Shown: positions 1 to 64,000 of the stretch, piece by piece
How positions within the stretch are numbered: position 1 is the stretch's first letter
Layout of the letters: each line of letters starts with the position of its first letter
Made by a program: the position numbers and the translations under genes
The notes under the pieces: generated by a model
The model's input: only the letters and a program-made list of their open reading frames with translations
What the model was told of the DNA's origin: nothing
Databases searched by the model: none
DNA from: Candidatus Woesearchaeota archaeon
Lineage (GTDB): Archaea > Nanobdellota > Nanobdellia > Woesearchaeales > ARS49
Direction: 5' to 3'
NCBI GenBank assembly: GCA_030750765.1
Contig: JASMHM010000001.1
Coordinates: forward strand, 158,541 to 222,540
Length of the DNA stretch: 64,000 nucleotides

Positions 1-1
1 A

Positions 2-514
2 GCATTTTTGCAAACACTCCAAAACGTGAGAGACGAAGTGCCATTAACCAAAGAAAGCATGCTTAACTACCACTTTACAGCTTTACAACACAAGTCGAAA
101 TGGGCAGGCAAGATTAGAGATGATCCTGTCACCATTAAAGGAAACAAGCATTTCAAATTAGCAAAGCCAAAAGAAATCGAGCGTTTACTAGATAGTTTAA
201 TCAAAGACTACAATGATTTTGTAAAAACCAAACACGCATTAAAAGAAATTATTGATTTTGCAGCATATCTTCATAATGAATTCCAATACATACATCCTTT
301 TTTTGATGGAAACAGCAGAACCACACGGCTCATCACATTTCATTTCCTGCAAATGAATGGAATTCCTGTCTTTGATATTCCGTTAGGCATGCTTGAACAG
401 TACGTTTCCGCTACAAAAGGCGCAAAGAAACGAGATGAACAACAATTAGCTCAAGAACTACAACAGATTATTCTCTACAACCTAAAAACAATCAATAAGA
501 AACTTTCTCAGTAA
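2..514 (+). CDS. Fic-family protein, N-terminus cut by window edge
   Basis: The reading frame is open to the first base, so the gene starts upstream of the window. The visible 170 residues hold the Fic core motif HPFFDGNSRTTR, which matches the family signature HxFx(D/E)GNxRxxR; the Gly usual after Asn is Ser. Fic enzymes usually transfer AMP or another phosphate-containing group from a nucleotide to protein hydroxyls. The His is the general base and the Asp/Asn/Arg residues bind the nucleotide phosphates. No inhibitory alpha-helix motif is visible, but the N-terminus is missing. It ends in TAA. Family assignment is firm; the target is unknown. Confidence 0.85.
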   Translation, partial: AFLQTLQNVRDEVPLTKESMLNYHFTALQHKSKWAGKIRDDPVTIKGNKHFKLAKPKEIERLLDSLIKDYNDFVKTKHALKEIIDFAAYLHNEFQYIHPFFDGNSRTTRLITFHFLQMNGIPVFDIPLGMLEQYVSATKGAKKRDEQQLAQELQQIILYNLKTINKKLSQ

Positions 515-700
515 GACAATGAAATACCGTTTCCTTTCATAAACTTTCCGAACGCATCCTGGAGGAGTTCTAAACCACAATTATCCAACTCGTACACAAC
601 AGTAATTGCAGTATTCCATATCTTTTTCGGCAACTTCTTGCTGGCCAGGTTTAAGGTACCTGCCCGAAAATCTAATAAAGAATCGTTCTTTCCTCTCTCC

Positions 701-1063
701 ATGAACCTCCGCCCTTACGCTCCTGTTGTCGTCCGTGTTGGTGTTAGTTTAGTTTTCTTGTGGTTTGGTTTTAGCCAGTTGTTCAACCCCAACATGTTTT
801 TGGGGTATGTTCCGATAATGTTTGATGCGTACGCTCCAGTATTGGTGACGTTGAATGGTGTGATAGAGGTTGTTTTGGGTTTTGTGTTGCTTTCGGGTTT
901 CTTAACAAGACCTGCTGCTTTGATCCTAGCACTGCATTTAGCAGGCATTACTGCTAGCTTGGGTTATAACGAGATTGCGGTGAGAGATTTTGGACTAGTC
1001 CTAGCTACGCTGTCCGTATTCTTGTATGGTAAGGATAACTGGGGAAAGGTTACTGAACAATAA
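701..1063 (+). CDS. DoxX-family membrane protein
   Basis: 120-residue protein with about four hydrophobic helices and the DoxX-like pattern of a short loop after helix 1 (FGFSQLFNPNMF) and a GF..RPAALILALHL segment. DoxX/SURF4-related proteins are small membrane proteins linked to redox enzymes or thiol metabolism in other organisms; the substrate is not evident here. I chose the ATG at 701, not an upstream TTG, because a TATA-like element (TCTAATAAAG) lies about 25 nt before it and the upstream residues are polar. The 3' end overlaps by 14 nt the convergent CuA-type gene. Confidence 0.75.
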   Translation: MNLRPYAPVVVRVGVSLVFLWFGFSQLFNPNMFLGYVPIMFDAYAPVLVTLNGVIEVVLGFVLLSGFLTRPAALILALHLAGITASLGYNEIAVRDFGLVLATLSVFLYGKDNWGKVTEQ

Positions 1064-1460
1064 GCGTGCCTTCCATGCCGCCATGACCGTGCCCACAAGG
1101 TATTGAGCAACGATAGCTGAACGTTCCTTTTTTGGATGCCACAAACTCTGCAGTTACCGGCGTCTTGTCTCTGAGTTCCATGTTCAATCCAAACTCTCGT
1201 ATGCGTAGTCCGTGTGGCACGTCTCTACTCCATGCAGTTATTTGTACGCGATCCCCCTCGTTTACTGTTATGGTTGAGGGTTCATACCCAAACTGGAAGG
1301 CTTCTACTTGGAATTGTACTGTTTCTCCTTGGACCTCAACGGGAACTTCTACTGGTTGAGTATCCACAGGTTCATGATCGTCCACGTGACCGTCAGCGTG
1401 ATGATCGTCTATGGGTGCTGAACACGCCACCAGTAATATCAAGAGTATTTCCCATCTCAT
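1050..1460 (-). CDS. CuA-type cupredoxin lipoprotein
   Basis: 136 residues: a lipoprotein signal (ILLILLVAC), a His/Asp-rich linker (DDHHADGHVDDHEP) and a C-terminal cupredoxin fold. The segment CSIPCGHGHGGM has the spacing of the CuA loop of cytochrome oxidase subunit II (C-x3-C-x3-H-x2-M), and the DVPHG segment supplies the other His. The Glu found between the two Cys in oxidases is Ile, a position that binds through its backbone. No oxidase catalytic subunit is nearby, so this is a free-standing extracytoplasmic electron carrier or copper-binding protein. The His-rich linker could also bind copper. Confidence 0.8.
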   Translation of the reverse strand: MRWEILLILLVACSAPIDDHHADGHVDDHEPVDTQPVEVPVEVQGETVQFQVEAFQFGYEPSTITVNEGDRVQITAWSRDVPHGLRIREFGLNMELRDKTPVTAEFVASKKGTFSYRCSIPCGHGHGGMEGTLIVQ

Positions 1461-1558
1461 AGCGTCTTATCTTGGTCTTCGCTATATATAGATATGGTTT
1501 AAGCTATCCCTTACAAGTGGGATTAAAATGACTTATACTTTCGAATTACTCTCCTCGT

Positions 1559-1975
1559 ATGAGAGGAGTTATGCTGGCAGCCGTTCTTTTGGTGTTGGTA
1601 GCGTGTACACCCCCTCCTATGCAGCAATCCACATGGCAGCCTACTGAAGCATGGAATCCAGATGGATACTCTCCAACTGGAGCGGCGGCTACCTCTACGG
1701 TTACCAAAGAGGGAGTTCCGGCATGGATAGGGACGTGGCAATCCACAAGAACAGAACATCGTATGATTGTGACAAGCAACACCATCACTGTGGAACAGTT
1801 CCCAGAACCACAACTATACACGTACCACAGCTACAATCCTGCGGAAGAGAGAATTCTTGTCACCGTGATAAACGGCCCTAGGGCAGGAGAACGATTATTC
1901 TATAGTTTTATCATCTACAGCAATAATATTGCCTTTGGCAACCCCCCAGAAATGTTTGCGTTAATTAGCAGGTGA
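1559..1975 (+). CDS. Small secreted lipoprotein, unknown function
   Basis: 138 residues beginning with a lipoprotein signal (LLVLVAC) followed by a Pro/Gln/Ser/Thr-rich linker and a compact domain of about 85 residues (GVPAWIGTWQSTRTEHRM onward) rich in beta-prone residues. A TATA-like box ACTTATAC centred 25 nt before the ATG suggests a leaderless transcript. I do not recognise the domain. The stop lies 17 nt from the stop of the convergent neighbour. Confidence 0.7.
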   Translation: MRGVMLAAVLLVLVACTPPPMQQSTWQPTEAWNPDGYSPTGAAATSTVTKEGVPAWIGTWQSTRTEHRMIVTSNTITVEQFPEPQLYTYHSYNPAEERILVTVINGPRAGERLFYSFIIYSNNIAFGNPPEMFALISR

Positions 1976-1992
1976 CACTACAAAAGAAATTC

Positions 1993-3165
1993 TCACCCTG
2001 AAATTATCTTTACGTACTCACCAAAATTCTTGGCTTCGTTGGCTTTTGCAAATCTTGAGGTGTCTTCAGTGAATGCTTTTGCGCATGCTTCTGCTGCGAT
2101 CTCTCCATTCCTTGCGAATCTTGACTGCCATGCAGGAATGTGTTCGGTGAGTATCTCTCTACTAACTTTCGAATTTGCCTTTGAAATGTCCACCACGTAT
2201 CGTTTGTGCGAGTCACTTCCCGCTTGCAGTAGTGCATGTTTGTGAACCAAGTTAGAGGTAGGACTATCCATCCCTCCTTGAGCCCAGTATTGGGAAACAA
2301 TAGAGCCCACTATTCGCTCAACAAGAACGCTACGGGCATAGCAAATAAGGAAATTGTTGGCGGCATGTGCAGCTCCAAGCTGTATATTTTCAGGAGTCCA
2401 CTCACCACCATTAATCCAGTCAAAAAAATGCGCCCGAATTTCTAGCAAGGTTGTGGCCTCTAGATCTCCTTCCAACAAGGCAGCTTTGCCTATCGCCAAT
2501 TGGTTCGAGTTCGCTTTTGTATCGTTTTTTGCCAACTGCTTCTCTGCCCATCCCACTCTACTACGTAGACCGCTTTGCTTCTTCCAAAGATATGTTTGTT
2601 CCATGAAGTCCAAATGGTCTGCCTCATGCCTCACCCATCTCAAATCTGTCTCGGCCCACACCCCCACAACTTCTTTGGTTAAATCCCGAAGCATGTACTT
2701 GATGGGTTGTGTATTATTAACAATATACGTACGATACTCCTCCCAGGACGTTCCTCGCGCCTGCAAGAATTCGTCATTCTCTTTTGGATCCTTTAACTGT
2801 TTGTACAAGGCATCAATTGCTGCCTTAGGCCTTCGCATACATTCGAGGACTGCATTGTCATCTCCTGGTTTCTCTAAGAAATCGCTTACTGTCGCAAAAA
2901 AGGTTTCCACATCATTGGCGTAATGCAAAAATTTACCCTTCAGATGCTTTCTTGCTGACTGGAGAGCATGGACATAGATCACCCCCTTACCTTCTTTGTA
3001 GGATGCAGCACCGGCCGCGCTCTGAACACCACACCATTGCACACAAGCCTCAACATTTTTGGGAGCCTCCAGTCCAAGGGCTATTCGTTCTTCAAGCGCA
3101 CGATTAATCTCCCGCACGACTTTAGGCTTGAGTCTAGCGAGACCTCTGGGAGCAGTAATATTCAT
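1993..3165 (-). CDS. Putative zinc metallopeptidase-like protein (HEADH)
   Basis: 390-residue, mostly helical protein with no signal peptide. Near residue 180 it contains WVRHEADHLDFMEQ, a HExxH zinc-binding helix, and about 70 residues later LLEIRAHFFDW, whose Glu would be a plausible third ligand as in gluzincins. The family is not recognised beyond this, so peptidase activity is an inference from the motif. A TATA-like element overlaps 3186-3195, consistent with a short or absent leader. Four codons after its TGA stop there is also an in-frame TAG. Confidence 0.6.
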   Translation of the reverse strand: MNITAPRGLARLKPKVVREINRALEERIALGLEAPKNVEACVQWCGVQSAAGAASYKEGKGVIYVHALQSARKHLKGKFLHYANDVETFFATVSDFLEKPGDDNAVLECMRRPKAAIDALYKQLKDPKENDEFLQARGTSWEEYRTYIVNNTQPIKYMLRDLTKEVVGVWAETDLRWVRHEADHLDFMEQTYLWKKQSGLRSRVGWAEKQLAKNDTKANSNQLAIGKAALLEGDLEATTLLEIRAHFFDWINGGEWTPENIQLGAAHAANNFLICYARSVLVERIVGSIVSQYWAQGGMDSPTSNLVHKHALLQAGSDSHKRYVVDISKANSKVSREILTEHIPAWQSRFARNGEIAAEACAKAFTEDTSRFAKANEAKNFGEYVKIISG

Positions 3166-3200
3166 ATAGTTACTATCCGTCGGTGACTATATAAAGCTGA

Positions 3201-3926
3201 CTAGACCCCTTGCTTCCACAACATGTCAAAGAAGCCTTTGTAGGAGGCTGCGGCAGCAGACTCCTCGATCAGGAATCCAAAAGGTTTGTCAGTGTAGATG
3301 TTGATACCCACCCTGTCCCCACATATGATGGTCTCGGTAAGCTCGTCAAATTTCTGAGGTATGAGTCTGACTGTTGTGAGCTTCTTCTTTTGCAAGTACT
3401 CGCTCCAGTCCTTTATCGAACTGTGAAAAAGTAGCTTCGCTTTAATATCCTTGTCGATTCTCCTCCGATGGAAACCATCCCAGAAGTGGCTGCCAAGAAT
3501 CTTTGCAGATATTCTAGCACCACCGTACGAATAATACTCCTTACTCTGAGTGTCCAACAGAATATGCATCAGCTCTCTAACGCCCCGCGCTCCCTGAAAC
3601 ACCGTTCCCTGCGGTCGTGCTGTGGCCAGACTTCTCCGCTTGTCCAATTCAGGAAGTAAGGCCTTCAACTTTTCCTTCTTTTCGTCAATGAACGCCAATA
3701 AGTGGTTGGGCGCCACAGAAGCATATCTGCGTGTCTTGCCCTCCAAAACATACGTTACCAAACCCTTGTCAGCTAGACTGTGTAGTGCTCGGTGTACCAC
3801 GGCGTTGTGCAGGCCCGATTTTCCCACAACCGGGCCCGCGGAGGAGGAACCTACTTCCAGTAGGGTGAGGAAGACCTTGATTTCAGCCCCCGTGAGACCA
3901 AGATCTTCTAACACCGCCGTGTTCAT
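3201..3926 (-). CDS. TrmB-family transcriptional regulator
   Basis: 241 residues. The N-terminus (MNTAVLEDLGLTGAEIKVFL, then HNAVVHRALHSLADKGLV) is the TrmB winged helix-turn-helix; the remainder resembles the TrmB effector/dimerisation region. TrmB proteins act as sugar- or metabolite-responsive repressors or activators in archaea. The ATG at 3926 is chosen over upstream in-frame codons because a TATA-like element (GTATATAAG on the plus strand, 3948-3956) sits about 25 nt before it. It is divergent from the substrate-binding protein gene and shares a palindrome with it, so that gene is the likely target. Confidence 0.85.
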   Translation of the reverse strand: MNTAVLEDLGLTGAEIKVFLTLLEVGSSSAGPVVGKSGLHNAVVHRALHSLADKGLVTYVLEGKTRRYASVAPNHLLAFIDEKKEKLKALLPELDKRRSLATARPQGTVFQGARGVRELMHILLDTQSKEYYSYGGARISAKILGSHFWDGFHRRRIDKDIKAKLLFHSSIKDWSEYLQKKKLTTVRLIPQKFDELTETIICGDRVGINIYTDKPFGFLIEESAAAASYKGFFDMLWKQGV

Positions 3927-3967
3927 ATACTGAGAAAATTGCCTTCGTATATAAGACTTTCTGTTAT

Positions 3968-3983
3968 AGTCGCAATTGTGACT
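3968..3983. promoter_or_regulatory. Near-perfect 16-bp palindrome between trmB-like gene and SBP gene
   Basis: AGTCGCAATTGTGACT reads the same on both strands at 14 of 16 positions. It lies between the TATA boxes of two divergent genes, the usual place for a shared operator. An 11-bp direct repeat TTCATATACTG occurs on each side (3922-3932 and 3991-4001). Binding by the adjacent TrmB protein is inferred. Confidence 0.55.
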
Positions 3984-4033
3984 ACAGTTATTCATATACT
4001 GGTTTTCCCTCTTAAAAGTAAGGGGTGAAGGAT

Positions 4034-5113
4034 ATGAAACACACAATCACAGTGGCATTGCTAGTACTTCTAATAGGATGTACAACCGGAGCCGCGACCG
4101 CAGAAGAACCAATAAAGATAGGAGGCATCCTGATGATGTCAGGAAAGCATGCCACCTGGGGAGTGAATGCAGAACGAGGCGCCAGCATGGCCATCGCAGA
4201 CATAAACGCCAAAGGAGGCGTCCTCGGCAGACCACTCAAATTAATTGTTGAAGACAACCAAGGCGATAACGCAAAGATCGCAGTTACTTCTTTGCATAAG
4301 CTCAACAGCGAAGGAGTAAAGTTCGTGTTAGGACCCAACTGGTCACCATCCGGACTAAGCGTAGCGCCAGTAGCCTGCGAGGCAGGCGTTGTCATGATAT
4401 CCCCTTCCCTCGGAGTAGCAGGATTCAACGAAGAGTGCGACTACATCTTCAACGTGTGGCCGCATGATGATAGCTTAAGCACACTCGTAGGCAAACACGC
4501 AGTAAGCCTAGGTTACACAAAAATAGCCGTTCTAGGCTCCCAGCAAGTGTGGGAAGAAGCACAAGCAAGAGCGGTCAAGGAAGGCGTGGTAGCAGCAGGC
4601 GGAGACGTCTTGCTAGAGATCGCACAAGAGGGTGAGAGAGACTTCAAGGCAGAAGCAACAAAGATCAAAGCTTTCGGTCCTGATGCCGTGGTGTTGACAT
4701 CCTACAGCAACATTGACATCGCTGCAAAGCGGGTAAGAGAGTTAGGAGTAGAAGCTCCGTTCTTTTCCGTCACGCTAGATCAAGATCTTGTGAGTCGCGC
4801 ACCAAAGGCGTTCGAAGGAGCAGTCATTGCCACTTCGTTCACACCCTCCGCAGCACATGTTGCCAAGTACGTTGCGAAATATAACGAAGAACCAGACATC
4901 GGCGGTGCCGACACCGGCTATGACGCAGTCATGCTCTTAGCAGAAGCCATGAAAGCCACCAAGAGCACAGACCCTGCCAAGGTGAAGGACTATCTAAACG
5001 GTCTGGAAACGTATGATGGCGTGTCTGGCCACCTGACCTTTGATGGTAAAGGAGCAGTCACCAAGCCACCTGTTTTCAAGGTCGTGAAGGACGGTAAGAT
5101 CGTGCCGCAATAG
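4034..5113 (+). CDS. ABC-type branched-chain amino-acid-like substrate-binding lipoprotein
   Basis: About 359 residues with a lipoprotein signal (LLVLLIGC) and a type I periplasmic-binding fold of the LivK/amide-urea class: an EEPIKIGGILMMSG start, the AERGASMAIADINAKGGVLG segment, VLGPNWSPSGLSVAPVACEAGV and ADTGYDAVMLLAEAM near the end. It would capture a small solute outside the cell. No permease or ATPase of the LivHMGF type is next to it, so it is either an orphan or works with a transporter elsewhere. The ATG at 4034 is preceded by AGGGGTGAAG, a good Shine-Dalgarno. Confidence 0.9.
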   Translation: MKHTITVALLVLLIGCTTGAATAEEPIKIGGILMMSGKHATWGVNAERGASMAIADINAKGGVLGRPLKLIVEDNQGDNAKIAVTSLHKLNSEGVKFVLGPNWSPSGLSVAPVACEAGVVMISPSLGVAGFNEECDYIFNVWPHDDSLSTLVGKHAVSLGYTKIAVLGSQQVWEEAQARAVKEGVVAAGGDVLLEIAQEGERDFKAEATKIKAFGPDAVVLTSYSNIDIAAKRVRELGVEAPFFSVTLDQDLVSRAPKAFEGAVIATSFTPSAAHVAKYVAKYNEEPDIGGADTGYDAVMLLAEAMKATKSTDPAKVKDYLNGLETYDGVSGHLTFDGKGAVTKPPVFKVVKDGKIVPQ

Positions 5114-5161
5114 GAGAGCGACCTACCTAACGTTTAAAACGCCATCCTTACTGTTTGTGTC

Positions 5162-5587
5162 ATGCCTGAAGTTGATAGTGAGTACGCGCATCTTGTCAAG
5201 AACATAGAAGGTGCGGGTTTGTGGGATATTGCGCCGGTTCTTGCTGGCTTGCGTACAGAACGTGCCGAGCTGCAGCAAAGGATGGACAGCCATCACGTTG
5301 TACCTAACTCATGGACGCGGCACACTCAACTCTTGCTTTCCAGGGAGCACCCCATTGCAGTCTACACGCGTGATTTGGGCTACACAGAGGAGCATAGGGA
5401 TATGTGGGAGTTTTTGAGCAGAGTCAACACGCCCTTGCTGAACGGGGCCGAATTTAAGGACCGCAAGTGTCTTGAGTGGTGCCAGTTAGTAGCTGACGAT
5501 CTTGGCGTGCTTTTTGACATCCCCGATTTTGTTCGCGTTTTTTTACCAGGAAAATATCTTCAAACAAACGCCAACTACCATTTGTGA
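5162..5587 (+). CDS. Uncharacterised protein, possibly truncated by in-frame TGA
   Basis: 141 residues, no recognisable domain; soluble, with several Trp/Cys/His residues (ECWQ-like segment CLEWCQLVADDLG). After the TGA at 5585-5587 the same frame stays open for 71 more codons up to a TAG at 5801-5803 and encodes protein-like sequence (GGVFVADGSAGQFLQKWEDG, then PYELRRIFCHSMKK). The original gene may therefore have been about 213 residues. The extended end would overlap the convergent GNAT gene by 53 nt. Confidence 0.6.
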   Translation: MPEVDSEYAHLVKNIEGAGLWDIAPVLAGLRTERAELQQRMDSHHVVPNSWTRHTQLLLSREHPIAVYTRDLGYTEEHRDMWEFLSRVNTPLLNGAEFKDRKCLEWCQLVADDLGVLFDIPDFVRVFLPGKYLQTNANYHL

Positions 5588-5750
5588 CTAGAAAAAAGAA
5601 ACGGAGGCGTCTTTGTTGCGGATGGAAGCGCAGGCCAGTTCTTACAAAAATGGGAGGATGGCTATTTTGGCAGGCCATCAGACGCACCCTATGAGCTACG
5701 ACGCATCTTCTGTCATAGCATGAAAAAAATACCGACACGCACGTCAGGTG

Positions 5751-6236
5751 TCAGGCAAGCGTTGCAGAATAAACCCGTTTCTCTCCGCTCGGCGTCTCAA
5801 TAGTCTTTTCGTACTTGTAGCCGCTCTTTTCTAGCATTTTCTGACTTGCGATGTTCGCTGGCTTCACTCTTCCGTAGATTTTCTTTAGCTTGTACGTTTT
5901 GAAGGCGTACTCGAGCAATAATTTGTGCGCTTGCGTTCCTACGCCTTTTCCTCTGAATTCTGGTGCTACCAAAGATCCTGTCGTGCCTTCTTTGCCTTGA
6001 ACGATATGGTGGATGGCGATGAATCCAGCAAACACTCCCCCCATCTCGATGGCAAACGTTTCTTTGGTTCGCTTTTCTTTGGGAACATCATACGCATCCA
6101 AGGCTTCCTGGATTTCTTCTTTTGCTTCCTCCAACGTTGTAGGATGGCTTGAGAAGAACTTTGCTGCGTCCTCATCATGCGCTTTGAGATACACTTCAGC
6201 GTCCGCCATCGTAAGATGTCTTAGGATGATTTCCAT
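5751..6236 (-). CDS. GNAT-family N-acetyltransferase (RimJ/RimL-like)
   Basis: 161 residues. The acetyl-CoA-binding motif A is APEFRGKGVGTQAHKLLLEY, with the R-G-x-G-x-G/A loop, followed by NIASQKMLEKSGYKYE, the typical GNAT motif B ending. The layout (MEIILRHLTMADAEVYL start) is that of the RimJ/RimL-like acetyltransferases, which modify protein N-termini or small amines. The ATG at 6236 matches the family start; an ATG eight codons upstream is less likely. The acceptor substrate cannot be read from sequence. Confidence 0.85.
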   Translation of the reverse strand: MEIILRHLTMADAEVYLKAHDEDAAKFFSSHPTTLEEAKEEIQEALDAYDVPKEKRTKETFAIEMGGVFAGFIAIHHIVQGKEGTTGSLVAPEFRGKGVGTQAHKLLLEYAFKTYKLKKIYGRVKPANIASQKMLEKSGYKYEKTIETPSGEKRVYSATLA

Positions 6237-6330
6237 GGTCTCTACTAGTGTGCACAGCATAAAAGAATGTCGGAAATCTTCCGGAAATGCTTGAGTAACG
6301 CATATAAAAGATTTTTTCGGCTTTGTTAGT

Positions 6331-6633
6331 ATGGGAAAAAAGAACTCACTAACGGCTTTGTTACTAGCTTTTGCAGTTGGAGCGTACGGAATGCACTACA
6401 TACACAAAAAACATCCAAATGCGGTCTTAACCATACCCTTAGCATATGACCTGCATGCGAGAAGCGTGGATCCAGGAGAGCTACGCCTCCATACAGAAGA
6501 GTTTGAGGGTAGAGACCATGTAGGGTTTATGTACAACGGAAGACGCTTCCTTTGGGAAGACCATGGCGGTGTTCCAATATCTGTGCCATTGCGTTACCAA
6601 AGAGGAAGGGTTAGGGCTTTCGAGAAAGAGTAA
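6331..6633 (+). CDS. Small membrane-anchored protein, unknown
   Basis: 100 residues: a short basic start, one hydrophobic segment (LTALLLAFAVGAYGMHYI) that could be a signal anchor, then a hydrophilic domain with charged and aromatic residues. It ends 25 nt before the VapBC-type pair and may have no link to it. No family recognised. Confidence 0.6.
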   Translation: MGKKNSLTALLLAFAVGAYGMHYIHKKHPNAVLTIPLAYDLHARSVDPGELRLHTEEFEGRDHVGFMYNGRRFLWEDHGGVPISVPLRYQRGRVRAFEKE

Positions 6634-6640
6634 GCTTTAT

Positions 6641-6660
6641 ATGTAATAAAAGTATTACAT
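6641..6660. promoter_or_regulatory. Perfect dyad operator at antitoxin promoter
   Basis: ATGTAATA-AAAG-TATTACAT is a perfect 8+8 inverted repeat with a 4-nt spacer. It overlaps the 3' edge of the TATA-like box CTTTATAT (6635-6642) and reaches the first possible start codon of the antitoxin, so a dimer bound here would block initiation. This is the arrangement expected for autoregulation by a VapBC-type complex. Confidence 0.6.
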
Positions 6661-6664
6661 GACC

Positions 6665-6910
6665 ATGACAGACGTCACCATCTCGGTTCGGGTAGACAAG
6701 AAGCTGCATAAGAAGATGAAAGAAATGGACGAGGTAAACTGGAGTGCAGTAATACGCCACGCGATAGAAATGAAGGCGTACAATCATCCTCGATTTGTAG
6801 AAATGTTGAAAGCCTCCAAAGAAATAGATCGTATGCGAGAACGCTACGGAAAGAACAAAGGGAAGACAGGCACGGAGATCATTCGCGAATGGAGAGACAA
6901 ACGGCAGTAG
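6665..6910 (+). CDS. VapB-type antitoxin
   Basis: 81 residues from the ATG at 6665; another in-frame ATG lies two codons upstream at 6659. The N-terminus (VTISVRVDKKLHKKMKEMDE, then VNWSAVIRHAIEM) is a ribbon-helix-helix DNA-binding domain; the tail (GKTGTEIIREWRDKRQ) is the kind of segment that wraps the PIN toxin. It overlaps the toxin gene by 22 nt, which suggests translational coupling. I prefer 6665 because it lies 26 nt from the centre of the TATA-like box. Confidence 0.8.
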   Translation: MTDVTISVRVDKKLHKKMKEMDEVNWSAVIRHAIEMKAYNHPRFVEMLKASKEIDRMRERYGKNKGKTGTEIIREWRDKRQ

Positions 6911-7284
6911 TGGACGCGTCTGTGCTTCACAAGTGGTTTGTCAAAGAAGAAGATAGTGACGAAGCGCTAGCCTTGAAGAACGCAGTCGTGTCTGGACACC
7001 TGCACATTGTAGCACCCGACGTAGTACTGTTAGAAATAATGAATAGTCTATGGTACAAAGGTCGAAAGGGAGAGGAAATAGTGCGAGCGCTGACGTTCTT
7101 GAGGAATTCTCTGTACGTGCTACCTATGGAAGCAGCCTTGGCAGAAAGGACACTACAGGCTGCCTCAGCATACACGTTAAGCATGTATGACGCAGCATAC
7201 GTGGGTGCTGCAGATTTAGTCAACTGCAAACTCATCACTGCCGACAAAAAGCTCAGCAAGACTCCTCGTGGCCAGTTGTTATAA
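6889..7284 (+). CDS. VapC-type PIN-domain ribonuclease toxin
   Basis: 131 residues with the PIN-domain acidic residues in order: Asp in VVDASVLHKWF, Glu in VVLLEIMNSLW, Asp in SMYDAAYVGAA and Asp in LITADKKLS. These bind the metal of the nuclease. VapC toxins cleave tRNA or rRNA and are held inactive by VapB. The gene overlaps its antitoxin and shares the promoter with the perfect dyad. All four acidic positions are present, so the toxin looks intact. Confidence 0.88.
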   Translation: MERQTAVVDASVLHKWFVKEEDSDEALALKNAVVSGHLHIVAPDVVLLEIMNSLWYKGRKGEEIVRALTFLRNSLYVLPMEAALAERTLQAASAYTLSMYDAAYVGAADLVNCKLITADKKLSKTPRGQLL

Positions 7285-7318
7285 GCATGCTTAAAAACGT
7301 ACAAGCACTATAACTTTC

Positions 7319-8263
7319 ATGAAGTATTGTCTAGGCATAGAAGGCACTGCACACACGATCGGAGCAGGCATTGTTAGCTTTGAAGGTAACGTAATAGCTA
7401 ACGAAAAGGAAGTTTATACCTCTGAAACGGGCATGATACCTACTGCGGTGGCAGAGCATCACAAAAAATATGTTGATGAAGTTATAGAACAGGCCTTGAA
7501 AACTGCCAAACTAGAGTTGCAGGACATCTCTCTCATTTCTTACAGCGCAGGACCAGGTATAGCACCCTGCCTACACGTTGCCAGCAACAAGGCACAAGAA
7601 CTTGGCAAAGAAAACAACATTCCGGTCGTGGGAATAAACCATTGTGTTGCGCACCTAACAATAGGTCAGCTGTCTACAAAAATGAAAGATCCTGTTTTCT
7701 TGTACGTTGCAGGCGCCAACACCCAAGTGATCTGCTTGGCAGGCAAGTTCAGAATTTTTGGAGAAACCTTAGACATAGGACTAGGGAATGCGTTGGATAA
7801 ATTCGGTCGAGAAAAAGGATTAGGATTTCCAGCAGGGCCAAAGATAGAACAACTAGCAAAGAAAGGAAAATGGGTTGACCTGCCCTACAGCGTTAAGGGC
7901 ATGGATGTTTCTTTCTCGGGCATCATCACCAAAGCTTCTAGAATGCAAGAAAAGATAGAAGATGTTTGTTATTCATTACAAGAGACCTGCTTTGCCATGT
8001 TAACCGAGGTAGCAGAAAGAGCGCTCGCACATGCAGAAAGGGATGAATTGTGCTTGATTGGGGGTGTTGGTGCGAACAAACGATTGGCAGCCATGCTAAA
8101 CATTATGTGCAAGGAAAGAGGTGCGAAATTTGCTGCAGTACCCTTAGACCTAGCCGGAGACCAAGGAGCCATGATTGCCTGGCAAGGAATACTTGAAAAG
8201 GACAAGACTTCTGAAGGGATACGACCCTACGAAAGAACCGATGATGTTGATGTGACTTGGTGA
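7319..8263 (+). CDS. kae1: tRNA N6-threonylcarbamoyladenosine synthase subunit Kae1
   Basis: 314 residues, the length of a stand-alone Kae1 without the Bud32 kinase fused at its C-terminus. It is the catalytic subunit of the KEOPS complex that makes t6A at position 37 of ANN-decoding tRNAs. The metal-binding motif HCVAH (H-x3-H) is in GINHCVAHLTIG and the Asp ligand is in LDLAGDQGAMIAW; LSYSAGPGIAPCL-like and GGVGANKRL segments are the ASKHA nucleotide-binding elements. A TTAAAAA element is centred 26 nt before the ATG. The gene ends at TGA without an in-frame TAA/TAG soon after, so TGA is a working stop here. Confidence 0.95.
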   Translation: MKYCLGIEGTAHTIGAGIVSFEGNVIANEKEVYTSETGMIPTAVAEHHKKYVDEVIEQALKTAKLELQDISLISYSAGPGIAPCLHVASNKAQELGKENNIPVVGINHCVAHLTIGQLSTKMKDPVFLYVAGANTQVICLAGKFRIFGETLDIGLGNALDKFGREKGLGFPAGPKIEQLAKKGKWVDLPYSVKGMDVSFSGIITKASRMQEKIEDVCYSLQETCFAMLTEVAERALAHAERDELCLIGGVGANKRLAAMLNIMCKERGAKFAAVPLDLAGDQGAMIAWQGILEKDKTSEGIRPYERTDDVDVTW

Positions 8264-8295
8264 ACCTTTAAATCTCTTCCCTATCTAGTAAGGGT

Positions 8296-8649
8296 ATGCC
8301 TAACCATTATGAAACGCTGTTGGAAGAAGTGCGATCGGCGGGACTCCAAGGCGCCTACGATGTGTGGGCGAGTGAGAACGAAATGAATTTCTGGAGGATT
8401 GAGCGGTGGCGTGGTCCCAAAAGACGTGACTGCGGCATCCGCTTCAGCCAAGGCACGACCAGAAAAAATCTTAACGATACAAGTATCCATATAACTTTTT
8501 ATGGTGATGGTAGTGTTGCGGGTACGATAGACGGCGAAGGCGCAATCTCTGACACAGAACCCCATTGTGAAGACCCTTTGCAGGAGTTTGTTGAAAAATC
8601 CGTAGAAATCATTGCGAAAGCTGACTGGCAGCCAGTCCTAAAAGAGTAG
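8296..8649 (+). CDS. Uncharacterised 117-residue protein
   Basis: Soluble protein starting MPNHYETLLEEVRSAG. The central part alternates polar and hydrophobic residues (SIHITFYGDGSVAGTIDGEG), which suggests a beta-sheet. CTTTAAAT lies about 25 nt before the ATG and serves as its own promoter after kae1. I do not recognise the family. Confidence 0.6.
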   Translation: MPNHYETLLEEVRSAGLQGAYDVWASENEMNFWRIERWRGPKRRDCGIRFSQGTTRKNLNDTSIHITFYGDGSVAGTIDGEGAISDTEPHCEDPLQEFVEKSVEIIAKADWQPVLKE

Positions 8650-8698
8650 CCGCCGGGCGGTGCAGATAGTATAGTTGTGGAAAAAAGATGTTTCTGAT

Positions 8699-8833
8699 TT
8701 ACTTCTTCACATCGTCCACAGTGGGTTCGTAGATGTTGCCGCAATCTTGGCACACTACTTGTTCTTTATCCTCTACATGAATGACGTTCGAAGACGCGCA
8801 TTCAGGGCATTCTGTTACTGAAGTTATGTCCAT
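8699..8833 (-). CDS. Zinc-ribbon miniprotein (44 aa)
   Basis: 44 residues starting MDITSVTECPECASSNV. It has two knuckles, C-P-E-C and C-Q-D-C-G, separated by 20 residues, the layout of a TFIIB/TFS-type zinc ribbon, and an acidic tail ending DDVKK. It could be a free zinc ribbon that binds nucleic acid or a transcription complex. A TATA-like TTTTTATAC and the Shine-Dalgarno-like GGGAG precede the ATG, so it probably has its own promoter downstream of lonB. It is short, but the paired CxxC motifs and start signals support it. Confidence 0.7.
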   Translation of the reverse strand: MDITSVTECPECASSNVIHVEDKEQVVCQDCGNIYEPTVDDVKK

Positions 8834-8877
8834 AGCGTTTTCTCCCTAATGTGCTGTATAAAAAGCTTGTGGATTTC

Positions 8878-10746
8878 TCATGCTGTCGAGGCGTTTGCCT
8901 TGCGTAGCTTGGTTAGAATTGATTTCTTGCCTGTCCAGTCTAGTGCTTCTTTCAATACTTCTTCTATGTGATCTACCGTAATAAGTACTACTTTCTTGAG
9001 GTCTTTCTTGTTCACGACAATGTCTTGGAGGTTTGCTTTGGGAATGATGACTCGCGTCATTCCGGTCTCGATGGCGGCCTCTACCTTTGCAGATACTCCA
9101 CCTACTGGCAACACCTCCCCTCTTACCGAAAGACTTCCGGTCATGGCAGTATCTTGTCTTACAGGAACTTTGGTAAGCGCACTAATGATGCTGGTGGCAA
9201 CAGCTATACTTGCGCTGTCTCCTTCAACACCTTCATAGGTTTGTAGGAATTGTACGTAAATGTCATACTTTTTGAGATCTGTCCCAAAGCTTTTCTTGAT
9301 AATAGCAGACACATTCTTGACGGCTTCCTTGGCGATGTCCCCTAGCTTGCCAGTAGCCACAATCTCTTTCTCTTTACCACCAGGCGTTACCTCGCTCTCA
9401 ATAGGTAAGAGTATGCCTGAGAAGGTTCCTCCGCCACCAAGCACGGCTAACCCGTTGACTCTGCCTACTCGTTTGCCTTTGGTGATGATGACTTCGTATT
9501 CTTTTTTGCGCTCAATGAGTTTGTCAGCTATCTGTGCCTCTAGTGGGCGTGCTAATTTCTTTCCTTTGTAGACATGCACGCGTTCAACGATTTTCGCCTT
9601 TTCTTCTCTTGCAAGGTCGCCTGCTGCGCGGATCATACCCCCAAGCTCTCGCAATCTCAGAGTTAGGTGGCCCTTTCGGTTGCTCATCTTTCTGGCTTCC
9701 TCAACAATGGCTAGTACTGCCTCCTTGCTGAAGTGCGGGATTTTGGTGTCTTTGCGTACTTCTTGGGCTACGAAGCGGGCTATCTGCATTCTGTTCTCTT
9801 CACTGTCCGCTATGCTTTCTTTGACGTAGATTTCGTACCCGTACCCACGTATTCTACTCCTTAGTGCGGGATGCATGTGTGAAACAGTCTCTAGATTGCC
9901 AGCAGCAACAAGCACGAACTGACAGGGTACGGCTTCTGTGCGTACCATGGCGCCTGAGCTTCTCTCGCTCTGTCCTGTAATAGGATATCTTCCTTCTTGC
10001 ATGCTAGTAAGGAGCTCTTGCTGCATTAGTGGAGTCAAAGTGCTTATTTCATCGATGAACAGCACGCCGTGGTTGGCTTTGTGGATCATTCCCGCTACCA
10101 CTCTTTCGTGTGCTGGCGTTCCTAGGCCTCCGCTCTGGAGTGGATCGTGTAGCACGTCCCCTAATAATGCGCCAGCATGGCTGCCGGTTGCGTCCCAGAA
10201 GGGTGCTTTTCCTTTTTGGTGGTTGTCCACCAACACTTTTGGTGTTTCTGACTTTGTCTGGGCGCGTCTGTTCAAGTTCATGAAGATGACAAAGGCAATG
10301 ATGAAGACTGTGCCTCCCAAAAAGAAGGCTGCGAACATGAGGTCTGATTGGTATTTTGCTCGCACCCACCAGGGTGTGATCATGGAAAGGATGACCAATG
10401 CAAAGAATATGATGTTTTGTACCTTGAACACGTTCATGTTTTGTAACTTACTTTGAGCAACCATCTTTCTTCCTTGGCCTGCCTCTGCAGTGCGTATCAA
10501 GGGCTGGTTTTCATCGTTGTGGTTGGGCAAGCACATGACGTCTTGTAGTTTTTCTTTAGGTAGGAGCTCGGCTAGGGCCATACCTAGCATGCTTTTCCCT
10601 GTTCCTGGCTCACCAATAAGGAGCACGTGTCGTCTTTGTTTGGAGGCTTTCTTGATTATCTCTATTCCATGGTCTTGGCCGATCACTTGGCTGACCAGTT
10701 CAGAAGGGATTTTCAACTCTGATGTATCTTTGAAACGAAAAGCCAT
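8878..10746 (-). CDS. lonB: Archaeal membrane-anchored Lon protease (LonB)
   Basis: 622 residues, the typical LonB length. The AAA+ domain has Walker A GEPGTGKS and Walker B-type [10 protein letters not shown], with the characteristic archaeal insertion of two transmembrane helices ([18 protein letters not shown] and the segment just after it) between them. The C-terminal protease domain has the Ser-Lys dyad: Ser511 in [10 protein letters not shown] and Lys554 in [10 protein letters not shown]. It degrades damaged and regulatory proteins at the cytoplasmic face of the membrane and is usually essential in archaea. A TTTATAAA element precedes the start. Confidence 0.96.
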
Positions 10747-10787
10747 AGAGTAAAATAGTCTTGGGAGGTTTATAAAGCTGGGCTTGT

Positions 10788-11312
10788 TTATGCCTTTCTG
10801 TAGAATTCTTTGGCTAATCCATCAAAATTACCGCATGCCATGGCGGGCTTCTCATCAACGCGTAGCACTTTGTCTCCCTTTAGTATCTCTACGTGTCTTC
10901 CGTCTGTGCTGTAGATGAATGAGGGGCCAAGCCCGTATAGGACGGCTTCGTTCTTCGCGCCCGTGGTCTTTTGGTCCCATTCGAACTTTTCTTTTGCTTC
11001 TTGTCTGCTGTCAAACTCTATGATTTCTAAAATCACGTACGGGTGAGGCAAGGTTTTGCCCAGGAAGGCTTGTTCGCATCCGTCTAGGTCTTTTTTGCTT
11101 CTTTGTACGGTAAGATTGCAATATTTTGTGCCTGCATCTTCAGGTAGTGGTGCGCAAGCATGGACTGGTGTCCCTTCTATGATAGATGTCTCTATTTGTG
11201 GTTGTGGAGTTTGTTCTGGTGGTGGTAATGTATCAGGAATAGGTATTTCTGTTGTTTCAGGAATTTGTGTACACGCGACCAGTAAAAATAGTATTATTAG
11301 AAGTTTCTTCAC
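10788..11312 (-). CDS. Secreted lipoprotein, unknown
   Basis: 174 residues with lipobox FLLVAC, a Pro/Glu/Thr-rich linker of about 35 residues and a domain with three or four Cys ([30 protein letters not shown]). The start is a GTG that overlaps the TGA of the eS6 gene (GTGA), so the two are co-transcribed. It is odd to find a ribosomal protein and a lipoprotein translationally coupled; this is likely incidental packing. No domain recognised. Confidence 0.7.
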
Positions 11313-11701
11313 TTCTTTTCTTCCTCTTTTTTGGCGGCAACCTCGATCTTGTCTTTGCCTTCTTTGGTCACTTTAACGTTGATCTGTGCTGTCTTTGGGT
11401 GGACCATGTTGCCACATACAGTTTTTCGTACACGAATGCCTCTTCCCTTACTCTTGACGCCTATTCCTTTGATTTCTAAGATGCGTTTGCGTACTGCGCC
11501 AGGAATGTCTTTTCGCATGGGAAAGCCGCAATAATCACTTCCTCCAGTGATTTCAAACTCGTATCCTGCTAGGCTAAGGACTTCTCCAGGGATGGTGTCT
11601 CCGATAACTTTGCCAAGTAATTGCTTAGCGTCGGGGTCTTGCACCTCTTTCTGAGCGCACTTACCATCCTTTAGTCCGATAACAACTTTGAAAGTAGGCA
11701 T
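11309..11701 (-). CDS. rps6e: Small ribosomal subunit protein eS6
   Basis: 130 residues, the archaeal length without the long eukaryotic tail. Diagnostic segments are KVVIGLKDGKCAQKEV, GYEFEITGGSDYCGFPMR and the VRKRILEIKGIGVKSKGRG region, followed by TVCGNMVHPKTAQINVKV and a Lys/Glu-rich tail. It belongs to the 30S body. The divergent hydrolase gene lies 141 nt away. Confidence 0.96.
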   Translation of the reverse strand: MPTFKVVIGLKDGKCAQKEVQDPDAKQLLGKVIGDTIPGEVLSLAGYEFEITGGSDYCGFPMRKDIPGAVRKRILEIKGIGVKSKGRGIRVRKTVCGNMVHPKTAQINVKVTKEGKDKIEVAAKKEEEKK

Positions 11702-11793
11702 ACTCTCCTTGTAGTCAAGTGCTTTAAAAAGGTTTTGGCCGGTTGCTTCTGAAATTGCACAAAGGTTATATACAACAGAGGGATACGCTAGAT

Positions 11794-11850
11794 ATGGGGC
11801 TCCAAGCTGAATGTTTTGCTTTTACTGATCGGAGTATCTACCATGGATGA
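11794..11850 (+). other. Possible 18-codon leader ORF overlapping hydrolase start
   Basis: An ATG lies 25 nt from the centre of the TATA-like element TTATATA (11766-11772), exactly where leaderless starts in this window are found. It opens an 18-codon frame that ends in TGA at 11848-11850, overlapping the ATG of the hydrolase gene in another frame (ATGGATGA). It could couple or dampen translation of the hydrolase, or be chance. Confidence 0.3.
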
Positions 11851-12436
11851 GCGTTTAGTCACTAAAGACGACATCCGTATTGGTTTCAAGCATGAAGGAG
11901 AAGGGCCTGCTGTGTTGTTAGTACACATGCTGAACGCCACCAAAGAAAGTTGGGATCCTTTTGCAGGGAAGTTACATGACGCTGGCTTTTCTACCATGGC
12001 GATCGACCTTCGAGGTCACGGAGAGAGTGAGCAGACCTGGACTACGTTTGGTAAGGAAGATTTTGCCAAGATGGAGCAAGATCTTCTTGCTGCTAGTAGC
12101 TTTCTCAAAAAACAAAAAGTCCCACTAGGTGCAACAGTAGGAGCGAGCATCGGTGCGAATCACGCACTACGATTTTCACACGCTCACGGAAAGCTCAAAG
12201 GTACTGTGTTGTTAAGCCCTGGATTGGATTATCGCGGCGTAACCGCCCAAGAGTTTATTGGCGACACGCCTTTACTCATGTACGCTTCTGAAGGAGACGC
12301 GTACTCTGCACAATCTAGTCAGACATTGCAAGCAACCCATGGAACCCTGCACCTGCTTGAGGGCGATGCCCACGGTACAAGGATGCTGAATGACAAGATA
12401 ATGGACGATATTGTTAGTTGGTTGCAAGCACAATAG
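11843..12436 (+). CDS. Alpha/beta-hydrolase fold protein
   Basis: 197 residues. The nucleophile elbow is GASIG (G-x-S-x-G) in TVGASIGANHALRFSH, the acid is likely Asp in SEGDAYSAQS and the His is in GDAHGTRML. The N-terminal half has the usual IDLRGHGES segment after strand 4. The triad looks complete, so an active serine hydrolase (esterase or peptidase type) is likely; the substrate is unknown. I start at the ATG at 11843, where the fold begins; an upstream TTG adds only nine residues. Confidence 0.85.
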   Translation: MDERLVTKDDIRIGFKHEGEGPAVLLVHMLNATKESWDPFAGKLHDAGFSTMAIDLRGHGESEQTWTTFGKEDFAKMEQDLLAASSFLKKQKVPLGATVGASIGANHALRFSHAHGKLKGTVLLSPGLDYRGVTAQEFIGDTPLLMYASEGDAYSAQSSQTLQATHGTLHLLEGDAHGTRMLNDKIMDDIVSWLQAQ

Positions 12437-12466
12437 ACTTTTAAGTGATCTTTCTCCTTTAGTGTG

Positions 12467-12838
12467 ATGTCTTCCTTAGGAAAAGTATGTCTTGAGATAC
12501 GCGCAGCCCAGGGAAAGACCACTTACAGAGGTGGCAGGGTAGAGATTGTGCATGATGAACAAACCGCTGAAATCCTAGCCGGAGATTGCCTGATGCTTGG
12601 CAGTATCCCTATAAGAGGCAAAGTCGTTGAGAGCGTGACGTACAATACCCGCTTCCATCATGGAAGTTGGCAAGCAAGGGACCTGTACCATCGGCATGAA
12701 GAAGTCTTTGGTCCTGCAGGGTTGACCACGCTCGAAGAAGATGTATTAAAAAGAACGAAGTTTGCCAACAAAGCACAGTACACCCACGTTCCTACATTTC
12801 AGAAAAGAAAAAAAAAAGGGCCGGTAGTTCAGTGGTAG
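12467..12838 (+). CDS. Uncharacterised protein whose 3' end runs into tRNA-Ala
   Basis: 123 residues, beta-rich N-terminus (LEIRAAQGKTTYRGGRVEIV), no known domain. The first stop in frame is a TAG inside the tRNA-Ala gene, 21 nt past its 5' end, and a run of ten A lies just before the tRNA. Either the gene truly overlaps the tRNA or the A-run length is wrong and a stop has been lost. A GTG one codon upstream of the ATG is a possible alternative start. Confidence 0.55.
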   Translation: MSSLGKVCLEIRAAQGKTTYRGGRVEIVHDEQTAEILAGDCLMLGSIPIRGKVVESVTYNTRFHHGSWQARDLYHRHEEVFGPAGLTTLEEDVLKRTKFANKAQYTHVPTFQKRKKKGPVVQW

Positions 12839-12889
12839 AATGCTCCGTTCGCAACGGGGTGATCCCGGGTTCGACTCCCGGTCGGTCCA
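12818..12889 (+). tRNA. tRNA-Ala (anticodon CGC)
   Basis: 72-nt cloverleaf: acceptor GGGCCGG pairs with TCGGTCC and includes G3-U70, the alanine identity pair. The anticodon stem CTCCG/CGGGG carries loop TTCGCAA (CGC), and the T-arm is CCGGG-TTCGACT-CCCGG. The discriminator is A and CCA is not encoded. No intron. Confidence 0.93.
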
Positions 12890-12943
12890 TTACAATTTAA
12901 AAAATCGAGTAAAAATGAGCAACCGTCCTTCTATCAATGACAA

Positions 12944-13591
12944 TTAAGTTTGTCTGCGTTCTTCGCGTACGTGGACACGAATCTGACCAAGGTAATCATT
13001 ACTAACAAAAGAGCTCTGATCAGGATCAAGAACGTAGAACTCGGCCAGCCAGCTAACCCGGTCTGCAACTCTAAACATCCGGGCTCTCGAGGAAGCCTTT
13101 TCCTGTCCACGCGAGAGCGGGACTGAAGATGTCATCAACTCCTTAGTATCAAAGTCGAACTCGGTCGCGACCACCCAAGGAGTGTTCTCCACCCCTCCAT
13201 AATCCTTGTCGAGAATTTCTGAAAAATCTACATCTTTAGTTACACCAAGCGCCGAAAGGGCATATAAGAGGTGAGGCGTGTTCAGAACAGTAAATCCTTT
13301 GCTAACGGCTGCATTTTGGGCATCGACCATGGCCTCGCGCATTTTTGGGCTTGGTCTGGCCCCATACCGTTGAGATCCAGAATCGTCAGATACTAAAACG
13401 CTAAAATTATTCTCTCGCATGATCATCGCAGCACTGCTTTGCGGCACAAACTGCAATCCTACTAGCATGTTCTGGGGGTCTAATATCTCGCCCTCTTCAT
13501 ATCTCGCTTTCTGTTTGGCGCACTCATACGCCTCTTCCATTGCCCCCGTAACAGGCATCCATAACTCAGGAAAGTATTCGCATAGACTCAT
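12944..13591 (-). CDS. Clp-N-domain-like protein without ATPase
   Basis: 215 residues. Two helical repeats resemble the N-domain of ClpA/ClpC: MEEAYECAKQKARYEEGEIL with NMLVGLQF, then SPKMREAMVDAQNAAVSKGF with LNTPHLLYALSALG. The second is a good match to the pattern in which a helix ends near a conserved HLLxAL. No AAA+ module follows. The C-terminal 90 residues are unassigned. It could be an adaptor or substrate-binding module for a protease or disaggregase. The match is by eye and needs a profile search. The ATG at 13591 is preferred to a TTG two codons upstream. Confidence 0.5.
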   Translation of the reverse strand: MSLCEYFPELWMPVTGAMEEAYECAKQKARYEEGEILDPQNMLVGLQFVPQSSAAMIMRENNFSVLVSDDSGSQRYGARPSPKMREAMVDAQNAAVSKGFTVLNTPHLLYALSALGVTKDVDFSEILDKDYGGVENTPWVVATEFDFDTKELMTSSVPLSRGQEKASSRARMFRVADRVSWLAEFYVLDPDQSSFVSNDYLGQIRVHVREERRQT

Positions 13592-13670
13592 GCCCAAAAA
13601 AAACGAATAGTAACATGTAAACCTTCGCGGTAAGTATTTAAAGGAGAATTATCTTCTTGATATAGTGGCA

Positions 13671-14294
13671 ATGCACACAAAATCGGGAAGATCGTTTCTG
13701 GGAGGACCAGAAAAGTATTTGGTAAAACGATTTACAAAGTACGTCCCGTTAGAAACATATCATCTTACTCTTCTTACCCTGGTTTGGAGTGCTTTGGTTC
13801 TCGTAGCAGGCTATCTTGCGCAAAAAAACATCGATTGGTTGTGGCTAACCGTTGCAGCCATTGTGTTGCAATACATCACGGACTTGTTTGATGGAGCTGT
13901 GGGCAGGTACAGAAAGACAGGCTTGGTGAAGTGGGGATTCTACATGGATCATTATCTGGATTATGTTTTCCTAGCTTGTTTTGTGGCTAGTTTCGGTTTC
14001 TTGCTACCCAACATCCACATGCTTGCTTTAACAGTAATACTCGCTGCAGGTTTCATGATAAGCACGTTTTTGGACTTTGGGGCCACCCAAGAGTTCAGCA
14101 TCTACCATTTTGGCTTTGGACCCACCGAGATACGGATTGTTTTCATCGCAGCAACCATTCTTGTATGGTGGAAAGGAGCAGTCTTACTCGCCCAAGTCTT
14201 ACCCTGGTTTAACCTGTTTATGGCAGTTTTGCTGGTTTCTTTGGTCTACCGCACCCAAAAACAGCTCTGGAAGCAAGATATGCGCAATAGATAG
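13671..14294 (+). CDS. CDP-alcohol phosphatidyltransferase family membrane enzyme
   Basis: 207 residues with about six membrane helices. The catalytic signature D-x2-D-G-x2-A/G-R-x8-9-G-x3-D-x3-D is complete in DLFDGAVGRYRKTG followed by WGFYMDHYLD. These enzymes displace CMP from a CDP-lipid with a polyol, building archaeal phospholipid head groups such as archaetidylserine or archaetidylinositol-type lipids; which alcohol is used here is not evident. The start is the ATG at 13671; a GTG at 13665 fits the TATA spacing equally well. Confidence 0.9.
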   Translation: MHTKSGRSFLGGPEKYLVKRFTKYVPLETYHLTLLTLVWSALVLVAGYLAQKNIDWLWLTVAAIVLQYITDLFDGAVGRYRKTGLVKWGFYMDHYLDYVFLACFVASFGFLLPNIHMLALTVILAAGFMISTFLDFGATQEFSIYHFGFGPTEIRIVFIAATILVWWKGAVLLAQVLPWFNLFMAVLLVSLVYRTQKQLWKQDMRNR

Positions 14295-14316
14295 TTGTAG
14301 TAGATATCTCTACAAC
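14294..14316. repeat. 7-bp inverted repeat after phosphatidyltransferase gene
   Basis: GTTGTAG and CTACAAC flank a 9-nt centre that contains the palindrome AGATATCT. It begins on the stop codon of the upstream gene and ends about 30 nt before the next coding region, so it may be a transcript-end hairpin or an operator for the following operon. Confidence 0.35.
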
Positions 14317-14348
14317 ACTAATTCTAATACTTAGATACCCCCATTAAA

Positions 14349-14822
14349 CTGGCGAAAACAATAGGAATCATAAACTACACTAAGAACAAAACAGATCAAG
14401 TAGCATCAGTAGGAGCAGGCCTAGGAGGCGCTCTCACACTAGGACAGTTTCCGCAATATCTCGCACAGTACACGCAAAGACTCGGAGGCCACATAGACGA
14501 GGCCACCCGCTGGAGCAAGTACGAAGAGATAGCACAACGCGCAGCAGACCTAACTCAAGGTCTAGAAGCCATCACAGACGCAAGCACACTAGGAAAGCTA
14601 CCCCGCTTCCTGCAACACGCAGACTGGGAGATAGCACAACGCGCCTGGGACAACTTCACGCCCGGAATGGCGATGGACGGACCTGGACTACTCTACGCAG
14701 CAGTCGGTGCTGGAGCAGCCCTAGGACTCTACGAAGTAGGCAAAATAGGAGCAAAAACGGTTGTAAAAGGAGCAAAAAGACTCCTAAAAAGGCAACCTAA
14801 GCTTGAACCTGCCACTGCTTAG
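14349..14822 (+). CDS. Uncharacterised protein lacking a normal start codon
   Basis: The frame from a stop at 14325 to the TAG at 14820-14822 is open and clearly protein-like, but has no ATG, GTG or TTG for its first 100 codons. The best start is CTG at 14349 (M/L-A-K-T-I-G-I-I), with ATT at 14343 as alternative. The product of about 157 residues has a Gly/Ala-rich hydrophobic segment near the N-terminus (VASVGAGLGGALTLGQF), a helical middle with two copies of the hexapeptide EIAQRA and a C-terminal membrane segment (GLLYAAVGAGAALGLYEVGK) followed by a basic tail. It probably heads the operon that runs to 16802. Gene finders will miss it or begin it at an internal ATG near 14670. Confidence 0.55.
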   Translation: MAKTIGIINYTKNKTDQVASVGAGLGGALTLGQFPQYLAQYTQRLGGHIDEATRWSKYEEIAQRAADLTQGLEAITDASTLGKLPRFLQHADWEIAQRAWDNFTPGMAMDGPGLLYAAVGAGAALGLYEVGKIGAKTVVKGAKRLLKRQPKLEPATA

Positions 14823-14856
14823 TAGTGAAGAACCAAAAAGCTTAAATACCTCCTCC

Positions 14857-14870
14857 CCCTCTTAAGAGGG
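14857..14870. promoter_or_regulatory. Perfect 14-bp palindrome before secreted-protein gene
   Basis: CCCTCTTAAGAGGG is a perfect palindrome lying between the TATA-like CTTAAATA (about 14841-14848) and the ATG at 14879, at the expected transcription start. It would suit an operator or, in RNA, a 5' hairpin next to the Shine-Dalgarno-like GAAGGGG. Confidence 0.45.
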
Positions 14871-14878
14871 AAGGGGTT

Positions 14879-15382
14879 ATGAAGACACACATTCTAGGTA
14901 TAAGCATAGTACTAGCAGCAATAGTGCTATCTATAGTCATACAACCTGCTCCAACAGCCACAGCAGCAGTAGCGCTAGAACCCAGCATAAGTCTGCCTGC
15001 AAAGACTAATTACGTAGAAAGATACATAGGCAAAGAGTGCACCACCCAAGAATTCGAGTACAAAGTCAAAGCAGAAACATCTGCAGAATGCTCAGGCAAA
15101 GAACATCCCTATGTATGCATGGCAAGATGCAATTTGTACATAACCAACCAAGAACTAGAAGCAGGCGATTTCAACTACGAAACAACCTTTGACTGGCAAA
15201 ACCAGCAAACCACAAAAACTAATAAACAAACCATACCTGCAGGTAAAGAAATAAAGTTTGAGTTCACCTTCCCGTACCGAGCAAGCACGTTGGATGAAGC
15301 ACCACACTGCACCTTCCAACCAAGAAAAGTGCCAGAAAGCACGAGATGTGTTGATGTGGAAAGAACAAGGAGACTGCCATGA
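14879..15382 (+). CDS. Secreted cysteine-containing protein
   Basis: 167 residues with an N-terminal signal sequence or anchor (ILGISIVLAAIVLSIVIQPA) and an extracytoplasmic domain with six Cys (KECTTQEF, SAECSGKEHPYVCMARC, PHCTF, TRCVDVE), probably disulphide bonded. Beta-rich, possibly immunoglobulin-like. The TGA overlaps the ATG of the transglutaminase-like gene (ATGA), so the two are translated together. Unknown function. Confidence 0.7.
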   Translation: MKTHILGISIVLAAIVLSIVIQPAPTATAAVALEPSISLPAKTNYVERYIGKECTTQEFEYKVKAETSAECSGKEHPYVCMARCNLYITNQELEAGDFNYETTFDWQNQQTTKTNKQTIPAGKEIKFEFTFPYRASTLDEAPHCTFQPRKVPESTRCVDVERTRRLP

Positions 15383-16215
15383 ACAAGCTATTCCCCTACA
15401 TTGTGATTGCTATCCTCATACTAGGCGGAGCAGCAGCACTCAGATTTACTAGCGTAGCAGATTTGGGAATGCAAACCAAGAACGCCAAAATTGCAGAACT
15501 AGAATGGAAGCTCACCCAGCAAGACAAAGAACAACAAGCACTCAAGCAAGAACTAGTGCTCTTCCAACAAGAAAACCAATACAAAGAGCTAACACAGCTA
15601 GATTCCCAACTCCAAGAATACTTTTCTATAGTAAGAGAGAACAATGGAAAAAGAGCATGGTGGAAACAAGTAGGACTCTATGACAAACAAGCAGAATTAG
15701 CTGCCGACATGGCCAAAGCAGCCGCAGGAAACTTAGTATGGAAACGCGAAGAAGGCCAGTTCAGCCAAAAAACCAACCAAAACAGTTACGTCCTACAAGC
15801 AGACAGAGCAGACTCACTACTAGCCTACGGAAACGTAAAAGGAACAGAACAAGAAAAACTAAACGCGATATTAAGACTATTACAAAACATTCGCTACGAA
15901 GAAGATCTGAATGATCAATTTAGATTTCCTTTGGAAACCCTAAACCTAGGAAGTGGAGATTGCGATGATTTCAGCATCCTTTCCGCAACCTTACTTGAAA
16001 GAGCAAACATCCCTACAGCAATCGTACTCGTGTCAAACGAAGACGGAACCCTAGCACACGCTTGGATAGCCGTACAAGGGGAGTTTGACCTTCCGGTAGC
16101 AGACATCAACCTTCCCGGAAAGTGGCATCTTGTCGAACCACAATTCACCATAGCCCAACAAGCCCAAGAATGGTTTGATCAATACCCAAGAACGCTAGCA
16201 GTGGCAGAAGTATGA
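15379..16215 (+). CDS. Membrane-anchored transglutaminase-like protein
   Basis: 278 residues: N-terminal transmembrane helix (PYIVIAILILGGAAAL), a coiled-coil region (about residues 35-85) and a transglutaminase/cysteine-peptidase-like core. Cys195 lies in SGDCDDFSILSATLLE, His227 in LAHAWIAV and the third position is Glu253 in LVEPQF, where Asp is usual. The family includes proteases and cross-linking enzymes acting on proteins or peptides. The active site faces out if the helix is a signal anchor. It overlaps both neighbours by ATGA, so it is part of a tight surface operon. Confidence 0.8.
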   Translation: MNKLFPYIVIAILILGGAAALRFTSVADLGMQTKNAKIAELEWKLTQQDKEQQALKQELVLFQQENQYKELTQLDSQLQEYFSIVRENNGKRAWWKQVGLYDKQAELAADMAKAAAGNLVWKREEGQFSQKTNQNSYVLQADRADSLLAYGNVKGTEQEKLNAILRLLQNIRYEEDLNDQFRFPLETLNLGSGDCDDFSILSATLLERANIPTAIVLVSNEDGTLAHAWIAVQGEFDLPVADINLPGKWHLVEPQFTIAQQAQEWFDQYPRTLAVAEV

Positions 16216-16802
16216 GTCCAGACAGTTCAAAAAGGGACAAGGCATGGGTGGATGGATTTGCAGTTAGCTTCTTTGGTGTGGTTGGCACATGCTTTGTTAG
16301 TATACCCGGGTTCCTCTACAATACTCTTTGGATGTATATGAACTCAAGAATCCAGCAAGAATCCTCAGTAGCTTGTGTGTCCTACACTGATCCAGTTATG
16401 GAAGTCTCCCAGCTAACCATTGGAGTGAAAGGCAAAGTATGCGCATATTTCAACTCTAGAGGAAAAAAAGTAGACTTCACGCTCAACGCGACAAGCGAAG
16501 ATCTCCAAGCGACCATGCTTAACCATCAATACGAGGACATCGTAGTTATAGGTTACGGAGACAATGAAGTTTGGGAGGCCCGAGACACAGACGTGAGCAC
16601 GGATATGGTTGATGGCTGGGGGATTCCAAAAAAACCAGGTGTGTGTGTCCGTATAGGTTGTTGTGCCTTAGCCGGTGAAAGCCTAGCAGAAAGCGTTGCA
16701 GAAACCACCATCGAGCCTAAAAGATCCATCACTTGCGCGGACGCCTTCAAACAACTCTGGCTCAAACGTGGCGGACTGGAAAACCTTGCCAACATTCAGT
16801 AA
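16212..16802 (+). CDS. Membrane-anchored protein, unknown
   Basis: 196 residues: one transmembrane segment near the N-terminus (GFAVSFFGVVGTCFVSIPGFL) and a domain with several Cys (VACVSY, KVCAYF, VCVRIGCC, ITCADAF). Last gene of the operon starting at 14349 or 14879; it overlaps the preceding gene by 4 nt. No recognised family. Confidence 0.65.
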   Translation: MSPDSSKRDKAWVDGFAVSFFGVVGTCFVSIPGFLYNTLWMYMNSRIQQESSVACVSYTDPVMEVSQLTIGVKGKVCAYFNSRGKKVDFTLNATSEDLQATMLNHQYEDIVVIGYGDNEVWEARDTDVSTDMVDGWGIPKKPGVCVRIGCCALAGESLAESVAETTIEPKRSITCADAFKQLWLKRGGLENLANIQ

Positions 16803-16845
16803 CGTTTAAGCACCGCCTAGTACCACTCTGCAAACACACAACAAA

Positions 16846-16853
16846 CTTTATAA
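16846..16853 (+). promoter_or_regulatory. TATA box of FecR-cyclase operon
   Basis: CTTTATAA is centred 26 nt before the ATG at 16876, matching the leaderless pattern seen at other genes here. It is the only clear promoter before the three genes FecR-1, FecR-2 and CHASE2-cyclase, which are contiguous or overlapping. Confidence 0.55.
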
Positions 16854-16875
16854 GAACCGCGCCAAGAGGGTGCGT

Positions 16876-17727
16876 ATGGGACGAGGCATTTCTAAAGTTG
16901 GCGTGGTAGGAGGCATTATCGCATTACTCATCTTGGTAGGCGGACTGATGGCGTACTCAGGCCTCACGAAGAGCAGCACCAGCGACGCCCTACTGCTTTC
17001 TGTAGACGGAGACGTTTCTATAGTTACCGGGAGCACGACCATCACCGCAGTACAAGGGATGCGCCTGAAGGTCAACGAAGTGGTGAAAACAGGCCAAGGT
17101 CGCGCCATCATCGTACTAAGAGAAAGTATGATAGTAACACTCGACAGCGACAGCGAACTACGCATTTCTTCCATATCGCCAGAGAACGTGGAAGTACAAC
17201 ACACGCAAGGGAGAACATGGAACAAGTTCACCGGCCTTACCGGAATGAAAAACTACAAAGCGACAACACCTAACACCGTAGCCGCGGTAAGGGGAACGAC
17301 ATGGGAACAGCAAGTCTCCCCCGACCAAATCATCGTCCTAGAAGGCAAGGTCTCTTTCCAGCATCAAGAAGAACGTGTTGAAGTGGGCAGTCTGGAAAAA
17401 TACACATTAAAAGACAGCACACTGGTTCAATCGGACCCCACACCAGAAGATCTTGAAAGGCTCAAGAAAGAGTTAGAAGTGCATGTCACCACGCTAAAGA
17501 AAATGAGATGGAACGAGTTGCGTAAGAACAGCGTTGCCTTCAACGTGTTCAAACAACGCTTTGGCGTGACTGAAGACGAAATAAAAGCTTCCTTTAACGA
17601 ACACGACGAGGCAGAAAGTTTTGATCCTGAACAAATAAAGAAAGACGCACCCATCCAATCAGAAATTCTAGATAAAATCTTAGCCATCACCGAACAAATC
17701 AGAGAGGCTCGTGCCCAACTAGAATGA
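16876..17727 (+). CDS. FecR-domain membrane protein 1
   Basis: 283 residues. An N-terminal membrane helix (VGVVGGIIALLILVGGLMAY) is followed by a FecR-type beta domain: DVSIVTGSTTITAVQGMRLK, the D.D.ELRI repeat and the family hallmark TPNTVAAVRGTTWE. The C-terminal 100 residues are helical and charged, perhaps coiled coil. FecR domains in bacteria are extracytoplasmic sensor or binding modules. The ATG at 16876 is chosen over GTG at 16870 from the TATA spacing. It overlaps FecR-2 by ATGA. Confidence 0.85.
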   Translation: MGRGISKVGVVGGIIALLILVGGLMAYSGLTKSSTSDALLLSVDGDVSIVTGSTTITAVQGMRLKVNEVVKTGQGRAIIVLRESMIVTLDSDSELRISSISPENVEVQHTQGRTWNKFTGLTGMKNYKATTPNTVAAVRGTTWEQQVSPDQIIVLEGKVSFQHQEERVEVGSLEKYTLKDSTLVQSDPTPEDLERLKKELEVHVTTLKKMRWNELRKNSVAFNVFKQRFGVTEDEIKASFNEHDEAESFDPEQIKKDAPIQSEILDKILAITEQIREARAQLE

Positions 17728-18740
17728 AAAAACTTCTCCTCCTCATGCTAGTCGCTTGTGCCCCGACCATAACGCAAGATGCGATCTTACTAGATTTTTC
17801 AGGCGAGGTGTTGGCAGATGGCTCACCACCCATCACCAACAACACCGTCCGTAACATCCAAACCTTTAATGGTACTGCAAAGGTAGCCATACCCGGCCGA
17901 GCACTTGTCCACGTTGATCCTTACACCAACGTGTCCTTACTAGAACTGCATAACGTTCACTGGTACCAAGACAGAGGTACGACCTGGCACAAGTATTTAG
18001 CAACAGTAGGTGCGACTACGTACCAAGTAGAAAACCCTTACTCGGTTGCAGCAGTCAGAGGAACCGAGTTTGAGGTAGTCGTCGTCAATCAGTCCGCCAC
18101 CATTCTCGTAGGGGAGGGCAACGTGAGTATACGAACCAACGAATCCCAGACAGTCATAGGAAAACATGAGAAAGTAATCACCTCCAAAAAACAGAGACGG
18201 GTTAAACGCAAACTGACCAGCGTGGAAGAACAGCAGCACCTCGTTTCCAAAAGAAAAGACACTCAGCAATACGTGCAAACAGTAAGAAGACTACAAGACA
18301 AAATTCACAAAAGAAAGAAAGCCCCAGAACGCAGATCACCAGAGCCAACAAAGAAAGAACGCACAAAACCGCAAAGAAAAAATCAAACCCTTAAGAGCGA
18401 GACAAAAAGCAACACACAACCACCAAAATTTCGAAACAGCACAACGGTTCGCACGGAGGCCTCACGCAACGTGAGCAAAGAGAAAATAATATCTACAACA
18501 CAACCAAGACAAGGAAATGCAAAAAAGCGTCCTGTCACAAAAGAGCAACGGCCCAAAAACAAAACACCCTTCCTCTCAAGAACAGCACCCCATGCCACAA
18601 CACCTTTACAACAAGAAACTGACAAAGTACGACCTACGCAAACGTTCCCCACTCAAAGGCATAAGAATGACACGACCGTCAAGGCAGCACTCGACAAAAA
18701 AGTGCGCACAGAGTTTGACAATGGGAGCGTACGCAGGTAG
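17724..18740 (+). CDS. FecR-domain lipoprotein 2 with basic tail
   Basis: 338 residues: lipobox LLMLVAC, a FecR-type domain (residues about 25-160) ending in the hallmark NPYSVAAVRGTEFEV, then a 170-residue low-complexity, Lys/Arg/Gln/Thr-rich tail with Asn-x-Ser/Thr sequons. The tail is probably unstructured and could contact cell-surface polymers or nucleic acid. The stop is directly followed by the ATG of the cyclase. The two FecR proteins share the architecture but little sequence outside the hallmark. Confidence 0.82.
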   Translation: MKKLLLLMLVACAPTITQDAILLDFSGEVLADGSPPITNNTVRNIQTFNGTAKVAIPGRALVHVDPYTNVSLLELHNVHWYQDRGTTWHKYLATVGATTYQVENPYSVAAVRGTEFEVVVVNQSATILVGEGNVSIRTNESQTVIGKHEKVITSKKQRRVKRKLTSVEEQQHLVSKRKDTQQYVQTVRRLQDKIHKRKKAPERRSPEPTKKERTKPQRKNQTLKSETKSNTQPPKFRNSTTVRTEASRNVSKEKIISTTQPRQGNAKKRPVTKEQRPKNKTPFLSRTAPHATTPLQQETDKVRPTQTFPTQRHKNDTTVKAALDKKVRTEFDNGSVRR

Positions 18741-20597
18741 ATGCAGCACTCGCCGTTAGTGCCCATAGTCGGGTGCGCGTTGGTATGCTTTCTCTTCCTG
18801 GTGGGCGCGTTCTCAAACATCGAAGTAAAAATAACAGACAACCTGCATGGAGGTATACAACCTCAGAACATACTCATCGTAGCCATTGATGACCCCAGTC
18901 TCCAAGAGCTTGGAAGGTGGCCGTGGCCTCGCAACCTGACCGCCAAACTCATCACCCAGCTGGAAGAAGCACGCGTGACAGGCGTAGACATAGGGTTCTA
19001 CGAACCTTCAAACCAAGATCATGAGTTGGCAGAAGCAATCTCCAACGCACATGTCGTTTTGGCGCAAGAGCATAGTCAAGACCAGTTGCTCCAAGCAACA
19101 CCCCTCATAGGAGCCAACGCAAACCACGGCTACGTGAACGTCATCACTGACCGCGATAAGGTTACGAGAGCCATAAAGACAGACCTGGGAATCCCCTTCT
19201 CGGTAGAGATACTGCGGCAAGCAGGCTATCAGGCGTATCCTCCAGAACGTATGCTCATCAATTTCGTAGGGCCTCCACAAAGCTTTGAGTACGTTTCTGC
19301 AAAAGACCTCCTCAGTAAAAAGATCAACGTTAAAGATCGCATAGTCCTTGTCGGCGCTACCAGCCCAGGACTCCACGATGACTATCTCGTTCCCACCTCA
19401 GAAGGAAAAGCCATGCCCGGTGTTGAGGTGCACGCAAACGCAATCCAAACCATGTTGCAAGCGAACTACCTCTACCCATTATCTCGCCCTAGCACACTAG
19501 CAGGAATCATCGTACTGACAGGAATAGCGACTGCGATAACATGGTACTTTTCCTACTGGGTTGCAGCAGTGCTTGTGGCCCTCCTCATTCTCATACTTCC
19601 CTGGCTGACTATACTAACTTTTGAGCAGGGAACAGTGCTTCCCGTTTTGTATTTTGAGCTGAGCGTCATCGTCAGCACAGTTATGAATACTGCACACTTG
19701 TACTTTGTGGAAGGAAAAAAGCGTCGCGAGATACAACAAGCGTTTGGAAAATACGTATCCAAAGATTTAGTAAACGACTTAGTCAGCAGTCCAGAAAAGT
19801 TAAAGCTAGGAGGGGAGCGAAAAGAGATTACTGTGTTTTTCTCAGACATTCGCGGATTTACCAGCGTATCCGAAGCGCTCAGTCCAGAAGATCTGGTGCA
19901 CCTACTCAACGAGTACTTAGACAGCATGACTTCCATCGTGTTGAAAAACAAAGGCTGCGTGGACAAGTTCATGGGGGACGCCATCATGGCCTTCTGGAAC
20001 GCCCCTGTTGATGAAGCACAACATGCAGAGCTCGCATGCGAGACCAGCCTGGAAATGATGGAAGAACTTGCGAGATTGCAAAAGAAGTGGACAAAAGAAG
20101 GTGTGCCAGCCCTAGATATAGGTATTGGTTTGAACACTGGCGATGCTATCGTTGGCAACATGGGAAGCCATGAGCGCTTCGACTACACCGCCATGGGGGA
20201 CACCATCAACCTAGGATCGCGATTAGAAGGTTTGAACAAACAATACGGAACGCACATCATCATCTCACAGCACACAAACAAGCACGTCAAGCACAAGTAC
20301 CTCACCAGGCCGCTAGATTTTGTAAAGGTCAAAGGAAAGAAGGAAGCGATTGAAATCTTTGAGTTAATAGCAGAAAAAGCAAAATGCAAGAACAAACAAC
20401 CCTTTGTGAAGGAGTTTGAGAAAGCTCTTGACTATTACAAAGCACAACAATGGGACGCAGCCATTAAAGGCTTCCAAAAAGCCCTACACCTGCAGAAGGA
20501 TACCACTGCTGAAACAATGATAGAACGTTGCAAGGTCTTCAAAAAGAATCCTCCAGGAAAGGACTGGGATGGCAGCTGGGAGATGAAAAGCAAATGA
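18741..20597 (+). CDS. CHASE2-domain class III adenylate/guanylate cyclase
   Basis: 618 residues. N-terminal helix; extracytoplasmic CHASE2 domain (ILIVAIDDPSLQELGRWPWP, then PGVEVHANAIQTML); about three membrane helices (residues about 255-325); class III cyclase domain; short helical TPR-like tail. The catalytic set is present: metal Asp in VFFSDIRGFTS and in KFMGDAIMAFW, the GIGLNTGDAIVGNMGS strand, and TAMGDTINLGSRLEG with the Asp that favours adenine and the Asn/Arg that stabilise the transition state. It should make cAMP in the cytoplasm in response to an external cue. No cNMP-binding effector is seen in the window. Confidence 0.93.
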   Translation: MQHSPLVPIVGCALVCFLFLVGAFSNIEVKITDNLHGGIQPQNILIVAIDDPSLQELGRWPWPRNLTAKLITQLEEARVTGVDIGFYEPSNQDHELAEAISNAHVVLAQEHSQDQLLQATPLIGANANHGYVNVITDRDKVTRAIKTDLGIPFSVEILRQAGYQAYPPERMLINFVGPPQSFEYVSAKDLLSKKINVKDRIVLVGATSPGLHDDYLVPTSEGKAMPGVEVHANAIQTMLQANYLYPLSRPSTLAGIIVLTGIATAITWYFSYWVAAVLVALLILILPWLTILTFEQGTVLPVLYFELSVIVSTVMNTAHLYFVEGKKRREIQQAFGKYVSKDLVNDLVSSPEKLKLGGERKEITVFFSDIRGFTSVSEALSPEDLVHLLNEYLDSMTSIVLKNKGCVDKFMGDAIMAFWNAPVDEAQHAELACETSLEMMEELARLQKKWTKEGVPALDIGIGLNTGDAIVGNMGSHERFDYTAMGDTINLGSRLEGLNKQYGTHIIISQHTNKHVKHKYLTRPLDFVKVKGKKEAIEIFELIAEKAKCKNKQPFVKEFEKALDYYKAQQWDAAIKGFQKALHLQKDTTAETMIERCKVFKKNPPGKDWDGSWEMKSK

Positions 20598-20636
20598 AGA
20601 CACATTTTTAAACAGCCCACCATCCTAGCCTCATAC

Positions 20637-20710
20637 GGGCCTGTGGTGAAATCTGGTATCACACACCCTTGGCTTGGGTGAGTCTCCGGGTTCAAATCCC
20701 GGCAGGTCCA
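20637..20710 (+). tRNA. tRNA-Ala (anticodon GGC)
   Basis: 74-nt cloverleaf: acceptor GGGCCTG/CAGGTCC with G3-U70, anticodon stem CACCC/GGGTG with loop TTGGCTT (GGC), and T-arm CCGGG-TTCAAAT-CCCGG. Discriminator A, no CCA, no intron. Position 37 is T, which is unusual but the pairing is unambiguous. The next gene starts one base later. Confidence 0.92.
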
Positions 20711-20711
20711 T

Positions 20712-21626
20712 ATGAGAACATTAGCAATCCCCCTAGGATCGTTTGGCAACGAAGAAGACATACGCGCGCTAGTCCGCCATGCCGTGGCAGAAGGCGAAGG
20801 GGGCAACGTGTTATACTCTCTTGGAACAACAGGAGAGGGAGACGCTCTAAACGAAAGACTCAAAAGGCTCAACGCAGAAACCGCCATAGACGAAGTAAAG
20901 AGAATAAGATCCGAACGTGACGAACCTTACCCCCTAGAGGTGGCGGTTGACGTGTCAGAACCAAGCGTTGAAGCAACCCTAGACATGGCCCAATACGTCC
21001 AAAGTATTGGTGCCGACTTTCTCGTACTCAAACCAACATACATTTGCCGGAGAAACGGCCATTGCACAAGAAAAAAGAACGTTGATGCTGCCCTCAAAGT
21101 AATCGATTCGGTCAGTGCACAATTCATTCTCTACACACACATGGGGAAGCAAGATCAAAGACATCTAAAAACAAAAGCGGTCAAGGCACTGGCCAAACAC
21201 CCCTGAGTAAAAGCGCTTAAAGCAAGCGCTTGCTCTGTTAGAAGGCTCAGCAAATACCAGCGCGCACTAGGAGACAACGCAGAATTATGGTGCGGCGATA
21301 GCGCAACAGGATTACGGCAAGAATTTGCCGGCGTCGTTGCCGGAGACGCAAACCTTCTGCCAGGACCGTATCGCAGAGCCATCACCGGCGTGTACGCAGA
21401 AGATATCACGAGAGGCCTGTTAGCAGACAAGCTCATACTATTCCAAAGAAAGTACGCCCCAAATCCCATAGGTGCGTTCAAGTATTTACTCAAAAAGGCA
21501 GGAATCGTAAACAACAGCGAAGTGTTTGATCTCAGAGCAAGAGTGGATCAAGAAATGATTCATGATCTGGACGCAATGGCTGCAAGTAAGGATTACCAAG
21601 ATCTTATTGCCTGGGGGAAAACATGA
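20712..21626 (+). CDS. DapA/NanA-family aldolase interrupted by in-frame TGA
   Basis: The frame from 20712 codes for a 304-residue dihydrodipicolinate synthase/N-acetylneuraminate lyase-type protein, except for a TGA at 21204-21206. Before it: YSLGTTGEGDALNERLKRLN (the GTTGE phosphate/pyruvate loop) and FILYTHMG (catalytic Tyr position). After it: VKALKASACSV, whose Lys aligns with the Schiff-base Lys, and LWCGDSATGLRQEFAGVVAGD, matching the family's G-D/S...G..G segment. Without readthrough the 164-residue product lacks the Lys and cannot work. It could be a recent pseudogene, a sequence error or a readthrough gene. It starts one base after tRNA-Ala and has no visible separate promoter. Confidence 0.7.
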
Positions 21627-21688
21627 AACTTCTGGCGAGTGGTAGCAAAGGTGATGTTTATTAATTATGCCACCCAGTACTACCAAGT

Positions 21689-21835
21689 ATGAAGTGCAAG
21701 GTTAGCATTAGTGTCGATGAGGCCACGCTGGAAAAGCTGGACAGCTCATTAGAAAAAGGCGTTTTTCGTAATAGGAGTCACGCAGTGGAGTACGCGCTAA
21801 AGATTTTCTTGGAGGAAGACGATGCATCAAGATGA
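21689..21835 (+). CDS. Ribbon-helix-helix miniprotein (48 aa)
   Basis: 48 residues, MKCKVSISVDEATLEKLDSS followed by FRNRSHAVEYALKIFLEE: a CopG/MetJ-type ribbon-helix-helix fold with the usual beta strand, helix, turn (R-S-H) and second helix. A TTTATTAA element stands about 28 nt upstream. It overlaps the MoxR-like gene by 14 nt and is likely the regulator of that cassette. Confidence 0.7.
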   Translation: MKCKVSISVDEATLEKLDSSLEKGVFRNRSHAVEYALKIFLEEDDASR

Positions 21836-22505
21836 GTATGCTGCGCTGCAGGACGATATAAAGTCATTGCCTAGTCAGCACGTATACCTCAACTCCACAC
21901 CTGTTGTCACCGTAAACAACACAGAACTCAATACGTGGGATTGCCTCACCGCCGCGGTTTGGGGCAACATGAACATTCTCCTATTTGGAGAGAAGGGAGA
22001 AGGAAAGACGCAGATAGAGAACGACATACGCAATTGCTTCTTCGGAGGAAAGGCCACCTACGTAAGAATGCATGACGATTTCACCCTCAGCGACCTCTAC
22101 GCGAGCTTTAACCTAGAAAAACTTTCAGGTGACGCAGGCACGGTGCAGGATGCCCAAGAATTACTTGGCAGCGTAAACAACGCGCTCACCATTGTTGACG
22201 AGCTAAATCGAGCGCATCTCAAAGTGCAAAATCGTCTTTTCAGCATTTTTGATAAGTATATCGTGTTCAAAGCCGAAAAAACCCCTCTTGGCATCGAACG
22301 AGAAGACCGGACAAGATACCACATCGCTGTTGGCAGCGCCAACATAGACGCTCTGAGATATGGCGGCACTAGTGTTATTGACGACGCAATGTTGGATCGC
22401 TCACACGTCATCCTCAACATTAACAACTACTTCCCCAACGCAGTAGACACTGCAACCGCCCGCCTCAGATCAGCAGGCAGAGGTATCGAAGACTTTGATA
22501 ACTGA
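21822..22505 (+). CDS. MoxR-like AAA+ ATPase, short
   Basis: 227 residues. Walker A is FGEKGEGKTQIE, Walker B is LTIVDELNRAHLKVQNRL, and VGSANIDALR is in the sensor region. MoxR ATPases usually work with a VWA-domain protein to insert metals or remodel complexes, and one is encoded right after. The protein stops before the usual C-terminal lid. The frame continues after the TGA at 22503-22505 without another stop into the VWA gene 51 nt later, so one fused protein with an in-frame TGA cannot be excluded. Confidence 0.75.
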   Translation: MHQDEYAALQDDIKSLPSQHVYLNSTPVVTVNNTELNTWDCLTAAVWGNMNILLFGEKGEGKTQIENDIRNCFFGGKATYVRMHDDFTLSDLYASFNLEKLSGDAGTVQDAQELLGSVNNALTIVDELNRAHLKVQNRLFSIFDKYIVFKAEKTPLGIEREDRTRYHIAVGSANIDALRYGGTSVIDDAMLDRSHVILNINNYFPNAVDTATARLRSAGRGIEDFDN

Positions 22506-22556
22506 GACCACACCGTCACCGTCCCCATACGATCCAGCATAGAAAAACATCCAAAC

Positions 22557-23138
22557 ATGATGTGGCTGTTCGACTGCAGTCCGAGCATGATGTCCCCTCC
22601 AAAGCAAGGAGAGAAAAGTAAGCCACACCCCATGCTACCATGGGCTGAAAACAGCAAATATCACTACACCGTTCTAGGACTAAAAGGATCATTAAAGGAA
22701 TTGCAAGACCAGCAAATAGCACCCTACATACTCTTCAACAGCACGATGTTTTCCGACGAAACCATAAGCAGCGGATGGCACGATTATGCCAACATCGGAG
22801 AGGTAAAAAAGCGCTGGTACCATCCCTTTGGCGGAGGAACAAGCATCGACATGGCCGTGATGAGAGAACAGCTAGAGAAAGCTGCCCCCTCAGTCGTTCT
22901 CATGTTGAGTGATGGCGAGATATGGAACTGGCGGAGAATCCGGGACGACTTCCGCCAGTTGACGCAAAAACACTACCTCGCACTCATCCAGATGGGAAAC
23001 CTTTCCCAAGCAGCCGAAGACCTACTTTCCTGGGGCAACCCAGTAGAACAAGTATCCGAAAAGGACGACCTACGCAAGGTCATGATCGATCTCACCAGGA
23101 AAAGCGTGAAGACGTTCACCTACCTCCTCAATCATTAA
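22557..23138 (+). CDS. VWA-domain protein
   Basis: 193 residues with a von Willebrand A fold. The metal-ion-dependent adhesion site is present: D-x-S-x-S in LFDCSPSMMS, Thr in GGGTSIDMAVM and Asp in LMLSDGEIWNW. Such proteins partner with MoxR-type ATPases. The first ATG begins only three residues before the first strand, which is short for this fold and is one reason to suspect that it continues from the preceding frame. Confidence 0.75.
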   Translation: MMWLFDCSPSMMSPPKQGEKSKPHPMLPWAENSKYHYTVLGLKGSLKELQDQQIAPYILFNSTMFSDETISSGWHDYANIGEVKKRWYHPFGGGTSIDMAVMREQLEKAAPSVVLMLSDGEIWNWRRIRDDFRQLTQKHYLALIQMGNLSQAAEDLLSWGNPVEQVSEKDDLRKVMIDLTRKSVKTFTYLLNH

Positions 23139-23181
23139 GAAAACAGCAATGTTATATAGCAAACACACATTAGTCCAGACA

Positions 23182-23748
23182 ATGAAACTTCCAGACAAAC
23201 TCATCATCAAACAACAGATAGAACCTATAGAGTTGTTGACGAACTTTGAGACTAAGAATAAGTACCGCATCATGGATGAGAACGAAAAAGTTCTCATGTA
23301 CGCCTACGAAGACACGCACTGGCTGAGCAGACAAATATTACGACAGAACAGACCCATCAAGATAGACATTGTAGACCTCAAAGGTAAGAACGTGTGCACC
23401 CTAGAACGCAAATGGTTTCTCTTCAAATCAAAAACAACAGTGCATGGAGAGGCAAACGGCGAGATCGAACAAAAATCCTGGGCAGTCAAAAGAGTGTTTG
23501 ACGTCTATGACAGCAAAGGACTAGCCTTCACCGCCTCTTCCCGACTCCACAAAATCTGGACGTACAACCTACTAAAAGACGGCAAAGAAGTAGGAACCAT
23601 TCTCAAAAAATGGAAAGGAGTTGTCCAAGAGCTCTACACCGATGCAGACCAGTTCGACATCGACTACAAAGGCACCACTGAACAAAAACTTTTAGCCATC
23701 GCCACCGCACTCACCATAGACCTCCGATTCTTCGAGCACCACAAGTAG
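23182..23748 (+). CDS. Phospholipid scramblase/LURP-one-related protein
   Basis: 188 residues. The pattern IKQQIEPIELLTNFETKNKY then RIMDENEKVLMYAYEDTHWL, a basic stretch (RQILRQNRPIKIDIVDLKGK) and the second half KRVFDVYDSKGLAF resemble the beta-barrel of the scramblase/LURP-one-related superfamily. A C-terminal helix (KLLAIATALTIDLRFF) corresponds to the buried helix of that fold. In archaea its role is unknown. A GTTATATA box centred 26 nt before the ATG supports this start rather than the ATG at 23149. Confidence 0.65.
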   Translation: MKLPDKLIIKQQIEPIELLTNFETKNKYRIMDENEKVLMYAYEDTHWLSRQILRQNRPIKIDIVDLKGKNVCTLERKWFLFKSKTTVHGEANGEIEQKSWAVKRVFDVYDSKGLAFTASSRLHKIWTYNLLKDGKEVGTILKKWKGVVQELYTDADQFDIDYKGTTEQKLLAIATALTIDLRFFEHHK

Positions 23749-23751
23749 GCA

Positions 23752-24504
23752 CTATACTTTCTGTGCTGCAACCTTCCATAGATGCTCAAAATGATTGCGA
23801 TACGTGCTCGCAATGCCCCCATTCTGGATCATGACCGCAGTCACCGGTGCCCCCCAGGTAACGATGACCACCTTATCTCCATACACGAAGGTGTTGGTAG
23901 GATTGAATTGTGCCTCTTCTAAGTAACGGTAGCTTGTGCTTGGCGCAATATCCTTGCCAAATTGAAAGACCCCCTTTCGTTTGACCGTGATCACTCGCTC
24001 CTTGATCCTTTTGATGCGCAGATCCCGAAAATACTGCTTCATAAAGATAGGAAGCAAGTCTTGGTACTTCGCGTCATCAATACCCGTAACCAACACTTCT
24101 TTCTGGACTTTGATGATGTCCTTCAGGAAGTACTTGAGCCCTTCCTTGCCCTTGAAGACCTCCACCATGGTGTCTTCCTTGGGTAAGTTGGCCATGGCCT
24201 TCAGCTGAGGGAGCATGCGCGCCACAGCCCCCTCTTGCGACGCTAGCTCTCGCTGTTTATCCTCCAGATAGTGCTTAATCTTGGAAGGATCGGTGGCTTG
24301 GAAGTACTTCTTAGAACCTCGGTAGACATGGGTGGCCATACCCTTGTCCATCAACTGCTCTAGTTTATCATACACGTGCACGCGATATATCCCCGTCCTC
24401 CTACCGATCTCGTACGCCGTGCTGGTTCCGGACGTGAGCAAATCTAGGTAGATCTTGATTTCATTCTCGGTAAGCCCGATATCGCGCAACGCCTCTGTGT
24501 TCAT
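23752..24504 (-). CDS. TrmB-family transcriptional regulator
   Basis: 250 residues, MNTEALRDIGLTENEIKIYL followed by the winged-helix segment YRVHVYDKLEQLMDKGMATHV and the TrmB-type C-terminal domain. It is a second paralogue of the regulator at 3201-3926 (same MNTxxLxDxGLTxxEIK start). It ends four bases from the end of the convergent scramblase-like gene and is divergent from the heme-oxygenase-like gene, which is its likely target. Confidence 0.87.
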   Translation of the reverse strand: MNTEALRDIGLTENEIKIYLDLLTSGTSTAYEIGRRTGIYRVHVYDKLEQLMDKGMATHVYRGSKKYFQATDPSKIKHYLEDKQRELASQEGAVARMLPQLKAMANLPKEDTMVEVFKGKEGLKYFLKDIIKVQKEVLVTGIDDAKYQDLLPIFMKQYFRDLRIKRIKERVITVKRKGVFQFGKDIAPSTSYRYLEEAQFNPTNTFVYGDKVVIVTWGAPVTAVMIQNGGIASTYRNHFEHLWKVAAQKV

Positions 24505-24539
24505 TGTGGTAGGTCACCATCCACGACTTATAATACTTT

Positions 24540-24556
24540 CGTACATGTATGGTACG
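24540..24556. promoter_or_regulatory. Inverted repeat CGTAC-N7-GTACG between divergent genes
   Basis: A perfect 5+5 dyad with a 7-nt spacer lies between the TATA boxes of the divergent TrmB gene (about 24528-24536) and the heme-oxygenase-like gene (24564-24571). Spacing and position suit a TrmB-type operator; the binding protein is inferred. Confidence 0.45.
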
Positions 24557-24592
24557 ACACACTCTTTAATACTAAGCCACCATTAAGTGGTT

Positions 24593-25339
24593 ATGATACA
24601 GACGCACAAACAACTCACAGATAGATTGAACAAAGCAATGATGGACGAGTACATTGCGGTAAGTCCTACACAGAACCCATTAGCGCAACAACTACCCAAA
24701 CTTGACAATCTAAGCCTACGCGAGGTGGTGTGCCAATACACCATCTTCCCAAGAAGTATCGTTTCCCTCCTCTCCACCGCCAGAGACACTGCTAGAGAGT
24801 GCGGATGGAATGAAGTGGACGTGGAGCTAACTAGAAATATTGGTGAGGAGTTGGGAACAGAAACGGAAGGGTTAACACACTATCAGATGCTCGTTCGAGG
24901 TCTGGAATTTGTTGTAATGCCCTATATCGCAAGAAAGCTATCGCGGTTGGAACCGAACAAACACACGGGACAGTTCATTTGGCAAATGGATCGAGTTGTT
25001 AGCGGGAAGCCACATTACGCACTTGGAGGCACCTATGCCCTCGAATGTTCCGCGGTCCCCGAACTCGTATTGGTGAAACATGCCATTGAGACATTTCACA
25101 AAAGAGCCACAGGACGAGATCTTGCACCTCGCGGATCACTAATGGAATTCTTTGATCTTCACATAGGAACTTGGGAGCCAGATCATGAAGAGGGCCTAAG
25201 AGAGACCACTGCTAAGTACGTCACCACGGAAGCAGACCAAAAGCTCTTTGAGCAGGGCTTCAGAGACGTGATGGAAACTATGGACACCTGGTGGACAGGG
25301 TTGCTTGACGAAAGTCAAGCCCCCACCTGCAGTGTTTGA
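24593..25339 (+). CDS. Heme-oxygenase-like diiron (CADD/TenA-like) protein
   Basis: 248 residues, all helical. Candidate metal ligands follow the heme-oxygenase-like diiron pattern: EELGTETEGLTHYQML (E...H), ALECSAVPEL (E) and FFDLHIGTWEPDHEEGLRE (H...E/D..H). Relatives include CADD-type and other non-heme diiron oxidases and oxygenases. The H-x4-E-x2-H spacing differs slightly from the usual H-x3-D-x2-H. The substrate is unknown. The ATG at 24593 lies 26 nt from the TATA centre. It is probably controlled by the divergent TrmB. Confidence 0.6.
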   Translation: MIQTHKQLTDRLNKAMMDEYIAVSPTQNPLAQQLPKLDNLSLREVVCQYTIFPRSIVSLLSTARDTARECGWNEVDVELTRNIGEELGTETEGLTHYQMLVRGLEFVVMPYIARKLSRLEPNKHTGQFIWQMDRVVSGKPHYALGGTYALECSAVPELVLVKHAIETFHKRATGRDLAPRGSLMEFFDLHIGTWEPDHEEGLRETTAKYVTTEADQKLFEQGFRDVMETMDTWWTGLLDESQAPTCSV

Positions 25340-25386
25340 ATAGAAAAAATTCCGACCAACCATAACATTTATTAATCTTTCTATCA

Positions 25387-25406
25387 TAGTAATTACTAGA
25401 TTCTAG
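25387..25406. promoter_or_regulatory. Two overlapping palindromes at a transcription start
   Basis: TAGTAATTACTA (25387-25398) is a perfect 12-bp palindrome and CTAGA-T-TCTAG (25396-25406) a second perfect dyad that overlaps it. They sit where transcription should start from the ATTTATTA box (25367-25374), so a bound dimer would block initiation. Confidence 0.4.
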
Positions 25407-25415
25407 AGTGAGAAA

Positions 25416-25631
25416 ATGAGTGAAGACAGCATAAGCTATTGTCGCCTTACAGATGGCGCCCGTTTGCACAAACGGGAGCAAAATGGGCAGACACTAGTAA
25501 CGATACAAGTGGGAAGAGACCGTGTAGAGGTACCTATGAACGAGGCACCTCCGTGCTTCCAAGCCCATCAGGACAGTGATCGGTCAAGCGTGTACTTACG
25601 CGCAAACCATCCGGAACTCTTTGGACCATGA
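25416..25631 (+). CDS. Small uncharacterised protein
   Basis: 71 residues, soluble (MSEDSISYCRLTDGARLHKR start), rich in charged residues, no known domain. It has a short leader with the overlapping palindromes and a GAGTGAG segment before the ATG. Its TGA overlaps the next ATG (ATGA), so the two small genes form one unit. Confidence 0.55.
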   Translation: MSEDSISYCRLTDGARLHKREQNGQTLVTIQVGRDRVEVPMNEAPPCFQAHQDSDRSSVYLRANHPELFGP

Positions 25632-25900
25632 AATCATTCTGTTACGTGGCGGGACGAGTAAAGTATACCGGGTACCGTAAGGAAGAAGAAATTCACTTCC
25701 TGCGAACCTGCAAAACTAAAGTACTATTCTATCGCTATGATGGCAAGGACGTATATGAACACGCAGGTCCGCACAAGAAAACATACACTCTGGACGAACT
25801 GGCGGCAGAGGACTTGCACGCCAGCATCCTCATGCGAGTGGCCTGTCCAGACATTCTTAACAGATTCGGCCTCAAAGCCTGCGGTCCAAAACCTTTTTAA
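25628..25900 (+). CDS. Small uncharacterised protein
   Basis: 90 residues with an aromatic-rich N-terminal half (CYVAGRVKYTGYRKEEEIHF), a helical middle and Cys residues in VACPDIL and LKACGPKPF. Co-translated with the preceding 71-residue protein. No recognised family. Confidence 0.55.
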   Translation: MKSFCYVAGRVKYTGYRKEEEIHFLRTCKTKVLFYRYDGKDVYEHAGPHKKTYTLDELAAEDLHASILMRVACPDILNRFGLKACGPKPF

Positions 25901-25924
25901 GGAGCCCGATTAGAACCTAAACCT

Positions 25925-26557
25925 ATGGGGGCTGTAATTTTCGACTTTTGGGGAACGTTAGTGAATGGAGGGGCGAGAAGCCCACTTAGACGAACCCATA
26001 GAATCCTAGCCAAAGAAGGAGATTTTGGAGAGTTTGTCGAAAAGTTTGAAAGCATCACTATGGTGAAGACTTTTGAAAGCCAACAAGAAATGTTCGAACA
26101 CGCAGCCAAAGAGATGGGCTACGAAGCAAACGCTGAAACCATCGAAGCGTTGATAGGCGTGTGGAACAAGAACGCCCTACTGGCCGAACCCTTTGACGAT
26201 GCCCTCCCCACATTAGAAACACTGAAAGAGAAAGGCATCAAGATGGCATTACTATCAAACACCGCAAGCTTCCTAACAGAAGAAGTCATAGAACGCCTAA
26301 AACTGAATGACTTCTTTGACGTCATCGCACTAAGCTACAAAGAAGGCATGCTCAAGACCGATCCAAAAATGATCAAGAAAATCATGAAAGAACTAGGCTC
26401 AACAAAGGACGACACAATATTAGTAGGTGACAGCGTTGAGACAGACATGAAAGCTGCAGAGGCATCAAAGCTCAAAGGCATCCTTATCGATCGAAGAGGA
26501 CGAAGAGAGTATGACAACAAGATCAACGTGCTAGGGCAGGTACTTGACGAACTATGA
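25925..26557 (+). CDS. HAD-superfamily hydrolase, subclass IA
   Basis: 210 residues. Motif I is FDFWGTLVN: the nucleophile Asp is present but the usual second Asp is Trp, as seen in some HAD-IA proteins. Motif II is LLSNTA, the Lys is in MLKTDPKM and motif IV is ILVGDSVETDM. A helical cap follows motif I. It is probably a small-molecule phosphatase, though the lost acid/base Asp leaves activity uncertain. It overlaps the HIT gene by ATGA. Confidence 0.85.
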   Translation: MGAVIFDFWGTLVNGGARSPLRRTHRILAKEGDFGEFVEKFESITMVKTFESQQEMFEHAAKEMGYEANAETIEALIGVWNKNALLAEPFDDALPTLETLKEKGIKMALLSNTASFLTEEVIERLKLNDFFDVIALSYKEGMLKTDPKMIKKIMKELGSTKDDTILVGDSVETDMKAAEASKLKGILIDRRGRREYDNKINVLGQVLDEL

Positions 26558-26952
26558 CCTGCTTGTTCTGCCAAATAGTAAAAGGCGAGATTCCTGCACA
26601 AAAGATTTTTGAAGACGAAAAAACATTTGCTTTCTTAGACATCAAACCAATAAGCACAGGTCATGCATTAGTGATTCCTAAAGCACACTTAGAACATTTT
26701 GACGACATGGATGCGGAAGACACTCATCACGTGATGGACACCGTGCAAAAGCTTGCACCAAAGATCATGGAAGCAGTAGGCGCAACAGCATACAACGTCG
26801 GAGTTAACGTTCGCCCAGATGCTGGGCAGGCAGTCATGCACACCCACGTCCACATCATCCCTCGCTCAGCAGATGACGGTCTGAAAAGCTGGCCAGGAAT
26901 GGACGTGGACAATTTGGAAGAGATCAATAATAAGATAGAGGCGTTGTTATGA
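26554..26952 (+). CDS. HIT-family nucleotide hydrolase/transferase
   Basis: 132 residues with the histidine triad HTHVHIIPR and the N-terminal zinc-site start CLFCQIVKGEIPA. HIT proteins of this (Hint/HinT) type hydrolyse phosphoramidates or adenylylated compounds such as AMP-amines. The triad is complete. It overlaps the HAD gene before it and the unknown gene after it by 4 nt each, so the three form one operon. Confidence 0.93.
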   Translation: MTCLFCQIVKGEIPAQKIFEDEKTFAFLDIKPISTGHALVIPKAHLEHFDDMDAEDTHHVMDTVQKLAPKIMEAVGATAYNVGVNVRPDAGQAVMHTHVHIIPRSADDGLKSWPGMDVDNLEEINNKIEALL

Positions 26953-27401
26953 TTCCCGCATTAGTTAGAATTTTTACTGCAGGGAAGGTGCTGCTGACTG
27001 AACGCGTTAGTTCCGAGACTGCCTTGGTACAAAAAGCAAAACAACCAAAAATAGTGTCGGTCGAATTGCAGCACCACGATCCTGGTCCAGGCCCCTCAGG
27101 TATGGGATGGCCGCTTCCCCGGCAATATATCACATGGACTACCGCACAGGTAGACCAACAGCGCTTCAGACTTTCGGTAGACCACGGAACTGGCAATCTC
27201 ACGGGGTATGCAGGGGTCACAGATGCTGTTGCCAACGAAATCCGACACGTAATCACGGCCGGCGATGTGGTTGACAGAATGCGCGAAGCATACCCTAGAG
27301 CCACCGTACTCTTGTCTAATGATAAAACCGTGATTACTGATGAGCAAATACAAGCGATGCGTGAAGAAGCGAGACATCACGAGCTCTTCCCTTTCGCGTA
27401 G
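26949..27401 (+). CDS. Uncharacterised protein downstream of HIT gene
   Basis: 150 residues with a Gly/Pro-rich loop (HHDPGPGPSGMGWPLP) and mixed alpha/beta composition. The start overlaps the HIT stop (ATGA). No domain recognised. It ends 38 nt before tRNA-Met. Confidence 0.55.
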   Translation: MIPALVRIFTAGKVLLTERVSSETALVQKAKQPKIVSVELQHHDPGPGPSGMGWPLPRQYITWTTAQVDQQRFRLSVDHGTGNLTGYAGVTDAVANEIRHVITAGDVVDRMREAYPRATVLLSNDKTVITDEQIQAMREEARHHELFPFA

Positions 27402-27439
27402 CAATCCTTATAAACACATCTTTCTCTTGTAATACTCTT

Positions 27440-27514
27440 GGCGCTGTAGCTCAGCTTGGTTAGAGCGCTGGTTTCATAAGCCAGAAGTCGGGAGTTCAAA
27501 TCTCCTCAGCGCCA
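27440..27514 (+). tRNA. tRNA-Met (anticodon CAT), probably elongator
   Basis: 75-nt cloverleaf: acceptor GGCGCTG/CAGCGCC, D-stem GCTC/GAGC, anticodon stem CTGGT/GCCAG with loop TTCATAA, and T-arm GGGAG-TTCAAAT-CTCCT. The first pair is G-C and the anticodon stem lacks three G-C pairs next to the loop, which argues against an initiator. A tRNA-Ile2 with modified C34 is an alternative. No intron. Confidence 0.85.
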
Positions 27515-27562
27515 TCCCCTACGCAAACTAAGAAGAAAAGCAATAGGGAGAAGTGCAGTAAC

Positions 27563-27571
27563 GTTTATAAA
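27563..27571 (+). promoter_or_regulatory. TATA box of alkaline-phosphatase-superfamily operon
   Basis: GTTTATAAA is centred about 27 nt before the ATG at 27594 and is the only promoter seen ahead of the four genes running to 33342. Confidence 0.5.
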
Positions 27572-27593
27572 TTCCTGAGCCCGGGACCATACT

Positions 27594-28991
27594 ATGAATA
27601 AGCGGTTGGCGATATCTGCGTTTGGCTTGCTTGCTGCAGTTCTCTTCGTGGGCTGGTTTGCGGGCTCCCAGGGAAGTCCTACTATTGCAGCCATTGCCAA
27701 CACAATAAACTGCGAGGACTGCAACGTCATCTTCATCAGTCTCACCAACGTCCGGGCAGACCATCTTAGCGTGTATGGATATGAAAGAGAGACTTCTGCC
27801 AATATCGATCGCTTGGCAAGCAAGAGTCTTGTTTTTGAGCAGGCGAGAACAGTGGCCAGCTGGACCCTGCCCGTCATAATGAGCGTCTACACCTCCACCT
27901 TCCCTATACAGCACCAAGTCATGAACCGGTACCCTGTTGAGAACGCATCACGAGTGAGTCTTCCTGAAGAATCATACACCATACTCGACACTCTCCATGA
28001 TGCAGGCTACATGACCGCTGCCTTCACCTCCAGGGGAGACTATGACGAAAGATACGGCCTCACAACAAGGTTTCAACATCATGAATACTTTCCTAGTGAA
28101 GGAACAGGCGCAGCCTATGGCTCCATGAAGAATGCTTCTGCAGCCAGCATAGACTGGTTGGAGAAAAATAAGGACGAAAAATTCTTCATCCACGTCCACG
28201 GATATGACGCACACTGTCCTTTTGCGCGTCCGCAAGAAAACGACGTCTTTGATCCGGACTATGAAGGTGTAGACTTCAATACCTGCTACTGGACGTTTGA
28301 CAAGGTAGAACCTATCAGCGTAGGATCAAAATCGTATTATGTGGTTAAGCAAAGCGGAGGTGCCACTGCCATTCCTCCAAAGCTTAGCGACAGAGACATC
28401 TACCACATGAAAGCATTATACGATGGCGAGATCATGCTTGCAGACCAGTACGTAGGCACCCTCCTAGATCGCATTGAAGAGCTAGGATTATCTGAAAACA
28501 CCATCATTGTGTTCTTTTCCGAACACGGAGACCTGTTTGGCGAACACGGAAGGTTCATGCGAGGCGGTGCACTGCGAGGAAGCTTCTATGATGATGTTAT
28601 GCACGTGCCCCTCATCATCAAGCATCCAAGATTGGCACCAAAGAAAATATCACATCTCACCTCATTGATTGATCTTGGTCCAACAGTACTTTCATGGCTT
28701 GGCCTTCCTGGACGAAATGATTTCGAGGGTGTGAATCTACTAGAAGCAAGAGATAGCGTGTTTGCAGCCACCAAATTTGTCCCTCCCCCCACAAACAGCT
28801 ACTTCAACAGGAGCAGCACGATAATGGCGGTGTGGCAGGACAATGCCAAACTCATCAAGGAAGAGGTTGTTGATGAAACGTCCTATGAAGTGTATGACTT
28901 GGAAAAGGACCCTGAAGAACGAGAGCACGATCCAGAAAAGCTCACTCTTTTAAACCAAACGCTTCATGACTGGATGCGCGGTTTGCGCTAA
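27594..28991 (+). CDS. Sulfatase-like protein with altered active site
   Basis: 465 residues: signal anchor, then a sulfatase/alkaline-phosphatase-superfamily fold (NVIFISLTNVRADHLSVYGY, SANIDRLAS, FFSEHGDLFGEHG). Key positions differ from active sulfatases: the first metal-binding Asp (normally I-D-T-L-R) is Thr, the formylglycine site C/S-x-P-x-R is replaced by WTLPVIMS, and the Asp of DHG is Glu. It may use a different metal set, act as a transferase, or be a binding protein. It is the first gene of an extracytoplasmic four-gene operon. Confidence 0.8.
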   Translation: MNKRLAISAFGLLAAVLFVGWFAGSQGSPTIAAIANTINCEDCNVIFISLTNVRADHLSVYGYERETSANIDRLASKSLVFEQARTVASWTLPVIMSVYTSTFPIQHQVMNRYPVENASRVSLPEESYTILDTLHDAGYMTAAFTSRGDYDERYGLTTRFQHHEYFPSEGTGAAYGSMKNASAASIDWLEKNKDEKFFIHVHGYDAHCPFARPQENDVFDPDYEGVDFNTCYWTFDKVEPISVGSKSYYVVKQSGGATAIPPKLSDRDIYHMKALYDGEIMLADQYVGTLLDRIEELGLSENTIIVFFSEHGDLFGEHGRFMRGGALRGSFYDDVMHVPLIIKHPRLAPKKISHLTSLIDLGPTVLSWLGLPGRNDFEGVNLLEARDSVFAATKFVPPPTNSYFNRSSTIMAVWQDNAKLIKEEVVDETSYEVYDLEKDPEEREHDPEKLTLLNQTLHDWMRGLR

Positions 28992-28998
28992 CAAAATC

Positions 28999-30912
28999 AT
29001 GAAATATTGGTGGATTTTAGTCATTCTCCTTATAGGATGTCAGCAGCAGCAAGAAACCAAGGTTTATTGGTTTGTTCCTGATGGAATGCGTGCCGATCCT
29101 GAGGTTTTTACCGTGTTTGAGTGGGCAGAACAAGGACACCTGCCCAACATCAAACGTATGATGGATGAAGGAGCCTACGGGTATTCCATCCCTACCTTTC
29201 CCTCTCATACACCTACCAACTTCGCCACCTTATTCACAGGAGTGTATCCAGATAAACATGGAGTTGCAGACGGACCCATGCACGTGGAAGGTAGACCGCT
29301 CAACAAAGTAGCTGTTGGAGGGTTTAGCAGTGCAGCCAAGAAAGTATCGCCCTTCTGGGTGACGATGGAACAGGAAGGCAAAAACGTAGCGTTGTTGTCC
29401 ATGCCTGGCTCCACCCCTCCAGAATTGAACAAAGGCATCACCATCCGCGGAAGATGGGGAGGGTGGGGAGCAGACTTCCACGCCACCATCTTCCAACAAG
29501 AAGACAACCACACCCAATACGAGCGTGGTCGGGGCTCAAGGCTCTTCTTTTTCGGACCTCCGCTAACAAAGTACGTGAACAGCACGCATGCAAACTGGAC
29601 GACCCATGAGGCCCAACGAACAGTCTTAAGCCAATATGGTGCCAGCGAAGAAGTATACATCTTTGACAGCGTTGACGATCAAAAAACAGCGTATGATAGC
29701 GTGGCCGTACGAAACAACGTACTCCAGGAAGGAGAGACTAGCGAATGGTTCCCCATCACCCTAGAATGGAAGGCAGGAGAGAGCGTCATACCTGTGGAGA
29801 CCCAGTTCCAAGTGCATGTCATCAAGATTGATCCTTCTGGCTGGTTCAGGATAAGATTTTTTTACAACAACATAAACGAACACCTCACCCAACCGGCAAG
29901 CGTTGCTGGACAACTCACGCAGTGGGTGGGGCCGATGGTGGACTTTGTGGACAACTTCCCTCCCCAACTCATATTTTATCCAGAAGACAGACAAGCCTTC
30001 CTAGACGAAGCCCACCAAAGCTTGGACTGGCACCGGAAGGCAGCAGGATACATGTTGGATGCGTACGATCCGGATGTGTTCATTCACGATATCTACACCC
30101 CAAACCAAATGCTAACAAGTAGATGGTGGATGGGGCACGTGGACCCCTCAGCAGCCTCATATGCTACGATCAAAGCGGAAGAACGAGAAGAAAGATGGGA
30201 AGAAGTGCTGGCAATGTACAAAAAACTGGACGCAATCGTTGGCGAGATGTACAAAAGAGCAGACGACAACACCATACTCATTCTGAGTTCAGACCATGGC
30301 GCCGTTCCCCTTGATAAATGGGTACGGTTGAACAATTTGTTTGCCCAAAAAGGTTGGCTCCACTTCACAGTGGGCGAGGACGGCGAACCCATCATTGATT
30401 GGGAAAAGTCCAAAGTCATATACCTAAAAATGGCACACGTCTACATCCATCCTGATGGATTAGCAGGTAACTGGACGCGTGCCTCAGGTCCTGAGTATAG
30501 AAAATTAAGAGAAGAAGTTAGACAGGCACTCATCAGCTTGGAAGATCCGTTTACCAAGGACAGACCCGTTATTGCAGCGTATGACTGGGAGAAAGTACCC
30601 CAATATCTTAGCCTTCCTACAGACCGAGTAGGAGACTTAGTCGTGGTGAACGAGGCAGGATACGGATGGAACGAAGAGATGAGTCTAGATCGTAAAATAT
30701 TCACCGCACCTTTGAAATCAGGGTACAAACAGGCCATCATCGCACACTTCGAACCCGGCATGTGGACCCCCTTCGTGATCATGGGACCTGGCATAAAACA
30801 TGCCAAATTGGAAAAGCCTATAAACCACGTTGATCAATACACCACCATCATGGCATTGCTGAACAAGACAGTTGCTACGGATGGGAGAGTGCTGCATGAA
30901 ATACTGGAGTAG
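28999..30912 (+). CDS. Type I phosphodiesterase/nucleotide pyrophosphatase-like lipoprotein
   Basis: 637 residues with lipobox LLIGC. The N-terminal VPDGMRADPEVF metal-binding segment, the nucleophile region FPSHTPTNFATLFTG, and SSDHGAVPLDKW near residue 425 are those of PF01663-type enzymes (ENPP/autotaxin superfamily). They hydrolyse phosphodiesters or pyrophosphates outside the cell. Unlike the preceding protein, the Asp and Thr positions look intact. A large insert in the middle (residues about 170-310) is beta-rich. The ATG at 28999 gives a clean lipoprotein signal. Confidence 0.88.
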   Translation: MKYWWILVILLIGCQQQQETKVYWFVPDGMRADPEVFTVFEWAEQGHLPNIKRMMDEGAYGYSIPTFPSHTPTNFATLFTGVYPDKHGVADGPMHVEGRPLNKVAVGGFSSAAKKVSPFWVTMEQEGKNVALLSMPGSTPPELNKGITIRGRWGGWGADFHATIFQQEDNHTQYERGRGSRLFFFGPPLTKYVNSTHANWTTHEAQRTVLSQYGASEEVYIFDSVDDQKTAYDSVAVRNNVLQEGETSEWFPITLEWKAGESVIPVETQFQVHVIKIDPSGWFRIRFFYNNINEHLTQPASVAGQLTQWVGPMVDFVDNFPPQLIFYPEDRQAFLDEAHQSLDWHRKAAGYMLDAYDPDVFIHDIYTPNQMLTSRWWMGHVDPSAASYATIKAEEREERWEEVLAMYKKLDAIVGEMYKRADDNTILILSSDHGAVPLDKWVRLNNLFAQKGWLHFTVGEDGEPIIDWEKSKVIYLKMAHVYIHPDGLAGNWTRASGPEYRKLREEVRQALISLEDPFTKDRPVIAAYDWEKVPQYLSLPTDRVGDLVVVNEAGYGWNEEMSLDRKIFTAPLKSGYKQAIIAHFEPGMWTPFVIMGPGIKHAKLEKPINHVDQYTTIMALLNKTVATDGRVLHEILE

Positions 30913-31330
30913 CCTCATTCTCTTCCTAATGGCATGCAGTACACCGGGATTGATGTATGACCACCCAGATCACCCACTCACTGTCGAAGTGACCCAAGAA
31001 ATCTCTGCAGAGGATGCTAAAGAAATCCAAAGACAGACCATTATAGGATTGCAAGCGGTGTACGCCAACGAGCGTTCTCCCTACCCTGGCCAGATCACCA
31101 ACGTACAAGAGTGTGCCACCGAATTCATACCAGAATACAACGAGAACCATGTACTCTTGTACAGCACGGTTAGTTTGGGAGTTGGCGCTTGCACTGAAGA
31201 CACCGCCATCCATCGCATGCTCATCGGGTGGAGATACTGCGAATCTCAGGAAACATTATACACAATCCAATACCATACGCCGAAGGATGAGAACCCTGTA
31301 ACTTTCTTTGAGAGCATGAGGTGCTCATGA
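30896..31330 (+). CDS. Small lipoprotein, unknown
   Basis: 144 residues with lipobox LFLMAC; the mature part has four Cys (ECATEF, GACTED, RYCES, MRCS) likely in disulphides. It overlaps the previous gene by 17 nt and the next by ATGA, so it is fully embedded in the operon. No domain recognised. Confidence 0.7.
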   Translation: MKYWSSLILFLMACSTPGLMYDHPDHPLTVEVTQEISAEDAKEIQRQTIIGLQAVYANERSPYPGQITNVQECATEFIPEYNENHVLLYSTVSLGVGACTEDTAIHRMLIGWRYCESQETLYTIQYHTPKDENPVTFFESMRCS

Positions 31331-33342
31331 GAAAATACGCCGGGTTGTTTTTGGTCTCACTTACTCTGCTCATGGTGGAGATCATCTCTACCAGGTATGC
31401 TAAGATAGTGATGCGACAACACTTTCAGTTCATCATCATCTCTTTGGCCCTACTAGGCATAGGAATAGGCGCAATCATCGTGCACTACCGAACCTACAAA
31501 CTCTCACGTGTTGCGGCCTGGTATGCAGTCTTGGTCCCTTCCCCGTTTGTCATCTTACACTTCCATGAGACACTGCACGAAGGAGTCTTCTTCATTTCGT
31601 TGTTGGTCGTGTACATTCTTAGCGGAATGCTCACCGCACTGCTCCTTCGTTCACTCCATCGCCACATCACCCAAGCATACGCCATCGTTATGGTTGGAAG
31701 CGCATTGGGTTGCCTTCTCACCATCTTGGTTATGAACGCCTATGGGCATATAGGAGGTATTCTCCTCGCGTTCTTCCTTTCGCTTGTCGCCGCGTTGCTG
31801 CTTGGCTCTCGAGTGGTGCTCTTCTCGCTCGCATACCTTCTGGTACTTCCTAACGTGGTCACGTTAGTCTGTGCAGAGAACGAACTCATTCGCATAGTAC
31901 AATATACCGAAGAGAGAACTAACGCGTTCTCTCACGTCATAGCGAGGGTGCAGGCCAAGACGGATCTATGGCTGGTGATGGATTGTGTTGGTCAGACAGA
32001 CATTGTAACGCACGAGCCTCAGGGAGACCCTTACATTTATGATATTCCCTTTATGATGCGACCGTACTCCTCCATCCTCGTACTGGGCTCTGGAGGAGGC
32101 ATTGACGTAAGCAGAGGCCTGCACGCAAGCCCAAGAGTGGTTGGTGTGGAGATAAACCCCATAGTTATTGAGGAGACCTTACGTCTGGCAGGAAACAACA
32201 GCCCCTATCTTGTTCCTGGGGCAGAGACAGTCATTGCAGAGGGTAGAGGTTTTGTTGAGTCCTCACAAGAAAAATACGATATGATCGTTATCTCACTCAT
32301 CAAGAGATACGGCGGCGTCGGGATTAAGGACTTCATTTTTCTTGAGAACTATCTTTTCACGATGGAAGCATATGCGAGTTATATAGACCACCTCACCCCA
32401 GAAGGCATACTGATCGTGAGAGACAGTAAAAAATGGGCAGACCGTTTTCTTCCTACGTTGATTAGCGCTGTGCAGCGAGAAGGTGCAGACCCAAAAGAAA
32501 ACATGATGATCCTGCGAGGATCAGGAAGCGCCGTTTTCATGGTGAAGAAGAGCCCTTTCAACCTGGCAGAACGCACTAGACTAAACAAACTCGTCGCCGA
32601 ATCCAGAACCGTGCTCGAGACTCCCTCGAATGACCCTATCAATCCTTCAGACATCATAACTGACGACAACCCGTTCATCTGGCGAGTGGCCACTTCCCAA
32701 GAACACGAGAAATTCCTCAGGGGAATGGGATGGGCCGCGGTTAAGGATTGGTGGTTAATGTTCGCCATCACACTCGCCGCGTTCCTGCTCCTGCACCTTC
32801 CCTTACGGAAAAGGAAAGAGCTAATGCGACCTGCGGTGTTCCTTGGCAGCATTGGCGTTGGCTACATCATCCTACAGCTCATGTTCATCCACAAACTTAC
32901 GTTGTTCCTAGTCAATCCCATGTATTCCATCACCATAACCCTTTCCTCCTTTTTGTTCTTTGGAGGGTTGGGAAGTTTAGCCAGCAGATATCTTAGCAAC
33001 ATTCGCGAAAACATCCAGGCCTTGCTACTATTCATGCTTGTGTTTGTGGTGTTTGCCAACTGGCTCGTCACCACAGGACTTAGCTGGTCGTTTGCCACGA
33101 GAGTCATCGTTGCGGTGGCCATCATAGGCGTGTTGGCGACCCTGATGGGAACGCTCATGCCTTTGACCTTGAAGCGAGTGGATGCCCAGGACCTACCTTA
33201 CCTATGGGGCTTGAACGGCGTTGCAGTCGTGTTAGGATCTGTTATTTCCATGCTTGCAGCCATCAGCATCGGCTTCACCTGGACCCTGGTTATAGGTATG
33301 CTTGCCTACGCACTCGCCTGGAAATCAGCACCCGCGCACTAG
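31327..33342 (+). CDS. Membrane protein with spermidine-synthase-like domain
   Basis: 671 residues: about six N-terminal membrane helices, a central aminopropyltransferase-like Rossmann domain and about six C-terminal helices. The S-adenosyl-binding loop is VLGSGGGIDVSRGL, followed by VVGVEINPIV (acidic ligand) and YDMIVISL. Proteins of this layout occur in bacteria and archaea; whether they make polyamines or modify lipids or glycans is unresolved. The start ATG overlaps the previous TGA. Association with phosphodiesterase-like surface proteins hints at envelope chemistry. Confidence 0.82.
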   Translation: MRKYAGLFLVSLTLLMVEIISTRYAKIVMRQHFQFIIISLALLGIGIGAIIVHYRTYKLSRVAAWYAVLVPSPFVILHFHETLHEGVFFISLLVVYILSGMLTALLLRSLHRHITQAYAIVMVGSALGCLLTILVMNAYGHIGGILLAFFLSLVAALLLGSRVVLFSLAYLLVLPNVVTLVCAENELIRIVQYTEERTNAFSHVIARVQAKTDLWLVMDCVGQTDIVTHEPQGDPYIYDIPFMMRPYSSILVLGSGGGIDVSRGLHASPRVVGVEINPIVIEETLRLAGNNSPYLVPGAETVIAEGRGFVESSQEKYDMIVISLIKRYGGVGIKDFIFLENYLFTMEAYASYIDHLTPEGILIVRDSKKWADRFLPTLISAVQREGADPKENMMILRGSGSAVFMVKKSPFNLAERTRLNKLVAESRTVLETPSNDPINPSDIITDDNPFIWRVATSQEHEKFLRGMGWAAVKDWWLMFAITLAAFLLLHLPLRKRKELMRPAVFLGSIGVGYIILQLMFIHKLTLFLVNPMYSITITLSSFLFFGGLGSLASRYLSNIRENIQALLLFMLVFVVFANWLVTTGLSWSFATRVIVAVAIIGVLATLMGTLMPLTLKRVDAQDLPYLWGLNGVAVVLGSVISMLAAISIGFTWTLVIGMLAYALAWKSAPAH

Positions 33343-33419
33343 GTACTGCGTCGTGACAAAGACATCAGCCTTGGAACGATCAGTAGGTTTATAAACAGAT
33401 CGCAGACTAAACATTGTAT

Positions 33420-33537
33420 GCCGCCGTGGCACAATCTGGTACTGCGCACATCGACCTAGTCGAGCGTAAGCTTGGAAAACCATGACCAGAGAGCGTGTTC
33501 CCTAACGGGTTTCCCGGTTCAAATCCGGGCGGCGGCG
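33420..33537 (+). tRNA. tRNA-Ser (anticodon GGA) with two introns
   Basis: Class II tRNA: acceptor GCCGCCG/CGGCGGC, D-stem GCA/TGC, long variable arm with stem CCC-TAAC-GGG, T-arm CCCGG-TTCAAAT-CCGGG, discriminator G. The anticodon stem forms only after removal of two inserts: 20 nt at position 29/30 (about 33449-33468, with internal hairpin TCGAC-CTA-GTCGA) and 14 nt near 37/38 (about 33478-33491). The spliced arm is CACGC-TTGGAAA-GCGTG. The mature length is 84 nt. Confidence 0.8.
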
Positions 33538-33538
33538 T

Positions 33539-35143
33539 TCACAGTCTTAGAACTTTTGCTATGCCCTTTTCGTACTTGCCCGCTTTTAGCACCTTGTGCC
33601 AACCACAAGCTGTGAGAAGTCCGCTGAAAAGGGAGTACTTCACCGAGTCCCTCATCGACTTTTGGGTGAGCCCTTGTTCTAATTGGGAGACGCTCATCGT
33701 GTCAATGTCGCGATCATTTCGCCATAAGGTGAGATCTGCCAACGATGAAAAGTTCGAGGAGTTACGCTTTTTCCGAGATTCGGCCATTGCATAGGCACGA
33801 GTGCTCATGTCCTGCTCTGCATTTATGGCTGCGTTAAGATCTCGCTGCGCCTGATCTGGGCACCCGGGTTCTAGGCGTCCTGTAATTTTCAGGGTGAGTT
33901 GCGCTTGGTCAACCATTCGGCCAAAACTTTCCATTCTTCCATCAAGCGCTTGGATGAACAACGCATCATGTTCTTTCGAGGTGTACACCCAGGAGCGCGG
34001 CCCTTCCCCTTTACAGGCAGCCATGTAATGTGCGTGGTCAAGCAGATATTTGTAGCCTATCTCGTCGTTGCGTACATTTTGAAGGTAGCGCGTGGTCATT
34101 CTTGCTGCAGTTCTGCGAGCGCTGTCTAGCACAGAGAGCACGTTTGTTTTTTCAGCCAGTAATTTCCCTTCCGGAGTATAGCTAAAATCCTTTCTCAAGC
34201 CAAACCCGTACAGACCTTCAAAGATGGTTTGAGAGCCTAACCTAGAAATGTCCTTGTTTTTTTCTTGGTGAGAGAAGAGCTCCTGCCACGCAATCCACAG
34301 TTTTTTTGCTTGCGCATAAGGATACTCAAATGGCGTTCTTGCACCTTCGAGTGTCCCCCATCCCGTACTCTTGCATTCAGTGAAAAGTAGCGTGCCCGCG
34401 TTGGGAACCCACATTCCGTCTGGTTTTACGGGTCGTACAAGATCGTACGCCTTACTAGCAAGGTGGGGTTCCTCGCGCACGGTATCGGATCCGAAGATTG
34501 TTCGGCAACGAAGGGTGCGAACATCTGGATCGTAGGTAATCTGTATCCAGTGATTGTTATGTGAGTGAACCTTTTGGGTGGCGGCAAGCACCTCTCTGCC
34601 ACCTTCTGGAGTGCGGTGATGCTCAAGTTCAGATAGAAATGCCTCCTCAGTTAGGGGTTCTAAGCTTTCAAAGGTTCTCGTCACCCGCTTTTCTGGATTC
34701 TTCGTGAAAATGTGCCACCTGTTTCGGGGAGTGTCCATTTTTACCTTACCCCATAATGAGTAGTGTGGATCCAGCACTCGGATTCCTGAAGCATTGAGAT
34801 CGCACGTGATAAAGGTGTGGTCTGCCAGACCTATTTTTTCTGGGTTCTGTCCGTCCTCCACGTCCTTCATCCCTCTTGCTTTCCATAGTGTGGGCTGCAG
34901 TTGTAGTGATTTTGCGATGAGGTACAATGCCCCACCATACGCAAAGCATGTTGCGCTCTTCACCATTTCGTGCAGGTGTGGACCTGCGTTCGCATTCTCC
35001 ATAGCATCATCATAACCGTAGTCCACATGCAGAAATTTTCCGTCAAAAAGATATCTAGCTTGGCTAACTTTTCCCTTGCTTCTAAGTCGGTACTTACCCG
35101 CTATTTCTTCAGCCCTATCAATAGATTCTTGTGGAAACCCCAT
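33539..35143 (-). CDS. Large protein with transglutaminase-like triad
   Basis: 534 residues, cytoplasmic. Near the N-terminus Cys66 (KSATCFAYGGALYLIAKSL), His109 (GLADHTFITCD) and Asp125 (IRVLDPHYSLWG) match the order and spacing of papain/transglutaminase-like enzymes. The remaining 400 residues are unassigned and mostly helical, with a Lys/Glu/Arg-rich region. It ends one base from tRNA-Ser on the other strand. It is downstream of a 138-residue unknown gene and likely co-transcribed. Confidence 0.65.
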   Translation of the reverse strand: MGFPQESIDRAEEIAGKYRLRSKGKVSQARYLFDGKFLHVDYGYDDAMENANAGPHLHEMVKSATCFAYGGALYLIAKSLQLQPTLWKARGMKDVEDGQNPEKIGLADHTFITCDLNASGIRVLDPHYSLWGKVKMDTPRNRWHIFTKNPEKRVTRTFESLEPLTEEAFLSELEHHRTPEGGREVLAATQKVHSHNNHWIQITYDPDVRTLRCRTIFGSDTVREEPHLASKAYDLVRPVKPDGMWVPNAGTLLFTECKSTGWGTLEGARTPFEYPYAQAKKLWIAWQELFSHQEKNKDISRLGSQTIFEGLYGFGLRKDFSYTPEGKLLAEKTNVLSVLDSARRTAARMTTRYLQNVRNDEIGYKYLLDHAHYMAACKGEGPRSWVYTSKEHDALFIQALDGRMESFGRMVDQAQLTLKITGRLEPGCPDQAQRDLNAAINAEQDMSTRAYAMAESRKKRNSSNFSSLADLTLWRNDRDIDTMSVSQLEQGLTQKSMRDSVKYSLFSGLLTACGWHKVLKAGKYEKGIAKVLRL

Positions 35144-35173
35144 AGAGAAAAAAAAGGAAGATAGAATAAAAAG

Positions 35174-35590
35174 TTAGCCAAATATGGCTCTAGCAACGCC
35201 ATCAGATGGCGGCGAATAGTTAGCTGGCGAAGGTGGTGCTTTTACCTCTAGAGCCGCGTGTTGTTCTTGGGAAAGATCAACCACAACTCTTCGAGTAAAT
35301 CCAGAAACGTCATAGTGCTTTTGTCTGTCTTCAGTGATTCTTTTTGCTTCGTTCTCAAGGTTACGCCAGCCGTCTGGGCTTTCGGCAACAAAAGATGTCA
35401 AAGAGTGTCCTTCTAACACCGCGTCAGGTTTCCTTTGGTAAGTAGCGCTGAAGGTTGTGCTCACTTCCCCGAACGATGTTGGAACCTCCGCCTCTTTCAG
35501 TTTGGCTACCAAAGCGTCATGTTCGGTTCTGAATGCCCGTGAGGCACTACGTGCGCTGTTTCCAATTCCTTGAATCGTTCTTTGTGGCAT
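35174..35590 (-). CDS. Uncharacterised protein upstream of transglutaminase-like gene
   Basis: 138 residues, MPQRTIQGIGNSARSASRAF start, helical N-terminus with basic face, beta-prone middle (TRRVVVDLSQEQ) and a Pro-rich C-terminus. Thirty bases separate it from the next gene on the same strand, so the pair may be functional partners. No recognised domain. Confidence 0.55.
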   Translation of the reverse strand: MPQRTIQGIGNSARSASRAFRTEHDALVAKLKEAEVPTSFGEVSTTFSATYQRKPDAVLEGHSLTSFVAESPDGWRNLENEAKRITEDRQKHYDVSGFTRRVVVDLSQEQHAALEVKAPPSPANYSPPSDGVARAIFG

Positions 35591-35673
35591 ACGTGCTTGA
35601 GATCACCGCTCATTAAAAGCATTTCGGTTCTACACCCCAAACGTTTAAATAAGATGTTAGGAGGAAATAATGT

Positions 35674-36006
35674 ATGACTCGCATGTACATCCAAAACGAG
35701 GGCGTCTTCCAATTGGGACTGAAAAAGATGTCTTTGTACGTGATTATGCTACTAGTGACCGCATTCTTGGGCTACTGGTTCGTGGGCTGTCAAGAGCCAA
35801 CCTGTCAAGCAGGATGGTTTGTTGGCTTGGTACAGTTCTTGGCATGGCCGTTCTTCATGTTTAGCAGACTTCCAGAGATGCACTTGGTCATAGGCATCAT
35901 TCTTTTCATACCTGCAGTCATCCTACAGCTAATTTGGTTGTATGGTGTGGCTTGCCTGTTGTTATTGCCCTGGAGGGGAAAGAGATATGTCTACAAAAGA
36001 AAGTAA
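35674..36006 (+). CDS. Small membrane protein
   Basis: 110 residues with about three hydrophobic segments (SLYVIMLLVTAFLGYWFV, WFVGLVQFLAWPFFMF, MHLVIGIILFIPAVILQLIW). No catalytic residues recognisable. It overlaps the next Cys-rich gene by 20 nt. Confidence 0.6.
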   Translation: MTRMYIQNEGVFQLGLKKMSLYVIMLLVTAFLGYWFVGCQEPTCQAGWFVGLVQFLAWPFFMFSRLPEMHLVIGIILFIPAVILQLIWLYGVACLLLLPWRGKRYVYKRK

Positions 36007-36154
36007 ACCTGCAAAGCCAAGTAGTGTTGGCGACTTGTACCAGTGCCCTAAGTGTGGAGGTATGGAGTTTTCCAAGCCGGGCAAGTGTCAATGCGGAAAA
36101 GTGCTGCAAAAACTGTGCGATTGTGGCTTTGTCAAGAGTAAGTGCACTTGCTAG
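35987..36154 (+). CDS. Cys-rich zinc-binding miniprotein
   Basis: 55 residues from the ATG at 35987: a Lys/Ser/Pro-rich start, then four Cys pairs of type C-x-x-C or C-x-C (CPKCGG, CQCG, CDCG, CTC). Such spacing suits one or two zinc sites. It starts within the preceding membrane-protein gene, which suggests translation coupling. Confidence 0.6.
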   Translation: MSTKESKPAKPSSVGDLYQCPKCGGMEFSKPGKCQCGKVLQKLCDCGFVKSKCTC

Positions 36155-36196
36155 TCCTCACAAAATCTTATATACTAGTAACTTTGCTCCTCTCGT

Positions 36197-36421
36197 ATGG
36201 ATAACCAATGGAGGCTTATGTTATACTTTTTCACAGCAGGCTTTGTGTTGTTGCTTGCAGTGTTACACTTGTTTAGGTTGTTTCCCTTACCTACCGGAAA
36301 GTTCTCCTACTTCCTGATCAGTGTCTGCATCATTGTTTTACTACTTCCAGTAATCAATTCTATCAACTTTGTGGGTATTGGCAGGGTGGAACCTAGGAAG
36401 AGCGTTCTTCGCAAGAAATAG
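36197..36421 (+). CDS. Small two-TM membrane protein
   Basis: 74 residues, two membrane helices (LMLYFFTAGFVLLLAVLHLF and FSYFLISVCIIVLLLPVI) and a short basic tail. A TATA-like TTATATAC lies upstream. Unknown. Confidence 0.55.
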   Translation: MDNQWRLMLYFFTAGFVLLLAVLHLFRLFPLPTGKFSYFLISVCIIVLLLPVINSINFVGIGRVEPRKSVLRKK

Positions 36422-36455
36422 GTTTATAAACCGTCAGTCATGATATTTCTTATAA

Positions 36456-36530
36456 GCTCTTGTGGTGTAGTCCGGCCAAGCATCAGGCCCTCTCGCGGCC
36501 TGGACCCGGGTTCGAATCCCGGCGAGAGCA
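36456..36530 (+). tRNA. tRNA-Glu (anticodon CTC)
   Basis: 75 nt: acceptor GCTCTTG/CGAGAGC, D-stem GTGT/GCAT with wobbles, anticodon stem AGGCC/GGCCT with loop CTCTCGC (CTC), and T-arm CCGGG-TTCGAAT-CCCGG. Discriminator A. No intron. Confidence 0.92.
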
Positions 36531-36574
36531 TTCAATACGGATAGGTTTTTATGATGTAAGTCGTGGACGTACCT

Positions 36575-36940
36575 ATGCCTGAACAGATTTGTGAGTACGG
36601 AAGGGTTAGTGGTGTCGTGCCAAGAGATGGCCAGTTTAAGATTTCCCAAAACTATAAGATATCTTCTTTTTACCATTTTGACGAGGGCAGCGCCTTACAT
36701 CTTCAAAGTGTGGACGCACACAAGGATCTCGCACGTGAGGATCCTGCGATCGCTCACTTGGCAAGCCACGTGCCTTTTAACGAATTACCAATAATGTTAG
36801 AAGAGGAGGAAGGCAACCTCGTAACTCTAACGTTCTGCTCAGACCTTCACGGAAACCACTCGTTATCATTGGAGCGCAGCCAACATGTGGTCCCTGCTTT
36901 GGAACCCTACCTACGTTTGACCATCCTGCCTTACGACTAG
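36575..36940 (+). CDS. Uncharacterised protein, possibly cut short by in-frame TAG
   Basis: 121 residues from the ATG at 36575, which lies 26-27 nt from a TTTTTATG element; no recognisable domain. After its TAG (36938-36940) the same frame stays open through the small gene at 36956. Either the two are neighbours or one protein has been split. Confidence 0.5.
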   Translation: MPEQICEYGRVSGVVPRDGQFKISQNYKISSFYHFDEGSALHLQSVDAHKDLAREDPAIAHLASHVPFNELPIMLEEEEGNLVTLTFCSDLHGNHSLSLERSQHVVPALEPYLRLTILPYD

Positions 36941-36955
36941 GATCAGCCAAAATCA

Positions 36956-37117
36956 ATGAGTGTGACTATGGCGTTTCCTGTAGAAACGACAACACTAATA
37001 GACGCGATCTCCATGAACAGGGGAAGGAGCAACGTGAGACTAGAAAGCATTGTGTTCCCTAACGTGGAAGCAGACGAAGAATTCCAAATTGTCCAGGAAA
37101 GACCCAGGCCTGAATAA
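36956..37117 (+). CDS. Small uncharacterised protein or 3' part of the preceding gene
   Basis: 53 residues, MSVTMAFPVETTTLIDAISM start, ending in TAA. It lies 15 nt after and in the same frame as the preceding gene, without a Shine-Dalgarno or promoter of its own. See the in-frame TAG finding. Confidence 0.4.
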   Translation: MSVTMAFPVETTTLIDAISMNRGRSNVRLESIVFPNVEADEEFQIVQERPRPE

Positions 37118-37152
37118 GAGCATTTTTAAATGAGTCCGTGTTGGATGCACTC

Positions 37153-38076
37153 ATGCGTGCCTTAGTGATAACGTGGGTTGTGCTGGCAGTATTACTTATC
37201 AGCGCTGGCTGGTACGGACAAACAGTCATCCAAGACCTCAAGAATAACGATCAATTGCTTGCGACAGCGACCCAGCAAGGTTTTGATACCTTAACCCAAA
37301 GTATTGGCACGATTAACAAAAATGTCGGAACGCTAGAAACACGCGTTGCTGGAGCTGAAAAAGGACTCGCAGGGGTAGGAGTAAAGGTGGCGCAAGTACA
37401 AGAACTTTCAGAGCAAGGCATTAGTTCGTTGACTGGGCAACTTAACCTGCAACAAGAATTAAACAACGAAAAGCTTTCTGCCTTAGAAGATAAGATTGTG
37501 AGAAACGTGCGAAGCGGAGATCTTACCGGCATGATTGATCGCGCTATCAAGAGTGTGGTAAGCGTCAATACCGACGTGGGGCTAGGAAGTGGCGTGTTCA
37601 TCCGACCTGGAGGATTGATCGTCACCAACGCGCACGTGGTCAAGGATGCAGGAGAAGGATCCGTACGCACCTTAGACGGCGAGATTCACTCAGTCTCCAT
37701 CGTAGGAACAAATCCCGCGATAGACATTGCTGTGCTGCGCATCAACGGAGACTATCCCTATCTTGACTTTTCACGATCTGCCACCATAGGAGAGAAAGTG
37801 GTAGGCATGGGTAACCCTGGAGGACTAAGCTTTACAGTAACAGAAGGCATCGTGTCTGCGGTAGACCGCATCCAGAATGGGGTGAACTACGTCCAAACAG
37901 ATGTTCCGATCAATCCTGGAAACAGTGGCGGTCCGCTTATCAACGCTGTTGGAGATATTGTAGGGATTAACACGCTCAAGATCAAAGGTTTTGAGGGTGT
38001 GGGCTTTGCGATTAGCGCACAACAAGTGGACGACACCATCGACCAGATCATTAGGGCTGCAGAAGCCTCAGATTAA
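37153..38076 (+). CDS. Membrane-anchored HtrA/DegS-like serine protease without PDZ
   Basis: About 307 residues from the ATG at 37153; an upstream GTG at 37138 adds five residues. N-terminal membrane helix (VITWVVLAVLLISAGWYGQT), a helical coiled-coil linker of about 90 residues, then a trypsin-like domain with the triad His (VTNAHVVKD), Asp (AIDIAVLRI) and Ser (NPGNSGGPLIN). The fold ends without a PDZ domain. HtrA proteases degrade misfolded proteins outside the membrane. A TTTTTAAAT box lies 25 nt before the ATG. Confidence 0.9.
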   Translation: MRALVITWVVLAVLLISAGWYGQTVIQDLKNNDQLLATATQQGFDTLTQSIGTINKNVGTLETRVAGAEKGLAGVGVKVAQVQELSEQGISSLTGQLNLQQELNNEKLSALEDKIVRNVRSGDLTGMIDRAIKSVVSVNTDVGLGSGVFIRPGGLIVTNAHVVKDAGEGSVRTLDGEIHSVSIVGTNPAIDIAVLRINGDYPYLDFSRSATIGEKVVGMGNPGGLSFTVTEGIVSAVDRIQNGVNYVQTDVPINPGNSGGPLINAVGDIVGINTLKIKGFEGVGFAISAQQVDDTIDQIIRAAEASD

Positions 38077-38109
38077 CGTTTATAAGTAACAGCTACTTCA
38101 CACTTCTAT

Positions 38110-38192
38110 GCCAACGTGGCGGAATCCGGTAACGCGACGGTCTCGAAAACCGTTTCCTTCGGGAATTCCAGGTTCAAATCCTGGCGTTGGCG
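38110..38192 (+). tRNA. tRNA-Ser (anticodon CGA)
   Basis: 83-nt class II tRNA: acceptor GCCAACG/CGTTGGC, D-stem GCG/CGC, anticodon stem ACGGT/ACCGT with loop CTCGAAA (CGA), variable-arm hairpin TTCC-TTC-GGGAA, and T-arm CCAGG-TTCAAAT-CCTGG. Discriminator G as in serine tRNAs. No intron, unlike tRNA-Ser(GGA). Confidence 0.92.
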
Positions 38193-38211
38193 TCCTTTAA
38201 TGCAAGGTGGC

Positions 38212-38472
38212 TCAGTACGGACCAGATCCCTGGTTAGATCCCGAAGCTAACAACGTTTGGTTTTCTGTACACGCATCGCAGGAACACGTGTGATCTCGTC
38301 TAAGCAAGGATATCGATTTTGTGTCAACTATTTGAGTGAGATTAGCAATGCAAGCCATGCACTCGCACGTATGACTGTTTCTCAAGTCTGCTAACCCCTT
38401 TTCCTCCAGAAAAAGCTCAGGGATCGCAATACATGCACTGCACTTGCAGGTATGTTCAGAGTTTAGCTCCAC
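38212..38472 (-). CDS. Triple HTCxCxAC-repeat metal-binding-like protein
   Basis: Three copies of His-Thr-Cys-x-Cys-x-Ala-Cys (HTCKCSAC, HTCECMAC, HTCSCDAC) occur at a strict 27-residue period, with matching hydrophobic residues between. Each copy supplies one His and three Cys, enough for one metal. I know no named family with this repeat. A GTG at 38472 is preferred because AAGGAGG, a full Shine-Dalgarno, lies five bases before it; the longer frame begins at TTG 38490. No membrane segment or signal. Confidence 0.6.
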   Translation of the reverse strand: MELNSEHTCKCSACIAIPELFLEEKGLADLRNSHTCECMACIANLTQIVDTKSISLLRRDHTCSCDACTENQTLLASGSNQGSGPY

Positions 38473-38519
38473 ATCAACCTCCTTAGACAAGAGAAGATTG
38501 GAATCTTTAAGAAGTTTTC

Positions 38520-39857
38520 CTAGCCCATCCTAGAACGGATGACCTTTCGTAATTTTTCCATCTCTGGATAACGGTACCAGAACAGAATCTTTTGGTCTTG
38601 TACAGTGCTTGTTGTGGGTTTGTCTTTGAGTACGAATCCTGTGAAGGACTCTGCGATGTCCTCCTCGACGCTGCTGGAGGCGTATTCTGTGAGGAATCGG
38701 TCGTCATATTTTCTCCCAAAGGCCTCGGATAAGGAGTAGTACTCGTCGTCAGATTCTACCTCTTGAAGCTTGACCCATTCGGGGTAGATGTCTTTCCAGA
38801 ATGCTTTGAAGTAAAGGTTTAGATAGGATTTTTCTGTGGCACAGCCCTCATCGGTGCCATACCGGGGGTTGCACACTTGCTGCTGCAAGAGGAAGTCTGC
38901 TTCTACCAACTGCTCGTTGGCAACCAATTGTTTGTCATTCAGCGTGTATAAGCGTGCGCTTTCGTGGATCATGGTGTAGGTAAGATCTTTGTTGTCTAGG
39001 CTACCTGTCAGGTATGCATCCTTGATGTCGATAAGTAGTTCGAACTTGTTAGTCCCTTCAATGATGCCTACTGCAGCTAGTGTTTCATCCTCGCCATCAG
39101 TCACCACTTGGAATGTGGAGAGCATGGGTGTTGTTTCTCTAGGAATGGTTTGTATGTATTTTGCCCAGATGGCTTGATGTTTAGCATCATCGTTTTGCAA
39201 GGCTTGAAAATCAGCACTTACAGATGGCTTGTCTTGTAATGTAATTTTTTCCCCGTTGATCGTGTACACGGCAAGTATGGTGATCTCTGCTTCTTCTCTG
39301 TCTTCCTCATCAAACATGCCTGGATAGTCTTCGCCATCCTCAAAATAGTCGTCTCCGATGTCTTCTGCTAAAGCGTCTATACGTTCGTCGTATGCTGCAC
39401 ATTCTTCGTCAGTATCGCAGTCCACATAGCACACCTTTTCTATAGGATCATACTGCTCAAAGTCGTAGCAGTCCTCTGGTAACATGTCAAAGTCTTCATA
39501 GTCGGCGTAGTATTCATCATAGTCGCATTCTTCGTCTATGCAATCAAAGTAGCAATAGTCGTCCACCTCGTCATATGTTTCTTCAGGAAGACAACCGTTT
39601 TCGTCCAAGCCTTGATAGTCGTAATCGTCAAAGAACTCTGCCTCGAACTCCTCATCTACGAACACTACCGGAATGGTCTCCACAGGAATGGTAGAGGTTG
39701 CTGGAATGGTAGGAGTCTTGTTAGTAGCTTGTAAGGGTTGGTCTGGAACAGGCGTTGGAACGAGTACTGCCTCAGGATTAGCTGGTTGGACCTCAAACAC
39801 TACCTGCGTTTGCGCAGTGCACGCAACCAACAAAAGTAGCAGTACCAACCATCTCAT
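38520..39857 (-). CDS. Acidic Cys-rich lipoprotein with degenerate zincin motif
   Basis: 445 residues: lipobox LLLLLVAC, Pro/Thr-rich linker, then a very acidic Asp/Glu/Tyr-rich region with two similar Cys clusters (YCYFDCIDEEC and VCYVDCDTDEEC) and a C-terminal peptidase-like domain. That domain has TMIHESARLYTL, where HExxH has become HESAR, and SSVEEDIAESFTGFVL, which resembles the downstream Glu helix of related zinc peptidases. The second His is missing, so it may be inactive. The acidic region may bind cations. The true start is the ATG at 39857. Confidence 0.7.
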   Translation of the reverse strand: MRWLVLLLLLVACTAQTQVVFEVQPANPEAVLVPTPVPDQPLQATNKTPTIPATSTIPVETIPVVFVDEEFEAEFFDDYDYQGLDENGCLPEETYDEVDDYCYFDCIDEECDYDEYYADYEDFDMLPEDCYDFEQYDPIEKVCYVDCDTDEECAAYDERIDALAEDIGDDYFEDGEDYPGMFDEEDREEAEITILAVYTINGEKITLQDKPSVSADFQALQNDDAKHQAIWAKYIQTIPRETTPMLSTFQVVTDGEDETLAAVGIIEGTNKFELLIDIKDAYLTGSLDNKDLTYTMIHESARLYTLNDKQLVANEQLVEADFLLQQQVCNPRYGTDEGCATEKSYLNLYFKAFWKDIYPEWVKLQEVESDDEYYSLSEAFGRKYDDRFLTEYASSSVEEDIAESFTGFVLKDKPTTSTVQDQKILFWYRYPEMEKLRKVIRSRMG

Positions 39858-39903
39858 TAGCCCGCATACACTTAACTTGTATAAAAAGGTGATGTGCGCA
39901 AGT

Positions 39904-39911
39904 CTTATAAA
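39904..39911 (+). promoter_or_regulatory. TATA box of trpS
   Basis: CTTATAAA is centred 26 nt before the trpS ATG, consistent with a leaderless or nearly leaderless mRNA. Confidence 0.5.
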
Positions 39912-39933
39912 CCTCCAACCCCCTCTCGAACGT

Positions 39934-41019
39934 ATGAAAGTCGTTGATCCATGGGGAGATAGTGACGTTAAGATAGATGAGGCCCTGATCAAAGAATTCG
40001 GGCTGAAAGTGTTTTCCAAAGAAGAGCTAAAGAAATTGGACCATTACTTGTTTGACCGAGGAATTCTAGTAGCGCATAGGGACTTTCAGTTCATCCAGAA
40101 AGCGATGGACGAAAAGAAACCGTTTGGTCAATTAACAGGCATCGCAACCTCCGGACCCCTACACTTTGGCCACAAGGTAGACGTGGACATGTTCATGTAC
40201 TTTAGAGACAAAGGAGCAAAGAGCAAGTTTGCGCTTACAGATATTGATGCGTACTGTTCAAGACCTGACAGCAAGATTCCAGACATGAAAACAGCAAAGG
40301 CGCTAGCGCTAAACAACGCCAATCATGTTCTAGCATTGGGGCTGAAGCCAAATGAGGTGTACGCCCAAAACCAACAACCTTCTCGGTATTTTGAGCTCGC
40401 GTTTGAGGTAAGCAAAAAAATCACAGAGAACACGTTTAGAGGTATCTACGGCCATGTTGATCTAGGAAAGATAGGTGCAAACTTGCTGCAGTACGCAGAC
40501 ATCCTGCACATCCAACTTCCAGAATTCTTTGGCACCATGCCCACACTGACCTGCGCAGGGGTAGATCAGGATCCTCACGCGCGTGCGGTAAGAGACATTG
40601 CCAAACGCTTACCTTACAAATTCTTCCAGCCGTCCTTTGGCTACTTCCAACACCAAGCAGGCCTGCAAGAAGGAAAGAAAATGAGTGCCTCCCATCCTGC
40701 AACCGCAATATTCTTGGATGATGCACCAGAGGTGGCGTCCAAGAAGATCGATCGTGCCTTCAGCGGAGGAAGAGAGACCTTGGAAGAGCACAAAAAGTTG
40801 GGAGGCGAGCCTGACAAGGACAAGACCTTCGAATTATTAAAATTCCACCATCCTGACACAAAGAAGATAGAAGAAATGCACGAAGGATATAGTAGCGGCA
40901 ATCTTACGACTGCGGACTTGAAAGGCTTTGCCAAAGACTTTATCACAAAATTCTTGAAAGAGCACCAGAAGAAGGTCGCAAAAACCGAAAGTGCTGCGCA
41001 TAAGATCGTGTATGGCTAG
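39934..41019 (+). CDS. trpS: Tryptophanyl-tRNA synthetase (archaeal/eukaryotic type)
   Basis: 361 residues. Class I signatures: TSGPLHFGHK for HIGH and GKKMSASHP for KMSKS. DPWGDSDVKIDEALIKEFGL at the N-terminus and GVDQDPHARAVRDIA are typical of the archaeal/eukaryotic TrpRS group. It charges tRNA-Trp. The ATG at 39934 is placed by the TATA box; upstream in-frame codons overlap the divergent lipoprotein gene. It ends in a 4-nt overlap with the convergent gene. Confidence 0.95.
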   Translation: MKVVDPWGDSDVKIDEALIKEFGLKVFSKEELKKLDHYLFDRGILVAHRDFQFIQKAMDEKKPFGQLTGIATSGPLHFGHKVDVDMFMYFRDKGAKSKFALTDIDAYCSRPDSKIPDMKTAKALALNNANHVLALGLKPNEVYAQNQQPSRYFELAFEVSKKITENTFRGIYGHVDLGKIGANLLQYADILHIQLPEFFGTMPTLTCAGVDQDPHARAVRDIAKRLPYKFFQPSFGYFQHQAGLQEGKKMSASHPATAIFLDDAPEVASKKIDRAFSGGRETLEEHKKLGGEPDKDKTFELLKFHHPDTKKIEEMHEGYSSGNLTTADLKGFAKDFITKFLKEHQKKVAKTESAAHKIVYG

Positions 41020-41741
41020 TGTTCAATATACCACGCAGTGGAAAAATCTGTGGAATGTCGTTCTTCTAAGGGTTGGTCGATGCTTTCTCCAGGTCTCCAA
41101 AACAGCTCGCTACCTTTGACTTCTAGTTTTCCATGATAGCGTCGCTCTTCCCAATTGAAATTTTCAGGTTTGGCGAATGCCAAATAATGTACCTCTCCGT
41201 CTGGTGAAGCGTGAAAGAATTGATGTGTCTGTGGGACGAGCATCTCACCCGACTCAGTAACTTCTTCTAATTGACTGAATGAATCACCCATATCCTCAGG
41301 CACAGGACCTGAGAACGCATAGGATGAAACAACCACTCCCTCAACTCGTTCAGGACCTGAGTAAATAGCACCCTCACAAGGTCCTGCTGCGACTCTCCAT
41401 TCTGGTGAGTCCTCTTCTTGGATAGCCTCTACTTGCCCTCCCAATTCTTGGCGGTCGAGATGGACTTCATCAAAGGTAGGTGTTCGATAGAAAACTACGG
41501 GAAGTCCTAACAGGTTCATTTCAGTTTCATGTCGTGCGGCATATTGGGCTATTCCGGCTACTACTGCCCAAGAAGCCCATGATTGTATTCCTTGTGAGAT
41601 GTTTTCGTGATAATCTAAGGCCGTTTGCGGATCACACGGATCTGGACTACTCACCATCACCGGGCTAACCGTATTCCTGCCTGTGCAAATGCCTACCTGG
41701 AAGGCACCAAGATCTATCTCTTTAGTTATCCAAACACTCAT
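41016..41741 (-). CDS. Uncharacterised 241-residue protein
   Basis: Soluble, beta-rich sequence with many Glu, Ser and aromatic residues (MSVWITKEIDLGAFQVGICT start; VHYLAFAKPENFNWEERRYH). Its TAG overlaps the TAG of trpS as CTAG. No recognised domain. Confidence 0.55.
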   Translation of the reverse strand: MSVWITKEIDLGAFQVGICTGRNTVSPVMVSSPDPCDPQTALDYHENISQGIQSWASWAVVAGIAQYAARHETEMNLLGLPVVFYRTPTFDEVHLDRQELGGQVEAIQEEDSPEWRVAAGPCEGAIYSGPERVEGVVVSSYAFSGPVPEDMGDSFSQLEEVTESGEMLVPQTHQFFHASPDGEVHYLAFAKPENFNWEERRYHGKLEVKGSELFWRPGESIDQPLEERHSTDFSTAWYIEH

Positions 41742-41771
41742 AAAAACGTAGGTTTCGCACCAAATATAAAC

Positions 41772-42992
41772 CTACTCATACCTTAGCGCATCTACGGGCT
41801 TTAGTCGTGCTGCGCGTCTTGCGGGCATCACTCCGCTTAGGGTGCCAATGCCAAATGAGAAGGCTAGTGCTCCAAAGAGGAGTACGGGTGAGACGCTGGC
41901 TTGCAACAGATTAGGCCCCCAAACTTGTACGGCCACCAATTCTACTGACTTGCTCAGGCCTATGCCAATTATTATGCCAATCGAGCCGCCGGCCATGCCT
42001 AGAAGCCCAGATTCAATGAGGAAGAGTGTTTGGATGTCTTTGTTGGTAGCACCAATGGCCTTCATGATTCCTATTTCCTTGGTTCTTTCTAAAACCGACG
42101 TAAACATGGTGTTCATGATGCCGATGCCACCCACTAACAAACTGATGCACGCTATGCCTATAATGACTGCTTGGACGATGAGGAGTATGCGATTGAAACT
42201 GTCGATAAGATCTTCGCTCGTGCCCACGCTGAAGTCTTCTCTTCCTTCCTTTTGGTGACGGTCCTTGCGCATGGCTCTTGTTACGGATTCTCCAACAACT
42301 GTAGGGTCGAGTCCAGGTTCTATCTGAGCAAAAATCATGTTTAACTCTTCTTTTCCTCCGAGGACTTCTTTGATGTCCGGGTCTGGCAGGAAGATTCCCT
42401 TATCGATCGCTTGATCTCCTCTTTTTTTGAGAAGGCCTATCACCTCAAAGGGTTTTTCGTTGATGATGAGCTTGTTACCCACAGCTACAGCTTTGGAAAA
42501 CACCCCATTCTTTTCACCGTACCAGTACCCAATCATGATGTTGCCTTTTTCGTTGTGCTTGAGCAATCTTCCATTGGCTACCTTCACGTTCATGGCTTCG
42601 ATAATGAGTTGGGCTTCCTCTAACTCGTCAGGTATGCTGATGGCAAACTGGGTGCGTAGCTCGTTTTGAAACTCCACGGTGACCCCTTCGAAAATTCTTC
42701 CAGCGGTGAGCTTTATTCCGCGTACTCGTTCTATGACGTCTCTGTCGTCGTCTGTGACAGTCCCTGATGTCGCACTTCCTGGAGGGGCAAAGCCTGCTTG
42801 TGCTCCTTGTATGAGCAGTTTATCTCCACCCAGACTGGCGAATTCTTGGTTCACAGCATTTTGTAGGCCCTGTCCGAGGCTGATCAAGCTTACCACGGCA
42901 GCGATGCCAATGAATATGCCAATCATGGTCAGTAACGTTCGAATCACTCGCTGTCGTAGATTGACCAGCGCTAGTTTGAAAAAGTCTTTCAT
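41772..42992 (-). CDS. MacB/FtsX-type ABC transporter permease
   Basis: 406 residues: N-terminal TM (VIRTLLTMIGIFIGIAAVVSL), an extracytoplasmic MacB-PCD-like domain (GDKLLIQGAQAG... ), and three C-terminal TM helices with the FtsX motif GIMNTMFTSVLERTKEIGIMKAIGATNKDI. Such permeases do not pump in the classic way but transmit ATP energy to an external partner, often exporting lipids, peptides or lipoproteins. Its ATPase and a surface accessory protein are encoded just upstream; it overlaps the accessory gene by 4 nt. Confidence 0.92.
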   Translation of the reverse strand: MKDFFKLALVNLRQRVIRTLLTMIGIFIGIAAVVSLISLGQGLQNAVNQEFASLGGDKLLIQGAQAGFAPPGSATSGTVTDDDRDVIERVRGIKLTAGRIFEGVTVEFQNELRTQFAISIPDELEEAQLIIEAMNVKVANGRLLKHNEKGNIMIGYWYGEKNGVFSKAVAVGNKLIINEKPFEVIGLLKKRGDQAIDKGIFLPDPDIKEVLGGKEELNMIFAQIEPGLDPTVVGESVTRAMRKDRHQKEGREDFSVGTSEDLIDSFNRILLIVQAVIIGIACISLLVGGIGIMNTMFTSVLERTKEIGIMKAIGATNKDIQTLFLIESGLLGMAGGSIGIIIGIGLSKSVELVAVQVWGPNLLQASVSPVLLFGALAFSFGIGTLSGVMPARRAARLKPVDALRYE

Positions 42993-44161
42993 TTCTTTTT
43001 CTTCTTATAGTAATAGTATCCAACGCCTGCAACGATGAGTACTATGACCACCCATGCTTTGCTGCCTCCGCCTTCTATTTCTTGGGCAGAATAGAACGTA
43101 ACAGGCAGGTCGTACATTTCTGAGTGTTCTTTGTTGTACTCATCCAAGTATTCTGCTCTTACCTTCAGTGTGGTCTGTCGATTTTTTGGTTTTATGAGGA
43201 ATTCGCTGGTCTCGAAGTCATCATTGTCCACGTTTCCCAAGTAATCGGTGTTGGAGGGTGTGAGTATTTCGTATGCTGGATCTTTGACGAGTTCGAGGTT
43301 GACATACTTGAGGTTTGCCACCCCTTTGTTGATGAACTTAATACCAACCGTAGAGGGCGTGTCTGCCCCATCACTGTCTACACTTGCCACGACCACTTCT
43401 GTCTTTGGTGGGCTGTTGAGCATGATCGCTAAGGTTGTTGACTCATTGTATCGCTTTCCTTTAGTATCAAAGTACGTAAGAGTGACAGGCACTTTGAAGA
43501 TTCCCACTCCTGCAGAAGTGTCAGGAATAAGGTCAAAGTCTACAGAGGCCATCTGTCCTCCGCTTATGGATTGTATACGTTTTTTGTTGCCACTCCCAAC
43601 AGGAGAGAAGGGCGTGTCCTGGATGTCTATCTGGATGTCCACGTTGCGTACGCCTACACGACCATTGTTCTCGAACTGCATGCTTACTATTCCTGGCTGT
43701 CCAGGGATCCAGTCTTTAGGGAGAATGCTATAACGTTCTAGAGTGAGCGCCACGCTTCCTGTGCTAACGCTTATGGGTAGTTCAATCTCTGTCCAAGCAT
43801 CGGAGTAAGTATCAGTTTTGTATTCCAAGACAAGATCATGCACGCCGTTAGGCGCGTTGATGTCTACAAGCATAAATGCCTCCAGAACATGGTCTTCAAT
43901 GGCAGGAATGGGTGGCACGTTGTACTTTAGTTCTCCCACCCCTAGGAAGGGATACTCTGGCTTGATGCGTACTTGGACGTTCTCTGCTCGCTCCCCTATG
44001 TTTTGGATGTTGAGCCAGATCTTAACGTTCTGTCCGGGCTCTGCAGGTACAGGCTCGTATTTGAGCAAAGAGATGAGTATGTCCGAGCTCTTAACTTCAG
44101 CAAGAACCGGCATGCTGCACAACAACAGCATGATGATGAGCATCTTTTTCATAGTTTGCAT
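42989..44161 (-). CDS. Secreted CARDB/S-layer-like accessory protein of the ABC exporter
   Basis: 390 residues: signal peptide (MLIIMLLLCSMPVLAEV), tandem immunoglobulin-like CARDB/COG1361-type beta domains (VWLNIQNIGERAENVQVRIK, then MQFENNGRVGVRNVDIQI and GIKFINKGVANLKYVNLEL) and a C-terminal TM helix with KKKKK-like tail. In archaeal loci with MacB-type permeases such proteins probably take the place of the MacA adaptor. A strong ATTATATAAAGG box before the ATG at 44161 gives it its own promoter inside the ATPase gene end. Confidence 0.8.
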   Translation of the reverse strand: MQTMKKMLIIMLLLCSMPVLAEVKSSDILISLLKYEPVPAEPGQNVKIWLNIQNIGERAENVQVRIKPEYPFLGVGELKYNVPPIPAIEDHVLEAFMLVDINAPNGVHDLVLEYKTDTYSDAWTEIELPISVSTGSVALTLERYSILPKDWIPGQPGIVSMQFENNGRVGVRNVDIQIDIQDTPFSPVGSGNKKRIQSISGGQMASVDFDLIPDTSAGVGIFKVPVTLTYFDTKGKRYNESTTLAIMLNSPPKTEVVVASVDSDGADTPSTVGIKFINKGVANLKYVNLELVKDPAYEILTPSNTDYLGNVDNDDFETSEFLIKPKNRQTTLKVRAEYLDEYNKEHSEMYDLPVTFYSAQEIEGGGSKAWVVIVLIVAGVGYYYYKKKKK

Positions 44162-44183
44162 CGGTTGTCTTTCCTTTATATAA

Positions 44184-44858
44184 TTATCTGCGTTTTGCAA
44201 TTTTGCCGTCTTCAATACGTATCTGACTCTTGGCATGTTTTGCTAACTTTGGCTCGTGTGTCACCATGATTACTGTTTTTCCTTGCTTGTTGAGCTTCTT
44301 GAGTGTGTCTACCACTTGGTGACCGGTAACACTGTCTAAGTTGCCTGTTGGCTCATCTGCAAGGATTATGCTTGGATCGTTCACTAAGGCTCGGGAGATG
44401 GCTACGCGTTGTTGTTGTCCTCCAGATAGTTCTGTTGGCTTGTGGTGGATTCTATCTCCTAACCCTACTTGCTTGAGGAGTTGGGTGGCTCTTTTGATAC
44501 GCGCCTCTTCTGTGGTTCCTTGGAAAAGCATGGGAAGCATGACGTTTTGTAGTGCGCTCAGGGTGGCTATAAGATTGAATTTTTGGAAGACAAAGCCTAT
44601 CTTTTTTCCTCTCGCTCTTGCCAGCTCATCTTCTGACATCTTGCTGATATCCTTGCCATCTAGCAATACCGTTCCTTGGGTGGGAAGGTCTAGGCATCCC
44701 ACGATGTTCATGGCCGTGCTCTTTCCTGAACCTGATGGCCCTAGTATTGCGACAAAGTCTTTTGGTTTTATCTGTAGACTTATACCTTGGAGAGCGTGGA
44801 CTTTGTTGTCTCCCATCGTGTACGTTTTCCACACCTTTTTGAGTTCTAAGATGTTCAT
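44184..44858 (-). CDS. LolD/MacB-type ABC transporter ATPase
   Basis: 224 residues with Walker [10 protein letters not shown], signature [15 protein letters not shown], Walker [13 protein letters not shown] and H-loop VTHEPKL. It is the MacB/LolD subgroup that pairs with FtsX-type permeases, here the gene at 41772. The ATG at 44858 overlaps the upstream HAD gene stop. Confidence 0.95.
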
Positions 44859-45526
44859 TCTGCTAGTGTTGATGGAAATTCGCACAGGTTTTTAATAGTT
44901 GTGTGCGCCCCCATTTTTTGGAGTACTTTAGACTTGTCTGGCTTGCTCGTCATCCCCACAAAGTGTATCTTTGCTTTCATGCTTTGGAGTGCGTCGTTCT
45001 TTGCATCCCCTACATACAACACCTCGTGGGGTTTGAGCTTGTATTTTTTGAGCACTTTTTTGAACTTTGCTAGTTTATTGCTCCCTCCGTAGATGTCGGT
45101 GAAGTATTTGTGCAGCCCGCAATGTTTGAGGGCTTCTATGAGGAGTTTTTGATCCGTAAGACTTACTAGGAAGAGACTTTTGACGTTTTTTCTGATGTCT
45201 TTGAGTACTGAGGCGCACTGCACTAAGGGACAGGAGTTGAGTTGCTTCTTGTATTGCATGTCAAACACGGCTTCTAACGCTTTGATTTGTTCTTCTGTGG
45301 GTCTTCCACATAATTTTCGGTACAGGCGTCTGAACTTGTCGTGGGTGCTCAACCCTGTGCCTACGAGTTTGACGTACTCTGATCGTGCGTTCTTAGCCTT
45401 GCATACGAACTGTAATGTTTCTGCAGCTATTCTTGATTTTTCTCCTTCTGTGAGGAATAAGGTGCCATCAAAGTCAAAACCTACTGCTTTGATCTCTGAT
45501 TTGGAGACACAATGTTTGCACTTCAT
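44855..45526 (-). CDS. HAD-superfamily phosphatase
   Basis: 223 residues. Motif [10 protein letters not shown] (both Asp present), a Ser motif II in LVSLTDQ, Lys in [10 protein letters not shown] and motif [16 protein letters not shown]. It starts with a Cys-x2-C/His-like segment (KCKHCVSK). It overlaps the ABC ATPase gene by ATGA and probably shares its mRNA. A small-molecule phosphatase, substrate unknown. Confidence 0.88.
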
Positions 45527-45535
45527 GGCTAGAAG

Positions 45536-46255
45536 TTAGACTGCGTCTTTTTTAAGTGTTGTGTTAGAGGATACAACTTCCCATGCATCGCCAGTATACT
45601 CATAGGGACAATGACAACTGAAACCAAAGCCAGAGGAATAGCCCACCCGTCTCAACACGAATTGGTCTTCCTGCATCTCCCATTGGTCCGTGCACAAATC
45701 TATATGAAGGTCACCTACCGGACTGCCCATTTTTCTCTCAAGGAGCGCGGATGCTACATCGTTTGTCGCGGTGTGGAGGAGTGCCATTGCTATGGGATGT
45801 CTTCGCACCTCACAAGAATGTGAAGTTTCTTTTGCTAGGTACGCTCGCTTTCTGTCAAGCGGTGAGGAACGAGTATGATAGACCTCCGCAACCCTTTCTT
45901 CCAATTCCTCACGAGGTACGCGCCAAGTAATCACCGGCCTTTCGTCGCCATCTGAGGTACCTGGAAATTCTGTTCCAAGGCCATCTAAGAAAATAACCAC
46001 AGGCATGCTGGTCCGGATGGTGTAGGCAGCTACCGTGTCCGTGAGCGTAAAACGTCCTAGATACTTTTCTCCCCCATGAGCTGCGAAAAGCGCGATTTCC
46101 TCTGCAGTGGGGAGGCTGGTGCCTCGCTCTTCTGCGTCTTGATAGGCCTCTGTCCACGGAATGGTACCTCTCCTGCTTAAGGCGGGGTCTCCAGTTCGAG
46201 CGGTGCGGGTCCAAGCCCAATTTTTTGGCCCCTTTATTAGCTTGGGAATGATCAC
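45536..46255 (-). CDS. Uncharacterised protein, GTG start
   Basis: About 239 residues with no recognised domain; a Cys/His-rich end (GFSCHCPYEYTG) and an Arg/Glu-rich middle. A TTTTTTATAT element (46276-46285) is centred about 26 nt from a GTG at 46255, making a leaderless GTG start likely. An ATG at 46303 extends the frame by 16 residues but has no promoter at the right distance and overlaps the TATA box of the divergent gene. Confidence 0.55.
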   Translation of the reverse strand: MIIPKLIKGPKNWAWTRTARTGDPALSRRGTIPWTEAYQDAEERGTSLPTAEEIALFAAHGGEKYLGRFTLTDTVAAYTIRTSMPVVIFLDGLGTEFPGTSDGDERPVITWRVPREELEERVAEVYHTRSSPLDRKRAYLAKETSHSCEVRRHPIAMALLHTATNDVASALLERKMGSPVGDLHIDLCTDQWEMQEDQFVLRRVGYSSGFGFSCHCPYEYTGDAWEVVSSNTTLKKDAV

Positions 46256-46330
46256 AAAAGGGTAGCAGGACCCACCATATAAAAAATTGTGGTAGAAACG
46301 CATTTATACTAGCGTGTTTTGTCGTCCCTC

Positions 46331-47230
46331 ATGAAGAGATGGCTTGTGCTACTTGTGGTGTTGAGTGTTAGTGTGGTGGCCACGCCGTTTTGTGATGAGG
46401 CACGTATCTCCCCTCAAGAATTCGTTGATGACAGTTTTTGTATTAGTTCAAGAAAGGGACAGATGCCTCGTGTGGAGATCGCTCTCGAAAACTTGGGTAA
46501 AGGTGAGATTCCTTTAGCAGAACTGGTTGCCGTAACAGAACAGGGCGTCCGGTCTTTTGTTCTTGACGATCCTGATCCTGACCGTCCATGGATGGCCAAA
46601 CCTGCTCCTGGCTACAAGAGAAGATTCACTTACAACCCGACGTACATGGGTCCTTACATGTGGAGTGAATCATTGTATATCCGTCCCCGCTTTGACAAGT
46701 CGGGCCCTGAATGCATACAAAAGGTGGAGGTGTCAGGCCTTATTGACTGTCACTCCAAGCAGAAGTTATCCACTATTGGTGTAGGCATGGGCTTTATCAA
46801 GCCAGGAAGTAGTGTTGAGAAGAACGATTCTCCGGCTGCTAACGTGACTAACACCACGCAGGAAGTGGCTAACGAAACCGTGACTCCTGTCGTTGCAGAG
46901 GCAGATCTGGAAAAACTGATCGAGGCTAAGATTCTAGAATTGCAAGACAAGAATAACGTTTCCAACGTGACCGAAACAAGCAGTCCCACTGGCGCCATCA
47001 CCACAAAAGTAATGGGTGCTAACTTTGGCATGGCGATTGGTGCACTAGCCGTCATGGGGTTAGTGCTTGCTGTTTTGCTTTCTGGAAGCTATGCCTTAGA
47101 GCGCCATCGCCATAAGAAGGAACAGAAGGAAGAACCTAAGGAACCAGAAGACGGGCCTCCTGTGCTGAACGCTCCTGAGATTGAGAAAATCACTGAAGAA
47201 GCTAAGGATGTTGACGAGTTACTAAAGTAA
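46331..47230 (+). CDS. Surface protein with signal peptide and C-terminal TM anchor
   Basis: 299 residues: signal peptide (WLVLLVVLSVSVVATPF), an N-terminal domain with Cys (CDEAR, FCISSRKG, ECIQKV, DCHSKQ), an Asn/Thr-rich linker with several N-x-S/T sequons that could be glycosylated, a TM helix (AIGALAVMGLVLAVLLSGSY) and an acidic cytoplasmic tail. It overlaps the convergent Nudix gene by 9 nt. ATTTATAC is centred 26 nt before the ATG. Unknown function. Confidence 0.7.
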   Translation: MKRWLVLLVVLSVSVVATPFCDEARISPQEFVDDSFCISSRKGQMPRVEIALENLGKGEIPLAELVAVTEQGVRSFVLDDPDPDRPWMAKPAPGYKRRFTYNPTYMGPYMWSESLYIRPRFDKSGPECIQKVEVSGLIDCHSKQKLSTIGVGMGFIKPGSSVEKNDSPAANVTNTTQEVANETVTPVVAEADLEKLIEAKILELQDKNNVSNVTETSSPTGAITTKVMGANFGMAIGALAVMGLVLAVLLSGSYALERHRHKKEQKEEPKEPEDGPPVLNAPEIEKITEEAKDVDELLK

Positions 47231-47683
47231 GAAGGCACAATATTTTGTTCCTGGCGTGAGCTTTTGTGGGAGCGTCTTCCTCCATGTTCCAGAAGCTACC
47301 TCTTCCTTGTCCAACGTGATCTCTCCCTGATAATCTTGGAGTAGGAATACCGCGCACATGGCGTGCTCCTTTCTTGTTTCATACACGAACGTTCCTAACT
47401 TTTTTAGTCTTCCTTGTTTGACTCCTAGCTCTTCTTTGAGTTCTCTTTTTGCAGCCTGTTCATAGCTCTCTCCCCTCCTTACGTGTCCGGAGAGGCTGGC
47501 TTCGTAGTAGCCAGGATAGATATCTTTCTTAGTACTTCTTCTTTGGACGTAAACCTTGTCTCCTTGGGTGATGATGACGTGGACGATCCTGTGACGTAGG
47601 CCGTGTTTGTGGCATTCTTTTCTTGTTGCGTGTGCCACTATCTCATCGCCCGCATGCACCACGTCTACTTGTTCTTCTTTCAT
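47222..47683 (-). CDS. Nudix hydrolase
   Basis: 153 residues. The Nudix box G-x5-E-x7-R-E-x2-E-E-x-G is complete in GHVRRGESYEQAAKRELKEELG, after YPGYYEASLS. Length and start (MKEEQVDVVHAGDEIVAHAT) resemble the YfcD/IPP-isomerase-like branch. It hydrolyses nucleoside-diphosphate-linked compounds; the exact one is unknown. Overlaps the exchanger gene by ATGA. Confidence 0.92.
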   Translation of the reverse strand: MKEEQVDVVHAGDEIVAHATRKECHKHGLRHRIVHVIITQGDKVYVQRRSTKKDIYPGYYEASLSGHVRRGESYEQAAKRELKEELGVKQGRLKKLGTFVYETRKEHAMCAVFLLQDYQGEITLDKEEVASGTWRKTLPQKLTPGTKYCAFLL

Positions 47684-48636
47684 AGAATACCGAACTGTTT
47701 GCCTATGAATAATACATAGAACAAGAGTAACATCCAACCCTCCCATTGCGTTATTTGCTTGTCTTGGGTCATGAAGAAGTATATGATCGTGGCCATTATC
47801 ATTATGGGCAGTCCTAAGTAGAGTATGCTTTGTGGGATGAGCAAAGCGCCAAACAATCCTGGTATGCCCATGACTGCGAAGGTGTTGAAGATGTTGCTGC
47901 CAAGAATGTTTCCTACGGCTATCTCTGGCTTTCCTTGGCGGGCTGCGGTTATGGAAACAACAAGTTCTGGGAGGCTGGTTCCTAGTGCAACTACCGTTAT
48001 TGCGATGATTTCTGTACCTATGCCAATTATCGTGCTTAGCTCTATGACAGATCGTACTGTGTAGTCTGCTCCGAAGTAGATGGCGATGGCGCTTGCCACG
48101 AGTATTAACCAAGTAGTAGTATGGATGGCCTCTCTTCTCATCTCTCCCTTCATCTCTTTCTTGATTTCTTTGTGCTTGTGCGTTTTTTGGACGCTCATCA
48201 TGTACATGAAGTAGATGAAGATGCCTGCCAACATAATCCCGGCCTCGCCTTTAGTGAAAATACCATCCCATATCGTTATGGCTAGTACGAAGCCAGAACC
48301 TACAAAGATGGGCAGGTCAACGTGGATGAGTTCGTAGGTTAGGATGAGTTTTTTGCTGACTATGGCACTTATGCCAAGAATAAGGAAAATGTTGGTGATG
48401 TTGCTTCCTATTACATTACCAACAACCATTTCGGATGTGCCTCGAAGCACGGCGAGTATGCTAGAAATTATTTCTGGCAGACTTGTGCCAATGCTTACTA
48501 TGGTGACTCCCACAATGAAAGCAGGAATACCCATTTTCTTTCCTATCTTTTCTGCTGCCCGGGTGAAGTAGTCAGCTGCCTTTACCAAGACTAAGAGTGC
48601 TACGATAAAGACCGCACTCCACAAGAGTAAGCTCAT
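47680..48636 (-). CDS. CaCA-family Na+/Ca2+ exchanger
   Basis: 318 residues, about ten TM helices with two inverted alpha repeats: SIGTSLPEIISSILAVLRG...GNVIGSNI and ALGTSLPELVVSITAARQG...GNILGSNIFN, which carry the Glu and Asn/Ser of the cation site. A Lys/His-rich cytoplasmic loop lies between the halves. It exports Ca2+ (or another cation) in exchange for Na+ or H+. Length fits archaeal homologues such as the NCX_Mj type. Confidence 0.95.
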   Translation of the reverse strand: MSLLLWSAVFIVALLVLVKAADYFTRAAEKIGKKMGIPAFIVGVTIVSIGTSLPEIISSILAVLRGTSEMVVGNVIGSNITNIFLILGISAIVSKKLILTYELIHVDLPIFVGSGFVLAITIWDGIFTKGEAGIMLAGIFIYFMYMMSVQKTHKHKEIKKEMKGEMRREAIHTTTWLILVASAIAIYFGADYTVRSVIELSTIIGIGTEIIAITVVALGTSLPELVVSITAARQGKPEIAVGNILGSNIFNTFAVMGIPGLFGALLIPQSILYLGLPIMIMATIIYFFMTQDKQITQWEGWMLLLFYVLFIGKQFGIL

Positions 48637-48673
48637 AACGGATGTTCAGTCTTGGAGCATAAAAATTGTTCGG

Positions 48674-49154
48674 TTATTCAAAAGGTATCTCATCCACCAC
48701 ACCCCATTCCCTAACGTCTCGGGAGGTCTTTGCTAGATGGATAGAAGTAATGGTAAATGAGACATCAACAGATGGCAAGCTAGAAGCGATGGAGTTCATT
48801 TTCTCCTCATCGAAATCAGCGTATAAGACACCAAGATGTGGCGTGTAGGATTCGTCGCTCTCGAAGAGCTCTCTGGCTAATTTTGCTGCGTTTGCCAATT
48901 GTACGCTTTCTACCCCGAGGAAGACACACCGGTCCTTGGTTCCTTTACCCGTAATGCGAACGTCTAGGGGAGAGAGTGTTTCCGCGAGCTGTTTTGCTAG
49001 GGCTTTGACGGTTTCGTAATCTTTGCGAATTCGAGGAAGCAGCGTGACGTGCAAGGGAAAAAAAAGGCGTGTTGTTAGTCGTGCACAGGTCTTTGGAAAG
49101 TTTTCGGAGTGATTCGTCTTTTGGGACGAGCCAAATGCTATAATGTTGATCCAT
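48674..49154 (-). CDS. 2H phosphoesterase (cyclic phosphodiesterase-like), frameshifted
   Basis: Two frames together make one protein: MDQHYSIWLVPKDESLRKLS in one frame (from 49154), then after an eight-base homopolymer (A at 49058-49065) PLHVTLLPRIRKDYETVK in the other. The joined 160-residue product has the typical start of 2H/CPDase-like enzymes, His-x-Thr in HVTL and a second His motif in TPHLGVLYADF, where Thr/Ser is Gly. It would act on cyclic phosphate ends of RNA or nucleotides. Frameshift may be a sequence error or real inactivation. Confidence 0.6.
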
Positions 49155-49235
49155 GTTGTCACCAGAAGGTGTGACCATAAAAAGATTGCTAGGTTCCTAA
49201 ACCTTATATACTCCATTTACCTCCTTATGGTTTAC

Positions 49236-50096
49236 ATGGGTGCAAAGGTCGCAGTGGTGCAAAGGCACCGTGAGGACTTCGAAGGCATTCGGTTTTCTGA
49301 GATGTTGCTCCAGCGTCATAACGTTGTGGATCACTTTCAATTTCCCGAGCACGTGCTGCACGAAGACTATGATATCGTTTTTTGTGGGAGTGTTTTCGAT
49401 TCTGACAATTTCTTGACAGGAGCAGACTTTGCTCGCGCTTGGAAGCAAAAGAGTAACGCACCCGTTATCCAGTATGGTATCAGCCCCAGACAGAGTCCTC
49501 ACATCGATGGTAACATTAAGAAAGATTGGGGTAGTAGGGGAGATCTTAGGAAGCACTATCCTTTGGTGGACCTGTTGTGCTCACCGCATCTCAAGCAAGT
49601 GCTATCTACTGGTCGGCTTTTGGACCTTGAGGAAATCTTTCCGCAAGTCAGCATCGACAGGAGTAGTGCTCCTGGCGTGCAGATTGCCGTCGTGCAAAGG
49701 CATCAAGGGTATAGAGAAAGCATTCGTCAAGCAGAACACACTATTAACCACCCAAATACCCTTGTTTATTATGACCGACCTGAAATGGTGGTGGAGGAGG
49801 CAGCTCAAGGCAGTTTTGGTCTTGTCGTCTGTGGGGGAGTGTTTGATTCATCAAAGTATGGATTTGTCGATCAGTTTGCTACAGCGTTGAAAGATGTTCG
49901 ACCAAACCTTTGGGTGGTGATGTGTCGTGAGGCAATGAACAATCCTGGCCCTATTGATGGTCGGGTTCCGAGAAAGTATCCAGATCATGCGCACTTGGTA
50001 GGTATGATTACGTCGCCTAAGCTTCATGCCTTGCGCCAGATAGGAGATGTTAGAAGGTTACCAAATCATTTTGCTAGTTTTGAATTGCAGAAGTAA
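49236..50096 (+). CDS. Tandem-duplicated Rossmann-like protein, unknown
   Basis: About 286 residues with two similar halves: each begins VAVVQRH / IAVVQRHQGYRES, continues with a D/G-rich strand YDIVFCGSVFDS / FGLVVCGGVFDSS, a D/A helix and P.IDG.I/V..., and ends with KLH/HLKQVL...G.L/V.RL. The halves are about 135 residues each. The fold looks alpha/beta (receiver- or flavodoxin-like), and a domain duplication is the safest reading. The ATG at 49236 fits the CTTATATA box (49203-49210) better than that at 49227. Confidence 0.65.
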   Translation: MGAKVAVVQRHREDFEGIRFSEMLLQRHNVVDHFQFPEHVLHEDYDIVFCGSVFDSDNFLTGADFARAWKQKSNAPVIQYGISPRQSPHIDGNIKKDWGSRGDLRKHYPLVDLLCSPHLKQVLSTGRLLDLEEIFPQVSIDRSSAPGVQIAVVQRHQGYRESIRQAEHTINHPNTLVYYDRPEMVVEEAAQGSFGLVVCGGVFDSSKYGFVDQFATALKDVRPNLWVVMCREAMNNPGPIDGRVPRKYPDHAHLVGMITSPKLHALRQIGDVRRLPNHFASFELQK

Positions 50097-50405
50097 TCAT
50101 TCAATCATTTCAATTTCGATGTTAAGACCCTCAGGGACTGGAACTTTCATGACGAGTCGGAGGGCGCGTTCGTCAAGGCCGAGATCGATAAGCCGCTTGT
50201 GGATGCGCATTTCGTAGCGTTCCCAGGTTGCCTTACCGTCCCCGCACGGACACTTCCGTGTGGTTACCTTAATCTTCTTTGTAGGAAGAGGGACGGGGCC
50301 TCGCATATGGACCCCTGTCTTGTCAGCAATATCTTGGATGTAAGCGCACGTCTGATTAATCTTATCGATGTCTATACTTGCCAGCTTGATTCGTGCTTTT
50401 TGCAT
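50097..50405 (-). CDS. rps10: Small ribosomal subunit protein uS10
   Basis: 102 residues, MQKARIKLASIDIDKINQTC start, GVHMRGPVPLPTKKIKVTTR and the C-terminal YEMRIHKRLIDLGLDERALR. All are archaeal uS10 hallmarks. It sits 15 nt after the EF-1alpha gene on the same strand, the conserved archaeal gene order. Confidence 0.97.
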   Translation of the reverse strand: MQKARIKLASIDIDKINQTCAYIQDIADKTGVHMRGPVPLPTKKIKVTTRKCPCGDGKATWERYEMRIHKRLIDLGLDERALRLVMKVPVPEGLNIEIEMIE

Positions 50406-50420
50406 TCCATAGTCAGGGCC

Positions 50421-51701
50421 TTACTTTTTTTCCACTAAGTCTATGCACATGCCTGCCGCGACAGTTAATCCACTGTCTCGGATGGCAAATCTGCTTAGCT
50501 GCGGAATGTCAGCCTGTTTTTCAATGCACAGTGCTTGGACAGGCTTCATCTGTACAATGGCTGCTTCGCCATTCTTGATGAAGTCTGGGTTTTCCCCAAT
50601 TTCCTCGCCAGATGCCGGGTTGATCTTTTTCTTGATCTCCGTCACTTGGCAAGCTACTTGCGCTGTGTGAATGTGGAATACAGGTGTATAGCCTACGGTG
50701 ATGACGCTTGGGTGGTTCATCACAACGATTTGTGCTGTGAATTCTGTGGCCACTTTTGCTGGGCTGCCAGCATCTGCCAATACGTCGCCTCTTGCGATGT
50801 CCTTACTTTCAATACCTCTAACGTTAAACCCAACATTGTCGCCAGGTCCTGCTTCTTGGTATTGTTCGTGGTGCATCTCGATGCTCTTTACTTCGCCAGC
50901 TGCTCCTTTTCCGGAACGGGCGGGCATCACGATGATCTTTTGGCCTACCTTCATGACGCCAGTCTCTACTCTACCTACAGGTACAGTTCCGATTCCGGCA
51001 ATCTTGTAGACATCCTGGATAGGAAGTCTTAATGGTAGTTCGGTTGGTTTTTCTGGTTCCTTCAACGCGTTTAGGGCGTCTAGTAAGGTTCCATCCTTGA
51101 ACCAACTTAGCTTGTCGCTTGGCTTTGCAACGTTGTCACCTGGATATGAGGCTACAGGTACGAATTTTACTTCGTCAGGGTTGAAGCCATACATCTTGAT
51201 CAGGTTTACAACATCATCTTTGATCTTGTTGAACTTTGCTTCATCGTAGTTGTCTACATCCATCTTGTTGATGGCTACGATTAGTTGTCCCACACCTAGC
51301 GTCTTGCACAAGAACACGTGTTCTTTTGTTTGTGCTTCAACACCTGTGTTGGAAACTACTAATACGGCGGCGTCTGCTTGGCTCGCGCCCGTAATCATGT
51401 TCTTGATGAAGTCTCTGTGTCCTGGAGCGTCAATAATCGTCCAGTCGAACTTGTCAGTGGAGAACTGCTTGTGAGCAAGGTCGATGGTGACTCCTCTTTC
51501 TCTCTCTTCTTTGAGGTTGTCCATGACGAATGCGAACTCAAATCCGCCTTTGCCTAGTTCTTCGGCTTTTTCTTTTAGCTTTCGGATGGCCGCATCATCG
51601 ATGCTTCCAGTATCAAATAGTAATCGTCCTACAGTCGTACTTTTACCTGCGTCTACGTGTCCTACGAACACAACATTCATATGTGGTTTTCCTTTTGCCA
51701 T
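50421..51701 (-). CDS. tef1: Translation elongation factor EF-1alpha
   Basis: 426 residues. GTPase motifs G1 [10 protein letters not shown]3 DAPGH, G4 NKMD are complete; the archaeal effector region [15 protein letters not shown] and the C-terminal beta-barrel domains follow. It delivers aminoacyl-tRNA to the ribosome. A small AT-rich promoter region precedes the start. Confidence 0.98.
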
Positions 51702-51809
51702 TAGTAGTTCTCCTATGTCTTTTCTTGAGAATTAAAAAAACGACGGTCCGTTTATAAAGGTAGCGGTTTTTTAGGTGGTATTTATAAGGCAATTGCGGGT
51801 GGTGTTGAT

Positions 51810-52283
51810 ATGCTAATCAACTCGTTTGATCAAACCAACCTCATGGACTGCGTGGATGTGGCTGAGGGATATACCTCCTTGAGAAACATCACTGAATAAG
51901 CGTTGTATCATAGCCCTATCTCGCTCGTTCCTGGCATCATTCGGAATCGGCTAGACAACCTGGCGGCCGAAACCCAGGTAGAGCAGTTGTGTAGGACAAT
52001 GGATGTTCATCCATCCAAGTTAGGTGTGCGTAACTCGCGCTTGGCTTGGGGTGTGTACATCGAGGTAGACAGCACTGAGCAGATTCCAAAAAAACATTCC
52101 GTTGCTGTCCGTCAAGGGTGGGATGTTGGCAATGTTGATGGGAGAAGCAGGCTCACCTCACAGCAATTGGTACAAGTGCATCAACTTCCATACTGCGTAC
52201 TGGAGAGACAAGGAGATTGCCCGGGAATTTTGCTAAAATACGATCTTGGCGATCAAGAATTTGTTATCGGATTCTTTATGTGA
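51810..52283 (+). CDS. Uncharacterised protein with in-frame TAA
   Basis: An ATTTATAAG element (about 51779-51787) lies 27 nt before the ATG at 51810, but that frame reads 29 codons and then a TAA (51897-51899). The same frame continues with 127 more codons of protein-like sequence (SPISLVPGIIRNRLDNLAAE, then LAWGVYIEVDSTEQIP) to TGA at 52281-52283. Without readthrough only the part from TTG at 51903 could be made, which has no promoter at the right distance. No domain recognised. Likely a nonsense-interrupted gene. It overlaps the end of the convergent aminotransferase gene by 8 nt. Confidence 0.5.
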
Positions 52284-53379
52284 GGTTGTTCAACACCTTA
52301 ATTGCCTTTCTTAGCACAGAATCTTTGGTTGCGAAGCAAATCCTGAAGTGCGTGTTCTTTTCTGAGAAGACGTTTCCGGGAACTACGAGCAGATTGTTCT
52401 TCACACAGTCCTTGATGAAACGATCTGCGTTGTAGGGATACTTGACAAAGGCATAGAAGGCCCCTTCAGGCTGTACGATGTCGTACTTGTCCTTCAATCC
52501 TTTGTAGACAATGTCCCTCTTCTTCTTGTAGGCCTTGGCATACTTCTTTACACTAGTGGAAAGCGCGGTGAGTGCGGCTTGTTGGAAGGGTGCAGGAGCA
52601 CACACATAGGTGAACTGTTGTTGTTTTATGGTCGCATCAATGATTGCTTGTGGTCCGCAACAATAACCTACTCGCCATCCGGTCATGGCATGACTTTTCG
52701 AGAAGCCGTTCAACGTTACCGTGTTCGTGTACACGCTTCCTATGCTAAAATGTTTTTTGGTGTAGGAAAACTCTTCATAGATCTCATCAGAGATGACTAG
52801 CGTGGCATGCTTCCTTGCGATACGAGCCACGGCCCGCAATTCCTTCTCATCATACATTTTTCCGGTAGGATTGTTTGGGCTGTTGATGAGGATAGCTTTC
52901 GTTTTTTTGGATGTTGCCTTTTCTAAACCTGCAAGGTCTATGCTAAAATCCTTGTTGGTAGGGATTTGGACAATCTTTGCCCCATACCGTAGCAAGAGCT
53001 GCTTGTATCCGACAAAGAAAGGATCCATGATGATCACTTCGTCCCCTGGATTGAGCAGTGCACAAAGCACGAGGTCTAGAGCTCCAGATACCGCACCGGT
53101 AATGAGTACTTGACTCTCTTTCACACGTATCTTGTTGTTCTTGAATTTTTGCACGATGGCTTTGCGTAGCGCAGGAATGCCTACGGTGGGCGTGTAGCCA
53201 TTGAGACCTTGCTTGATGGCTTTGATGGCTGCATTTTTGATGGGTGGTGGCGTGTCGAAGTCTGGCTTGCCTACCGAGAGATCAATAGGATTCTTCATCT
53301 TGCTGGCCATCTCAAACATTTTGCGTACGCCAGACACGCTCATCCGTTTTACATTCCTATTCAAGGTTAACCACCTCAT
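52276..53379 (-). CDS. PLP-dependent aminotransferase (class I, AspC/aromatic type)
   Basis: 367 residues. The PLP Lys is in NGFSKSHAMTGWRVGY; SPNNPTGKMY, ISDEIYEEF and PEGAFYAFVKYP are class I fold signatures. It is the last gene after tyrA and pheA, so transamination of phenylpyruvate/hydroxyphenylpyruvate to Phe/Tyr is the likely job. The ATG at 53379 overlaps pheA by 23 nt; another start at 53343 is possible. Confidence 0.9.
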   Translation of the reverse strand: MRWLTLNRNVKRMSVSGVRKMFEMASKMKNPIDLSVGKPDFDTPPPIKNAAIKAIKQGLNGYTPTVGIPALRKAIVQKFKNNKIRVKESQVLITGAVSGALDLVLCALLNPGDEVIIMDPFFVGYKQLLLRYGAKIVQIPTNKDFSIDLAGLEKATSKKTKAILINSPNNPTGKMYDEKELRAVARIARKHATLVISDEIYEEFSYTKKHFSIGSVYTNTVTLNGFSKSHAMTGWRVGYCCGPQAIIDATIKQQQFTYVCAPAPFQQAALTALSTSVKKYAKAYKKKRDIVYKGLKDKYDIVQPEGAFYAFVKYPYNADRFIKDCVKNNLLVVPGNVFSEKNTHFRICFATKDSVLRKAIKVLNNLT

Positions 53380-54157
53380 AACTTCCAAACACGCGAACTT
53401 TCGCACTTTTCTGTAGTTGAGCTATGGCGTCGTGCACGTTCTTGCTTTCTTGATTGCCTTGGATGTCACAGTAAAAATGGTACTCTCCCATCTTCTTTCC
53501 GGAAGGGAAACTTTCTATTTTGGTAAGGTTGATGCGGTTGTTCGCAAAGCAAGATAGTAAGTCTCGTAGCAGGCCTTGCTTGTCCTTAACCGGTATGATC
53601 ATGAGACTCGTCCTCACATTCTTCTTTGTTGTTTTGGTTTCCTTATTTCCAAAAAGTATGAAACGAGTTATGTTTTGGTGGTTGTCCTCCACGTTTTTCT
53701 TGAGTATGACTAGTTTGTTTGCTTTGGCTGCTGCCTCTGCCCCTATGGCTGCGTAGGAAGGGTCCTTTGCTGCTAGCTCCATGGCTGTAGAGGTCGAGGG
53801 GGTTTCCATGATGGATACTCCTTTCATTTTTTGTAGTACTTTGGAGCACTGTGCGAGCGCTTGTGGATGGGATGCTACGATGCTGAAATCTTTCGTTTGC
53901 GAGGCCAAACAGTGATGGATGGGTAGGTTGAATGCTTTGCTTACGGAAAAGTTGTGCTTGAGGAGTGCTGCAAAGCTCTCTCTGACAGAACCTCGCAGCA
54001 TGTTTTCTATAGGTGCAAGCCCTTGCTCGGCCTTTCCACGAGCTACCGCTTCATAAATCTCTTCAATAGTCGGACAGAGAAGAAAGTCTGCTTTTACGGC
54101 TTGCTTTGCTGCAAGATAGCAGTAGCTGTTTTCCGGCCCTAGGACTGCTACTTTCAC
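53357..54157 (-). CDS. pheA: Prephenate dehydratase
   Basis: 266 residues. The PDT domain has LAPIENMLRGSV and the catalytic Thr-Arg-Phe in HQNITRFILFG; the ACT domain follows (LMIIPVKDKQGLLRDLLSCF, ESFPSGKKMGEYHFY), which in homologues binds Phe for feedback control. It converts prephenate to phenylpyruvate. It overlaps tyrA by ATGA. Confidence 0.95.
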   Translation of the reverse strand: MKVAVLGPENSYCYLAAKQAVKADFLLCPTIEEIYEAVARGKAEQGLAPIENMLRGSVRESFAALLKHNFSVSKAFNLPIHHCLASQTKDFSIVASHPQALAQCSKVLQKMKGVSIMETPSTSTAMELAAKDPSYAAIGAEAAAKANKLVILKKNVEDNHQNITRFILFGNKETKTTKKNVRTSLMIIPVKDKQGLLRDLLSCFANNRINLTKIESFPSGKKMGEYHFYCDIQGNQESKNVHDAIAQLQKSAKVRVFGSYEVVNLE

Positions 54158-54957
54158 AGGAACCTCACCAGCTTGTTGATCTTGTCGCGCATGCTTGTGG
54201 TGAGCTTGCCAAAATGTTTTTGGCAGTCTTCGATAAATCTTGCCACTCCCTTCTTGTCTTCAGCCCGTATAGCACCTTCCAGTTGGTCTGTTGCTTTTTT
54301 GTACGCCTTTGCGACCTGCTTTGCGTAAGGATTCTCTGTTTCAATGTCTGTGTACAGTTCTGTTGGAGCGTCTAGGGCCCTACGTGCGATAGCTAGCTTG
54401 ATGCGATAGATGGGCGAGGTGAGCACTCCTTTGGGCTTGTAATGTAGTTGTTTCATAGCATGTGCAAAGGTAAAATTGCTCATGTGCGTCAAGCACTGCA
54501 CTATTGCCATGTGCTTGTCGTGTGTTCTTGGCGTCATGGTAGACACGTTTAATCCCATTTTTTTGAGTGATTGTGCGTACCAGGTATGGCTTCCGCGTAC
54601 GGGACATAGCACGAACTGTTGACCTTTCAATCCCACGCTTGGTCCGAAGACAGGATGTGAGCCTACGACATTTGCCTTGCTGTACTTTTTCATGGCTTGA
54701 CAAGGCTTTACCTTTACGGAAGTAAAGTCTGTAAGTATGGCACCTTTGCGCACATGCTTGCCTACACTCTTGATGACGTTGACCGTGTCGCGTATAGGTA
54801 CAGTGATAATGACAAGATCTGCTTGTGCTGCAGCTTGTGATGGTTTGAGCTTTGTGGTTCTGCTAGCTACCACAACAGTGTGACCTTGCTTGCGGAACGC
54901 TTTGACGAACAATCGCCCCATTTTCCCCTTGCCACCAATGATGGCTACCTTAGCCAT
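54154..54957 (-). CDS. tyrA: Prephenate dehydrogenase
   Basis: 267 residues. The Rossmann loop is GGKGKMGRLF, followed by VVVASRTTKLK, DLVIITVPIRDT and NVVGSHPVFGPSVGLKGQQFVLC, with the conserved SHPVFGP segment of prephenate dehydrogenases. It oxidises prephenate to 4-hydroxyphenylpyruvate using NAD(P)+. Encoded between chorismate mutase and pheA. Confidence 0.93.
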   Translation of the reverse strand: MAKVAIIGGKGKMGRLFVKAFRKQGHTVVVASRTTKLKPSQAAAQADLVIITVPIRDTVNVIKSVGKHVRKGAILTDFTSVKVKPCQAMKKYSKANVVGSHPVFGPSVGLKGQQFVLCPVRGSHTWYAQSLKKMGLNVSTMTPRTHDKHMAIVQCLTHMSNFTFAHAMKQLHYKPKGVLTSPIYRIKLAIARRALDAPTELYTDIETENPYAKQVAKAYKKATDQLEGAIRAEDKKGVARFIEDCQKHFGKLTTSMRDKINKLVRFL

Positions 54958-55861
54958 GTTGTTCTTGCTTACTCTTTTCTAGGATGAGTTCGAATAGCTT
55001 TTGGATGAACTGTGGGTCATCAAAGCCTAGCTCCTTGAATTGTTCAGCTCGTTTTTTGATCATGGCGAACTCTCTTTCCTTGTCTTCTGTGGGTAGGCCG
55101 TGTTCAGTTTTGTATTCTGCGATGGGTTTGGCGAGTTCGTACCTCTTAGCAAGTGTTTGCAAGATCTCTGTGTCTAGCTTGTCCAAGGCTGTTCTTGCTT
55201 CTTGAAGATCCATTTCTGTCCGAACAGCGTACGGTCTTAAAAAGCTATCCCCTGGGGGGATAACCGAGGGGTCAGATTCGTGCAACCACCTGTATGCAGG
55301 TTGCGGTCCCCGACCCCACGTCCGTGCTAGCGTGTGGACGCCTTCCCAGTCTGTGGCCACGCGTACACGAGAGGTGTCCTCTGGCACGGTGGTTGCAGGT
55401 ACGAACCAGATCGCTTTGCAGGGCAATCCTGGAAAGTGTCGTCTGTCGTCATCCACCAAGCAGGCGATATCTAGTTTTTTGCATGCCTCGCTTTTGTCCT
55501 CCGCCCCCACTATGTCTTTGAAGTACTTGGTTAGTCCATGCATGGCTAGCTTCTGCTCTGCAAATCCTAGTCGGCAGGGAGGTCTCTTTGTTATCAAGTA
55601 GAGTTCCTTTTGCTGGGCTAGCCTACGAAGTGTCTCTTCCACTTGCGGATGCAATTCTGCGTTGAGCGTGATCTCCTCATTGTTGGCGATGAGCTCTTCT
55701 TTTAGGCGAGCGTAGTTTTCTTCCCCAATAATGTTGATCATCTCAGTGGTTTCGGTTTGGTGTCCGAACAAGAGCCATCCGGCGTTCATGCTTGCCCAGT
55801 CCTTTTTCCACTTTTGATGATTCGTTATCGTTCCGTCAAAATCTATTCCTATTCTATCCAT
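54950..55861 (-). CDS. HAD-phosphatase/chorismate mutase fusion
   Basis: 303 residues. The N-terminal about 200 residues are HAD-like (IGIDFDGTITNHQKWKKDW, LITKRPP, LVDDDRRHF), a subfamily also encoded at 59557-60102. The C-terminal about 85 residues are an AroQ-type chorismate mutase (LQEARTALDKLDTEILQTLA, RYELAKPIAEYKTEHGL, EDKEREFAMIKKRAEQF). The mutase makes prephenate for the next two enzymes. Why a phosphatase-like domain is attached is unknown; it could be a leftover fusion or regulate flux. Overlaps tyrA by 8 nt. Confidence 0.85.
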   Translation of the reverse strand: MDRIGIDFDGTITNHQKWKKDWASMNAGWLLFGHQTETTEMINIIGEENYARLKEELIANNEEITLNAELHPQVEETLRRLAQQKELYLITKRPPCRLGFAEQKLAMHGLTKYFKDIVGAEDKSEACKKLDIACLVDDDRRHFPGLPCKAIWFVPATTVPEDTSRVRVATDWEGVHTLARTWGRGPQPAYRWLHESDPSVIPPGDSFLRPYAVRTEMDLQEARTALDKLDTEILQTLAKRYELAKPIAEYKTEHGLPTEDKEREFAMIKKRAEQFKELGFDDPQFIQKLFELILEKSKQEQHG

Positions 55862-55863
55862 GA

Positions 55864-56274
55864 TTACCCCCTGAAAGCAAGCGCGAGAACAAAGCTTGCT
55901 AGCATGATGCCTAGAGGTAGATGTTTTGGCACCCCTAGCCCCATGATGAGCAATCCTAAGGTTAGTACGGCAAGACCGCCACCTATTTTGATGATTCTTG
56001 TGTTGACCATTCCTAAGAGTACAGGCCCTATGCCTGCTGCTAGCGCTACCACGATGGTAGCGATGAGTCCTGCGAGGACTGCTGCCAGCATCCTCTGCTG
56101 GATGCCTCCTTTGAGCAGTGCAGCAGCAAGTATGGCTGCAGGTCCAGCCATAAACAGTATGGCTATCGCTGGTGCGTTCTCCACTTGGAAGAAGCCTGCC
56201 ATTGCGGCCAGGGCCACATGTCCATCTACCCCACTCATACCCATGAGCATGGCTAGTGTTCCTGCTTGTTTCAT
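55864..56274 (-). CDS. Four-TM membrane protein at head of aromatic operon
   Basis: 136 residues, about four hydrophobic segments (VALAAMAGFFQVENAPAIAI, AIGILFMAGPAAILAAALL-like, AAVLAGLIATIVVALAAGIG, GGLAVLTLGLLIMGLGV). No family recognised. Two bases separate it from the HAD-mutase gene; an ACTTAAGG element is centred about 26 nt before the ATG. It may move an aromatic compound or be unrelated. Confidence 0.55.
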   Translation of the reverse strand: MKQAGTLAMLMGMSGVDGHVALAAMAGFFQVENAPAIAILFMAGPAAILAAALLKGGIQQRMLAAVLAGLIATIVVALAAGIGPVLLGMVNTRIIKIGGGLAVLTLGLLIMGLGVPKHLPLGIMLASFVLALAFRG

Positions 56275-56337
56275 GGTATGAATAAGCTAGACAACCTTAA
56301 GTAGTTAATTGCAGAATATTCAAGTATTAAGCATAAA

Positions 56338-56347
56338 TTTTATAAAT
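56338..56347 (+). promoter_or_regulatory. TATA box of Lrp-type regulator
   Basis: TTTTATAAAT is centred about 26 nt before the ATG at 56369 and is the strongest TATA box in the divergent region. The 95 bp between it and the aromatic operon are AT-rich, with CTTAA...TTAAG-type arms, as expected for an Lrp/AsnC-controlled region. Confidence 0.5.
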
Positions 56348-56368
56348 AATGGGATAATATACGAAAAT

Positions 56369-56830
56369 ATGAAGGATATAACGGGTAAACTGCAGGAATT
56401 GCTCAAAGAAGGCTATTGTACGCCCCAAATAGCCCGTATAGCCAAGAAAACACACGATCCTTCCACTACCATACATTACAACATCAAGAAATTGGAGAAG
56501 GAAGGGAAAATATTGACGTACAAGGCCGTGTTTGACTATGCAAAGATAGATCAAGGGTTTTGTTCGTTTGTGTTAATAAGCCTGACCCCCGACAAGTATA
56601 ATGATCCAGAAAAGATAGCCCATAAGATTGCTTCACGGCCAGAAGTGGAGAGTTGCGACATCATCACCGGAGATTGGGAACTCGTCATCAAGGTACGCAC
56701 GAGCGACCAGAACGCCTACTACCAGTTTGTGAAGCAAGTGCTATCGCAACCCGGCATTGCCAAAACAAAGTCTTTGGTTTCTTTCAAGCAAATCAAGACA
56801 GAGTTTGTTGAGTCCCAGGCCCATCTTTAA
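56369..56830 (+). CDS. Lrp/AsnC-family transcriptional regulator
   Basis: 153 residues. The winged HTH (GYCTPQIARIAKKTHDPSTT, then HYNIKKLEKEGKI) is followed by an AsnC-type ligand domain (FVLISLTPDKYNDPEKIAHK, VESCDIITGDWELVIKVRT). It is divergent from the aromatic operon, so control by Phe, Tyr or another amino acid is a strong inference. Leaderless start. Confidence 0.87.
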   Translation: MKDITGKLQELLKEGYCTPQIARIAKKTHDPSTTIHYNIKKLEKEGKILTYKAVFDYAKIDQGFCSFVLISLTPDKYNDPEKIAHKIASRPEVESCDIITGDWELVIKVRTSDQNAYYQFVKQVLSQPGIAKTKSLVSFKQIKTEFVESQAHL

Positions 56831-56854
56831 ATCATGACCCTCCGTACCTAGACT

Positions 56855-57625
56855 ATGCCCAAGTATCACTTTACTTTACGGGAGGAGTATGATCGAAACC
56901 TTCCGGATACCCGCATTTCCACACTCTTCGAAAGAGGAAGAGACAAGATTGTTGCACTCCAGAGAACAGAATTCTTTGATAATGGTGTGAAACAGATAAC
57001 CATAGGTAATGCACAAGGTAGCCTTTTTGTTGTTGACAGAACCATGGATGGGTTAAACAAGATTCATATCGGCGAGCTCATCATGCGCAACCCACATGTT
57101 GAAGTGAAAGGCCATTCGGGAAAGGAGGGGCCCCGAGAGGACCTCAAAGAATGGGACATCACCTATTCACGACTGAGACTCCAGGAGTTAGAAAAGTGGC
57201 GAGACCCTGAGTATCGAGAAATGGTGCGAGATAAATACCGGGCAAGTGCGTGGTATACTGCCAAGCCACGAATACGCCAACTCAACATCTCTGCAGCAGG
57301 ATTGGAGAGACAAATAATAGACCTCCAACGCCACATAGATGAACTAGACGGTCAACCCGGCAACACCTACTTCTCTGAAGCTTCCAAAGTTATAGAGTCA
57401 CAATGCGAGGAGATAACGCGCGAAATAAATCTTAAGGTCGATTCAGGCCTGGTTAAGTCTCCCGCACGCAAAGATCCAAAGATGGCCTACTCCCCAGCAC
57501 TCATCGATCAAGTCAGACAAGTCACTAACATAATCCACTCTGTGTTCGACCGCCTTGCTCAACTAACGGATCAAGAAACTATCGAAAAATACTGGGAACG
57601 CGTTGTTGCTTGGGAAAAATTATAA
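56855..57625 (+). CDS. Uncharacterised 256-residue protein
   Basis: Soluble, N-terminal beta region (KQITIGNAQGSLFVVDRTM), then helices with coiled-coil character (SAAGLERQIIDLQRHIDELD). Its last bases overlap the end of the convergent CARF gene by 6 nt. CTTTAAAT lies about 30 nt before the ATG. No recognised domain. Confidence 0.55.
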   Translation: MPKYHFTLREEYDRNLPDTRISTLFERGRDKIVALQRTEFFDNGVKQITIGNAQGSLFVVDRTMDGLNKIHIGELIMRNPHVEVKGHSGKEGPREDLKEWDITYSRLRLQELEKWRDPEYREMVRDKYRASAWYTAKPRIRQLNISAAGLERQIIDLQRHIDELDGQPGNTYFSEASKVIESQCEEITREINLKVDSGLVKSPARKDPKMAYSPALIDQVRQVTNIIHSVFDRLAQLTDQETIEKYWERVVAWEKL

Positions 57626-59013
57626 GGATACGAAGGTGTGTTGTTGTACGAGTTCTTCCATTTCTTTGCTGTCAACCTTACATAATATTTGGAAGTAAGA
57701 CTTTGCAAACTCGTTAAGGTTGTTGAACACCTTTTGTCCGGCCAATCGCAAGCCATGTGCCGTGATGGACGTGTCTCGCGCACGAATAGCGCCAAACATC
57801 GCCTGCAAGCTTTCAACGGTCTGTCCCTCCACCAAATCGTCGTGCATCAAGTTAAGAAGTAAGTATCCTGTCTTTAACCCAATTTCGTTGGGGATGGGAA
57901 ACTCCTTACCGTACACTTTTTTGTGAGTTCCTTGTACGCATCATTGTAAGACGCAAGCTCAGGTGAAGAAGTGTCAATGCCATGGGTGGCCAACCGAGAT
58001 TGTGACATGAGCTCCAGACACCGATACAGTCTAGCGATAGCGTCCTCAAACTGTCCGGTTTTTGCCTTACGCAACGCATTTGCATACAGATCTGCAATAA
58101 CATGTAGAGCTTGGTTGGCCTGTGGGATGGCGTCTAGATTGACCTCTCTCAATTGATCTAGAGCGTAAGCGTTCTTGTCCACACCTGCAGGTAGGGAGAT
58201 ATTGTATTGGGCGGCACGATCCCTGCATTCGGCCATTTTCTTTCCGGCAGCCCCAAAATTGAAAGCGTTCCAATGAGCGTACGTCTCAGCCAGCAAGTTC
58301 TCTATCTCCATCGGTCGCGGATCCGTGATCTGCGTAATGAGTCTTCCATAGATCCGCATGGCCGCTCCATAATCGTGGAAGTTGAAAAGTTGATGCGCGG
58401 TTTGAAGATCTAAGTCACCAAATACATCAAAAGGATTCTTGCTGACCACCAATCTTTCTGTGCCTGGCACTCCTCGTTTTATGTCATCAAGCCAGTCCTC
58501 ATCGATGTATACTAAGTCAAAGCCAAAGAAGGCACCTACTATGGCGGATCCTGCCGACATGATGCGCTTGCCTCGGGTGAGGTCTAAGGCCACTTTCTTC
58601 CCTTTGAATCTTTGGAGATGTTTTTGGATGTGTTGATACACATCTGCAACGTCCATACCTGAGTACTCAATGGTTTCCACCTCATACTCAGATGGTTTGA
58701 GTCCAGTTCTTTCAATTATAAGGTCTAAAGCATACTTCTTGAATTCATGTGTTCCCAAGAAGTACACCTTTTTGGGACGAAGAGCCTTGATAAGCAGCAC
58801 ACGGTATTCAGGGGATAGTCCTGCGGGCAGCACCAACCAGTCATAGGTTTCTTGTACCGTGGTTTGGGCAAGAAATTTTTCTTCTGCTAATGGAAATATC
58901 GTGTCCCAGCCCAGTCTTTTGGCCTCAGCCTGATGGCCGGTCCTCATCAAGTGTGCCCATTGTTTCGCTAGGTCTGGTAGACTATCCACGAGGGAACAAG
59001 AGTACGAACGCAT
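57620..59013 (-). CDS. CARF-HEPN RNase (Csm6-like, TIGR02710 type), frameshifted
   Basis: The first frame (59013 to about 57922) encodes a CARF-like domain: LVLPAGLSPEYRVLLIKALR, KVYFLGTHEFKKYALDLIIE and VALDLTRGKRIMSAGSAIVG, then a helical part with GQFEDAIARLYRCLELMSQS. At a six-base homopolymer (T at 57917-57922 on the plus strand) coding shifts to the other frame, VYGKEFPIPNEIGLKTGYLL through AIRARDTSITAHGLRLAG. RDTSITAH fits the HEPN RNase motif R-x6-H. Related proteins cut RNA when cyclic oligoadenylate binds the CARF domain. As written the ORF stops before the HEPN motif. No CRISPR locus is nearby. Confidence 0.72.
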
Positions 59014-59020
59014 ATAAGCT

Positions 59021-59266
59021 TTAACGTCGATACACGTTCTTCAGCCACCAAAGCTTGATGAACGGTAAGGATAAGGTAGATAGTACATAACCACCTGTGG
59101 GAACGAGAGCGTTGAGCGCTGGGTTGGGAACGCCAATCTTGGTCATGAAAAACAATGCGATAGCATACGTTCCTAGCGCTATGAGTCCTCTTCTGGTGAA
59201 GCTAGACTCCCACGCTTTGTCTGCCTCTACGCGCGTGTTGCGTTCTTGGATGGTTTTTATGCTCAT
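59021..59266 (-). CDS. Small two-TM protein
   Basis: 81 residues: a charged cytoplasmic start (MSIKTIQERNTRVEADKAWE) and two membrane helices (LIALGTYAIALFFMTKIGV and GGYVLSTLSLPFIKLWWL) with Asn/Pro between them (PNPALNALVP). Similar 2TM proteins with the EADKAWE...TRR start are common, uncharacterised genes in prokaryotes. Seven bases separate it from the CARF gene. Confidence 0.65.
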   Translation of the reverse strand: MSIKTIQERNTRVEADKAWESSFTRRGLIALGTYAIALFFMTKIGVPNPALNALVPTGGYVLSTLSLPFIKLWWLKNVYRR

Positions 59267-59273
59267 TGTATGA

Positions 59274-59570
59274 CTACAAGTCTTCCCGCTTTTTATCGAT
59301 TTCGGTCATAGCATCTTTGAAGGAAGCATATTCCTCAAAGTTTTGAATCAGGAGATACACCCCAAAGTTGTGCCAACCGTTATCTTGCAAGACATGTTCT
59401 GCGCTGGTCTGGTACGCAGTAGGTACCTGCTCAGGTGTGAGTTGACGAACGTCTGACTCGGGAACGATTGGCTTTTGCTTGTTTGCTTCATCGTAGATAC
59501 GTTCCATGGATACTCCGGCCATGTAGCCTAAGTTTTCTAGATGGGCAAACACTACGTTAATCGGTGGCAT
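59274..59570 (-). CDS. Uncharacterised 98-residue protein
   Basis: Soluble helical protein (MPPINVVFAHLENLGYMAGV start, VLQDNGWHNFGVYLLIQNFE). It overlaps the HAD gene before it by 14 nt and lies seven bases before the 2TM gene, so it is part of the operon. No known domain. Confidence 0.6.
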   Translation of the reverse strand: MPPINVVFAHLENLGYMAGVSMERIYDEANKQKPIVPESDVRQLTPEQVPTAYQTSAEHVLQDNGWHNFGVYLLIQNFEEYASFKDAMTEIDKKREDL

Positions 59571-60102
59571 GCTTCCCTCCTACGTATTTGGGTGCGTGTT
59601 CCCAAGCATTCATGTGTGATACGTCATCGGCAAAGAGTTCGTCTGGCATGTGCGGAACAAAACAGACATCTTGCTTGCGCAGGTGTGTTCTGCGATCGTC
59701 TATAAGTGTGTCCACGCGTAGGGCAGCACACGTTGCAGGCTTGTCCAAGGTGCTGTGCAGCTCAGTAAAGTGTTTTCTAAGGTCAAACGTCTCTAGATAT
59801 TCCGCTGCACGTCCTATTTCGTCTGGAGTCCGGGCGGTAATGAGGTAAAGACGGTTATCCTTGGCTAGTTCTTGTATGGCATCCACGGCTCCCGGATGCG
59901 GAGGTATGTTACAGAGTACACTTGAACGGTCATACGCGGTGACCATCTCTGCGTACGCTTTCTTACCGATCTTTGGCACCAACTCTTCCTTGGTGAGTCG
60001 GTATGCCTCCATCACGAGAATACTGTGCTTCTTGAGTAGGTATTGTTGCCTCCATTTTTGTGTGTTGGGTATGGTGCCGTCAAAGTCTATACCTATGTTC
60101 AT
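59557..60102 (-). CDS. HAD-like 5'-nucleotidase-type phosphatase
   Basis: 181 residues, IGIDFDGTIPNTQKWRQQYL start, motif II LITARTPDE and motif IV DTLIDDRRTHL. Paralogue of the HAD half of the chorismate mutase fusion at 54950-55861 (both have D-F-D-G-T-I-x-N-x-Q-K-W). Relatives include 5'(3')-nucleotidase-like enzymes of the NagD/YorS type. In this operon it might dephosphorylate a nucleotide signal; this is speculation. ATGA overlap with the GHKL gene. Confidence 0.8.
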   Translation of the reverse strand: MNIGIDFDGTIPNTQKWRQQYLLKKHSILVMEAYRLTKEELVPKIGKKAYAEMVTAYDRSSVLCNIPPHPGAVDAIQELAKDNRLYLITARTPDEIGRAAEYLETFDLRKHFTELHSTLDKPATCAALRVDTLIDDRRTHLRKQDVCFVPHMPDELFADDVSHMNAWEHAPKYVGGKHATD

Positions 60103-61889
60103 GCACTCACCCCCATTACGTGATCTGCTATGGGAGTCACTAACTCACTGCTTAACTGCGAGCTTAGCTCGTAGAACGGGTTGTTATGTTTCGTCACCAC
60201 GTTGTGTGAGAGTTCGTGAGCCAGTATCGGAAGGTAGAACATGGCTGCGTCTGGCTTTCCACTTTCTACGAACTCTCTGCTGCAGGCGTTCTTACGATTG
60301 ACGAGGAGCTGGTTACTGGGCGAGTAGCATGCAGCTATACCTTCTGGCATGATGTCTGCGATGTGTATGGTGTGTTGCTCTGACAGTCCATGCCTTTGGA
60401 AGACCTCATTCACTCCGGGTAGCTCGATGAGCCCTCTCAGGTTGTGTATGAACTGTAACTCTTCCTCTGCCAGATCTGCGTCTGGAATCACTTGTGACTT
60501 CCGTTCTAGTTTGGCAGGATCAATGATTCCTTCGTCCACCAGTTTTTGGTAGAACTCTTCGTCCATGTTTCCGCGGAATGAGAGCTTGTCCAGATCGTAA
60601 ACTTTGATATCGTTGAAGCAGAGGTGATGTGCTGCTTGCACTATGGGTGGTTGGTAGCCCATCATCTCAAAGAGTTCGACGGACTCAGCGTTCTCTGCCC
60701 TGAGCAAGTAGCCTTGTTTCTTTCCTATCGCATGTAGTTGCTCGTAGCTGTATCTTCCCCGCTGATTGAATGTAGTGAATACTTCCGCCTGGGCTACGGC
60801 TTTAAGGCAGGCATCTGTGTGTTCCTCGAGGGGAAGAGATGCTAGGGAACCGTAGTTTTCTTTGAAAGCCTCGTACACTATGTTTCTCAATTCTTCCTCT
60901 CCAGTTCTGTTGAGTTCAGCGCACATCTCCCTGAAGTACGAGCGTGCTTGTTTCTTTACGTCTCTCATGAATTGTTGGTATATTTCATCCTTTCTGAAGT
61001 CGCTTCTTGAGGTGATGACGTTTAATCTATCACAGTTTACGTATCCAAACATTGCGGGGAAGCCAAATTGTGGTTTTCCCCTTCTTCGTTGGGAAGGATC
61101 TAGCATGTAGGTTGATTCCGTCTTTATGTGGATACCGTGAGATAGCAACACTAGTTTTTCCGGTGTGTACTGCTCTAAGTCGCTGTTGGCGTCGAAAAAG
61201 CACAGTCTTCCAGTGATGTCTCCGGTGAACTCCATCATGTACTTGCGTGTTTGGTGTAGGAACGCCGTACCGCCGATTTGCGCCCTATTGAGCGTTATGT
61301 ATGCGTTGATGTACTTTGCTTCTCTTTCAAGCATTTCCTCGGTTTCTTTCAGTTCCTTGCCCTCTAGACCATCAAAGCTTGCCCACACGCGGGTACTGAA
61401 GTCTCGTTTCCCCTCGAGCTTGTATCTTTTGAGCTGTACTCCTTCGGGCTCTACTTTGAACTCCAAGCGTTCGTAACCATCATTGATTTGGGCATCTATG
61501 ATGACTTCCTTCAGCCCTAAGTCTGGGTGGAAGAGGCTACTAAATCCGATTCCGAAGCGTCCGATGAATCCTTCCTCTCCTCTTTTTTCACTTCTTCCTA
61601 GCGTGCGTAGACATTCTACTTGTTCTTCGCTGAATCCTCTTCCCCAGTCCGTGCAGCTGTAGTGCGTGCGGCTTAGCTCGATCTCTATCACTCGCTCTAT
61701 GTCCGTCTCGCGGTATGCGTCGAGCGCGTTAGAAACGATCTCTCGGAATGCTAGTCGAGGTTCTTTGAATTGCTTTTCTGCTAGCTTTCTGAACGCTTTC
61801 TCGCGGTCTACGTCAAACATGAATACTCTTTCTTCGATCACGTTTCCTCGCGATGGTGGGGCGATGGTAACGGTTTTTAGTCTAGGCAT
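60099..61889 (-). CDS. GHKL ATPase with C-terminal HELSH metallopeptidase motif
   Basis: 596 residues. The N-terminal ATPase has the GHKL motifs: N-box REIVSNALDAYR, G1 DWGRGFS, G2 GRFGIGFSSLF. The middle (residues about 200-400) is Hsp90/MutL-like in layout. Near residue 560 LPILAHELSHNVVTKHNNPF is a HExxH zinc helix, with Glu in FYELSSQLSSEL as possible third ligand. A chaperone-like ATPase linked to a peptidase is unusual. It overlaps the other GHKL gene by 8 nt and the HAD gene by 4. Confidence 0.85.
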   Translation of the reverse strand: MPRLKTVTIAPPSRGNVIEERVFMFDVDREKAFRKLAEKQFKEPRLAFREIVSNALDAYRETDIERVIEIELSRTHYSCTDWGRGFSEEQVECLRTLGRSEKRGEEGFIGRFGIGFSSLFHPDLGLKEVIIDAQINDGYERLEFKVEPEGVQLKRYKLEGKRDFSTRVWASFDGLEGKELKETEEMLEREAKYINAYITLNRAQIGGTAFLHQTRKYMMEFTGDITGRLCFFDANSDLEQYTPEKLVLLSHGIHIKTESTYMLDPSQRRRGKPQFGFPAMFGYVNCDRLNVITSRSDFRKDEIYQQFMRDVKKQARSYFREMCAELNRTGEEELRNIVYEAFKENYGSLASLPLEEHTDACLKAVAQAEVFTTFNQRGRYSYEQLHAIGKKQGYLLRAENAESVELFEMMGYQPPIVQAAHHLCFNDIKVYDLDKLSFRGNMDEEFYQKLVDEGIIDPAKLERKSQVIPDADLAEEELQFIHNLRGLIELPGVNEVFQRHGLSEQHTIHIADIMPEGIAACYSPSNQLLVNRKNACSREFVESGKPDAAMFYLPILAHELSHNVVTKHNNPFYELSSQLSSELVTPIADHVMGVSA

Positions 61890-63861
61890 TGCGCATCACC
61901 TTCATTCCCACGCGTAGCATTTCGCTTTCGCGGATTTTGTCAGAGACGTTGTTGAATACTTGTTTGGACTTGATGAGCTCGCATGCTACGAAGTAGGATG
62001 CCAAGTTCGCGTTGCAGTCTGCTAGCTTCTCCATCCGTTGGATGAATGGGTGGTTGACGTTGAACGTGACATAGGTCATTCTATGTTGATAGTTTGATTG
62101 TAAGAGCCGGGTCTGGTCTGGCTCTCCTTCGAGAGTGGTAAAGTCGGCACCACACAATCTGAGGCGGTCGAAGCGGAAGGGGTTGTCAAAGCCCGTACTC
62201 GTGTCAGACGTTGCCCAGCCTCCACCTCCGGAACTGGATCCGTACATCTTGCTTACAAATCCTTCGCGTAACAAGCCGGATATGTTGTTGAAGTCTATCC
62301 CTCCAAATCGTGAGATTGATTCTCCGGTGAAGTAACCAATATCTAGGCTTTTCATTCCCTCAAAGAGGTGGTTCTCCACCAAGCTGTGTGGACTACGCAG
62401 CACGGGCAGGCCTCGCTTCTTGAACGTGGACAACTCTGTAGGGCTCAGCCCTTTATTGGTGAAGTAGATCTGCTTCCCATCCTGGCTACACTCCCTTAGG
62501 GCTTGTCTGCTTGTCCAGGTACGATCTGCTAGCTCATAGATGGGGAGATTGTCTACCATCTCACTTTGTTCTTCGGTGATTGCGTTGTAACCATAGTTGG
62601 CTTGGACGTGGAAGTAGAAGCTTCTAGCATCCTTTGAGAGACGGGCCTGGCTCTTGGACTCCGCATGCTGCCTGAACACTTCAGTGAAGTGCTTGACGGT
62701 TGCTTTTTTTACCACTCGGCAAACTCTTTCGTAGTTGCTGTTTTGTACAACTCCATTTCGTGAGATAGGGAAATCGAACTCCTTTGCGTCTATGAGGGAA
62801 CTGAACAATCCTAGAACGTGTCCCTTTTCGTCATAGTCATAGAGTTCGGCACTAGGATCAAGCATGATACCTCCACGTACCAGCTCGCTCCTTCCGATGC
62901 CCGTTAGGGCCACCACTGCCTCTAGTCCAGGTTCTGAGATGCGGAGTTTGTGGTCTCCAGAGATGTCAAAGGGCCGGTTTATGCTCTCTCCGTTCACATA
63001 GATGGGCGTCTTGACGTACTTGCACCACTGCTGGACGACTTCGAACAGTTTCTTGTTGAACGCTCTTGCTTTGTACCGCTTTAGCGGCAGCAAGAGCTCT
63101 ACATCAGTTCCTTGGTAGGGTTCGATCTCTGCAATCTCTCCACTGAGGTCGCTGTTGAAGGTAAGCTGGTGACCGCTCTCTCCGTCTCCAGTCGTCACTA
63201 TCTGGTTTTCTAAACCTAGTGCGTGGGCAAAAACTTTTCCTGCCCCCATGCACCCTATGGTGTCGATTTCTGTATCTTTGGTAGAATCGAATAGTGTCAG
63301 GTACACTCCGACGTTTTCTTTGCTCATTCCTGCTCCGTCATCCAAGACGTTGACTCGGAGAAGTTCTCTTTCGATATCGTAACCGGTCTCTATGTTGATA
63401 GCAGATGCTCCTGCATCTACGCTGTTCTGTACGAGTTCTCTGAAGCAGAGTAAGGGTTCTGCAAACTGGCCCATAAGCACTTCTGTGAGTCCTTGGGAAT
63501 CGGCTTCGAAAGCGAATCCGTAATCTCTTATGAGTTTGAGTGGTGATTGTCTGGCTTGTGCTATTCTTTCGGGTAGCGTTTCGATGTCCTCAAGGAGTAT
63601 TCCTTGGTCTGCAAACTGGCGTGCGGTGTCGGTGTTAGTGATGTAGAAGGTAGGTATGTCTACGTGAACCTGTCCCTCCATGCGTTCTGGCGCCCTCCAG
63701 GATGCAGATTCTCCCATTGCAGGAGTGAGGACGCACTCAACGCCATTTGCTGCGATGAGTTGTTTGAGTTGGCGAGAGTTTTCGGTGCGAACTATCTCCA
63801 CCGCGTCAATTGCTAGATCCGTAAGATCCTGATCTGGATCGTACAGGATGACTTTAGACAT
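61882..63861 (-). CDS. GHKL ATPase with receiver-like N-terminus
   Basis: 659 residues. Residues 1-110 (KVILYDPDQDLTDLAIDAVE, VECVLTPAMGES, IPTFYITNTDTAR) have the strand-helix order of a receiver domain but lack a phospho-Asp at the end of strand 3. Then GHKL motifs: FRELVQNSVDAGASAINIE, VLDDGAGMSKENV, GCMGAGKVFAHALG. The rest is an Hsp90/MutL-like middle and an unknown C-terminus. GGAGG stands shortly before the ATG. Together with the next gene it forms a paired GHKL system; the function is unknown. Confidence 0.85.
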   Translation of the reverse strand: MSKVILYDPDQDLTDLAIDAVEIVRTENSRQLKQLIAANGVECVLTPAMGESASWRAPERMEGQVHVDIPTFYITNTDTARQFADQGILLEDIETLPERIAQARQSPLKLIRDYGFAFEADSQGLTEVLMGQFAEPLLCFRELVQNSVDAGASAINIETGYDIERELLRVNVLDDGAGMSKENVGVYLTLFDSTKDTEIDTIGCMGAGKVFAHALGLENQIVTTGDGESGHQLTFNSDLSGEIAEIEPYQGTDVELLLPLKRYKARAFNKKLFEVVQQWCKYVKTPIYVNGESINRPFDISGDHKLRISEPGLEAVVALTGIGRSELVRGGIMLDPSAELYDYDEKGHVLGLFSSLIDAKEFDFPISRNGVVQNSNYERVCRVVKKATVKHFTEVFRQHAESKSQARLSKDARSFYFHVQANYGYNAITEEQSEMVDNLPIYELADRTWTSRQALRECSQDGKQIYFTNKGLSPTELSTFKKRGLPVLRSPHSLVENHLFEGMKSLDIGYFTGESISRFGGIDFNNISGLLREGFVSKMYGSSSGGGGWATSDTSTGFDNPFRFDRLRLCGADFTTLEGEPDQTRLLQSNYQHRMTYVTFNVNHPFIQRMEKLADCNANLASYFVACELIKSKQVFNNVSDKIRESEMLRVGMKVMRNA

Positions 63862-64000
63862 TGGGTCCTCCTAGGGTGGTTTGGATGAGCTGGTGGACGC
63901 GTTCTGCTTGCTCCCAAGGAATGCTATATTGCTTGTCTCGAACGGCTTGGAAAAGTTCTTGCACATCTTCGTCATCAGCAAGGCTTGCGTGCTCTGTTTG
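63854..64000 (-). CDS. Uncharacterised protein, N-terminus beyond window
   Basis: The last 48 residues of a gene that begins outside the window: acidic, helical (ASLADDEDVQELFQAVRDKQ, ERVHQLIQTTLGGPNV). Its TAA overlaps the ATG of the first GHKL gene by 8 nt, so the operon starts further upstream. No domain can be named. Confidence 0.6.
   Translation of the reverse strand, partial: QTEHASLADDEDVQELFQAVRDKQYSIPWEQAERVHQLIQTTLGGPNV

Follow-up and report, generated by a model that had tools for sequence, protein, structure and literature searches.

Genomic Locus and Repeat Structure of the Cys-His Gene

The window analyzed here is a stretch of 64,000 nucleotides from the genome of a Candidatus Woesearchaeota archaeon (1.14 Mb, 98.7% complete). 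Matches above curated cut-offs to EF-1 alpha, ribosomal protein S6e, and LonB in the window mark the genome as archaeal, probably of a DPANN-like lineage. An accessory interval between the genes for tRNA-Ser and trpS contains two minus-strand genes: a small gene whose product has nine Cys and three His residues, hereafter the Cys-His gene, and a lipoprotein-like gene (38520-39857); the features are collected in table 1. The lipoprotein-like protein is acidic and Cys-rich, has no Pfam match, and includes a HESAR stretch that by eye resembles a worn HExxH protease motif. Elsewhere in the window, a 70-residue ORF (35942-36154, plus strand) encodes a small Cys-rich protein with CPKC, CQC, CDC, and CTC pairs and no Pfam match at E<=1. 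Genes for a FecR-domain protein, a second lipoprotein-like protein, and a CHASE2-adenylate/guanylate cyclase stand in a row at 16870-20597 (plus strand), a bacterial-looking set that seems unusual in an archaeal genome.

Table 1. Coordinates of the Cys-His gene, its repeat units, and the surrounding interval in the window.
Feature	Position	Strand	Basis or remark
86-aa ORF, likely GTG start, three HTCxCxAC units	38212..38472	-	translation
Unit 1 motif HTCKCSAC	38431..38454	-	
Unit 2 motif HTCECMAC	38350..38373	-	
Unit 3 motif HTCSCDAC	38269..38292	-	
AAGGAGG, ribosome-binding-site-like, 5 nt ahead of GTG	38478..38484	-	sequence; putative function
Unit 1 predicted helix, residues 12-22	38407..38439	-	AlphaFold2, low confidence
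Unit 2 predicted helix, residues 39-51	38320..38358	-	AlphaFold2, low confidence
Unit 3 predicted helix, residues 66-81	38230..38277	-	AlphaFold2, low confidence
Accessory interval between tRNA-Ser and trpS	38193..39933	.	1741 nt vs 35 nt in sister species G001

The frame of the Cys-His gene is open from a TTG at 38490, which would give 92 residues (38212-38490, minus strand), and the GTG at 38472 is the likelier start given the AAGGAGG just before it. Translation of the longer frame places the HTCxCxAC motifs at residues 13, 40, and 67, a period of exactly 27 residues that takes in all nine Cys and all three His, and each unit supplies one His and three Cys as potential ligands at i, i+2, i+4, and i+7. 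Both occurrences of HxCxCxxC-57 nt-HxCxCxxC in the window fall inside this ORF, and 100 dinucleotide shuffles yielded none; at least two HxCxCxxC motifs appeared in 0 of 200,000 shuffles of the protein, and the sole other HxCxCxxC in the six frames of the window (33033, plus strand) is unrelated. Translation, pattern scan, and shuffles thus bear out the first-pass annotation, which had described three copies at a strict 27-residue period. Its further remark that the spacers are similar among the copies does not hold up: with the motif columns removed, only 2 to 4 of 17 spacer residues are identical within the protein, and the spacers show more conservation across the two species discussed below. 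From unit to unit, the motif codons show synonymous changes (ACC/ACG, TGC/TGT, and GCA/GCT/GCG), indicating that the repeat is maintained at the protein level. Inspection by eye shows no signal peptide in this protein or in its bacterial relative, so we expect both to be cytosolic, with free thiols in a reducing environment.

A Second Member in a Bacterial Genome

A scan of genome contigs for HTCxCxxC-57 nt-HxCxCxxC returned three stretches, two of which have internal stops. The third is a true relative: an unannotated ORF of 87 residues (locus L009, 6309-6572, minus strand) on contig JACZWC010000079.1 of the Bacteroidota MAG B1T1B10, titled Bacteroidetes bacterium isolate B1T1B10. Its product consists of three H[TS]CxCxAC units with a period of 27 and retains 9/9 Cys, 3/3 His, and all three Ala in register, so that the set of one His and three Cys seen in each archaeal copy is conserved. 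An ungapped alignment of 82 residues shows 45% identity between the two proteins (BLASTP, E 5e-26 for a single comparison). The spacer columns alone are identical at 20 of 56 positions, and none of 100,000 shuffles did equally well, which argues that the spacers are constrained. Like-numbered units are the best or nearly the best cross-species pairs (BLOSUM62 sums of 29, 24, and 42, against off-diagonal sums of 1 to 28), so the three-unit form probably predates the split of the two members. Over 83 aligned codons the differences by codon position number 36, 26, and 53, and 20 of the 37 identical residues are encoded by different codons, a pattern expected of protein-level selection.

The bacterial protein differs from the archaeal one in its longer N-terminus and in the absence of a GSNQGSGPY-like tail, and its gene has a bacterial host and different neighbors; no neighbor genes are common to the two loci. 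The contig carries MoxR/DUF58/BatA-like genes, recognized by eye, together with hsdM, which Pfam confirms, and on this basis looks truly bacterial. Downstream of the homolog, a 132-residue ORF (5776-6174, minus strand) has CC, CxxC, and CPYC pairs and matches no family significantly.

Searches for Further Members

The Cys-His ORF is a member of a rare new family with two known members. A scan of 371 genomes from the archaeal phylum recovered the exact pattern only from the window's own genome. A two-row profile of the window and L009 proteins (A1) was run against overlapping genome sets, and each real match was already known: one of four matches at E<=0.01 in 352 genomes of the order, one of two in 395 genomes of the bacterial phylum, and the single matches in 395 genomes of the bacterial class and in 60 relatives. 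The three further matches in the order (E 5.6e-4 to 8.4e-3) appear to lie out of frame with other frames or on their antisense strand, and a Bacteroidota match in G588 (E 8.3e-4) runs antisense to a long ORF. Among 37 relatives, five matched at E<=1, and only the match in the window's own genome is real. A second match in that genome (L002, E 0.002) has two internal stops and overlaps other long frames; two loci (L003 and L004) were dropped after inspection of their ORF lists, and two others (L005 and L006) gave weak matches only (E 0.30 and 0.33).

No member was found in the plasmid and phage sets, nor in viral contigs by profile search or by pattern scans that included periods of 26 and 28. 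The viral stretches with a period of 27 (3 and 2) and those with periods of 26 and 28 (8 and 9) were all read individually. None of the former is real; of the 17 latter, 9 have stops inside the match and 8 are short or low-complexity frames. The same contigs gave 57 stretches for CxCxAC pairs and 11 for a single DHTCxCxAC; these were judged by searching 10,179 ORFs (40 residues or longer, 125 loci) by profile, and only copies of the two members scored below E 1e-3. A related-locus search from the single protein found nothing among 67 pattern stretches and missed L009 itself, so true members can escape it; repeated with the alignment on viral contigs, it found nothing among 36 stretches. Nothing relevant on HTCxCxAC or HxCxCxxC/HTCxC turned up in the open-licence literature.

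Probable Lateral Transfer

The sister species G001 shares the HtrA neighbor (91% identical) and the tRNA-Ser gene, after which trpS follows at a distance of 35 nt. An insertion in the window and a deletion in G001 both fit this arrangement. We found no tRNA-Ser gene in the trpS loci of genomes outside the genus, no direct repeats flanking the accessory interval, and no relative of the Cys-His gene in the only other genome of the genus or in the order. The G001 tRNA-Ser copy beside HtrA (L038, G001:C48) has about 26 extra nucleotides at the anticodon, intron-like and missing from the window copy; ARAGORN labels it tRNA-Ala(cgc) with an intron.

The codon score of the Cys-His gene is -0.097, compared with a native expectation of 0.101 +/- 0.058; of 5000 versions sampled from native codon usage, 3 reached a score this low. 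Codon usage is no more than suggestive evidence of transfer, given that two of the seven other small ORFs of the window have scores almost this low (-0.092 and -0.055). At -0.154 per codon, the raw coding score is lower than that of any of the 17 reference genes and does not exceed those of other frames. Together, the absence of the segment from the sister species and the non-native codon usage indicate that the gene was probably laterally transferred, and it looks to have been exchanged between a small-genome archaeon and a bacterium. The lipoprotein-like gene has a native-like codon score (0.057). Of 315 genomes of the order, two others hold partial relatives of it (G320 and G903, neither of which is among the order genomes with an A1 match), and G001 has a short match that adjoins trpS.

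Predicted Structure and Proposed Function

Two AlphaFold2 models are of low confidence (mean pLDDT 48.8 and 48.0). In both, a helix begins exactly five residues after every motif His, and a short second helix follows units 1 and 2. The fixed distance between His and helix suggests that the putative metal loops cap the helices. Metal binding is likely, and three metal sites in a row are plausible; shared or cluster sites are possible as well, because four ligands within eight residues are tight for a mononuclear HCCC site.

We posit, with about even confidence, that the Cys-His gene is genuine and encodes a rare, probably laterally moved, cytosolic miniprotein of three 27-residue units that would be stabilized by metal and act as a partner-binding scaffold. 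The one His and three Cys of each unit would coordinate a metal (probably zinc), with the HTCxCxAC loop capping the start of the helix; through the three sites, the short helices would be held together in a small scaffold, which may bind a partner protein or nucleic acid after the manner of TAZ zinc-finger scaffolds. Against this proposal, both models are poor, the ligands of each unit are closely packed, and the family counts just two members, whose gene neighborhoods differ; the non-native codons and low coding score fit a foreign origin but give expression no support. A more specific reading, to which we give rather little credence, is a new metal-binding fold in which the 27-residue units stack and the helix-capping HTCxCxAC loops align along one edge to form a linear or trinuclear Cys9His3 center, in a family that reached both an archaeon and a bacterium by lateral transfer.

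The main rival, which we judge possible though doubtful, is a metallothionein-like buffer or detoxification protein, in which a thiolate cluster built from the nine Cys and three His would hold or sequester Zn, Cd, or Cu. The gene is small, accessory, and apparently laterally moved, and the tight CxCxxC spacing of its ligands would suit such a role; however, Cys makes up just 9 of the 86 residues, the spacers are long, regular, and conserved, and no metal-resistance neighbors were seen at the window or L009 locus. It is improbable that the HxCxCxxC units bind iron-sulfur clusters or Cu(I) and serve in electron transfer or metal delivery. A set of three Cys and one His could accommodate a cluster or copper, and the L009 protein has a very weak match to the HgcB ferredoxin (14.9 bits, with the cut-off at 99; E 0.017), but no Fe-S family scores above its cut-off, and the CxCxxC spacing is not known as a classic cluster motif.

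We think it quite improbable that the gene is a laterally acquired remnant, unexpressed in its host and merely keeping its frame. Its non-native codons, the lack of relatives in the other genome of the genus and in the order, and the absence of the segment from the sister species would agree with that account, but the frame is open, every motif residue is intact, and AAGGAGG lies at a good distance, whereas one would expect a gene in decay to have lost some of its 12 ligands. A chance repeat in a spurious ORF, an idea that could appeal to the small size and weak coding score, is excluded for practical purposes by the L009 relative and the shuffles.

The main interest of the family lies in an unnamed, putative metal-site repeat common to an archaeon and a bacterium. 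The candidate motif, HTCxCxAC at a period of 27, would join the catalogue of small metal proteins, and a protein of three similar units and 86 residues is simple enough for direct structural and metal work. Rarity limits its importance unless metagenomes contain many more members.

Comparison with Known Families

No fitting family for the Cys-His protein was found in Pfam, NCBIfam, PHROGs, PADLOC, or the PDB, and the profile search, which the first-pass annotation had named as its refuting test, did not map the protein to a known zinc-finger family, so the view of that annotation that no named domain has the HTCxCxAC signature stands. Among PDB chains, the window protein had no match at E<=10, and the best matches of A1 and of a repeat profile (A2) had E-values of 0.51 and 1.2. 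The CXCXC repeat (PF03128) shares the CxC step with the window protein and reaches its 15-bit cut-off with 15 bits (E 0.033), but over residues 37-45 only; this match covers RNSHTCECM with two Cys, and the third Cys follows at CxxC and not CxC. The L009 protein does not match PF03128 at E<=1, and it scores 12 bits against a cut-off of 27 for the RING zinc finger zf-C3HC4_3.

Bacterial metallothioneins (SmtA/BmtA) resemble the window protein in their small size and in the use of His besides Cys. SmtA contains a CxCxxC stretch, and no tandem 27-residue repeat is known in this group. No metallothionein family is among the Pfam or NCBIfam matches of either member. Bacterial metallothioneins are small zinc-binding proteins that carry His besides Cys and have a zinc-finger-like fold (PMC10612145).

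The TAZ profile is absent from the Pfam families matched by the window protein (E<=10) and by the L009 protein (E<=1). The TAZ domain of CBP/p300 is eukaryotic, and its ligand spacing is wider than that of the HTCxCxAC unit. The ligand counts of the window protein agree with three zinc sites of one His and three Cys each, as in the small helical bundle of TAZ. In TAZ2 of CBP, three HCCC zinc sites hold a four-helix bundle that binds partners (PMC12022988). We regard this likeness as an analogy of working and not as kinship, and it is in that sense that the three putative metal sites of the Cys-His protein might organize a partner-binding scaffold.

Follow-up and report, generated by a model that had tools for sequence, protein, structure and literature searches.

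Do the closely packed minus-strand genes at the end of this stretch of Woesearchaeota DNA (64,000 nucleotides, hereafter the window) form a single stress or defence module, in which a pair of GHKL ATPases acts with a nucleotide-activated RNase? The original prediction, made from the window alone, held that they do. The answer towards which we lean, on balance, is that the RNase module is independent of CRISPR, was acquired laterally, is here disarmed or all but silent, and occupies the end of a GHKL/receiver operon specific to this lineage.

The operon and its GHKL ATPases

The minus-strand ORFs from 61882-63861 to 57620-57916 overlap their neighbors or lie 7 bases from them. The seven packed genes originally described were recovered as ORFs with the packing claimed, except that the last, 57620-57916, is not a gene of its own but the C-terminal half of a HEPN domain. 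The upstream flank was examined, and the operon continues past the window edge with five more minus-strand genes, which encode one or more receiver-like proteins; it comprises 12 minus-strand genes in all. Tight packing of pairs was tried as proof of an operon and dropped, because 43% of same-strand neighbors in this genome are no more than 10 bases apart. Run length is the better argument: no tight same-strand run elsewhere in the 1.14-Mb genome is as long as those of the 12-gene operon and the ribosomal-protein/secY operon. The operon's neighbors, judged from their ORFs, of which only part was scanned with profiles, are translation and aromatic-biosynthesis genes, and no restriction-modification genes were seen around it. 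When the insertion site was compared by way of the divergent regulator, relatives were found to hold distant paralogues only.

Both GHKL ATPases were confirmed by profile, through HATPase_c_3 and sacsin-type matches, and GHKL ATP-binding motifs are present. The first (659 aa; 61882-63861, minus strand) has an Hsp90/MutL-like HATPase_c_3 domain at residues 142-236. The second (596 aa; 60099-61889, minus strand) has a sacsin/HATPase_c_3-like N-terminus and, at its C-terminus, the predicted peptidase motif, a WLM/YgjP-like HELSHN metallopeptidase sequence (WLM profile, E=2.9e-5); no close homologue beyond its GHKL domain was found in the phylum, in plasmids, or in viral contigs. A receiver-like front had also been proposed for one of the pair. 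The N-terminal ∼110 residues of the 659-aa protein do have a receiver-like look, yet they match no profile, and a real receiver domain is instead encoded by the gene immediately upstream, beyond the window edge.

The HAD phosphatase (181 aa; 59557-60102, minus strand) is nucleotidase-like, as proposed, although its match to the NT5C/BT0820 type is weak; it shares 33% identity over 153 aa with the HAD half of the product of gene 54950-55861. The 98-aa protein (59274-59570, minus strand) matches no family and has no relative in the 56 other related genomes searched. The gene for the 81-aa 2TM protein (59021-59266, minus strand) is present in 12 of 57 related genomes, its own included, with 45 to 60% identity in the 11 others; none of these relatives adjoins a homologue of a cassette gene in the ∼3-kb loci checked, and it is a common, stand-alone gene.

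ParaMORC and other prokaryotic Hsp90-MutL-like conflict ATPases (PMC2292703, PMC3710099) share GHKL domains and the arrangement of two ATPases per cassette, but the operon described here differs from them in its lack of visible restriction-modification genes, its receiver-like protein(s), and its C-terminal metallopeptidase motif. Response_reg_2/HEF_HK pairs (PMC8011034) likewise combine a receiver-like protein with a HATPase_c_3 protein that lacks a classical HisKA, whereas the genes here are archaeal, include one or more for receiver-like proteins, and match neither Pfam domain, no match to PF19192 or PF19191 being listed at E values up to 0.1-1. A place for the GHKL pair among NTP-dependent conflict systems was considered and rejected, a text search of their description (PMC7159879) having returned neither Hsp90 nor HATPase. 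The GHKL/receiver operon is probably a separate, lineage-specific system, and may serve as a cytosolic cassette for ATP-driven sensing or protein handling.

The CARF-HEPN gene and its convergent partner

Csm6-like proteins are regarded as accessories to type III CRISPR systems. The last gene of the operon belongs to this group, as originally proposed, with a TIGR02710 score of 150 bits (cut-off, 83.9) and a PADLOC CARF_HEPN match at E=1e-76; CARF, 6H, and HEPN were all found by profile. It lacks the single continuous reading frame that its orthologues have. The ORF at 57874-59013 (379 aa, minus strand) encodes CARF, 6H, and the first half of HEPN, and stops 13 codons past a frame break. The point of the -1 frame change is an A_AAA_AAG heptamer at 57916-57922 (minus strand), in X_XXY_YYZ phase with codons ACA AAA AAG. 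The ORF at 57620-57916 (98 codons, minus strand), which overlaps the first by 43 bases, carries the catalytic R...H pair (RDTSITAH) in the -1 frame. When the two are joined at the -1 shift, the product aligns seamlessly with the orthologues (KELTKK followed directly by VYGKEF, against KKIVKDIYGIEK), with 52% identity overall. The closest solved relative of the joined protein is Thermus thermophilus Csm6 (PDB 5fsh), over residues 11-442, and the HEPN R-x4-6-H pair, R413/H420, aligns with its counterpart there. By alignment, then, 57620-57916 corresponds to the C-terminal half of HEPN and is no separate gene; because this catalytic half is out of frame, the gene cannot be taken to yield an active nucleotide-activated RNase.

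The protein shares with Csm6/TIGR02710 (Cas_Cas02710) the CARF-6H-HEPN order as well as the catalytic residues, and its CARF motif reads LDLTRGKRIMS where the comparison sequence has LDLTSGTKAMS. It differs in having a convergent partner gene, in the -1 break, and in its genomic setting, in which type III CRISPR is absent. Neither a CRISPR array nor Cas1 was found in its own genome, and neither RAMP nor Cas10 (palm) in any of the six genomes with this RNase; several control genomes do score. The observation that no array or cas1/2/10 gene lies nearby holds genome-wide for the array, Cas1, RAMP, and the Cas10 palm, and the CARF gene belongs to no CRISPR locus. The best reading is that the RNase module is CRISPR independent.

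Five CARF-HEPN orthologues were found in other archaea, each as one unbroken ORF, at 43 to 53% identity apart from one at 28%. The best of them (52 to 53%) are of Pacearchaeota type, and the orthologue from the same order is the one at 28%. We infer from these comparisons that the module was transferred laterally.

The convergent gene at 56855-57625 (256 aa, plus strand), which was omitted from the original prediction and represents a new family, adjoins the CARF-HEPN gene and is its recurring neighbor. In each of the four genomes where the partner was seen it lies next to CARF-HEPN, its orthologues being adjacent and convergent in L090, L091, and L092/L044; in a set of 371 genomes the family occurs in two, both with the CARF-HEPN gene. 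In three Pacearchaeota-type genomes the partner either precedes a predicted RNase A-like domain or is fused to one, and this domain is absent here, with no significant tblastn match in the genome. The model of this C-terminal part (pLDDT 86) is predicted to share the fold of the bacterial RNase A-like toxin CdiA-CT Ykris (PDB 5e3e), its best match, at a Foldseek probability of 0.99 yet with E=6e-3, TM scores of 0.38/0.50, and no sequence match. Catalytic geometry aside, a His and a Tyr are conserved. In contrast to the toxin, no secretion system was seen. The N-terminal part gave a poor model (pLDDT 48.6). Searches of viral contigs found none of CARF-HEPN, the partner, or its C-terminal part. 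If the prediction is right, it places the RNase A-like fold in archaea.

By analogy with Csm6, a CARF dimer in the intact relatives would bind a nucleotide ligand and switch on the HEPN RNase, leading to dormancy or suicide. With six DPANN genomes carrying this RNase in the absence of RAMPs and Cas10, and four carrying it beside the same partner, two questions follow: what is the source of the ligand, and is the partner, with its predicted RNase A-like domain, a regulator or a second toxin?

Readings of the frame break

Under the account that we favor, two things of different origin would share one transcription unit of a DPANN archaeon: upstream, the receiver-like protein or proteins, the two GHKL ATPases, the HAD protein, and the small proteins; at the 3' end, an acquired Csm6-like RNase gene facing its conserved partner. 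Here a one-base change of frame within an A6 run puts the HEPN catalytic half out of frame, the RNase A-like domain is missing, and the module would be disarmed or almost silenced. The break may reflect the disarming of a toxic gene; that it is a rare archaeal frameshift is less likely. Identity to L090 is much the same for the two halves (53% and 50%), and there is no further lesion, so that any inactivation would be very recent, or else the product is still made.

An assembly error of one base, which would leave the strain with an intact, stand-alone CARF-HEPN RNase, is unlikely but is the first alternative to weigh. The change is a single base within a homopolymer, and the gene is otherwise undamaged. 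However, among some 127 conserved regions of the genome no other has a broken frame, which argues that the assembly is not error-ridden. Were the reads short, moreover, consensus errors at A6 would be rare.

Programmed -1 frameshifting ranks next and is likewise unlikely. Slippage at A_AAA_AAG would yield a little full-length CARF-HEPN and, as the main product, a truncated CARF-only protein that binds ligand or restrains the activity of the dimer; if so, a toxic RNase would be dosed translationally. The heptamer sits in phase precisely at the junction and is the gene's sole A/T run of at least 6, an SD-like AAGGAA lies a few bases upstream, and both halves are conserved. However, the orthologues are unsplit and have no heptamer at the matching site, in-phase A_AAA_AAG occurs 150 times in the ORFs of the genome, and A6 runs double as indel hot spots. 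Folding without pseudoknots revealed no stem-loop 5 to 9 nt downstream of the heptamer (z, -0.1 to -0.5), the local hairpin lying ∼22 bases off. Genes for both tRNA-Lys CUU and tRNA-Lys UUU are present, and by the decoding rules the former would fail to pair again after a -1 slip; efficient frameshifting is disfavored because both tRNAs are present and no RNA stimulator was seen.

The in-phase heptamer and the 43-base overlap recall Saccharolobus solfataricus fucA1, a likeness that speaks for programmed frameshifting and against disarming. In that gene, the one proven archaeal case according to a 2021 review (PMC8211752), the ORFs overlap by 40 bases in the -1 direction at A-AAA-AAT, also of the form A_AAA_AAN, and most relatives are unsplit; the present gene differs in having no stem-loop at the right distance.

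Recurrence of the gene set

That the GHKL pair, the HAD protein, the membrane protein, and the CARF-HEPN RNase make up one stress or defence module, as first proposed, is doubtful. The 12-gene tight run, for which the ribosomal-protein operon is the genome's only match, is consistent with it, as is the occurrence of CARF without CRISPR, and links between GHKL and HEPN have precedent in paraMORC systems, where Ymh HEPN domains are fused to the ATPases (PMC3710099). Against it, none of the five CARF-HEPN orthologues lies beside a GHKL gene, and GHKL cassettes recur elsewhere in the phylum, those examined having no CARF gene; the prediction itself had named the failure of the set to recur as grounds for giving it up. 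The 2TM gene is, furthermore, independent of the cassette, and the catalytic half of the RNase is out of frame. As a conserved unit, an ATPase-RNase defence module is not supported by these genome comparisons. Still less probable is a combined scheme, in which a DPANN module of CARF-HEPN and RNase A-like partner has its RNase under -1 frameshift control within a GHKL/receiver stress or defence circuit. Separate translation of the two ORFs, with assembly of the HEPN halves into a split enzyme, is very improbable despite a GTG start right at the junction (57916) with AAGGAA upstream, since the break would fall within the helical bundle of HEPN, with strongly conserved segments on either side, and no orthologue is split.

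One observation runs against a clean division of the locus into two modules: the tight packing points to coexpression, at the least, of the CARF gene with the GHKL genes.

Frame break in the CARF-HEPN gene

The gene for the Csm6/TIGR02710-type CARF-HEPN RNase is split between a 379-aa open reading frame (ORF; minus strand, 57874-59013) and a second ORF in the -1 frame (57620-57916), a break missed by the original prediction. The 379-aa ORF matches positions 9-71 of the Csm6 HEPN profile PF09670 and ORF 57620-57916 positions 87-151, while the TIGR02710 match runs up to 310 in the former and starts again from 319 in the latter; by both profiles, the short ORF is the second half of the HEPN domain. 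Joined by a -1 shift, the halves align without gaps to intact orthologues, with 52% identity. The frame changes at ACA AAA AAG, where A_AAA_AAG stands in phase; no other A/T run of at least 6 occurs in the gene. The reading frame is unbroken in all five orthologues, and a screen of ∼127 regions of this genome with 122 matching proteins of related loci revealed no other frame break.

Although the split gene strongly resembles fucA1, given in a 2021 review (PMC8211752) as the single proven archaeal frameshift, and its two halves are equally conserved, the downstream RNA is no more structured than in shuffles, the genome's ORFs hold 150 further in-phase copies of AAAAAAG, and a tRNA-Lys CUU is present alongside the UUU one. 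Efficient programmed -1 slippage at A_AAA_AAG as a source of full-length CARF-HEPN protein is thus unlikely; in this genome, the RNase would be off or produced at trace level only.

A convergent partner gene and probable independence from CRISPR

The RNase had been assigned to the neighboring ATPases, but the gene with which it recurs is instead a convergent one, encoding 256 aa (plus strand, 56855-57625). Homologues of this partner are convergent with the CARF-HEPN gene at three loci (L090, L091, and L092, the last being the same locus as L044, in genome G369). The partner family was found in 2 of 371 phylum genomes, this one and G369 (same class), each of which also has a CARF-HEPN gene. Two orthologues at a greater distance, L093 (43%) and L094 (28%; G114, same order), lack this partner.

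At the three loci, a predicted RNase A-like domain of 150 to 169 aa (L044:1031-1510, L091:11360-11869, and L090:11357-11812) comes after the partner or is fused to it. The best match to its model (pLDDT 86) was CdiA-CT from Y. kristensenii, which is RNase A-like (probability, 0.99; E = 6e-3; TM, 0.38/0.50), and one His and one Tyr, both conserved, would suit the active site of that family. This domain is absent from our genome, and its absence, together with an RNase that would be off or at trace level, is more consistent with a disarmed module than with a tuned one.

RAMP and Cas10 palm domains were found in none of the six CARF-HEPN genomes, while several of the control genomes gave scores. 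Among solved structures, T. thermophilus Csm6 is the closest to the RNase. Since the CARF loop reads LDLTRGKRIMS in place of LDLTSGTKAMS, the ligand may differ, which we treat as a lead only. In intact relatives, a ligand on the CARF dimer would switch on the HEPN RNase, as in Csm6, and the partner would be a second toxin or a regulator. The CRISPR-free pair and the frame break merit follow-up. The sole TIGR02710 match beside CRISPR-like genes in this phylum sample is a weak one, to a truncated protein at a contig end (L045, G181:C39), adjoining a repeat array, a Cas1-like gene, and a probable Cas2-like gene.

The operon and its ATPase genes

Every ORF named in the original prediction was found in the sequence, and the run continues beyond the window. 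The window is part of contig C8; the genome measures 1.14 Mb and is 98.7% complete. The locus extending past the edge (L002; window position = L002 position + 55459) adds a receiver-domain protein of 249 aa (8395-9144), two proteins of 101 aa (9141-9446) and 198 aa (9443-10039) that resemble receivers by eye without a profile match, one of 202 aa (10068-10676), and an ORF of 74 aa (10673-10897), the stop of which overlaps the start that follows. The operon comprises 11 genes with the split gene as one, or 12 ORFs with both halves. Tight pairs are common, as 43% of same-strand neighbors genome-wide are ≤10 bases apart; however, a tight run of 10 to 11 ORFs is equaled only by the ribosomal-protein/secY operon, so co-transcription of the whole is likely. 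A perfect 20-base palindrome, TATTAGGAATATTCCTAATA (L002:10969-10988, ∼2.4 kb past the edge), single copy in the genome allowing up to four mismatches, lies between the start of the operon and a divergent gene whose product is MazE/AbrB-like at its N terminus. The 3' end of that regulator gene is overlapped by one for a 634-aa protein (L002:11839-13743) with no family match and parts receiver-like by eye.

The operon is thus real, but recurrence does not support the ATPase-RNase functional module proposed for it. A profile based on the 659-aa GHKL ATPase (61882-63861) matched in 17 of 371 genomes. As read from sequence, G111, G143, G298, and G316 have an active-looking GHKL gene and then a long protein whose start is GHKL-like but degenerate, and G028 and G346 have a MoxR-like ATPase, a protein combining an HExxH motif with a vWA-like segment, and then two GHKL genes; no CARF gene was seen in these six genomes' cassettes. 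The 2TM gene between the GHKL and CARF genes is a common stand-alone gene, and the 98-aa protein (59274-59570) has zero relatives in the genomes searched. Given these distributions, the parts of the operon seem to have separate histories and to have been assembled locally. The most economical guess for the GHKL part would be an ATP-driven cassette, with a receiver domain as input and a peptidase at the end.

The DPANN cassettes of G028 (L013, C57) and G346 (L015, C70) also encode a 264- to 298-aa protein; PADLOC gave no match on the scanned L015 proteins, and the cassette is a candidate unnamed ATP-dependent system. Pairs of a GHKL ATPase and a long protein whose GHKL-like N terminus is degenerate stand three in tandem at one locus (L118-L119, G111:C7:66000-100000) and singly at L120, L121, and L016. 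The HAD gene of the operon (59557-60102) has a paralogue (33% identity) in the HAD half of the gene at 54950-55861; there, the HAD domain is fused to a chorismate-mutase-like C terminus, and the gene stands at the head of an aromatic-biosynthesis operon.
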